DNA of 29,419 nucleotides from a virus, in the IMG/VR virus record IMGVR_UViG_3300046319_000012, positions 1-29,419 of that record; one strand, given 5' to 3'. Positions 1-29,419 of this stretch are shown here, in pieces; position 1 is the first letter of the stretch; every line of letters starts with the position of its first letter. The notes beneath the pieces were generated by a model. It ran no database searches and had not been told where the DNA came from. It worked only from the letters and a program-made list of their open reading frames with translations. Both the position numbers and the translations under genes were made by a program.

Positions 1-1
1 C

Positions 2-34
2 TGTATAGCCTACGCTGTAACCGTGAAAAAGTAA
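2..34 (+). CDS. Possible 3' end of an upstream gene
   Basis: The only short reading frame that enters from the left edge and stops before the terminator ends in residues ...AYAVTVKK and a TAA at 32-34. The terminator that follows at 53-81 makes sense as the end of an upstream transcription unit. Ten codons are too few to identify a product, and another frame stays open longer but runs through the terminator. Treat this as a plausible but unproven partial gene. Confidence 0.3.
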   Translation, partial: CIAYAVTVKK

Positions 35-52
35 ACCTTTGGTTTTCCACTA

Positions 53-81
53 ATACCCCTCAAGTTCTGAGGGGTATTTTT
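53..81 (+). terminator. Rho-independent terminator
   Basis: A perfect 10-bp stem (ATACCCCTCA at 53-62 pairing with TGAGGGGTAT at 68-77) has a 5-nt loop and runs directly into five T residues at 77-81. It closes the transcription unit left of the window and insulates it from the promoter at 122-150. Confidence 0.88.
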
Positions 82-92
82 CCTTGTAGAAT

Positions 93-124
93 CAACAACT
101 TACGATACCTCCAGAAAGTTGTTG
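93..124 (+). other. Second hairpin upstream of the Gp88-family gene
   Basis: CAACAACTT at 93-101 pairs perfectly with AAGTTGTTG at 116-124 across a 14-nt loop. The stem is AT-rich and no clean T-tract follows, so it is a poor terminator. Its right arm overlaps the proposed -35 box at 122-127, so it could be an operator-like inverted repeat, a processing site or chance. Confidence 0.4.
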
Positions 125-150
125 TCTTTAATCCAAGATTCAGCGATAAT
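122..150 (+). promoter_or_regulatory. Sigma70-like (early-type) promoter
   Basis: TTGTCT at 122-127 and GATAAT at 145-150 are separated by 17 bp, close to the TTGACA-N17-TATAAT consensus. The site lies between a terminator and the first gene of the rightward replication block, and gives a leader of roughly 20-25 nt before the ATG at 181. The ribosome-binding site AAAAGGA (about 168-173) sits about 7 nt upstream of the start. A host-sigma promoter fits an early phage operon; this is inferred from sequence only. Confidence 0.5.
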
Positions 151-180
151 ATATCTAATGAATCGAGAAAAGGACGTGAA

Positions 181-876
181 ATGACTCTACTGACTGTTGG
201 AAACCCAAAGCTGCTCAAAGGTACTAAGAAGGGTTATTTGTCTTCTGTCCTCCACTTCGCTCCAGCTGACTTGTCTGGTAAAGAAGTCTGTCCAAAGCGT
301 ACTGCAGGTTGCACAGCTGCTTGCTTGAACACCGCTGGTCGTGGCGGTATCTTCAAGAAGGGTGAATCTACCAATGTGATTCAACAAGCACGTATCCGTA
401 AGACTAAGGCATTTTTCGAGAATCGTCAAGAGTTTCTCAATGAGTTGACTCTTGAGATTGTCAAGACAATCAAGAAGGCTGAGAAGCAGGGGTTGATTCC
501 AGTGTTTCGTCTTAATGGCACTTCTGACTTGGCATGGGAAAAGTACGAAGTTGCTGAAGGTAAGAACATTTTCCAGATGTTTCCAGATGTTCAGTTCTAT
601 GACTACACGAAGATCAACAATCGTAAAGTCAAACACATCCCCAACTATCACCTCACTTTCAGTAAGGCTGATGGCAACGATATGGATGTGCGTATCGCTC
701 TTTCCAATGGTATGAATGTCGCTGCAGTTTTCCACAGCGTGCCAGAGACTTATCTTGGTCGTGAAGTTATCAATGGCGATGAAACAGACTTGCGTTTCCT
801 CGATCCAAAGGGTGTTATCGTTGGCTTGAAGGCTAAGGGTAAAGCTAAGAAAGACACGACAGGTTTTGTAGTATGA
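181..876 (+). CDS. Gp88-family phage protein (function unknown)
   Basis: A 231-aa protein that resembles the phage family named after mycobacteriophage gene product 88. The recognisable features are a cysteine cluster C37-x6-C44-x3-C48 followed by LNTAGRG (49-55), a basic helical stretch QARIRKTKAFF (69-79), and the hallmark RLNGTSDLAWE (110-120). No enzymatic role is established for the family as far as I know. Three closely spaced cysteines plus invariant polar motifs suggest metal binding or an Fe-S site, which is inference. The start has a good Shine-Dalgarno (AAAAGGA) and follows a sigma70-like promoter. The TGA stop overlaps the next ATG (ATGA), indicating translational coupling. It is first in the replication/early block. 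Confidence 0.75.
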   Translation: MTLLTVGNPKLLKGTKKGYLSSVLHFAPADLSGKEVCPKRTAGCTAACLNTAGRGGIFKKGESTNVIQQARIRKTKAFFENRQEFLNELTLEIVKTIKKAEKQGLIPVFRLNGTSDLAWEKYEVAEGKNIFQMFPDVQFYDYTKINNRKVKHIPNYHLTFSKADGNDMDVRIALSNGMNVAAVFHSVPETYLGREVINGDETDLRFLDPKGVIVGLKAKGKAKKDTTGFVV

Positions 877-1217
877 TTTACCACACCACTCCAATGAAGT
901 CCAAGAAACGTAAACCAAATGCTAAACAACGTGAGTTAGATAAATCATGGGCTGACCTTCTTAAGAAGTATGAACCAAAGAAGCCTCTAGCAGTCGCTAA
1001 GGATGCTGGTCTTTCATACTCACTTGGCATACCTGCTGGTCGGGAGACCCCTAAGCTGCCGAGTCGTTCAACTGCTGGTGGGAATGCCAGCTGGCGTCCC
1101 AATCCAGTCTACACAGGCGATAAGATTAAAGGTATTGGTACAATGCATAAAAGCAATGCTGTACCAGTGTTTAGTGACGAAGAAGCTCATGATATTGCAA
1201 CAATGAGGAGAGGTTAA
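873..1217 (+). CDS. Conserved small phage protein, unknown function
   Basis: A 114-aa basic protein. The N-terminal part is lysine-rich (KKRKPNAKQRELDKSW), the middle is Ser/Gly/Pro-rich, and the C-terminus carries a compact motif, GIGTMHKSNAVPVFSDEEA, followed by IATMRRG. I recognise this arrangement as a recurrent small hypothetical protein of environmental phages, but no function is known to me. The start at 873 overlaps the previous stop. An internal ATG at 894 (beginning MKSKKRK) is an equally plausible start because homologues usually begin near the KKRKPNA stretch. The TAA stop shares one base with the next ATG. Confidence 0.65.
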   Translation: MIYHTTPMKSKKRKPNAKQRELDKSWADLLKKYEPKKPLAVAKDAGLSYSLGIPAGRETPKLPSRSTAGGNASWRPNPVYTGDKIKGIGTMHKSNAVPVFSDEEAHDIATMRRG

Positions 1218-1462
1218 TGGAACCGAAAAAACTTCTAAAGATTCGCCTAATGCCAGATGGTACTTGGCAGAATGTATATGTACAGGATTCTGATATGGAT
1301 CGCTTAGATGCATTCTTATTGGAAGAAATTCAAAGACAAACTAGAATGTCTCGACGAGAACGTATCCAAAAGAAGGCAGAAGATTACATCGAAGAAGCCT
1401 TAGCTATGTCTGATTATGAAGAGTCTAAGATTGTCCTCTCTCATATCATGAATCTGAAATAA
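1217..1462 (+). CDS. Small hypothetical protein
   Basis: An 81-aa charged, mostly helical protein with no motif I recognise. The N-terminal segment (KLLKIRLMPDGTWQNVYV) looks like a short beta hairpin and the rest is a Glu/Arg-rich helix pair. The ribosome-binding site GAGGAGAGG lies 4-5 nt upstream of the ATG, which itself overlaps the previous TAA by one base. It is co-transcribed with its neighbours upstream of gp33. Confidence 0.6.
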   Translation: MEPKKLLKIRLMPDGTWQNVYVQDSDMDRLDAFLLEEIQRQTRMSRRERIQKKAEDYIEEALAMSDYEESKIVLSHIMNLK

Positions 1463-1494
1463 ACCTTGCCTTGCAATATAAACTGGAGTATAAT

Positions 1495-1719
1495 ATGGAT
1501 ATGGACTTGATTACTAAATACAATACCCTGCTCTCTGAGCGCATGAAGATGGATAAATTCTTCACTATGTTCTTAGACAAATTTGAACGTAAGATGGATC
1601 CAGAACGTACCGATACGCCTATCTGGAAACTCTACAAACAAAAGCATAAAGAATATGGACAACTTTGTCAAGAAATTAGAAACACTAACTACTACATACA
1701 GCGACAAGCCAATGTTTAA
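1495..1719 (+). CDS. Small hypothetical protein in the dsbA position upstream of gp33
   Basis: A 74-aa protein starting MDMDLITKYN. I chose the ATG at 1495 over the in-frame TTG at 1471 because CTGGAG (1483-1488) gives a well-placed ribosome-binding site. The protein is helical and charged, with a central PERTDTPIWKLYKQKHKEY segment. In T4 the slot before gene 33 is held by dsbA (a dsDNA-binding protein). I see no similarity that would justify that name. The stop overlaps the gp33 start by 8 nt, so translation of the two is probably coupled. Confidence 0.6.
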   Translation: MDMDLITKYNTLLSERMKMDKFFTMFLDKFERKMDPERTDTPIWKLYKQKHKEYGQLCQEIRNTNYYIQRQANV

Positions 1720-1927
1720 GACAGCCAACGAATTCTCTCTACATATTGAATCAATCGTTCGAGATAAACGTCTTAATTACATGGATGCTGTTCTTTATTA
1801 CTGTAAAGAAAACTTTCTGGAACCTGCGGATGTATCATCGCTTATCAACAAGTCATTGAAAGATAAGATCGAGATGGATTTTCGTGAGTTGAATTATTTA
1901 CCAAAACAAGCTAAACTAGACGTGTAA
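1712..1927 (+). CDS. 33: gp33-like late-transcription co-activator
   Basis: A 71-aa protein resembling the short gp33 of T4-like cyanophages. The pattern is a helix with FSLHIESIVRDKRLNYMDAV, then YCKENFLEP.DVSSLI, then a lysine-rich KSLKDKIEMDFRELN helix. In T4, gp33 (112 aa) binds the RNA-polymerase beta-flap and links the sliding clamp gp45 to sigma factor gp55 at late promoters. The start at 1712 (MFKTANEF) is preferred over the longer in-frame extension from 1583, because the extra residues overlap the upstream gene out of frame and look like noise. Gene order 33-59-32 matches T4. It implies that late promoters with TATAAATA-like boxes exist, consistent with those noted near 8806 and 22888. 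Confidence 0.7.
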   Translation: MFKTANEFSLHIESIVRDKRLNYMDAVLYYCKENFLEPADVSSLINKSLKDKIEMDFRELNYLPKQAKLDV

Positions 1928-1932
1928 AACAT

Positions 1933-2544
1933 ATGGATGGTTTCAAAGCATACCGTTATTACCTAGCTATCAAACTGCATTTTACGACTGAAAAATTTAA
2001 CGTCTTCGAAAGTCGAGGTAATGTTAAAGGCACTCGTGAGGCGTTCAATGCTCGTAATGACAGATATATTTTCGAAAAACTTGCAGGTAAGTTTGATACC
2101 GACAGAGACATAATTCAGTTTTTTGTATCAAACTTTGCTTATGGAAATGGCAATGCAATTTACGAAGGTAAGACAGCTGAAGATAATCTCGTTGAGTGGA
2201 GTAGACGTAAACAAGCTATCACTCAAATTTTTATCGATGACTTGGCTAAATTGCTGTCATACATAGAAGTGAATAAGCTACCAAGCAGCTCAGTGTTAAA
2301 TTTTGTTGAAGATGAATATCCAGTCGCACTGAAGTTATTCATCGGAGGACAAATAAGTATAGAAACACTAAACATCTTAGAAGATTACCATCCTATTGTT
2401 GAACACTGGAGTCAAAACTCTGCTGTGAAACACATATGGAGCGATGAACTGTTACGAATTAAAAAGTTGACTGGGTTCGTTAAGTATAATAAGATTAAGG
2501 CTAGTCGAGTTTTCACACACTTCATGGAAGAAATTGCAGAGTAA
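1933..2544 (+). CDS. 59: gp59 replicative helicase loader
   Basis: A 203-aa protein close in length to T4 gp59 (217 aa). In T4 this two-domain, all-helical protein loads the gp41 helicase onto gp32-coated forked DNA and helps replisome assembly and recombination-dependent replication. Diagnostic stretches are the start MDGFKAYRYYLAIKLHF, then FNARNDRYIFEKLA, then IIQFFVSNFAYGN (about residues 56-68), and a C-terminal DELLRIKKLTGFVKY. Placement directly between gp33 and gp32 matches T4 order. The start lies 5 nt after the gp33 stop without an obvious Shine-Dalgarno, so it is probably translated by coupling. Confidence 0.85.
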   Translation: MDGFKAYRYYLAIKLHFTTEKFNVFESRGNVKGTREAFNARNDRYIFEKLAGKFDTDRDIIQFFVSNFAYGNGNAIYEGKTAEDNLVEWSRRKQAITQIFIDDLAKLLSYIEVNKLPSSSVLNFVEDEYPVALKLFIGGQISIETLNILEDYHPIVEHWSQNSAVKHIWSDELLRIKKLTGFVKYNKIKASRVFTHFMEEIAE

Positions 2545-2548
2545 TACA

Positions 2549-2764
2549 ATGGGTAAGACTTACACTCAATCGAAGCGATTCGATGACGAATTTGGTGGGC
2601 GTTCAGGGAAACCTGCCAAACATAGCAGCGGTAAAAAAACTGGTGGTATGAGAACGCTAAATAGTTATGTTGAAGAAGATTATGATATCAACGTCGAAGA
2701 TTTCGATGATGAGTTTGAATTAGACGATCAGATTTCAATACAACACAATACTAATACAAAGTAA
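2549..2764 (+). CDS. Small acidic protein between gp59 and gp32
   Basis: A 71-aa protein starting MGKTYTQSKRFDDEFGG. The N-terminal half is basic and Gly/Ser/Lys-rich. The C-terminal half is strongly acidic (YVEEDYDINVEDFDDEFELDD), giving a charge-split, likely disordered protein. The ATG at 2549 is chosen over the in-frame TTG at 2534, which lies inside gp59. No family is recognised. The acidic tail is reminiscent of the acidic tip of gp32, so a role in recruiting replisome proteins is possible, but that is speculation. Confidence 0.6.
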   Translation: MGKTYTQSKRFDDEFGGRSGKPAKHSSGKKTGGMRTLNSYVEEDYDINVEDFDDEFELDDQISIQHNTNTK

Positions 2765-2780
2765 ATACTAAGGAAAATAT

Positions 2781-3002
2781 ATGGATATCCAAAAACTACG
2801 TGCTATGCGCAACTCTGACTTTGGTGCTATTTCTAGCGCATTCGAAAAAGTCGCAAATCCCCAAACTGAAACCAAGTCATACAACGACGATCGTTACTGG
2901 CGTCTCGAAGGTGACAAAGCTGGCAATGGTACTGCCACTTTGCGTTTCCTCCCACGTGTAGAAGGCGATGATCTCTCACGGGTTCCAAGGTCCAACTGGT
3001 AA
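2781..3002 (+). CDS. 32: gp32 ssDNA-binding protein, N-terminal fragment (frame broken)
   Basis: This is the N-terminal part of the T4-type single-stranded DNA-binding protein. Residues 1-64 align by eye with gp32: a basic/hydrophobic start (MDIQKLRAMRNSDF) corresponding to the cooperativity B-domain, then YNDDRYWRLEGDKAGNGTATLRFLP, the start of the OB-fold core. The homology runs to GDD (ending at 2972). The frame then reads out of register and stops at 3002, while the rest of gp32 continues in the +1 frame from SHGFQGP at 2974. T4 gp32 has 14 residues between LRFLP and HGF and only about 7 remain here, so about 7 codons less 1 nt (20 nt) appear to be missing. AAGGA upstream gives a normal ribosome-binding site. 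Read together with the next entry as one gene. Confidence 0.8.
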   Translation: MDIQKLRAMRNSDFGAISSAFEKVANPQTETKSYNDDRYWRLEGDKAGNGTATLRFLPRVEGDDLSRVPRSNW

Positions 3003-3672
3003 ATGGTACATTGAAAATTCTCTGACCACTCTTGGCGAGAATGACCCTGTCGGTGAATTGAATACTACGCTATGGAACTCTGGTTCTGAATCCAACAAAG
3101 AAATTGCACGTAAGCAAAAGCGTAAGCTGAGTTTCACTGCAAACGTCTTGGTTGTGTCTGATCCAAAACACCCAGAGAACGAAGGCAAGGTATTCTTGTT
3201 TAAGTTCGGTAAGAAGATCTTTGATAAGATTATGGACAAGGCTCGCCCAACTTTCGAGGACGAGAAGCCACTGAACGTGTTTGATTTGTGGGAAGGTGCC
3301 AACTTCAAGATGCGTATGCGTAAGAAGGACGGTTATGCTAACTATGACGAATCTGCATTCATGGAGCCTTCTGCTGTTTCTGACAACGAAGACAAACTGT
3401 TGGCTATCGTTAATGCGCAACACAAGCTGTCTGAATTCACAGACCGTAAGAACTTTAAGTCTTACGACGAGTTGAAGAAGAAGTTGAATGAAGTTTTGTC
3501 TGGTGATTCTTTTGCGCCTAAGAGTGCTGCTGAAATTGCTGATGAACCACGTTCTGCACCAGCACCTGCTTTTACTACTAAAGCAGCACCATCACCAAAG
3601 TCTGCTGTCTCTAACCAAGACGACGACGAAGATGTGATGTCTTATTTCCAGAAGATTGCCAACGACGAGTAA
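2968..3672 (+). CDS. 32: gp32 ssDNA-binding protein, core and C-terminal part (frame broken)
   Basis: This fragment carries most of gp32. True homology begins at SHGFQGPTGKWYIEN (from 2974). It continues through RKQKRKLSFTANVLVV, the conserved PENEGKVF.FKFGKKIFDKI, DLWEGANFKM and GYANYDES, then a Pro/Ala/Ser-rich linker and an acidic tip (DDDEDVMSYF). In T4 the corresponding acidic tip binds gp59, gp43 and other replisome proteins. No cysteine occurs in either fragment, so the T4 zinc site (His64, Cys77, Cys87, Cys90) is absent, as in cyanophage gp32. The ATG at 2968 is probably not a real start. It merely lies in this frame just before the junction. Restoring about 20 nt would give a protein near 303 aa, against 301 in T4. 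Confidence 0.85.
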   Translation: MISHGFQGPTGKWYIENSLTTLGENDPVGELNTTLWNSGSESNKEIARKQKRKLSFTANVLVVSDPKHPENEGKVFLFKFGKKIFDKIMDKARPTFEDEKPLNVFDLWEGANFKMRMRKKDGYANYDESAFMEPSAVSDNEDKLLAIVNAQHKLSEFTDRKNFKSYDELKKKLNEVLSGDSFAPKSAAEIADEPRSAPAPAFTTKAAPSPKSAVSNQDDDEDVMSYFQKIANDE

Positions 3673-3692
3673 TCAATTCTGCGGAATGATTA

Positions 3693-3717
3693 ATGGGAGC
3701 CTTGAGCTCCCATTTTT
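3693..3717. terminator. Terminator between convergent gp32 and tape-measure genes
   Basis: ATGGGAGC at 3693-3700 pairs with GCTCCCAT at 3706-3713 around a 5-nt loop, followed by a T-run at 3713-3717. It lies 21 nt after the gp32 stop, and its right edge touches the end of the leftward gene. The T-tract favours termination of the rightward transcript. In the leftward direction the trailing tract is weaker (ATTAATCATT), so two-way function is possible but less certain. Confidence 0.85.
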
Positions 3718-5272
3718 ATGCTTGTCGTAAACGACTATCAGCGTACCTGTTAACAGATGAATCCTGATTTCGAATCGGCGCTCGAATGATCTGGTTCTGT
3801 GTAGTATTGTTATTTACTGGTGCATTAACTATGTTAGAACCACCAGATTGTTTCTCAGGTAACGATGCACCAGCATTATCAGCAGATTTTTGTTCAACAG
3901 TAGACGCCGATGTTGGAGCAGGTGCTTCTGGTGATTTAGAACCACCTTCACTTTTGAATGGATAGAATGGACCAACACTAACTTCTCCAGTTAGCTTGGA
4001 ATCAAATAATTTAATCTTAGGAATTCCAATAGCAGATAAAGCAGACATTAATCCATCTTTAGCTGATGTCAGGAATTCCATAAATGGTGTAACAACGTGT
4101 TCACCAATCCAAGAACTAAAGTCACCAATAACTTCTTTGATGGCATCCTTATCGAATAGACCAAACGTTAAGAAGTCCACGATACCAGCTAGACCAGCAA
4201 TAAGTGCCTTACCTATACTGCCTGTTTTCATATACTCATCGAAGCCATCTGTAATACCTTCGAATAGAGATCCAACGATCATACCAATAGCAAAGATTTT
4301 ACCCAAAGCCTTGAGAATATTCATCGGGCTAAACATAGTCTTTATAGCAGTCATGAAGCCTTCACCCAAGAATCCAGTGATCGTATCCATTAAACCACCA
4401 CCACCAGATGCTTTTTCTGGTTTAACTTTCTCAACTCCGCCAGTCTTACCACCAAGCCCGTCTCTGATTTCTTCTAGAAGTTTAAGTTCTTTTTCTTGAA
4501 CTTTGGCTGCTTCCATTTCAGACTCTTGCGCTGCGCCAGCGTTTAGAGACATAACTGGAGTTGGAGAGAATTGATTAGTTGCTACATCATGTGAGCCATA
4601 TTTGTCTGTCAACTCATTACGTTTTGATATGAGAGCAGCACCACCCTTGGTCTTAGACATTTGCTCTTCAGATAAACCAGTGGCTCTTTTAAACTTATCA
4701 ATTTCTTGTTCGTGGCTTTTGATTTCTTTAGCAGTTTGAAATGCACCTTCTGCATTAGCTGCACTAGTATCACCACCAAGAAGGCGTTGCTTTTCTCTGA
4801 ACTCGCTTTTAGCAATAGCTTTGTTAAATACTCCACCAACGTTTAGAGCACCCATCACTGTTCGCCCTAACCCACCAGTCTTAAGGCTTAGCTTTTCTTG
4901 AATACCTTGCTTCTTTGCATTAAGGCTGGCACCCATCTCTTGGAATACGTTACCTTGAGTTTTCATTGTCTGGGCTAGGTCTGCGATATTAGCAGCTTCA
5001 ACACGCCACTCACGTTCGTAGTCTTCTTGCTGTTTTGCTCTACGTTTAGTAGTCTTTAGTTGATCTTCAAGAGTGTCCAGAATCTTTTCTTGTAATCCAG
5101 AAAGATCTTGATTACCAGTAGAAACTTGTTTAGTTTTCTCGTGATGCTGAGACAATTCCATCAATTTTTTGATTGAGGTTAGCTCGCCCAACGTAGACAC
5201 TTGGGCTTCTAGTAAGTTTTTGAAATCACTTGAACTTACATTAACAACATAACCTAATTGATTTTTTGCCAT
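3716..5272 (-). CDS. Tape-measure / baseplate hub protein (gp29 position)
   Basis: A 518-aa protein at the end of the leftward block. It has a coiled-coil-rich N-terminal third (for example EKILDTLEDQLKTTKRRAKQ), a Gly/Ala-rich hydrophobic centre (ILKALGKIFAIGMIVGSLF and IGKALIAGLAGIVDFLTF), and a Ser/Pro/Asn/Gln-rich tail (VNAPVNNNTTQNQ). This composition is typical of tail tape-measure proteins, which sit inside the tube and set tail length. In T4 that job belongs to gp29 (590 aa), which lies near 26 and 51. Its place immediately after a gp26/gp51-type pair with a frameshift signal strongly supports this call. The gap to the upstream stop is 2 nt. There is no clear residue-level match to gp29, so the gene symbol is left open. 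Confidence 0.7.
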   Translation of the reverse strand: MAKNQLGYVVNVSSSDFKNLLEAQVSTLGELTSIKKLMELSQHHEKTKQVSTGNQDLSGLQEKILDTLEDQLKTTKRRAKQQEDYEREWRVEAANIADLAQTMKTQGNVFQEMGASLNAKKQGIQEKLSLKTGGLGRTVMGALNVGGVFNKAIAKSEFREKQRLLGGDTSAANAEGAFQTAKEIKSHEQEIDKFKRATGLSEEQMSKTKGGAALISKRNELTDKYGSHDVATNQFSPTPVMSLNAGAAQESEMEAAKVQEKELKLLEEIRDGLGGKTGGVEKVKPEKASGGGGLMDTITGFLGEGFMTAIKTMFSPMNILKALGKIFAIGMIVGSLFEGITDGFDEYMKTGSIGKALIAGLAGIVDFLTFGLFDKDAIKEVIGDFSSWIGEHVVTPFMEFLTSAKDGLMSALSAIGIPKIKLFDSKLTGEVSVGPFYPFKSEGGSKSPEAPAPTSASTVEQKSADNAGASLPEKQSGGSNIVNAPVNNNTTQNQIIRAPIRNQDSSVNRYADSRLRQA

Positions 5273-5274
5273 CT

Positions 5275-5418
5275 TTATCTCTTTTTAGATTCGATTCTTT
5301 GTTTTTCTTCTTCTAGATACTGGATCAACATATGTGTATAAATTTCTCGCTCAAATGGTATCATGTTTTCTAACTCAGCTAGAGAGTATTTGTGATACTG
5401 CATCAAAGCGAAATTCAT
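5275..5418 (-). CDS. Small gp51-like / tail-assembly chaperone frame
   Basis: A 47-aa reading frame starting MNFALMQYHKYSLAELENM and continuing IPFEREIYTHMLIQYLEEE, a pattern I associate with the small protein that follows gp26 in T4-like aquatic phages, often labelled gp51 (baseplate hub assembly). The same frame is open upstream of this ATG through LCHESLVNFYK, back to a run of eight T residues at the end of gp26 (5459-5466 on the + strand). It can therefore be expressed as a -1 extension of gp26, adding about 61 residues for a product near 300 aa. The conserved-looking NFYK-NFALM stretch spans the ATG, which argues that the frameshift product is the functional one. The stop at 5275-5277 lies 2 nt before the tape-measure start. 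Confidence 0.72.
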   Translation of the reverse strand: MNFALMQYHKYSLAELENMIPFEREIYTHMLIQYLEEEKQRIESKKR

Positions 5419-5456
5419 TTTATAGAAGTTCACCAAACTCTCGTGACACAGGTTTA

Positions 5457-5466
5457 TTAAAAAAAA
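5457..5466 (-). promoter_or_regulatory. Candidate programmed -1 ribosomal frameshift site
   Basis: On the coding (minus) strand the gp26 frame reads AGT TTT TTT TAA. The T8 run contains T_TTT_TTT in the correct phase, with the zero-frame stop directly behind it. After a -1 slip the frame is open for 61 codons to the stop at 5275 and includes the entire gp51-like peptide. Slippage on homopolymers can also happen during transcription. I did not find a convincing downstream pseudoknot by eye. Confidence 0.65.
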
Positions 5467-6179
5467 CTTTGCATGCCCTCCAAGGCAACTTTGTGGTGTT
5501 TACCACACACAGGGCAGTTATACTCTACTTCTTTTCTAATCTTTGGCATTGTAGTAAAGAATGCTTGAATATTCTTAAACTGGTCTGTGGTAAGATTACC
5601 CAAAAATGTTAGAAGCTCTTCTTTCTTCTGCTCAGCGCCATAGTGGAGTTCGTCGCCCTGATAGATGTAGTCAATACAATCTGCGATAACATCAAAAATC
5701 GCATCAATGTTTTCAGTGTCTAGCTCTTCAAGTCTAGTCATAACTTTCATCGTTGGATACCTCATCACAACACCAACGTCTTCAAATAAATCAATCTTGT
5801 TCGTGTGACCTTCTGGCTTGTCTACTTGTAGACTAGTTAAATCAATAGAGATTTTAACCTTAGCCTTGTCGTTTTCTCCTCCGTGATCGATATCACATGG
5901 GAATAGAAGTTCAACAATTTCACCGACAGACTTAGCACGGATCTGCGTGAAGATGTATTCAATATCAAACATCGCCAACTTATCAATATCAATTTTATCT
6001 AGAACGCAGTCTTGGATAACACCCTTTAGGCTGTCAATCATCACAGTGATGTCTTCAGATTGTTGTGCTATCAATAAAGCCTTTTCTTCTTTAACGAGAA
6101 AGGGACGATACTTAACATTCACTCCAGTGGATGGCACCGTTAAGTTGTACTTCGGTGTTGCCATAATTGGTAAAGCCAT
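5457..6179 (-). CDS. 26: gp26 baseplate hub subunit
   Basis: A 240-aa protein similar to gp26 of T4-like phages (208 aa in T4), a factor in baseplate hub assembly. Key stretches are PKYNLTVPSTGVNVKYRPFL and VKEEKALLIAQQSED near the start, then FDIEYIFTQIRAKSVGE in the middle. The C-terminus is a zinc-ribbon-like YNCPVCGKHHKVAL. The gene ends AGT TTT TTT TAA, i.e. on a T_TTT_TTT heptamer, a canonical -1 slippery site. A fraction of ribosomes probably shifts into the gp51-like frame. The start at 6179 has an excellent AAGGAG 7 nt upstream, lying inside the last codons of gp16. Confidence 0.82.
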   Translation of the reverse strand: MALPIMATPKYNLTVPSTGVNVKYRPFLVKEEKALLIAQQSEDITVMIDSLKGVIQDCVLDKIDIDKLAMFDIEYIFTQIRAKSVGEIVELLFPCDIDHGGENDKAKVKISIDLTSLQVDKPEGHTNKIDLFEDVGVVMRYPTMKVMTRLEELDTENIDAIFDVIADCIDYIYQGDELHYGAEQKKEELLTFLGNLTTDQFKNIQAFFTTMPKIRKEVEYNCPVCGKHHKVALEGMQSFF

Positions 6180-6181
6180 AA

Positions 6182-6598
6182 TTATTCTCCTTGCATTTTC
6201 TTGATCATTTTGTTTAATTCAGCAGTGCTACCCACGAAGATAGCATTGTTGGTCACTTTATCACCACCTGACTTAGCTGCACCTTTTGGCGCATCTAGTT
6301 TGGCTTTTTGCTGGTGGATGTCCATCAGTTGTTGGTTCACATCAGCTAGTTGTTTCATTAAATTACCCACCACCTCGAAGGCACGTGGGTGTTCAGATTG
6401 TTTAGCTACTTCTAACGCATGCGTTAGCGCAGCTTGTCCTGTAGACAATAACTCACGAAGGTTATTTCTGGTAACATCGTAATCCGTTTCAATCTTATCG
6501 TTAGATTCAGGAATTACTGTACCATCTTTCGCAATCACTTCAGTCTTTGACATCGGAGCGACATCAAAGATTTCTGACAAAGAATCATCAAGTTTCAT
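6182..6598 (-). CDS. 16: gp16 small terminase subunit
   Basis: A 138-aa protein matching the gp16 small terminase of T4-like phages (164 aa in T4). In T4 it forms a ring that recognises concatemeric DNA and stimulates the gp17 motor-nuclease. The start MKLDDSLSEIFDVAPMSKTE is characteristic. The helical core YDVTRNNLRELLSTGQAALTHAL and HPRAFEVVGNLMKQLADVN forms the central coiled-coil domain. The C-terminus is basic (MIKKMQGE). The large subunit gp17 is not in the window. The last codons hold the Shine-Dalgarno for gp26, and the holin gene ends 5 nt upstream. Confidence 0.85.
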   Translation of the reverse strand: MKLDDSLSEIFDVAPMSKTEVIAKDGTVIPESNDKIETDYDVTRNNLRELLSTGQAALTHALEVAKQSEHPRAFEVVGNLMKQLADVNQQLMDIHQQKAKLDAPKGAAKSGGDKVTNNAIFVGSTAELNKMIKKMQGE

Positions 6599-6603
6599 AT
6601 TGT

Positions 6604-7047
6604 TTAATCGTTTCTAGTGTTTCTAGTTGGTGGGTCACTTGGATCGAGTGCTGCAACTGGTGTTGGGGTTGACAGAACTGGTTTTGGGATTGCGCTTGGC
6701 GCAGGTACGCTAGGTGTTGGAAAGATGCTTGGTGATCCTGTTGCTGTCGTTGATGCCCCGCCATTGTTTGCTCCTGCTAATTTTTCTTGAGTACGACCCA
6801 TTGCTGCGATACCCAGAACAGCACCCATTGCTACGTGGAACAGACCTGCTCCTTGTAGTGTTAGTGGTTGCCATTGTGTGATAGGTTGCTTCAAAATAGT
6901 CTGAGCTAGACTCCATAGAATAGGGAACAACATAAAGTCGGCGGTACAAATAGCCATGTACATCCAACCCATCATTGGACGCCACTTGGAGTTCATCCAA
7001 TCTTCTTTTTTCTGTTCGCTGTCGCTTATTTTAGTTTCTTCTGCCAT
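6604..7047 (-). CDS. Putative holin (GTA-holin / 3TM type)
   Basis: A 147-aa membrane protein starting MAEETKISDSEQKK. An acidic/basic cytoplasmic head is followed by WRPMMGWMYMAICTADFMLF, then a hydrophobic stretch FPILWSLAQTIL, a QWQPLTLQGAG loop, and LFHVAMGAVLGIAAMG. The tail is Pro/Thr/Ser-rich. This pattern matches holins of the gene-transfer-agent 3TM family common in aquatic T4-like phages. Holins open the inner membrane at the end of infection so that an endolysin can reach the wall. I chose the ATG at 7047 over the GTG at 7056 because AAGGGT then lies at a good distance. No free endolysin gene is visible in the window. Confidence 0.7.
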   Translation of the reverse strand: MAEETKISDSEQKKEDWMNSKWRPMMGWMYMAICTADFMLFPILWSLAQTILKQPITQWQPLTLQGAGLFHVAMGAVLGIAAMGRTQEKLAGANNGGASTTATGSPSIFPTPSVPAPSAIPKPVLSTPTPVAALDPSDPPTRNTRND

Positions 7048-7058
7048 AGTGATCACCC

Positions 7059-7736
7059 TTAGAATTTTAGTTTTGATGTTATTTTAGAAAGTTTAGACTG
7101 TAGAGCAGGTAACTTAGTAACAGCATAAGCACCTGCTGTGCCAATAGCGATATTCATTAGCCTATCAGTCAATGCATTCTTTGGCAACCCATCTGCTAAC
7201 TCTGATGGAGCCACATAAGAAGTCTCATACCATTTATATGCCATTGACACTGACAATTTCATTATATCTTTAGACGCATAATCTAGTTGTACAGCGCCGA
7301 TGCTCTTTGGGTAACATTCATGTAAAGTCACCCAGTATGTTGGTTTGCCAGCACCATCTTGCACTTCAATCGTGATGTCAGATGTATACTGATCGTAGTA
7401 ATTAAATGTGCGAGTGGTAGGGTTGTAAATATTACTGTGCCACTGGTCGAACAATACTTTAACTTGCATATCTTTGTCCATATAGAATGACATGTTGATA
7501 TGTTCGTATAGCTTTTCATATGGGGTTTCTCTAAATTCGCCGAATGATCTATTCTGCGATGTGGAGAAGTTAACACCTGGAAGTTGAATCTGATCGCAAA
7601 ATAATACTGCTTTTTCTACAGTTTTTGCATTAAAACCCAGCATTGATTTTGGTAGATTGAGCACGACAGCATAACGGTTAGCTCTGGCTAATCCATTAGA
7701 CTTTACGGCTGCTGTGAATTCTTTGATAGTTGCCAT
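7059..7736 (-). CDS. Tail-tube-family protein, probably gp54 tube initiator
   Basis: A 225-aa protein with the tail-tube (gp19/gp54) organisation. It starts MATIKEFTAAVKSNG.ARANRYAVVL and has a central CDQIQLPGVNFSTSQNRSFGEFRETPYE, then MSFYMDKDMQVKVLFDQWHSNIYNP, then YYDQYTSDITIEVQD. A further stretch reads VTLHECYPKSIGAVQLDYAS, followed by a hydrophobic C-terminal extension. This fold forms hexameric rings. It is longer than T4 gp19 (163 aa) and sits with baseplate rather than sheath genes, so the tube initiator gp54 is the better guess. A duplicate tube protein is the alternative. The start overlaps the upstream stop by one base (TAATG). Confidence 0.62.
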   Translation of the reverse strand: MATIKEFTAAVKSNGLARANRYAVVLNLPKSMLGFNAKTVEKAVLFCDQIQLPGVNFSTSQNRSFGEFRETPYEKLYEHINMSFYMDKDMQVKVLFDQWHSNIYNPTTRTFNYYDQYTSDITIEVQDGAGKPTYWVTLHECYPKSIGAVQLDYASKDIMKLSVSMAYKWYETSYVAPSELADGLPKNALTDRLMNIAIGTAGAYAVTKLPALQSKLSKITSKLKF

Positions 7737-8338
7737 TATAGTTTTCTAATTTTTCTTCTGGATTCTTCCCAGACCTGCTGCTTGCTTGCACCAACGAATT
7801 GTTCGACAGGTAGTAACATAGCAGTCGCCCAGTCATTTGAGTCGACTTTTCTGAACTGACTTCTCACATGTGAATTCAGATACTGTTTAACACAAGGTTG
7901 GGCTGCTTTAAATTTAGAAACTCCATCAATCATAGCCCATGAATACTTTATTCTTGTAGTTTCATCTAATCTATTATTAGACTTGAAAGCTAACAGATTA
8001 TCCAACAATTGCATACGAAGAACATACGGTAAGTAATGCATGTTTAGACCATAGAACCCATCAACTGTCTTTCTGAATGGAAAGACCAGAGGGAAACGGT
8101 CATAGTATGGAAGATCATCTTTAGTTTTTGGATCGTACGCATACATGTACAAATTACCTGGAACTAGAGTTTTAGTCAACGCATCTACATTGCCATTCAT
8201 CACTTTCTTAGGAGTGAGCTGCTGCTTAGTCATCTCTCTGACTTGCGTGTCAAACCATGATCTGGATCTTTTAACCGCAGTCAGAAGGTCAAATTGGTTA
8301 CGTTCAAAGACGTCTTGCATTGGTGGTTTTTTAGCCAT
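7736..8338 (-). CDS. Conserved T4-like phage protein, unassigned
   Basis: A 200-aa protein starting MAKKPPMQDVFERNQF. The recognisable core is PGNLYMYAYDPKTKDDLPYY, then FPLVFPF and GFYGLNMHYLPYVLRMQLLD, seen in T4-like cyanophage and pelagiphage genomes. I cannot tie it confidently to a numbered T4 gene. The C-terminal half is basic. Placement directly after gp4 and before a tube protein suggests a virion or head/tail-completion role, with a gp2-like DNA end protector as one candidate. The ATG at 8338 is preferred over a TTG upstream that lies inside gp4. The stop is coupled to the next start (TAATG). Confidence 0.6.
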   Translation of the reverse strand: MAKKPPMQDVFERNQFDLLTAVKRSRSWFDTQVREMTKQQLTPKKVMNGNVDALTKTLVPGNLYMYAYDPKTKDDLPYYDRFPLVFPFRKTVDGFYGLNMHYLPYVLRMQLLDNLLAFKSNNRLDETTRIKYSWAMIDGVSKFKAAQPCVKQYLNSHVRSQFRKVDSNDWATAMLLPVEQFVGASKQQVWEESRRKIRKL

Positions 8339-8342
8339 AATC

Positions 8343-8789
8343 TTATTTAGGCTTCTTGAGCCCAAGTTCGTACTCAGTTATTACTTTGAATTCCCACTTT
8401 CTATCCTTACAATACTCTCGAGCAGCAGCCCACTTAGCTTGATTCTTAATGTATGCATAAGATTCAGTGAGATACTTCTTAGTATTTCGACCTGGATACA
8501 CTGGAGGCTGACATTGTTGAGCTGGTTTCACTTCGACGAGATAAGTCTTCAGAGTATCACCCGTTGTGGCTACCTGAATCTTAAAGTCGACAAAATAACG
8601 ATGAATGCGGTTATCCGTCGGGCAACGATATGGGATAATCGTCTCCTCTGAATTCCACTTGATCACCTTAGGGTTTTTATCGCACCAGTTGGCAAACTGG
8701 GTCTCCCAAGACGATCTCATGATGATATTTGTTGGATCACCCACGTACTTTTCTGCAAAGACTGGGGTAAACTTTCTTTTATGGAACAT
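8343..8789 (-). CDS. 4: gp4 head completion protein (PD-(D/E)XK-like)
   Basis: A 148-aa protein matching the T4 gp4 (50/65) head-completion family, needed to finish DNA-filled heads before tail joining. It starts MFHKRKFTPVF, followed by EKYVGDPTNIIMRSSWE. Nuclease-like residues are visible: E29 (SSWE), D68 (YFVDFK) and E86-x-K88 (YLVEVKP), the PD-(D/E)XK arrangement that relates the family to TnsA-like endonucleases. The ATG at 8789 is chosen over an upstream in-frame GTG at 8822 because homologues begin at this point and the extension overlaps the promoter region. It is the first gene of the leftward block. Confidence 0.85.
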   Translation of the reverse strand: MFHKRKFTPVFAEKYVGDPTNIIMRSSWETQFANWCDKNPKVIKWNSEETIIPYRCPTDNRIHRYFVDFKIQVATTGDTLKTYLVEVKPAQQCQPPVYPGRNTKKYLTESYAYIKNQAKWAAAREYCKDRKWEFKVITEYELGLKKPK

Positions 8790-8837
8790 AAATAAGTGAT
8801 TAGGGAATAAATAATCGCCCACTATTTAGAGAAAAAT
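8787..8837. promoter_or_regulatory. Divergent promoter region with T4-late-like boxes
   Basis: The 48-bp gap between the gp4 and gp48 starts holds AT boxes resembling the T4 late -10 element TATAAATA. On the + strand, CATAAATA lies at 8787-8794 and AATAAATA at 8806-8813, the latter 25 nt before the gp48 ATG. On the - strand, CTAAATAG lies at 8829-8822, about 33 nt before the gp4 ATG. Late T4-type promoters need only this box plus gp55/gp33. The two blocks diverging from here are all late genes, which fits. Confidence 0.5.
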
Positions 8838-9965
8838 ATGTCACTCATCTCAGACGCTCAAGCAGCAGCAAGATCTATTAAAGAGGGGGTCAATGGCTAT
8901 GCAAATACGCTACAAAACCCAGAAAATCTATACAAGAATAGAGGTACATCAGCAACTTTTGAACAGAAGAAATATGATGTGAACAATCACTGCTATCCTT
9001 CTGATTTGATGGCTGCTGATGGTCGTTACGGTGGTAACTATGCATTGTTTTATATTAATGTAGCGACAGATTCTAAGTTATTTAAAGACAAAAGCGTACA
9101 GACTGTTGATAACTATTCTCCGAGAGATCGTGGTGATCTAATTGGGCAAAACATGTCTAAAGCAGGGTTGATCGGTTCTAACGCTGCCGTTATCGGTTTA
9201 GAAGCATATGCTGCTAAGAAACTAGGTATCGGTAGTGGTGATTTGAATGCCAAAGTTGCTGCAGCAGCAACGGTTGGTGTTGGTGTAGCTGCTTCTATGG
9301 CTCCAGATGCTAAACGTTCTCAGCGTCGTCTAAAAACAGCCATCGCCCTTCACATTCCAAACCAGCTATCTATTCGCTATGGCGTTCAATGGTCTGAAGA
9401 TGATACATCTATGTTAGCCATGGCAAATGCTGGTGGTACTGAAATTATGAAAGCTGTGACTAGCATGGGTAAGAATAGCGATGTGTCTGGTGTAGCTCAA
9501 GCAGTTATCACAAACATCGCATTATCTAAAGGTCCAAATGCTTCTGCAAACTCTGCTGCACTTGGGCTTGCGTCTAATCCTAAAAAAGAACAAGTGTTTA
9601 AAGGTGTTGACTTTAGAACATTCTCGTTCGAGTATCAATTCTTCCCTAGAAATTCTGATGAGGCTAAGAACGTGATGCGAATTATCCAAGAATTCAAGTA
9701 TCATATGCATCCAGAATTCAAAGACGCTAACAACTTTGTTTACATCTATCCTTCTGAGTTTGATATCGTTTACTACGCCAATGGCAAAGAAAACAAGAAC
9801 CTACATCGCCACACCTCTTGTGTATTGACTGAGGTTAATGTAAACTATACACCGAACGGATTGTTCACTACATTCTCCGATGGCCAGCCTACGCAAATTA
9901 ACGTGACTCTAGCATTCCGTGAATTGGCTCTGTTGACAAAAGATAAAATTAAGGATGGTCTATAA
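8838..9965 (+). CDS. 48: gp48 baseplate tail-tube cap protein
   Basis: A 375-aa protein, close to the 364 aa of T4 gp48, which sits on the baseplate hub and starts tube polymerisation with gp54. The C-terminal third is diagnostic: FSFEYQFFPRNSDEAKNV, then FKYHMHPEF, then FVYIYPSEFDIVYYANGKEN and HRHTSCVLTEVNVNYTPNG, and a final TQINVTLAFRELALL (tube-fold beta strands). The N-terminal half contains an Ala/Gly-rich helix segment (about residues 112-155). It is the first gene of the rightward late block, and AGAG lies a few bases upstream as a weak ribosome-binding site. Its stop overlaps the region before gp53. Confidence 0.8.
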   Translation: MSLISDAQAAARSIKEGVNGYANTLQNPENLYKNRGTSATFEQKKYDVNNHCYPSDLMAADGRYGGNYALFYINVATDSKLFKDKSVQTVDNYSPRDRGDLIGQNMSKAGLIGSNAAVIGLEAYAAKKLGIGSGDLNAKVAAAATVGVGVAASMAPDAKRSQRRLKTAIALHIPNQLSIRYGVQWSEDDTSMLAMANAGGTEIMKAVTSMGKNSDVSGVAQAVITNIALSKGPNASANSAALGLASNPKKEQVFKGVDFRTFSFEYQFFPRNSDEAKNVMRIIQEFKYHMHPEFKDANNFVYIYPSEFDIVYYANGKENKNLHRHTSCVLTEVNVNYTPNGLFTTFSDGQPTQINVTLAFRELALLTKDKIKDGL

Positions 9966-9966
9966 A

Positions 9967-10722
9967 ATGTACTTTAAAGATTTTCCAACTACGCTGTATG
10001 ACTTTGACATCAACTCAAAAAAGTCTGAAGGAACTCAAGCAACTGCTATTGCAAACTTAACCGCAGGTGGTGTTGGTTCTGTGACAATCACCAATCCAGG
10101 TTCTGGATATACGTCAGCATCAGTAACATTTTCTGAACCTGAGAATGTCGGTGTAACTGCATCAGCTAAGGTTATTATTAGCAATGGTATTATCACTAAC
10201 ATCATTATGCTTTCTACTGGAACAGGTTATAACTTAACACCAAGTGTTGTTATCACACCACCTTATGGTATCATTAAGAAAGAAACAAAAGCCTTCTTAA
10301 TGACTGACATCACTCGTAACATTCGTTTCCGTCGTGATATTTTATCTAACATTACAGTGTATGATGAGTATGATATTATTGACGGAGAGACTCCAGAAAT
10401 TATCGCAGAGAAAGTTTACGGTAACGCACAGTATCACTGGATCGTTATGCTCACTAACGACATTTACGACTATACTTCAGATTTTCCACTAACGCTATTA
10501 GCATTTAATCAATATATGATTGATAAGTATGGAGATCAAGCAGATGAAGTTCATCACTACGAAGATGAACTGGGTTACACAGTTAACTCTGATGCTCCAT
10601 CCGCCGTGTCTGTATCAAATAGACAGTATGAAGAAAAGATCAACGAATCTAAACGCCGTATCAAACTAATTTCTAAAGATTTGATATCAGTTGTGCTGAA
10701 GAACTTTAAAGATCAACTATAA
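9967..10722 (+). CDS. 53: gp53 baseplate wedge subunit with inserted beta-module
   Basis: A 251-aa protein corresponding to T4 gp53 (196 aa), a small wedge subunit that completes the wedge before joining to the hub. The start MYFKDFPTTLYDF and the core ITVYDEYDIIDGETPEIIAE.VYGNAQYHW.VMLTNDIYD match. The C-terminus RRIKLISKDLISVVLKNF also fits. Between residues about 22 and 101 sits an insertion absent from T4: two GxGY beta-units (TITNPGSGYTSASVTF and MLSTGTGYNLTPSVVI). The DNA for the first unit shares an identical 20-mer with gp8. The ATG at 9967 is preferred over 9955 because AAGGATGG then acts as ribosome-binding site. Confidence 0.82.
   Translation: MYFKDFPTTLYDFDINSKKSEGTQATAIANLTAGGVGSVTITNPGSGYTSASVTFSEPENVGVTASAKVIISNGIITNIIMLSTGTGYNLTPSVVITPPYGIIKKETKAFLMTDITRNIRFRRDILSNITVYDEYDIIDGETPEIIAEKVYGNAQYHWIVMLTNDIYDYTSDFPLTLLAFNQYMIDKYGDQADEVHHYEDELGYTVNSDAPSAVSVSNRQYEEKINESKRRIKLISKDLISVVLKNFKDQL
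10093..10112 (+). repeat. 20-nt identity between gp53 and gp8 modules (copy 1)
   Basis: AATCCAGGTTCTGGATATAC occurs here in gp53 and again, base for base, at 21531-21550 in gp8, encoding NPGSGYT in both in the same frame. Flanking bases differ, although the following AACATT-type codons are also alike. Such synonymous-site identity in proteins that are otherwise unrelated points to module copying within the genome. Confidence 0.9.
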
Positions 10723-12002
10723 TGCAATCGTCAGAACAATCAGTTAGATTTGCAGGTGATGTAAATATCGCCAAGATTAAAATCGTAACTAGAAATGGTC
10801 TAGCGCAAGATATCACAGCGCAGGTCATCAACATTCAGATTTTTGAAGACTTGTTCTCCCCATTCATTACAGGGAGTCTAATCATTAAAGATTCTTTGGA
10901 TTTGATTAACTTATTTCCATTCGCTGGAGAGGAAGAAGTTGAGATCGAAATCAATACACCTTCTCTTCAAACAGGTAATATCAAGGCTAAGTTCTACATT
11001 TACAAAATGACAGACAGAGAAATGCTTGGTGATAGAAGCATGGTATATCAGCTACACTTTATCTCTAATGAAGCTATCGTTGATTTAAATAAAAAGATTA
11101 GCAAAGTCTATGGTGATAAACCTGAGGTGATTGTTCAGAGTTTATTGGAAGATCAAGTGAATGGACTTCAAACTACAAAGAAATTTATATCAGAACCATC
11201 AGCTAAAATCGCTAAGTTTATCTCTAACTTTTGGTCACCAGTAGAAGCTATCAACTATGTAACTCAACTTGCTGAGAATAAATCAGGTTCTCCATCTTAT
11301 GTGTTCTATGAGAATCGTGATGGATTCTACTTTACTAGTTTAGAGTCTTTGTATGAAGCTCAAGTTTATCAAGAGTTCACGATGGACAAGTACACTCGTG
11401 ATGATAAAAAGAGTGGCGGTGACGGTAAGAATGTATCAGAAGATTATAAGCGTATTGGCTCAATTAGTATCCCAAAAGGTTTCGACTACATGGATAGAAT
11501 TAGAACTGGATTCTTTTCCTCTAAGCTAATCTCATATGATCTAACTAAAAAATCTTATAATGTCAAAGGGTTCAATATGTTTGATGGGTTCTCTTCTGAG
11601 AAACATTTAAACAAATATAACGTGGCATCTGATAAGGCTATCTTCAGAACCAACTCTAAGTTGATCAACTATCCACGAATGAATTCAAACTTTAGTGGTT
11701 TTAATGATGCCACTAACTATAGAAATACTCAAAAGAGAATCTCTTTACTTGGTGCAGCTGAAGCAAACAAAATTCAAATTACTGTCCCTGGTCGTTGTGA
11801 CTATACAGTTGGACAAAAAGTTAAGGTTACATTAAATAAGATGGAACCAATCTCTAAAGACGATACGGATGTAACAGATAAAATGTTTTCTGGCTACTAC
11901 CTAATCGCCGCAGTAAACCACTATATCACTCGTGATATGCATGAATGTTCTATGGAACTAATTAAAGACTCATTAATGATGAGCGTTGACGGGAACAAAT
12001 AA
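10722..12002 (+). CDS. gp27-like baseplate hub protein
   Basis: A 426-aa protein placed just before the gp5-like spike, where a gp27-type hub subunit is expected (T4 gp27 is 391 aa, trimeric, forming the cup that holds gp5). The N-terminal part (DITAQVINIQIFEDLFSPFI, GSLIIKDSLDL) and the C-terminal part (ITVPGRCDYTVGQKVKVTL, then GYYLIAAVNHYI) look like the tandem beta-barrel tube domains of hub proteins. The middle, with VEAINYVTQLAENKSGSPSY and VFYENRDGFYFTSLESL, is typical of this family in T4-like aquatic phages. It overlaps gp53 by one base (TAATG) and gp5 likewise. The gp27 assignment rests on context and fold pattern. Confidence 0.7.
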   Translation: MQSSEQSVRFAGDVNIAKIKIVTRNGLAQDITAQVINIQIFEDLFSPFITGSLIIKDSLDLINLFPFAGEEEVEIEINTPSLQTGNIKAKFYIYKMTDREMLGDRSMVYQLHFISNEAIVDLNKKISKVYGDKPEVIVQSLLEDQVNGLQTTKKFISEPSAKIAKFISNFWSPVEAINYVTQLAENKSGSPSYVFYENRDGFYFTSLESLYEAQVYQEFTMDKYTRDDKKSGGDGKNVSEDYKRIGSISIPKGFDYMDRIRTGFFSSKLISYDLTKKSYNVKGFNMFDGFSSEKHLNKYNVASDKAIFRTNSKLINYPRMNSNFSGFNDATNYRNTQKRISLLGAAEANKIQITVPGRCDYTVGQKVKVTLNKMEPISKDDTDVTDKMFSGYYLIAAVNHYITRDMHECSMELIKDSLMMSVDGNK

Positions 12003-15000
12003 TGTTTTATACAGGCGTAGTTGAAAATAGACAAGACCCATTACAACTCGGTCGATGCCAAGTTCGTATCGTAGGACTTCACACTCATGATAAAACTCAG
12101 TTACCTACTGAGCAACTGCCATGGTCTACACCAGTTCAACCAGTAACTTCTGCTGCGATGAATGGTATTGGTATGACTCCAATTGGTCCAGTTGAGGGTT
12201 CTACAGTTATCATCATGTTCGCAGATGGTGCACAGCAGCAACCTATTATGCTTGGTACTATTGGTGGTATTCCAACAGCACCAAAGTCTATTGAAGACGA
12301 CGACAGCGCCACGCCATTCGATGAACAATCAAACTTAAAAGACATCGTACTGCGTACCATCGATGGTCCAGTCACAGGTAAGCAGTTAACCTTTATTGAC
12401 AGAGAAACCAACCGATCTAATCTCACTAAGGGATTAACTGCCAACATGAAGGTTGTTGGTTTCGGGTTATCTGACAACTGTATTATTGTCACTATTGATA
12501 ACGAAAAGCAAATTACGATTAGTGAACTTGTTACTGGTTATGGCGAGAACATTATCACGTTCAAACCTGCTGCCACTAACTTAGACGCTGTTAATACAAG
12601 TAAGCTGCAAGGTGTCTTGATGACGGCAACTGGTTTACCTGTGACTACAAACGATGGCACACCAGTTCGATCTGCTGAGTCACAACAAGGTGCTCCTGTT
12701 CAGACTGCCACGAATACTTCTATTCCAACCATCCCTCCACCAAAATCTACTTCGGATGCATCTAAGTCATCTGCTGGCATTAAAGCACTTATTGCAGCTT
12801 GCGATAAAGTTGGTCTGACAACCAAAGAACAAAAGTGCGCTCTTTTGGGTATTGCAGGCGGCGAGACTACTTGGATTCCTCAATTAGAATCATACAACTA
12901 CTCTGCCTCTCGTATGAAGCAGATCTATTCATTCGCCACAGATGAGGATATTGCCAAATACTCTGATGCTTCTAAGAAAGGTATCACACGTGCAGAATTC
13001 TTTTCATGGGCATATGGTCCAACGAAACGTGGTAAAGGTTTCTTGGGTAATTTGACAGATGACGATGGTGGTAAGTATTTCGGTCGTGGTTTTATCCAAT
13101 TAACTGGTAGAGCAAACTATGCACGTTATCAGAAACTTGCTAACGAAGCTGGTCTAAACATCGACATCGTAAACAATCCAGATTCTCTTGATACTGATAT
13201 CAATGTATCTGCTATGGTAGCAGCTCTTTACATTAAAGATCGTGTAGCTAAAGGTGTGAAGCCTACTGAACATCCTGGGTTTTTCTTAGCTGCTAAGAAA
13301 GCAGTTGGCGTAAACTCGCCAGACATTACTGCCAAGAAAACATCATACTACGAATATTTCTATGGTGCAGTGGCAGGTAATGCTGTAGACAAAGATGCTG
13401 GTGCACCACTGGCGGCACCAGCTGCTGATTATAGTGGTGTCCCTGGACCTTCTGCAGAATCTATTAAGCGTGGTACAGATAACACAGGTTTCCGTGACCC
13501 AAATAATAAATATCCTCTAAAAGAATACTTAAACGAACCAGATACTAACCGTCTCGCTCGTGGTATCATCGATGGAACTATCGTCGAAAAGAAAGATGCC
13601 AGCATCGTTAAAGGTGTGCCAAAAGCAGGTGGTATGGGCTCTTGGGATCAACCAATCCCGTCTTTTGGTGCTCAGTATCCGTATAATAAAGTTTTTGAAA
13701 CTGAATCTGGTCACATTCAAGAGTTTGATGACACACCTGGCCAAGAACGTATTCATACATACCACAGAGCAGGAACATATCAAGAGATTGACCCAAACGG
13801 CTCTGTTATTAACTACATTGTTGGTGATAAGTTCACTTTGATGGAACGTAACGGATGTATTCACGTTGGTGGCGAATGTAACATTACAGTTGATGGCAAC
13901 TTAAACGTATTTGCTCGCACAGACGCTAACATCGAAGTGGCTCAGAATGCGACTATCCGTGTTGGAAATAATCTAGACGTTGGTGTTGCAAACGATATGT
14001 ATTTTGCAGCTGGAGGAGATGTCCTTGTTAAAGCGGGTGGTACATTCAAAGTACAAGCTAATGATGTTTCTATGTTAGCTGATGCAGATTTAACCATGCA
14101 GGGCACTGGTGCTGTAAGTGCTAAAGGTAATACAGTTAATGTAGAATCTGCTGGTTCTATGGATCTTCTTGCAGGCGGTACTCTATCTGCAGACTACGCT
14201 GAAGGTCAATTCGGCAACGGTGCCGCTGGTGCTACAGATGTATCTCCAGTTGAATTAACACCACCGCCTGTTGGTGATCCGATCAACGCTGTTGTTCCAT
14301 ATCTAATCCCACCAGAACGTAAGACTGAAGAATTAGCTGCGAACGAAACGCCAGAAGACTTCAATACACCAGAGGGACGTGCTGCATCAAACGCTGCCGT
14401 AATTGCTGGTGTACCAAACGCTCCAGCGCCAGCAGCCACAGAAGAAGCTGGAACACCATCTGGTGGGTCTGGTAAGCAGATCCCAGTTGATTGCAAAATT
14501 ATCTACGGCACTAAAAACTTCACGAATGATTATACTATATCCAAAAACTTCACTCTTGGTATGTTAATGGATGGTGGTGTTAATGGTAAGCATAAGCTAG
14601 TTGATCAGATGCTGAAAGATGGTCCAAACACACAAGAACGTGTATATACGGTTCAAGAAATTGTGTGTAACTTGGCGATGTCAGCTCAGAACATTCTTGA
14701 ACCATATCTTGAAGCACTTCCAGGTGGTATTGGTGGTTATAACAAACAATGGAAGATTTCTTCTGGATATCGTCTAAAGGGTGTTGTTCCAACTGAGTCA
14801 CCATTCTCTGACCACTGTAAAGGTCACTGTTTCGATATAGCGTTGATGCTGCCAGACCGTAATAACAAGACATACGCACTGGTCCAACAGCTAGAAAAGT
14901 TAATCACATACGATCAACTAATTTTAGAATATCGTGCCACAGATTCGGTATGGATTCACACAGCGTATAAACCACAAGGTAATCGTAAGATGGCATTCAC

Positions 15001-15097
15001 TATGGTAAATGACTCTGTATATAAAAGAGACTCCAAAGGTATTCCATCTGGTTTTATTCTTCTAGATACAATTCCACCGAAAGCTAAAAGGGTATGA
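12002..15097 (+). CDS. 5: gp5-like baseplate hub spike with GH19-type and M15-type domains
   Basis: A 1031-aa central spike, compared with 575 aa for T4 gp5. Domains visible in order: an OB-fold at about 1-95 (YTGVVENRQDPLQLGRCQVR ... IMLGTIGG); a GH19 chitinase/endolysin-like domain at about 256-458, with E288 in AGGET and GRGFIQLTGRANY at 361-373; a repetitive triple-stranded beta-helix at about 620-735 (NITVDGNLNVFA ... VLVKAGGTFKVQ); an Ala/Pro linker; and a C-terminal M15-type D-Ala-D-Ala/L-Ala-D-Glu peptidase-like domain from about 830, with SSGYR, the SDHCKGHCFD motif (H938, D945) and WIH (H986) as likely zinc ligands. T4 gp5 instead carries a GH24 lysozyme and no peptidase. The role would be to pierce the envelope and cut cell wall during infection. 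It overlaps both neighbours. Confidence 0.85.
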   Translation: MFYTGVVENRQDPLQLGRCQVRIVGLHTHDKTQLPTEQLPWSTPVQPVTSAAMNGIGMTPIGPVEGSTVIIMFADGAQQQPIMLGTIGGIPTAPKSIEDDDSATPFDEQSNLKDIVLRTIDGPVTGKQLTFIDRETNRSNLTKGLTANMKVVGFGLSDNCIIVTIDNEKQITISELVTGYGENIITFKPAATNLDAVNTSKLQGVLMTATGLPVTTNDGTPVRSAESQQGAPVQTATNTSIPTIPPPKSTSDASKSSAGIKALIAACDKVGLTTKEQKCALLGIAGGETTWIPQLESYNYSASRMKQIYSFATDEDIAKYSDASKKGITRAEFFSWAYGPTKRGKGFLGNLTDDDGGKYFGRGFIQLTGRANYARYQKLANEAGLNIDIVNNPDSLDTDINVSAMVAALYIKDRVAKGVKPTEHPGFFLAAKKAVGVNSPDITAKKTSYYEYFYGAVAGNAVDKDAGAPLAAPAADYSGVPGPSAESIKRGTDNTGFRDPNNKYPLKEYLNEPDTNRLARGIIDGTIVEKKDASIVKGVPKAGGMGSWDQPIPSFGAQYPYNKVFETESGHIQEFDDTPGQERIHTYHRAGTYQEIDPNGSVINYIVGDKFTLMERNGCIHVGGECNITVDGNLNVFARTDANIEVAQNATIRVGNNLDVGVANDMYFAAGGDVLVKAGGTFKVQANDVSMLADADLTMQGTGAVSAKGNTVNVESAGSMDLLAGGTLSADYAEGQFGNGAAGATDVSPVELTPPPVGDPINAVVPYLIPPERKTEELAANETPEDFNTPEGRAASNAAVIAGVPNAPAPAATEEAGTPSGGSGKQIPVDCKIIYGTKNFTNDYTISKNFTLGMLMDGGVNGKHKLVDQMLKDGPNTQERVYTVQEIVCNLAMSAQNILEPYLEALPGGIGGYNKQWKISSGYRLKGVVPTESPFSDHCKGHCFDIALMLPDRNNKTYALVQQLEKLITYDQLILEYRATDSVWIHTAYKPQGNRKMAFTMVNDSVYKRDSKGIPSGFILLDTIPPKAKRV

Positions 15098-15387
15098 CAG
15101 CCTTAACTTATAAGGGTGCAATGAGTAAAGGACAAGATGGATATCCTCCATCTGCCCTTACTGTTATGCAGTGCTCTAAAAGTTATGTTGGTGGAAATAT
15201 TATCGGTGTGATTGGTGACCAGTTTGACGATCATGGACCATCACCTCAACACACAGGAGTTAAACGAAAGATTTCGACTGGTGCTGCAAAGACTTATTTT
15301 GAGGGTCATCTGGCTGCAAGAGTTGATGATTTAATTGCAGATGGCGATGCAATTTCCAGCGGAAATGCAAAGACTTTCATAGAATAA
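15094..15387 (+). CDS. 5.4: PAAR-like spike tip protein (gp5.4-like)
   Basis: A 97-aa protein, the same length as T4 gp5.4, which caps the gp5 needle. Glycine/histidine-rich short strands (GNIIGVIGDQFDDHGPSP, HTGVKRKISTGAAKTYFEG, AARVDDLIADGDAISSGNA) follow the PAAR repeat style, including an AAR-VDD element and a closing tip strand. PAAR proteins form a sharp cone on top of trimeric spikes, often around a metal ion. His residues (HGP, QHT, EGH) are candidate ligands. The start overlaps the gp5 stop as ATGA, implying coupled translation and matched expression. Confidence 0.75.
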   Translation: MTALTYKGAMSKGQDGYPPSALTVMQCSKSYVGGNIIGVIGDQFDDHGPSPQHTGVKRKISTGAAKTYFEGHLAARVDDLIADGDAISSGNAKTFIE

Positions 15388-15401
15388 CCTAAATAAACAA
15401 T

Positions 15402-15794
15402 ATGGCAAGAAATACAAGAATCTTCTCGGACTTAGACTTCAATTTCACTCCTCACCCAGTGACTGGTGATATTGTACGTCGTTTTGATGAGAACGCTATC
15501 AAGACTAGTCTGAAGAACTTGATTATGACTGCTAATTATGAGCGACCATTCCACAGCGAAATCGGTAGCCCAATTAAAAGATTATTATTCGAGCCAGTTA
15601 CTCCAATGCTCGAAGTTATGCTCCGCAGATCAATCATCGATACTATCGATAACTTCGAACCTCGTGTTCAAGTACTAGACGTAATCGTAGTGGTTTCTGA
15701 AGATGAATATGACGTTAGTGTGACTATAGAGTTTCAAATTTTAAATACAAACCAACCACTAACTCTTGATTTAACGCTAGAGAGAACACGATAA
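15402..15794 (+). CDS. 25: gp25 baseplate wedge subunit
   Basis: A 130-aa protein, near-identical in size to T4 gp25 (132 aa), which links wedge to sheath and starts sheath assembly. It shows the family core: an N-terminal FSDLDFNFTPHPVTGDIVRR, then NLIMTANYERPFHSEIGSPI, and the conserved EPR element in DNFEPRVQVLDV. A C-terminal VTIEFQILNTNQPLTLDL strand pair closes it. Homologous to the lysozyme-like W/TssE family. No Shine-Dalgarno is visible in front of the ATG. Directly abuts gp6. Confidence 0.92.
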   Translation: MARNTRIFSDLDFNFTPHPVTGDIVRRFDENAIKTSLKNLIMTANYERPFHSEIGSPIKRLLFEPVTPMLEVMLRRSIIDTIDNFEPRVQVLDVIVVVSEDEYDVSVTIEFQILNTNQPLTLDLTLERTR

Positions 15795-17627
15795 ATGGCA
15801 TCCAATAAGAAAATCAATGTAACAGAGTTAGACTTTGATAATATCAAGTCTAACCTAAAGAACTTCCTAAAGGGACAAGAACAGTTTCAGGACTACGACT
15901 TCGAAGGTTCTGCCATGTCTGTCTTACTAGATGTCTTAGCATATAATACTCATTATAATGCCCTGTATAATAACATGGCTATTAATGAAATGTTTTTAGA
16001 CTCAGCACGCAAGCGTAACAGTATTGTTTCTCTTGCTAAAATGCTTGGATATACACCACGTTCTGCATCATGTGCCAAGGCTATTGTGACAGTAACGGTT
16101 TCTGGTGGAGTTAACTCACCCTCTACAATCACATTACCTGCATACTCAGAATTTACCACTAATGTAGATGGAACTCAATACACGTTCTATAATACAGGTT
16201 CAGTAACTACTACTCGTTCTAATAACGTATATACTTTTACAAATTTAGAAATCACAGAAGGTCGCCCACTAAACTTTAAATATACGGCTTCTGCTGGTTC
16301 TCGTTACATTATACCAAACAGTAACGTAGACATCAACACTCTAAAAGTACGTATTCAAGAAAACCCAACTTCTTCTATGTATGAGACTTGGTCGAATACA
16401 GATTCTGTAGTCAACGCTACACCTGTTACTAAAGCGTTTTGGGTTAAAGAAATTGATGATGGTCTTTATGAAATCACATTTGGCGATGGTAATATCGGTC
16501 GTGCTTTAGATATAGGTAATGTTATTCACTTAGATTATTTTGTATCTAGCTTAGACGCAACCAATGGCGCTCGTGCATTCTCATATAATGGTGCAACAAT
16601 TCTTGCTGGTGCCACAGTTACAGTAACAACTACTGGAATTGCATCAAATGGATCTGATAAAGAAGCAAATGACTCTATCCGTTTTAATGCTCCAAAATTC
16701 TATGCCGCACAGAACCGTGCGGTAACTCCAGATGACTATAAAGCTCTAATTTACGCTAACGTACCAGAAGCAAAGTCTGTTTCTGTTTGGGGTGGTGAAG
16801 ATAATAATCCTCCTGTTTATGGTAAGACATTTATCTGTATTAAACCAAAAGATGCAACTAAACTGACTACAGTTCAGAAAGCTGCCATCACTTCTTCTAT
16901 CCTTAGCAACCGTAACGTTGTTTCTGTTATCCCTCAAATTGTAGACCCAGAATATATTAACATAGCCCTCGATGTTACTGTTTATTTCAATGAACAAGAT
17001 ACATCTCGCACTGCTGCTGAAATTGCCACTTTAGTCCGTCAGACAATTATTTCTTACAACGATTCTGATTTACAAACATTTGATGGTATATTCCGTTTCT
17101 CTAAGTTAAGCAAACTTATCGATGAGACTGATCCATCTATTGTTAATAATATTACAACAGTACTGCTTCGTCGTAAGATGACTCCACGTTACAATGTGTC
17201 AGCGCAATATCTGTTGAATATGATTAACCCGATCTATTATTCTGGTGTGGCTGAAGAATCATTCCAGTCAACTGGATTCTACATTGCTGGTTCAGATCAA
17301 GTACATTATTTGGATGATGATGGTATTCGTTATGTGCGTTTGTATCGTCTCGGAACTAATGCTACTAAAATTGTCGTTAATGACCAAATTGGTACGATTG
17401 ATTACTCTAAAGGTATCGTTGATATTAAGAACTTGCACATTACTGCTCTAGCAGATGTTGATTTTGAACTTTCTATCGCCCCACAATCTAACGACGTTGT
17501 TTCTGCCCTAACGCAAGTTGCAGAAATTGCACTAGACCACTTGAAGATTACTGCGATTGCTGATAAGACAGCATCTGGTGACTTACGTGGTGGATACAAT
17601 TATCAGTTTACTTCTAGTCGCTCATAA
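15795..17627 (+). CDS. 6: gp6 baseplate wedge subunit
   Basis: A 610-aa protein corresponding to T4 gp6 (660 aa). In T4 gp6 dimers form the inner baseplate ring that connects wedges. The N-terminal region is highly typical: VTELDFDNIKSNLKNFLKGQ, then FQDYDFEGSAMSVLLDVLAY and NTHYNALYNNMAINEMFLDSA. The baseplate J-type core follows, including EIDDGLYEITFGDGNIGRAL and the late NRAVTPDDYKALIYANVPEA plus SVSVWGGEDNNP-like segment (about residues 300-335). The start abuts the gp25 TAA and the stop overlaps the next ATG by one base, so 25-6-7 form a tightly coupled wedge cassette. Confidence 0.92.
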   Translation: MASNKKINVTELDFDNIKSNLKNFLKGQEQFQDYDFEGSAMSVLLDVLAYNTHYNALYNNMAINEMFLDSARKRNSIVSLAKMLGYTPRSASCAKAIVTVTVSGGVNSPSTITLPAYSEFTTNVDGTQYTFYNTGSVTTTRSNNVYTFTNLEITEGRPLNFKYTASAGSRYIIPNSNVDINTLKVRIQENPTSSMYETWSNTDSVVNATPVTKAFWVKEIDDGLYEITFGDGNIGRALDIGNVIHLDYFVSSLDATNGARAFSYNGATILAGATVTVTTTGIASNGSDKEANDSIRFNAPKFYAAQNRAVTPDDYKALIYANVPEAKSVSVWGGEDNNPPVYGKTFICIKPKDATKLTTVQKAAITSSILSNRNVVSVIPQIVDPEYINIALDVTVYFNEQDTSRTAAEIATLVRQTIISYNDSDLQTFDGIFRFSKLSKLIDETDPSIVNNITTVLLRRKMTPRYNVSAQYLLNMINPIYYSGVAEESFQSTGFYIAGSDQVHYLDDDGIRYVRLYRLGTNATKIVVNDQIGTIDYSKGIVDIKNLHITALADVDFELSIAPQSNDVVSALTQVAEIALDHLKITAIADKTASGDLRGGYNYQFTSSRS

Positions 17628-19831
17628 TGCTTACCAAGCCAAAGTTATCATCTCTGGTAGCGTCGCAGCTACCTGAATTCGTAAGATCAGATTATCCTGC
17701 GTTTGTATCATTCTTGCAAGCGTATTATGATTATCTTGGAACAACTCAACAGGACTTAGAAGATCTTCGAGATCTGGACAAGACCTTAGATTCATTCATT
17801 AGATATTTTAAAGATGAGTTAGCTTCTAAGCTACCTTATACTACAGTAGAACCTCGCTTCTTAATGGAGCATATCAAAGAACACTACGGTGCCAAAGGTT
17901 CTGAGGCTTCTTTTAAGTTACTATTTCGTATTCTATTCAATAAAGAAGTTACGGTTGAATATCCTGCCAAGCAGATGCTCCGTGCTTCTGATGGTAAGTG
18001 GAATCAAGACGTTTCTGTTTTCGTTAAGATTCTTACTGGTCATCCAAATGATCCAATCGGTAAGTTAGTTGACGTTGTCACACCAAACAAGATTATTCGT
18101 GTTCTAGTCGATCGTCGTCAATACGTTGAAGTTGAAATTGATCGTGTAGTTAACATTGCAGATAACGTTTACGAATATTACATCGATCGTCGATTCTTTG
18201 GTAATATTTCAGTCGGAGATAGACTTCGTTATCGTGATGACGCTGCTGGCACCTACTTTACTGGTGAGATTCTAGCCACAACATCGCAACTAGAGATTCA
18301 GAAACCTGGATCTGGTTTTAAAATTGGTGACTTATATAACATTAAGAACTTTGATGGATATGGTTCCATCTTGAAGATCTCTCGTGTCGATTCTAACGGT
18401 GGTATCGCACAAGGACAATTTATTAAGTATGGTGTCGGTTATACGACAGATTTTACAACTACAATTTCTGCTAAATCTGGTCAAGATGTTGCTGGAACAG
18501 CTGGTACTATTATTCAACGTATCGATACACCACAAATTGGTGGAACTCTATCTACATTGAGTATTAGCGAAAGACTAGATGGTTTTGCTGAATCTGGTAC
18601 AATTAACACAGCAGACTATAACATGGCAGGTGTTGGTGAGACTGGTGGACCAGCACTAGACGGCACATTTGCTGGTTTGGTTCTACGTGAATTTGGTATC
18701 TCTAGCGTAGACTCTACTATCACAGATAACGATCCAGCGATTATCAAATGTTCTCTTGGACCTCTTGCAAAATATCCAGGTTACTACGTTAATAACGATG
18801 GCTTCTTAGATGATGCTATCTATATCCAAGATAGTCGTTACTATCAAGCATACTCTTATGTTATTAAGATCGATGAGGCTCTTGACTCTTACAAGACTGC
18901 AGTTAAGAATTTGATTCATCCTGCTGGTATGGCCATATTTGGTGAATATGATATTCGTAATGAATTTGATGTTAGTTTAGCTCTGGAATCATTAGTTAAG
19001 ATTTTGGCGGTTACAGTTCAAGATGAAGTTACTATTGATGCTTTAACTGAGATTAAAGATTTTGGTAAGTATTTTGATGATCAGACAGCCAACTTTGACG
19101 GTGCAGTTGAAGGACATTATGTAACAATGGTAGAAACAGGATTGACTCTGGATGGAACCAGAACAATGCCATATCTAACATTGTCTAAACCTATTGATGG
19201 CACCAACTTAAATTATGATGGAAATGTCGAACCGCAGTCTATTTCATTAGCTGACGGTGGTGATGTGACTGATTCTACCAGAATAATGCCATATTTCGAT
19301 ACGGTAAAGGCGCTCACTCTAAATCACGTTATTAATGATGGAACTACAGTAGACTCTGAATCTGTATTCACTTTAGACACAGTTGGATCTAATGGATCTC
19401 GTACTGTTCCATATTTTGATCAAACTAAATTACTTGACGCAACCCATTTAAATTATGATTTAGCATATGATAATGAAACTGCTACAATGGTTGAACAAGC
19501 TATTGGATATGCTGGTGGCGCAACTAGAATTGGTGCTGATGTATTCGATTTTAACAAATTACTCGAAGCCAATCACTACTTAAATAATGGTAATGACCAA
19601 GATCTAGAACAAGTTGTTATGTCGGACACTGACGCAACAAGTCCTACAGACCTAAATAGAACGACACCAGCATTTGTTTATACGACCACTATAGATCCGA
19701 CATACTATGGTGGTGACGATAATGCCGCAGCAGTAGACTCTGGCGGTTTACTTGAACTTAACCCATACGGAGAGGCTGGCTTCTTCTTAAATGATAGTGG
19801 GTTATATGTCGGCGAGGCAATTACAATCTAA
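17627..19831 (+). CDS. gp7-position baseplate wedge / structural protein with C-terminal repeats
   Basis: A 734-aa protein that follows gp6 where T4 has gene 7. The N-terminal domain is strongly conserved in T4-like aquatic phages: LPEFVRSDYPAFVSFLQAYY, then DLDKTLDSFIRYFKDEL, then MEHIKEHYGAKGSEASFKLL and FRILFNKEV (to about residue 110). A beta-rich middle contains two GxGY/GxGF-type units (PGSGFKIGD and YGVGYTTDF, about 228-275). The region YYQAYSYVIKIDEALDSYKT, then LIHPAGMAIFGEYDI (about 405-445), is a second conserved block. From about 499 to 705 run five degenerate 40-43 residue repeats. Homology to T4 gp7 (1032 aa) itself is not visible to me, so this is a positional call. Confidence 0.65.
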   Translation: MLTKPKLSSLVASQLPEFVRSDYPAFVSFLQAYYDYLGTTQQDLEDLRDLDKTLDSFIRYFKDELASKLPYTTVEPRFLMEHIKEHYGAKGSEASFKLLFRILFNKEVTVEYPAKQMLRASDGKWNQDVSVFVKILTGHPNDPIGKLVDVVTPNKIIRVLVDRRQYVEVEIDRVVNIADNVYEYYIDRRFFGNISVGDRLRYRDDAAGTYFTGEILATTSQLEIQKPGSGFKIGDLYNIKNFDGYGSILKISRVDSNGGIAQGQFIKYGVGYTTDFTTTISAKSGQDVAGTAGTIIQRIDTPQIGGTLSTLSISERLDGFAESGTINTADYNMAGVGETGGPALDGTFAGLVLREFGISSVDSTITDNDPAIIKCSLGPLAKYPGYYVNNDGFLDDAIYIQDSRYYQAYSYVIKIDEALDSYKTAVKNLIHPAGMAIFGEYDIRNEFDVSLALESLVKILAVTVQDEVTIDALTEIKDFGKYFDDQTANFDGAVEGHYVTMVETGLTLDGTRTMPYLTLSKPIDGTNLNYDGNVEPQSISLADGGDVTDSTRIMPYFDTVKALTLNHVINDGTTVDSESVFTLDTVGSNGSRTVPYFDQTKLLDATHLNYDLAYDNETATMVEQAIGYAGGATRIGADVFDFNKLLEANHYLNNGNDQDLEQVVMSDTDATSPTDLNRTTPAFVYTTTIDPTYYGGDDNAAAVDSGGLLELNPYGEAGFFLNDSGLYVGEAITI
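19121..19738 (+). repeat. Five tandem about 41-residue protein repeats
   Basis: Inside the gp7-position protein, similar units begin near residues 499, 539, 580, 620 and 663 (spacing 40, 41, 40, 43). Each has an acidic/hydrophobic strand, then a TR-MPYF-like or TRTTPAF-like element, then a K-L---NH/TNLNYD-like element with an Asn/Asp-rich turn. Examples are TRTMPYLTLSKPIDGTNLNY, TRIMPYFDTVKALTLNHVIN and SRTVPYFDQTKLLDATHLNY. The pattern is at protein level and only patchy in DNA, so the repeats are old. Confidence 0.75.
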
Positions 19832-19843
19832 CAGGAGAATTAT

Positions 19844-20296
19844 ATGGAATTTCAACAACAAGACGACTTACTAGCTACAGGTGAAGTAAAGATCCAACTA
19901 TTGGACGCAGCTGGTAATGTAAAAGAAGAACACAAAGTTAAGAACTTAGTTGTTTCTGCAGGTAAGACTTATATCGCTGCTCGTATGCAGGGATCATCTA
20001 TCCCAACAGTTATGGGTTATATGGCTATCGGTACTGGTACTGCAACTCCAGCTGTAGGTAATACTACTCTAGGTGTTGAAGCTGGTCGTGTAGCATTAGC
20101 TTCTTTCTCATCTTCATCTAACCAAGTTACTGCTACAGCTACTTTCCCAGCTGGTACAGGTACTGGTGCCATTACTGAAGCTGGTATTTTTAATGCCAAC
20201 TCTTCAGGTACAATGCTATGCCGCACAACTTTCCCAGTTGTTAACAAGGCAGCTGGCGACTCTATCGCTATCACTTGGGTTGTTACAGTAAGCTAA
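19844..20296 (+). CDS. Small virion structural protein
   Basis: A 150-aa Gly/Thr/Ala-rich beta protein. It has DDLLATGEVKIQLLDAAGNV, then VKNLVVSAGKTYIAARM, then GYMAIGTGTATPAVGNTTL, and a closing TGAITEAGIFNANSSGTM followed by FPVVNKAAGDSIAITW. I recognise this layout from T4-like and other tailed phages, where it occurs next to tail-fibre or baseplate genes as a structural protein without a defined role. A single jelly-roll or Ig-like domain that decorates the tail is possible, but inferred. The strong Shine-Dalgarno AGGAG at 19834-19838 suggests high expression compared with its weakly signalled neighbours. Confidence 0.65.
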   Translation: MEFQQQDDLLATGEVKIQLLDAAGNVKEEHKVKNLVVSAGKTYIAARMQGSSIPTVMGYMAIGTGTATPAVGNTTLGVEAGRVALASFSSSSNQVTATATFPAGTGTGAITEAGIFNANSSGTMLCRTTFPVVNKAAGDSIAITWVVTVS

Positions 20297-20312
20297 TTTT
20301 TAGGTAAATTCA

Positions 20313-22889
20313 ATGAGCTCATCTTCTTTACTGAAGTCTCCGCTACATAACTCTATTGCAGAGGCACTGTTCGATGAGATTCAGAACCGAAATGCCCGTT
20401 ACTACTACTTTTTAGGAAGAACTGTTAATTGGGTGGACGATACAACTCCTCCATATCCAATTGATAGTTTCGACTATGAATTAAAAACACGTAACGAAAT
20501 TATCACTCTAAAAGAAATTAAGAGTACAGACGTATCATTCGTCATTCCACGTGTAGACTGGGTTACTGGTCAAATTTGGGATATGTATGATGATCAGTAC
20601 AGTGATGAAGTTCAAGGTATTAATCTAGTTTCAGGTGGATATGGGTATTCAGATCCACCTTCTGTCAGTATTACAGGTGGTGGTGGAACTGGTGCCGTCG
20701 CCGTTCCAACAGTACTTGATGGTGTTGTAGTTTCTATTGATATGGTTTCTCGTGGCAGAGGATATACTTCTACACCTACAGTAACAATTACAGGTGGTGG
20801 TGGCGAAGGAGCATCAGCTTTAGCTACAACTGCTATTGCATACTCAGGTGCTCAAAGATTAGAAGACATTAACTGTGTCGTTATGACAGACGAGTACAAC
20901 GTGTACAAGTGTCTGGACAATAACAACAATGCTATTTCTACTTACAAGCCAATCGGAACTGTTGTAGATCCAGTTAATATGCCAGACGGGTATATGTGGA
21001 AATACTTGTATAGTATTCCAATCGCCCTGCGCAACAAATTCTTAACTGATGTTTACATGCCAGTTGTGAACTCTATCCGTTCTCAGTTTTACTCCAATGG
21101 TGAGATTTTAAACGTTGTTTTAGAAAACAGTGGACAAAACTACACATTCGCATCAATCTCTGTATCTGGTGACGGGTATCGTGAATCTGATCCATTATTA
21201 TTACAGAACGTTCAAATTTCTGCGCCTGGAACTGGTTATACTTCAGGTGCTACTATCACTATTGCTCCTCCATTTGCAGGTGCAAACTCTTGGACAAATG
21301 GTGTCGGTATTCTATTGGGTCAAAAAGTTGAGTATAACAACAACTTGTATGAAGCTACAGTTTCTGGAACTCTCGCTTCTCCAGCACCGACCCATAAATC
21401 TGGTATAGTATCAAATGGCACTGCGTCATTAAAGTATATTGGTACTCGTGCTACTGGAACAGTAAACGTATCTTCAGGTGCAGTTACTGGTATTACACTA
21501 AATGGTTCTGTTTTAGATGTTAACATTACGAATCCAGGTTCTGGATATACTTCTGCTCCATCTATAACATTAACTGGTGGTGGGGGTAACGGATTCGTTG
21601 GTGCTGTTGTGATGAATGGTACTGGCGTTCAGAAAGTTTATGTTTCTGATTCTGGTGAATTGTATACTTCTATTCCTACTGCCAACTTTGGTACACAGTG
21701 GGCACCATCTACTACATATACAGTTGGCACACAAATATTTTATTCTAGCCGTTTATACACAGTAACATCTCAAGGAACAACTAGTACTGTTGCGCCGACA
21801 CACACAAGTGGTGCAGCAACCAATGGTACTGCTACACTGACATATGTTGGGTCACCAGCCACAGGTACTGTTGTTTTAAAGTACGGGTCAGGTTACTCGA
21901 CTTTACCAAATATTCAAATCCAACCAGTTTCTGGTGGAGCAGGTGCAACTGGTTATTTCGTCGGTCTTAAGTCTGAAGCTAAGTTGATTCCAATTATCTC
22001 AAATGGACAGATTGACAGCGTGCAAATCGACAATGGTGGTGTTGGTTATACTTACGCCAACTTGGTAGTGCAAGGAGATGGTACCAATGCTGTTATTTCA
22101 GCTGACTTGTCTCCAGGTGATATCAATACTATGCAAGCAAACACAGAGTTGTTGACTCCAGATGGTCGTGTCATGGCGTATCCAGTGATTTCTGGTGGGT
22201 TTGGTTACGGTGAAAACCCAACTATTACTATTGATGGAGATGGTCAAGGCGCAACGGCTACTGCTATCATTGAAGGTGGTGCCGTTAAGAAATTAGTCGT
22301 TGGAGGTTATGGTACTGGATATCGTTGGGCTACTGTCACAATTTCTGGTGGTGGGTTTGGAGCTAAGGCTCGTGCTATCATGGCACCATTCGGTGGGCAT
22401 GGTAAAGATCCAATTACTGGTATGTTTGCTAGAACTCTTATGTTCTATACTAATATTTCTAAAGACACCAACCAAGGATTTAACGTTAACAACGATTTCC
22501 GTCAGTTAGGTATTATTAAAAACCCTCGTCAGTTTGGACAGTACGGTAACCTAAAAACAGCACTTGCTTCTGCATGTTATGTAGTCACAGGTTTTGTTGA
22601 TACAGCAGCATTTAAACCAGATATGTTGTTGACTGTTGGTGATTCTGCACGTCGTTTCCGTATTGTTTCTACTACAACTACTGGTATGTTGATACAATCA
22701 CTAGATAACTATGCCCCAGTTGTTGGAACTGTATTTGTTAATCCTACTGGACAAACATTCGCATGTTCTGGAGTTACTCCTCCAACTGCAGATAAGTATT
22801 CTGGTCATATCTTGTTTATTGATAACAAACAAGCGTTTACGCCTACAGCAGACCAAACAGTTACATTAAGAACTGTTATAAAATTCTAA
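20313..22889 (+). CDS. 8: gp8 baseplate wedge subunit, enlarged by GxGY modules
   Basis: An 858-aa protein whose scattered framework matches T4 gp8 (334 aa), a dimeric wedge protein. Framework pieces are YYYFLGRTVNW...PPYPIDSFDYE, VSFVIPRVDW, then YNVYKCLDNN, GYMWKYLYSIP, and at the extreme C-terminus KYSGHILFIDNKQAF...VTLRTVIKF, which parallels T4 HSGEMIYMENRPP...INILFTF. Between them lie about eight GxGY beta-units (GYGYSDPP, GRGYTSTP, GTGYTSGA, GSGYTSAP, GSGYSTLP, GVGYTYAN, GFGYGENP, GTGYRWAT) and two W-x-Y-x-G...APTHTSG modules at residues about 327-377 and 463-513. These additions more than double the protein and probably project from the baseplate rim. Confidence 0.82.
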   Translation: MSSSSLLKSPLHNSIAEALFDEIQNRNARYYYFLGRTVNWVDDTTPPYPIDSFDYELKTRNEIITLKEIKSTDVSFVIPRVDWVTGQIWDMYDDQYSDEVQGINLVSGGYGYSDPPSVSITGGGGTGAVAVPTVLDGVVVSIDMVSRGRGYTSTPTVTITGGGGEGASALATTAIAYSGAQRLEDINCVVMTDEYNVYKCLDNNNNAISTYKPIGTVVDPVNMPDGYMWKYLYSIPIALRNKFLTDVYMPVVNSIRSQFYSNGEILNVVLENSGQNYTFASISVSGDGYRESDPLLLQNVQISAPGTGYTSGATITIAPPFAGANSWTNGVGILLGQKVEYNNNLYEATVSGTLASPAPTHKSGIVSNGTASLKYIGTRATGTVNVSSGAVTGITLNGSVLDVNITNPGSGYTSAPSITLTGGGGNGFVGAVVMNGTGVQKVYVSDSGELYTSIPTANFGTQWAPSTTYTVGTQIFYSSRLYTVTSQGTTSTVAPTHTSGAATNGTATLTYVGSPATGTVVLKYGSGYSTLPNIQIQPVSGGAGATGYFVGLKSEAKLIPIISNGQIDSVQIDNGGVGYTYANLVVQGDGTNAVISADLSPGDINTMQANTELLTPDGRVMAYPVISGGFGYGENPTITIDGDGQGATATAIIEGGAVKKLVVGGYGTGYRWATVTISGGGFGAKARAIMAPFGGHGKDPITGMFARTLMFYTNISKDTNQGFNVNNDFRQLGIIKNPRQFGQYGNLKTALASACYVVTGFVDTAAFKPDMLLTVGDSARRFRIVSTTTTGMLIQSLDNYAPVVGTVFVNPTGQTFACSGVTPPTADKYSGHILFIDNKQAFTPTADQTVTLRTVIKF
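21531..21550 (+). repeat. 20-nt identity between gp53 and gp8 modules (copy 2)
   Basis: The exact partner of 10093-10112. In gp8 it begins the GSGYTSAPSITLTGGGG unit. Related but diverged DNA (for example GGATATACTTCT near 20760) recurs in other units of the same gene. Confidence 0.9.
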
Positions 22890-22895
22890 TAAATA
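22888..22895 (+). promoter_or_regulatory. Candidate late promoter box before the 2083-aa gene
   Basis: AATAAATA starts inside the gp8 stop codon and lies 29 nt before the ATG at 22925. The same octamer occurs before gp48 at a comparable distance. In T4 the late -10 box TATAAATA is placed about 6-13 nt before the start of transcription. That would give a leader of about 23 nt including the purine-rich AAAGAAGAG ribosome-binding region. This is one of the few gaps in the rightward block long enough to hold a promoter. Confidence 0.42.
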
Positions 22896-22924
22896 AAGAA
22901 TAACATTTAAAGAAGAGTATAAGA

Positions 22925-25900
22925 ATGATCGATTTCAATACCGAACCGTATAATGATGATTACGATGAGAACAAAAAGTTCTATCGTATTCTGTATCGTC
23001 CATCGTTTGCGGTTCAGGCTCGTGAACTTACTCAGATGCAGACCATTCTGCAGAATCAAATTTCTCGTCATGGTGATGCGATTTTCAAACAAGGTGCGAT
23101 GGTAATCCCAGGTCAGTCATCTGTTGAGACTATCACACAACCAAATAAGGGCGCAGATTACGTTACTCTACAATCAGTTTATAATGGTGTAGCAGTTCAA
23201 ACGTTTGTATCTTCTCTTAAGGGTAAGACGATCATTGGTTCTTCTGGTGTAACTGCTGAAGTTGTTGTAGCACAAGACGCAGAAAACACAGACCCAACTA
23301 CACTGTATATTCGATATACAACTACTGGCAGCAATAACACAACTCAAACATTTTCTAACTCTGAAGTTATTACTACTGAAGATGGAACTTATTCTTTTCA
23401 AGCTTCTACTTCTAATGCTGTTGGTAAAGGTTCTTTAGCTACCATTAAACGTGGCGTTTACTACATTAACCAACACTTTTGTTTAGTTGAAGAACAGACT
23501 ATTGTTCTGGACAAATATAGTAATACACCTTCTTACCGCATCGGTTTGAGCGTTAATGAATCTATTGTCACTCCAGAAGAAGATGAGACATTGCTAGATA
23601 ATGCTCAGAATAGCTATAACTTTGCAGCTCCTGGTGCTCATCGTTTCTATATCGACTTAAATTTAACCAAGTTAAGCATTGACAGCACCAGCGATGAAGA
23701 CTTCATTGAACTTATCCGTGTTGTAGATGGTAAGATTAAGACTATCGTTGATAGCACTGCATACTCTATGCTCGGTGATGAATTGGCTCGTCGTACATAT
23801 GATGAATCTGGTGATTATACTGTTCGTGAATTCTCTATTGACGTTCGTGAACACCGCAATAATGCCCGTGGTGCTTGGGCTCAAAACACAGCATACCTAA
23901 CTGGTGATATTGTTACTAGTGGTGGTAATACATATGTTGCTAAACTAAGTGGTACATCTGTTACTACTGCTCCAACGCACACTTCTGGTACTGCATATGA
24001 TGGTCCAGGTTCTACTGGTATTAAATGGGAATTTGACGTAACACCAGCGTATAACCGTGGTATCTACACAGATGGTTCTGAGTCTAAACTTGCTATCGGT
24101 TTAGAACCAGGAAAAGCATATGTTCGTGGCTATGAGATTCAAAAAGATTCTACAACTTATGTAGCTGTCGATAAAGCACGTGCATATGATCAAGCTCTAA
24201 ACAGTATCATTCAACCCACTGTTGGTAACTATGTGTTAGTCACCAATGTCAATAACTTACCTCCTCTTGACACATGCGATATTATCTCGTTGCGTGATCA
24301 AATAACAGGTTCTTCTGTTGGTACTGCTGCTGGTAACCAAATTGGTACTGCTCGTGTTCGTTTCATGGAATGGCATAGTGGTGCATTGTTTGGTTCTACT
24401 GCTGTTTACAAATTAGGTTTGTTTGATATTCAAATGAATAATGGTAAAGATTTTAACCGTAGCGTTAAATCTTTCTTCTATAGCGTTTCAAGTGCTGATG
24501 CTAACCTCAGCTTTAGTTCTGACATCAATGCAATTTCCACTACATTAGTTGGATCTGTCACCGCTTCTTCTACATCATTAACTGGTACTGGCACTTCATT
24601 CCAAACTGATTTGATCTCTGGTGATTATATTGTTGTTGATGGTACTATGATTCGTATTACTGGAGCACCATCATCTCAAAATGCTGTTGCAATCACAACT
24701 AGCTCTTTCACTGGTAAAGCATACTCTTTAGCAAGTACTCAGTTACTAGAAGCTAACAACTCTAGCTTAGTATTCTCTTTACCTGATTATGCTATCCGTT
24801 CTGTTCGTGGCGCTGGAACTTCTGGTGTAAACAACACAACATATATCTGTTATCAGAAATTTACACAAACTGCTTCTGGTGTTACAGTTAACTTGTCTAC
24901 ATCGGGAACATTCTCTTCTGCTTCTGGAACTACAAACTATATCGTAGTTGACAATGATGCAACAGCTGGTGGTGCTATTATTAACCCAGTTTCTATCGTT
25001 GCTGTTGGTTCTACATGTACCATTACTGTTCCATCTGCGCAGTCTGGCCGTTCTATCACAGTAATTGCAGCAGTTATTCGCAATGGTTCTGGTTACGAAA
25101 AAACTAAAACTCTCACATCTGCTACTGAAACATTTACTACAGCTGCAGCAGCACAAGCTGCTATTGTCTACCTAGATAAAGCTGACGTATTCCGCATCGT
25201 TTCTATCAAGACAGCGCCATCAGCAGCGTTTGGTACAACACCAGCTTCTAATGCATATACTCAAGATATCTCTGATCGTTATGAGTTTGATAATGGCCAG
25301 CGCCAAAGCCATTATGATTGGGGTCGATTAAATCTAATTCCATCGTTTACTGCACCATCTAATCCAGTGCAAGTTACATACGAATACTTTGAGCATGGTG
25401 TCGGTGATTACTTTGATATCAACTCTTATAGCAACGTAGACTATAATCAAGTTCCAGCAGTATTGCGTGACTCTCTAGATTTCCGCCCACGTGTTGCAAA
25501 CAAGTCTGCTGGTACTGCCAAGAACTTTATTTCTACTGGTGGTTCTATCACTGGTATTCCAAAGCGTGGCGAAAGCGTAACATCTGATTACAGCTACTAC
25601 CTAGCACGTAAAGATAAAATTGCTCTGGATTTTAACGGCAAGTTCTTTGATATCACTGGTGTTCCATCTACACATCCAGGTGATCCACAAGATCCAGCGT
25701 TGGGTATGGTTCTATACAACCTAACTCTTGAGCCATATACATTCTCTACTTCTTCTGATAGTATTGCTGTTCAAAAGATGGAGAACAAGCGTTACACAAT
25801 GCGTGATATCGGAAAACTAGAGTCTCGTATCAACAACCTTGAATATTACACTTCTCTTTCTCTATTAGAGCAAGAAACACAGTCTATGAAAATCACCACA

Positions 25901-28900
25901 ACTGGTGGTCTAGATCGTATGAAGAATGGTTTCGTTGTCGATAACTTCAGCGGTAACAATATTGGTAACAGCAAGTCTAAAGACTACTTCTGCTCTATTG
26001 ATATGGAGAAGAATCAACTTCGCCCATTCTACACTTCTTACAACGTTAATCTACTAGAGAAAAACTCTAACTCTGGTCAACGTGCTGCTTCTAACTATCA
26101 GTTGAATGGTGATATTATCACTCTTCCAATTATCAATACTCCAGTATTGATAAAGCAAGACTACGCTTCTCGCTTAGAAAACATCAACCCATTTGCTATC
26201 TACACATTCTTGGGTAACGTAGAAATCAACCCACCATCTGATGATTGGTTTGAAACTACACGTATGCCTGACCTAGTGCAGCAAGTAGAAGGCAACTATA
26301 ACACTATCAAAGACCTAGCAACTCGTGCTGGTATTATCGGCGATGCTGGTTTTGGTACTGTGTGGGGTGCTTGGCAGACTGAATGGTTGGGTACTGCATT
26401 TTCTACTGGTATTCAAACTCTGGAAGCTGACCGTCGTTACGGTGACGGTGGCTCTGCACTTGATGCTCAGTTTGGTCTTGGACCAGATGCATCTGGTTGG
26501 GCACATCGTGTAGTTAAAGTTGAAAATCTAGCACAAGCAGTCGGACAGTCTCGTACTGGTGTTAAGACTTCTTTAGCAGTTAAAACTGACTATGAAACTG
26601 TTGCAGACCGCACTGTTTCTACTGCTGTTATCCCTTACATTCGTTCTAGAAACATCTTGGTACAGACTAAGGGTCTAAAACCAGCCACTCGTTTCTATGC
26701 ATATTTCGATGACATCGATGTTAGTGCCTTTGTGACACCTTCGGTCAAGTTAGTATACACAGCAGGTTCTGGTATATTTGACTTTTCTACCAACGTTGGT
26801 GGATCAGCTTCTGAAACTAAACGCCGTATTGGTGGTGATTCTCAGGTTTGTTTGAACCGTGGTGATGTTATATCTAACTCATTAAATACTGCATCTGCGG
26901 TTGTTGTCGGTAAGTTTATTGATCCAGATACTGGTGCTCTGACTCTTGAGTTGGCAAACGTTATCGGCACATTTGCCAATGGACAAACATTCACAGGTTC
27001 TGTTTCTGGTGCTTCTGGTACTGTTGTTTCAATTACATCACCTACGACTCTAATCACTAATAAAAACGGTGAATTAAACTTCTTGTTTGAAATTCCAAAC
27101 ACAGATGCTATCCGTTTCCGTACTGGTGCTCGTGAGTTGAAACTAATTGACGCTTCTACTTCTACTGGACAATGGACTTCACGTGGTCGTGGTATCTATC
27201 GTGCTGAAGGTGTTCTTGAAACTAAACAAGCATCTGTTAACGCTGTCCGTAATGCAGAGTTGGTTAAAGAAATCATCGGTCCAAACGACGATCCAGCTGC
27301 TCGCCAGACAATCTATCAAGGTGCTGGCAGCCGTGTAGTTTCTGATACTGGTTGGTACGATCCACTGGCGCAATCTTTCTTGGTCGAGCAAAAAGGTGGA
27401 GCATTCTTGACTAGCGTTGATATTTTCTTCGCCTCAAAAGACGATCGTATTCCTGTTACATTAGAAATCCGTGAGATGGTAAATGGAACACCTGGAAAGA
27501 ACGTGCTTGCTTTTAGCCGCACTACTCTCAACCCATCTCAAGTTAGCTTGTCTTCTAATGTAGTTTCTCTAGATGGCGCAGATTACCCATCTTACGATAC
27601 ACCTACTAAGTTTACGTTCAAGACTCCTGTTTACGTTCAAGACAATACTGAGTACTGCTTTGTTCTTCAGTCTGACTCTAACAACTACAAAGTTTGGATC
27701 TCTAACGTTGGTGATACAATCCCAGGAACTTCTGGAAGAACTATCTCTGAGCAACCATACGCTGGTGTTTTGTTCAAATCACAGAACGCATCTACATGGA
27801 CTCCAGATCAAAACCAAGACATTAAGTTCACTATTTACCGTGCTCAATTCGACACTAGCGTTGTCGGTAACATTAGCTTCGTTAATGATGTATTGCAATA
27901 TGACAATATCGAAGTTGATCCATTCCAAATCGTAAGCGGTTCTACTACAGTTCGTGTGTGGCACTATGATCACGGTATGTACTCTGGTTCACGTGTTAAC
28001 ATCAAAGGTGTTGCTGATGCGATTAACGGTATCCCTGCAGCTGAGTTGAACGGTGACCATGTTATTTCTAATGTAGACGCCAACAGCTATACAATCACAA
28101 CTACTACTGCTGGTACATCTAGTGGTTACGGTGGCGGTTCTGCAGTTATGGCCACTCGTAATGTATCTTACGACATTATCAACCCATCTATCCAGATGCA
28201 GACTTTCTCTGATACTAAGTCTAGCTTCTCTATCTTGACTTCTTCTGGTAAAGCTATTGATGGTTCTCAAACACCATATGTTGCTGATACCACATACACT
28301 CCATGTTTAGTTAAAGAGAATAACTTCTTCTATTCTCCACGTGTGATTGCATCTGAGATCAATGAAAATATATTGATGGGCGGTAACAAGTCTGTGACGT
28401 TCTCTGCTCAGATTTCTACTACTAACGATGCGGTTTCTCCAGTTATCGATACTGCTCGCACTAGCTTGGTTGCTATCTCTAATAAGATTAACCAACCTAC
28501 CGAAGCAAACACTAACGTGGCTGCTCTAGATTCTAAATCTATCGTCTCTGGTTCTACTAACTGGGCATTCACTGCAACTGGCTTTAGCTCTACAAACGCT
28601 ACGATCCGTGGCTCCATGGCTGCTATTGGTATCGGTCGTTACGTGACTATCTCTGGTTCTGCCACTACAGCAGGCAACTTGGGAACATTCTTAGTTACTG
28701 GTTTCACAGACGATGGCACTACTGCTACGATCACTCTAAGCGGATTCTCTGGAACTGCAGAAACTGCTCTTTCTGGTTCTGTGGTATCTGTTCGTGAGTT
28801 GTTCTTCGACGAAATTACACCAGAAGGTTCTTCTTCTCTTGGTAAGTATGTAACTACACCTATCAAGTTTGCAAACTCTTCTACATACCTACGTGTTCGT

Positions 28901-29176
28901 TTTGCAGCTAATATCCCTTCTGAAGCTACAGTAAAGGTGTTCTACAAGACCAGTGTTGGTGATACTAAGCAATTAGCGGCGACTAAATATACACAGATGA
29001 ATCCAGATTCTACTATCGTTAAGGTGGAAAATGGTAACCCTTCTTTCTCAGATATCGATTTCACGTTAACTGGTTTAACACCGTTTGATGGTTTGGTAGT
29101 TAAAATTGTTCTGCAGTCTACAAACAGCTGTGCGGTTCCAATCGTTAAAGACTTGCGAGTTATTGCCTGCCCATAA
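22925..29176 (+). CDS. Giant DUF4815-like baseplate/tail structural protein
   Basis: A 2083-aa protein, the largest in the window. The N-terminal region (FNTEPYNDDYDENKKFYRIL, YRPSFAVQARELTQMQTILQ, then HGDAIFKQGAMVIPGQSS) resembles DUF4815-type phage structural proteins. A W...Y..G...APTHTSG module lies at about 318-368. A helical coiled-coil segment RYTMRDIGKLESRINNLEYY, then TSLSLLEQETQ, is near residue 960. A beta-sandwich with WYDPLAQSFLVE and GGAFLTSVDIFFASKD starts near 1478. Several Ser/Thr/Gly-rich strands follow to the end. In T4-like aquatic phages this gene closes the baseplate cluster and may take the place of gp10 or a fibre-attachment protein. Which one cannot be decided here. 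A single intact frame of this length argues against general sequence error. Confidence 0.72.
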   Translation: MIDFNTEPYNDDYDENKKFYRILYRPSFAVQARELTQMQTILQNQISRHGDAIFKQGAMVIPGQSSVETITQPNKGADYVTLQSVYNGVAVQTFVSSLKGKTIIGSSGVTAEVVVAQDAENTDPTTLYIRYTTTGSNNTTQTFSNSEVITTEDGTYSFQASTSNAVGKGSLATIKRGVYYINQHFCLVEEQTIVLDKYSNTPSYRIGLSVNESIVTPEEDETLLDNAQNSYNFAAPGAHRFYIDLNLTKLSIDSTSDEDFIELIRVVDGKIKTIVDSTAYSMLGDELARRTYDESGDYTVREFSIDVREHRNNARGAWAQNTAYLTGDIVTSGGNTYVAKLSGTSVTTAPTHTSGTAYDGPGSTGIKWEFDVTPAYNRGIYTDGSESKLAIGLEPGKAYVRGYEIQKDSTTYVAVDKARAYDQALNSIIQPTVGNYVLVTNVNNLPPLDTCDIISLRDQITGSSVGTAAGNQIGTARVRFMEWHSGALFGSTAVYKLGLFDIQMNNGKDFNRSVKSFFYSVSSADANLSFSSDINAISTTLVGSVTASSTSLTGTGTSFQTDLISGDYIVVDGTMIRITGAPSSQNAVAITTSSFTGKAYSLASTQLLEANNSSLVFSLPDYAIRSVRGAGTSGVNNTTYICYQKFTQTASGVTVNLSTSGTFSSASGTTNYIVVDNDATAGGAIINPVSIVAVGSTCTITVPSAQSGRSITVIAAVIRNGSGYEKTKTLTSATETFTTAAAAQAAIVYLDKADVFRIVSIKTAPSAAFGTTPASNAYTQDISDRYEFDNGQRQSHYDWGRLNLIPSFTAPSNPVQVTYEYFEHGVGDYFDINSYSNVDYNQVPAVLRDSLDFRPRVANKSAGTAKNFISTGGSITGIPKRGESVTSDYSYYLARKDKIALDFNGKFFDITGVPSTHPGDPQDPALGMVLYNLTLEPYTFSTSSDSIAVQKMENKRYTMRDIGKLESRINNLEYYTSLSLLEQETQSMKITTTGGLDRMKNGFVVDNFSGNNIGNSKSKDYFCSIDMEKNQLRPFYTSYNVNLLEKNSNSGQRAASNYQLNGDIITLPIINTPVLIKQDYASRLENINPFAIYTFLGNVEINPPSDDWFETTRMPDLVQQVEGNYNTIKDLATRAGIIGDAGFGTVWGAWQTEWLGTAFSTGIQTLEADRRYGDGGSALDAQFGLGPDASGWAHRVVKVENLAQAVGQSRTGVKTSLAVKTDYETVADRTVSTAVIPYIRSRNILVQTKGLKPATRFYAYFDDIDVSAFVTPSVKLVYTAGSGIFDFSTNVGGSASETKRRIGGDSQVCLNRGDVISNSLNTASAVVVGKFIDPDTGALTLELANVIGTFANGQTFTGSVSGASGTVVSITSPTTLITNKNGELNFLFEIPNTDAIRFRTGARELKLIDASTSTGQWTSRGRGIYRAEGVLETKQASVNAVRNAELVKEIIGPNDDPAARQTIYQGAGSRVVSDTGWYDPLAQSFLVEQKGGAFLTSVDIFFASKDDRIPVTLEIREMVNGTPGKNVLAFSRTTLNPSQVSLSSNVVSLDGADYPSYDTPTKFTFKTPVYVQDNTEYCFVLQSDSNNYKVWISNVGDTIPGTSGRTISEQPYAGVLFKSQNASTWTPDQNQDIKFTIYRAQFDTSVVGNISFVNDVLQYDNIEVDPFQIVSGSTTVRVWHYDHGMYSGSRVNIKGVADAINGIPAAELNGDHVISNVDANSYTITTTTAGTSSGYGGGSAVMATRNVSYDIINPSIQMQTFSDTKSSFSILTSSGKAIDGSQTPYVADTTYTPCLVKENNFFYSPRVIASEINENILMGGNKSVTFSAQISTTNDAVSPVIDTARTSLVAISNKINQPTEANTNVAALDSKSIVSGSTNWAFTATGFSSTNATIRGSMAAIGIGRYVTISGSATTAGNLGTFLVTGFTDDGTTATITLSGFSGTAETALSGSVVSVRELFFDEITPEGSSSLGKYVTTPIKFANSSTYLRVRFAANIPSEATVKVFYKTSVGDTKQLAATKYTQMNPDSTIVKVENGNPSFSDIDFTLTGLTPFDGLVVKIVLQSTNSCAVPIVKDLRVIACP

Positions 29177-29403
29177 TGACTGATTTTTTGAAGGTGATAG
29201 GACATGATGGTTTGGTTAGAGACTCCTCTAGCGGAGCTATCATAAACACAAACAGAACTGAGTACGAAGAATATATGGTTCGTATGAGAGAAGCTGAACA
29301 GCGTGAAAACGCTATTTCTCAACATACAGTTGAGATAAATAACATAAAGAACGAATTGCAAGACATAAAATCGTTAATTCTTCAACTCTTGAACAAAGAT
29401 TGA
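29176..29403 (+). CDS. Small coiled-coil protein
   Basis: A 75-aa protein whose ATG overlaps the upstream TAA by one base. The N-terminal part MTDFLKVIGHDGLVRDSSSG, then AIINTNRTEYEEYM, is a motif I recognise from small proteins in the structural clusters of T4-like aquatic phages. The C-terminal half has a heptad-like pattern (ISQHTVEINNIKNELQDIKS), then LILQLLNKD, suggesting a coiled-coil oligomer. No function is known. After its stop an AAAGGA at about 29408-29413 probably serves the next gene beyond the window. Confidence 0.68.
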   Translation: MTDFLKVIGHDGLVRDSSSGAIINTNRTEYEEYMVRMREAEQRENAISQHTVEINNIKNELQDIKSLILQLLNKD

Positions 29404-29419
29404 ACTAAAGGAAATCTAA

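Follow-up and report, generated by a model that had tools for sequence, protein, structure and literature searches.

Genes 26 and 51 of a T4-like phage as a probable single tail-assembly chaperone locus with programmed -1 frameshifting

Is the small open reading frame annotated as gene 51, which follows gene 26 in a T4-like hub cassette, a gene in its own right, or is it the second part of a longer protein that begins in gene 26? The question was raised by a 29.4-kb IMG/VR virus record, the whole of which (the window) was analysed. An earlier note, made from the letters alone, had described how gene 26 closes on a T8 run that contains an in-phase T_TTT_TTT, and how a 61-codon -1 frame leads from there into a gp51-like peptide, a layout that proved exact to the base. 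Five things are read from sequence: the slip site, a -1 frame that is open and under protein-level constraint, the conservation of both, the enrichment of a Shine-Dalgarno (SD)-like element and the single-ORF equivalent in T4. Together they point to genes 26 and 51 being, very probably, one tail-assembly chaperone locus, which would yield a short and a long form by programmed -1 frameshifting in the style of lambda G/GT.

Layout of the locus and identity of its products

The features of the locus, in window coordinates, are:

5457 to 6179, minus strand: gene 26, predicted short tail-assembly chaperone (TAC-N), 240 aa, from PF12322, phrog_150 and an AlphaFold2 model
5460 to 5466, minus strand: slippery heptamer T_TTT_TTT inside the T8 run (5459-5466), kept as T_TTT_TTC/T/A in all relatives
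5457 to 5459, minus strand: zero-frame stop TAA directly 3' of the slip site, from the sequence
5275 to 5460, minus strand: -1 extension of 61 codons plus stop, the predicted C-terminal domain of TAC-NC, the long chaperone, from the open frame, the coding signal and alignment to T4 gp51
5275 to 5418, minus strand: the 47-aa 'gp51' ORF of conventional annotation, with a partial phrog_634 match
5476 to 5481, minus strand: Shine-Dalgarno-like GGAGGG within gene 26, from anti-SD pairing and motif counts in 42 representatives
3716 to 5272, minus strand: putative tape-measure protein, 518 aa, directly downstream, from position, hydrophobic stretches and relatives

On the minus strand the 3' end of gene 26 reads ATG CAA AGT TTT TTT TAA TAA ACC. 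After the slip, the -1 frame reads LINLCHESLVNFYK and then the 47-aa peptide MNFALMQYH..., 61 codons in all, before a TAA that ends at 5275, 2 nt short of the ATG of the next gene at 5272. The predicted fusion has 301 aa and a computed mass of 34.9 kDa, against 27.3 kDa for gp26 alone. When both strands are scanned, the T8 run is unique in the window, with one other T7 on the minus strand. There are 34 in-phase X_XXY_YYZ heptamers in the roughly 9,190 codons of the window. The gene 26 site is the sole T_TTT_TTT among them, and at none of the others does the -1 frame stay open for more than 31 codons.

The surroundings yielded two further observations. The gene at 15795-17627 has its nearest matches in pelagiphages and Methylophilales phages, at ~41% identity. 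A terminator-like hairpin on the plus strand (3692-3714; 9 pairs and a T-rich tail) adjoins the putative tape-measure gene at its end, in the space that separates genes of the plus strand from the hub operon of the minus strand.

The gene 26 product matches Pfam PF12322 (T4_baseplate) with E=8.8e-65 (218.9 bits vs a cut-off of 24.5, over positions 2-218 of 219) and phrog_150 with E=9.2e-71; a PDB sequence search with gp26 returned nothing relevant. When its AlphaFold2 model (pLDDT 85.7) was compared with PDB folds by Foldseek, the top two matches, both weak, were to the HK97 tail assembly chaperone gp13 (2ob9); the fold matches span E=0.66-6.6, the best having E=0.66 and probability 0.84, with 3fgx, which is termed a tail assembly chaperone in PMC9603447, at rank 11. 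The likeness of the modelled fold to the HK97 chaperone may be taken as a hint. The earlier note had also called the downstream gene a tape measure, and of this claim the part that concerns position and synteny stood, while detectable homology failed to bear it out: the 518-aa ORF has no PHROG or Pfam match and no homology to tape-measure families, and the next genes of the relatives (518-837 aa) likewise have neither a PHROG match nor tape-measure family homology. The 518-aa protein does carry two strongly hydrophobic stretches, and HTVC008M has a detectable tape measure in the corresponding region, with one small ORF between. The gene is regarded here as a putative tape measure.

Conservation of the slip site and the status of gp51

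Relatives were retrieved from IMG/VR by peptide patterns that avoid the slip site, which gave 80 loci; pooled with seven heptamer-bearing isolates, these provided 42 representatives at <85% identity. The Ackermannviridae, Vibrio phage K475, the T4-type phages and the later isolates stand outside the 42-representative statistics. The slippery run was conserved, which the earlier note had named as support for its reading: an in-phase heptamer lies at the end of gene 26 in 80/80 loci and 42/42 representatives, taking the form T_TTT_TTT, T_TTT_TTC or, once among the 80 loci, T_TTT_TTA. As far as each contig reaches, the gp51 frame is open in -1 in all 80. In the 42 representatives the codon preceding the Phe-Phe pair is Ser, Asn, Asp or Gly, its third base always T. 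Every one of them has TTT as the first Phe codon, with TTC making up 34% of Phe codons. Against codon usage this choice of slip-site codons has a naive P of 10^-18.8, a value that kinship makes larger in truth. In the relative with T_TTT_TTA (L067) the second Phe has become Leu and the heptamer is intact, and thus the heptamer outlives the amino acid.

The -1 frame upstream of the gp51 ATG was analysed in the 12 representatives that have the window's ATG, by counting single-base codon differences. Over the 13 codons before the ATG, 66% of changes are synonymous in the -1 frame (232 synonymous and 121 nonsynonymous), against a neutral expectation of 17%; the same stretch in the other two frames gives 10% and 18%, with stops present. 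These 13 codons evolve as protein in the -1 frame, and conservation of the residues upstream of the ATG was the other support that the earlier note had named.

Such constraint bears directly on the conventional annotation, in which gp51 is a separate small gene. GenBank records give it as such. The ATG at 5418 is kept in the window's clade (12 representatives), and in D527, phiGrn1, VAP7, K475, BUCT608 and phiM12 an ATG overlaps the stop in a manner like translational coupling; on these grounds gp51 could have a start of its own at that ATG, or ribosomes could reinitiate there after terminating on gene 26. A separate gene is, however, at odds with the protein-level constraint on the codons that lie outside it, and in most other relatives the position of the Met is taken by Thr, Val or some other residue. 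No conserved ribosome-binding site precedes the ATG, where anti-SD pairing ranges from -5.8 to +1.4 kcal/mol and is mostly absent; the pattern that the earlier note had associated with a separate gene (no slippery run, stops in the -1 frame, a conserved ribosome-binding site) is absent. The annotated starts in the isolates fall at varying internal codons, or the gene is left out, and they cut into a conserved region whose -1 reading runs to ~54-63 codons. In HTVC008M, for example, the annotated gp51 (4367-4504) begins at an internal ATG and has 45 aa vs a -1 reading of 63 residues, with the loss of 18. The 47-aa peptide matches phrog_634, the T4 gp51 family, with E=1e-19 but over columns 71-116 of 121 only, and it also matches, weakly, the distal end of phrog_150, a family longer than gp26; the partial match to the one and the far-end match to the other indicate a fused form, which is what T4 gp51 encodes. 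The 47-aa ORF is probably not a separate gene, and an origin of gp51 by independent initiation or reinitiation is judged unlikely, although some extra separate initiation at the ATG may occur within the window's clade.

A candidate stimulator and the predicted course of slippage

Work in E. coli has established that U_UUU_UUC and U_UUU_UUU are prone to frameshift without stimulators, that H_HH.U_UU.Y motifs rank among the most efficient, that SD-like sequences 6-17 nt upstream stimulate -1 frameshifting, and that a downstream stimulatory structure is not always present in prokaryotes (PMC4066793). The published SD-like motif list and the experimentally defined 6-17 nt interval were taken from that source. 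In the window, GGAGG lies upstream of the slip site at an 11-nt gap. Across the 42 representatives mean anti-SD pairing is -7.4 kcal/mol, vs -5.4 (sd of mean 0.19) with synonymous resampling, and a listed motif lies 6-17 nt upstream in 33/42, vs 18.5 (sd 3.1) expected and a maximum of 27 in 500 resamplings, these SD-like contrasts being inflated by kinship among the sequences. GAG is used in 22 of the 26 Glu-Gly pairs vs 24% gene-wide. The SD-like element is conserved beyond the amino-acid requirement.

Nine of the 42 representatives (L013, L026, L035, L040, L048, L064, L065, L085 and L087) are without a listed SD-like motif at the usual spacing, yet their heptamer is intact; they perhaps have a weaker stimulator, or none. 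Downstream of the slip site no conserved RNA structure was found, RNAalifold on 13 relatives giving two consensus pairs only, and the single-sequence downstream fold is no better than shuffles (z = -0.47). Because no downstream structure is conserved, the SD-like element is the only stimulator candidate.

Slippage, its frequency, the action of the stimulator and the chaperone function are all predictions, and the process would proceed as follows. Most ribosomes would translate gene 26 and stop at the TAA, releasing TAC-N of 240 aa. Some ribosomes, with the two TTT codons of the heptamer T_TTT_TTT each occupied by tRNA-Phe, would slip back one base, aided by pairing of the upstream GGAGGG with the 3' end of 16S rRNA, and would read 61 further codons to produce TAC-NC of 301 aa. 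By analogy with lambda gpG and gpGT, many short and few long copies would coat the tape measure, recruit tail-tube subunits and then leave.

An identical fusion would result if transcriptional slippage added a U to some mRNAs, and the T8, which no other T run of the window equals in length, would be the natural site. However, 30/42 representatives have just six Ts and then a C, the heptamer is always in phase for tandem tRNA re-pairing, and an SD-like element would act on ribosomes and not on RNA polymerase; this route is accordingly given very little weight. Homopolymers are error-prone and the record is metagenome-derived, but a sequencing or assembly error splitting one continuous ORF is refuted by the relatives, in which the frame break recurs in 80 loci, T6C runs included, and in 14 isolated phages (HTVC008M, P-SSM5, Syn33, phiM12 and D527 among them), and its probability is negligible. 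Equally negligible is the chance meeting of a T-rich gene end with an unrelated small ORF, which the T-rich stretches of AT-rich phage genomes might suggest but which conservation refutes, with the codon statistics and the single occurrence in the window also against it. Programmed -1 frameshifting by the ribosome is the reading followed below.

Isolated phages, the T4 contrast and known systems

The survey of isolates covered 22 phages, of which 14 combine the full heptamer with an open -1 frame (Sf-CH11, Syn33, P-HM1, P-SSM5, phiM12, BUCT608, phi-Grn1, ACP17, V45v66, Asswx_1, ORM_20, Atu_ph04, D527 and HTVC008M), four have a tetramer only and four have divergent genes. HTVC008M carries T8 TAA as in the window, plus GAGGG. 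The tetramer phages pSK20, KP6, VAP7 and K475 have a -1 ORF after gp26 and only U_UU.Y (U_UU.C or U_UU.U). In the Ackermannviridae and Vibrio phage K475 the tetramer forms are ATT TTC, GTT TTT and CTT TTT, followed by a homologous -1 ORF (~2217-2402 in pSK20), and in VAP7 and K475 the ATG overlaps the stop as TAATG. From these sequences, the four tetramer phages may use either frameshifting or coupling.

The four with divergent genes 26 and 51 are T4, CF1, Cronus and Konradin, and they have no slippery site; T4-type gene 26 keeps the Phe-Phe pair as non-slippery TTC TTT in T4, CF1 and Cronus. T4 gp26 used as a query of viral contigs gave six loci, a small control. The families are those of the window, gp26 belonging to PF12322 and phrog_150 and the C-terminus of gp51 to phrog_634. 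Of the 249 residues of T4 gp51, 1-201 match PF12322 and 147-246 match phrog_634, and in profile comparison the N-domain and the -1 extension of the window's family align in order along T4 gp51. These domain matches and the ordered alignment identify T4 gp51 as the single-ORF counterpart of the predicted fusion, and T4 gp26 would be the counterpart of the short form. In the window both the PF12322 and the phrog_634 domains are present, and they are joined in one polypeptide only upon a ribosome slip. The four phages with divergent genes encode the long form separately, as a gene 51 of ~250 aa, whereas in the window one locus would serve for both.

The chances are about even that, in the T4-like phages at large, production of the two chaperones by SD-stimulated -1 frameshifting is ancestral (Kyanoviridae, pelagiphages, Schizotequatrovirus, Emmerichvirinae, Emdodecavirus and Menderavirus, together with the Ackermannviridae with their weaker U_UU.Y tetramer) and that the relatives of T4 lost it, having two divergent genes instead. 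On that view the textbook phage T4 would itself be the exception. The earlier note's broader proposal, that a T4-like hub cassette whose parts are usually annotated separately uses the chaperone frameshift, is supported, T4 with its split genes being the exception here too. The contrast is a natural experiment, in which one lineage would obtain the two proteins by frameshifting and another has a gene for each. It also matters for annotation: in public records gene 26 is complete and gene 51 is either cut short or left out, and the long chaperone is absent from the annotations examined, which include those of abundant marine T4-like phages; by analogy, that protein would be key to tail assembly.

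In 2022 Vladimirov, Gautam and Davidson reportedly identified tail chaperone genes of T4-like phages, in a paper whose title proposes a mechanism other than frameshifting. Where the PRFect paper takes up that mechanism, it is held to apply to 'some T4-like phages' with a short copy and a fused copy (PMC10274946), and a passage of the Adele paper cites Vladimirov et al. 2022 for poly-T slip signals in T4-like TAC-N genes (PMC12846349). For Pseudomonas phage Adele, the Vandenendeviridae and the Andersonviridae, a conserved GTTTTT close to where TAC-N ends was inferred to be the site of -1 frameshifting, and, as at the present locus, the -1 frame is open in all members and the downstream part is mis-annotated as its own gene (PMC12846349). 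The differences are that those are other phage families, and that the window has the heptamer T_TTT_TTY, here with tests of pre-ATG coding and of the SD-like element.

From lambda G/GT come a short product and, less often, a long one made by -1 frameshifting (Levin 1993; Xu 2004; reviewed in PMC5009743), and Atkins et al. 2016 described the lambda-type frameshift as conserved in long-tailed phages 'except T4' (PMC5009743). The window's locus resembles it in that the slip site falls where the upstream ORF ends and in lying directly before the tape measure gene (putative in the window), and differs in its T_TTT_TTY with an SD-like element, its larger N-domain (240 aa, PF12322) and its baseplate-hub naming. 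E. coli dnaX and IS elements share an SD-like sequence ~9-14 nt before the -1 slip site (PMC4066793, PMC5009743), whereas the window's locus is without a conserved downstream hairpin or pseudoknot. As far as the passages cited above go, poly-T slip sites in T4-like chaperone genes are already in the literature, and the window's locus is a well-supported further case, to which the present analysis adds the candidate SD-like stimulator, the tetramer variants and the mis-annotation.
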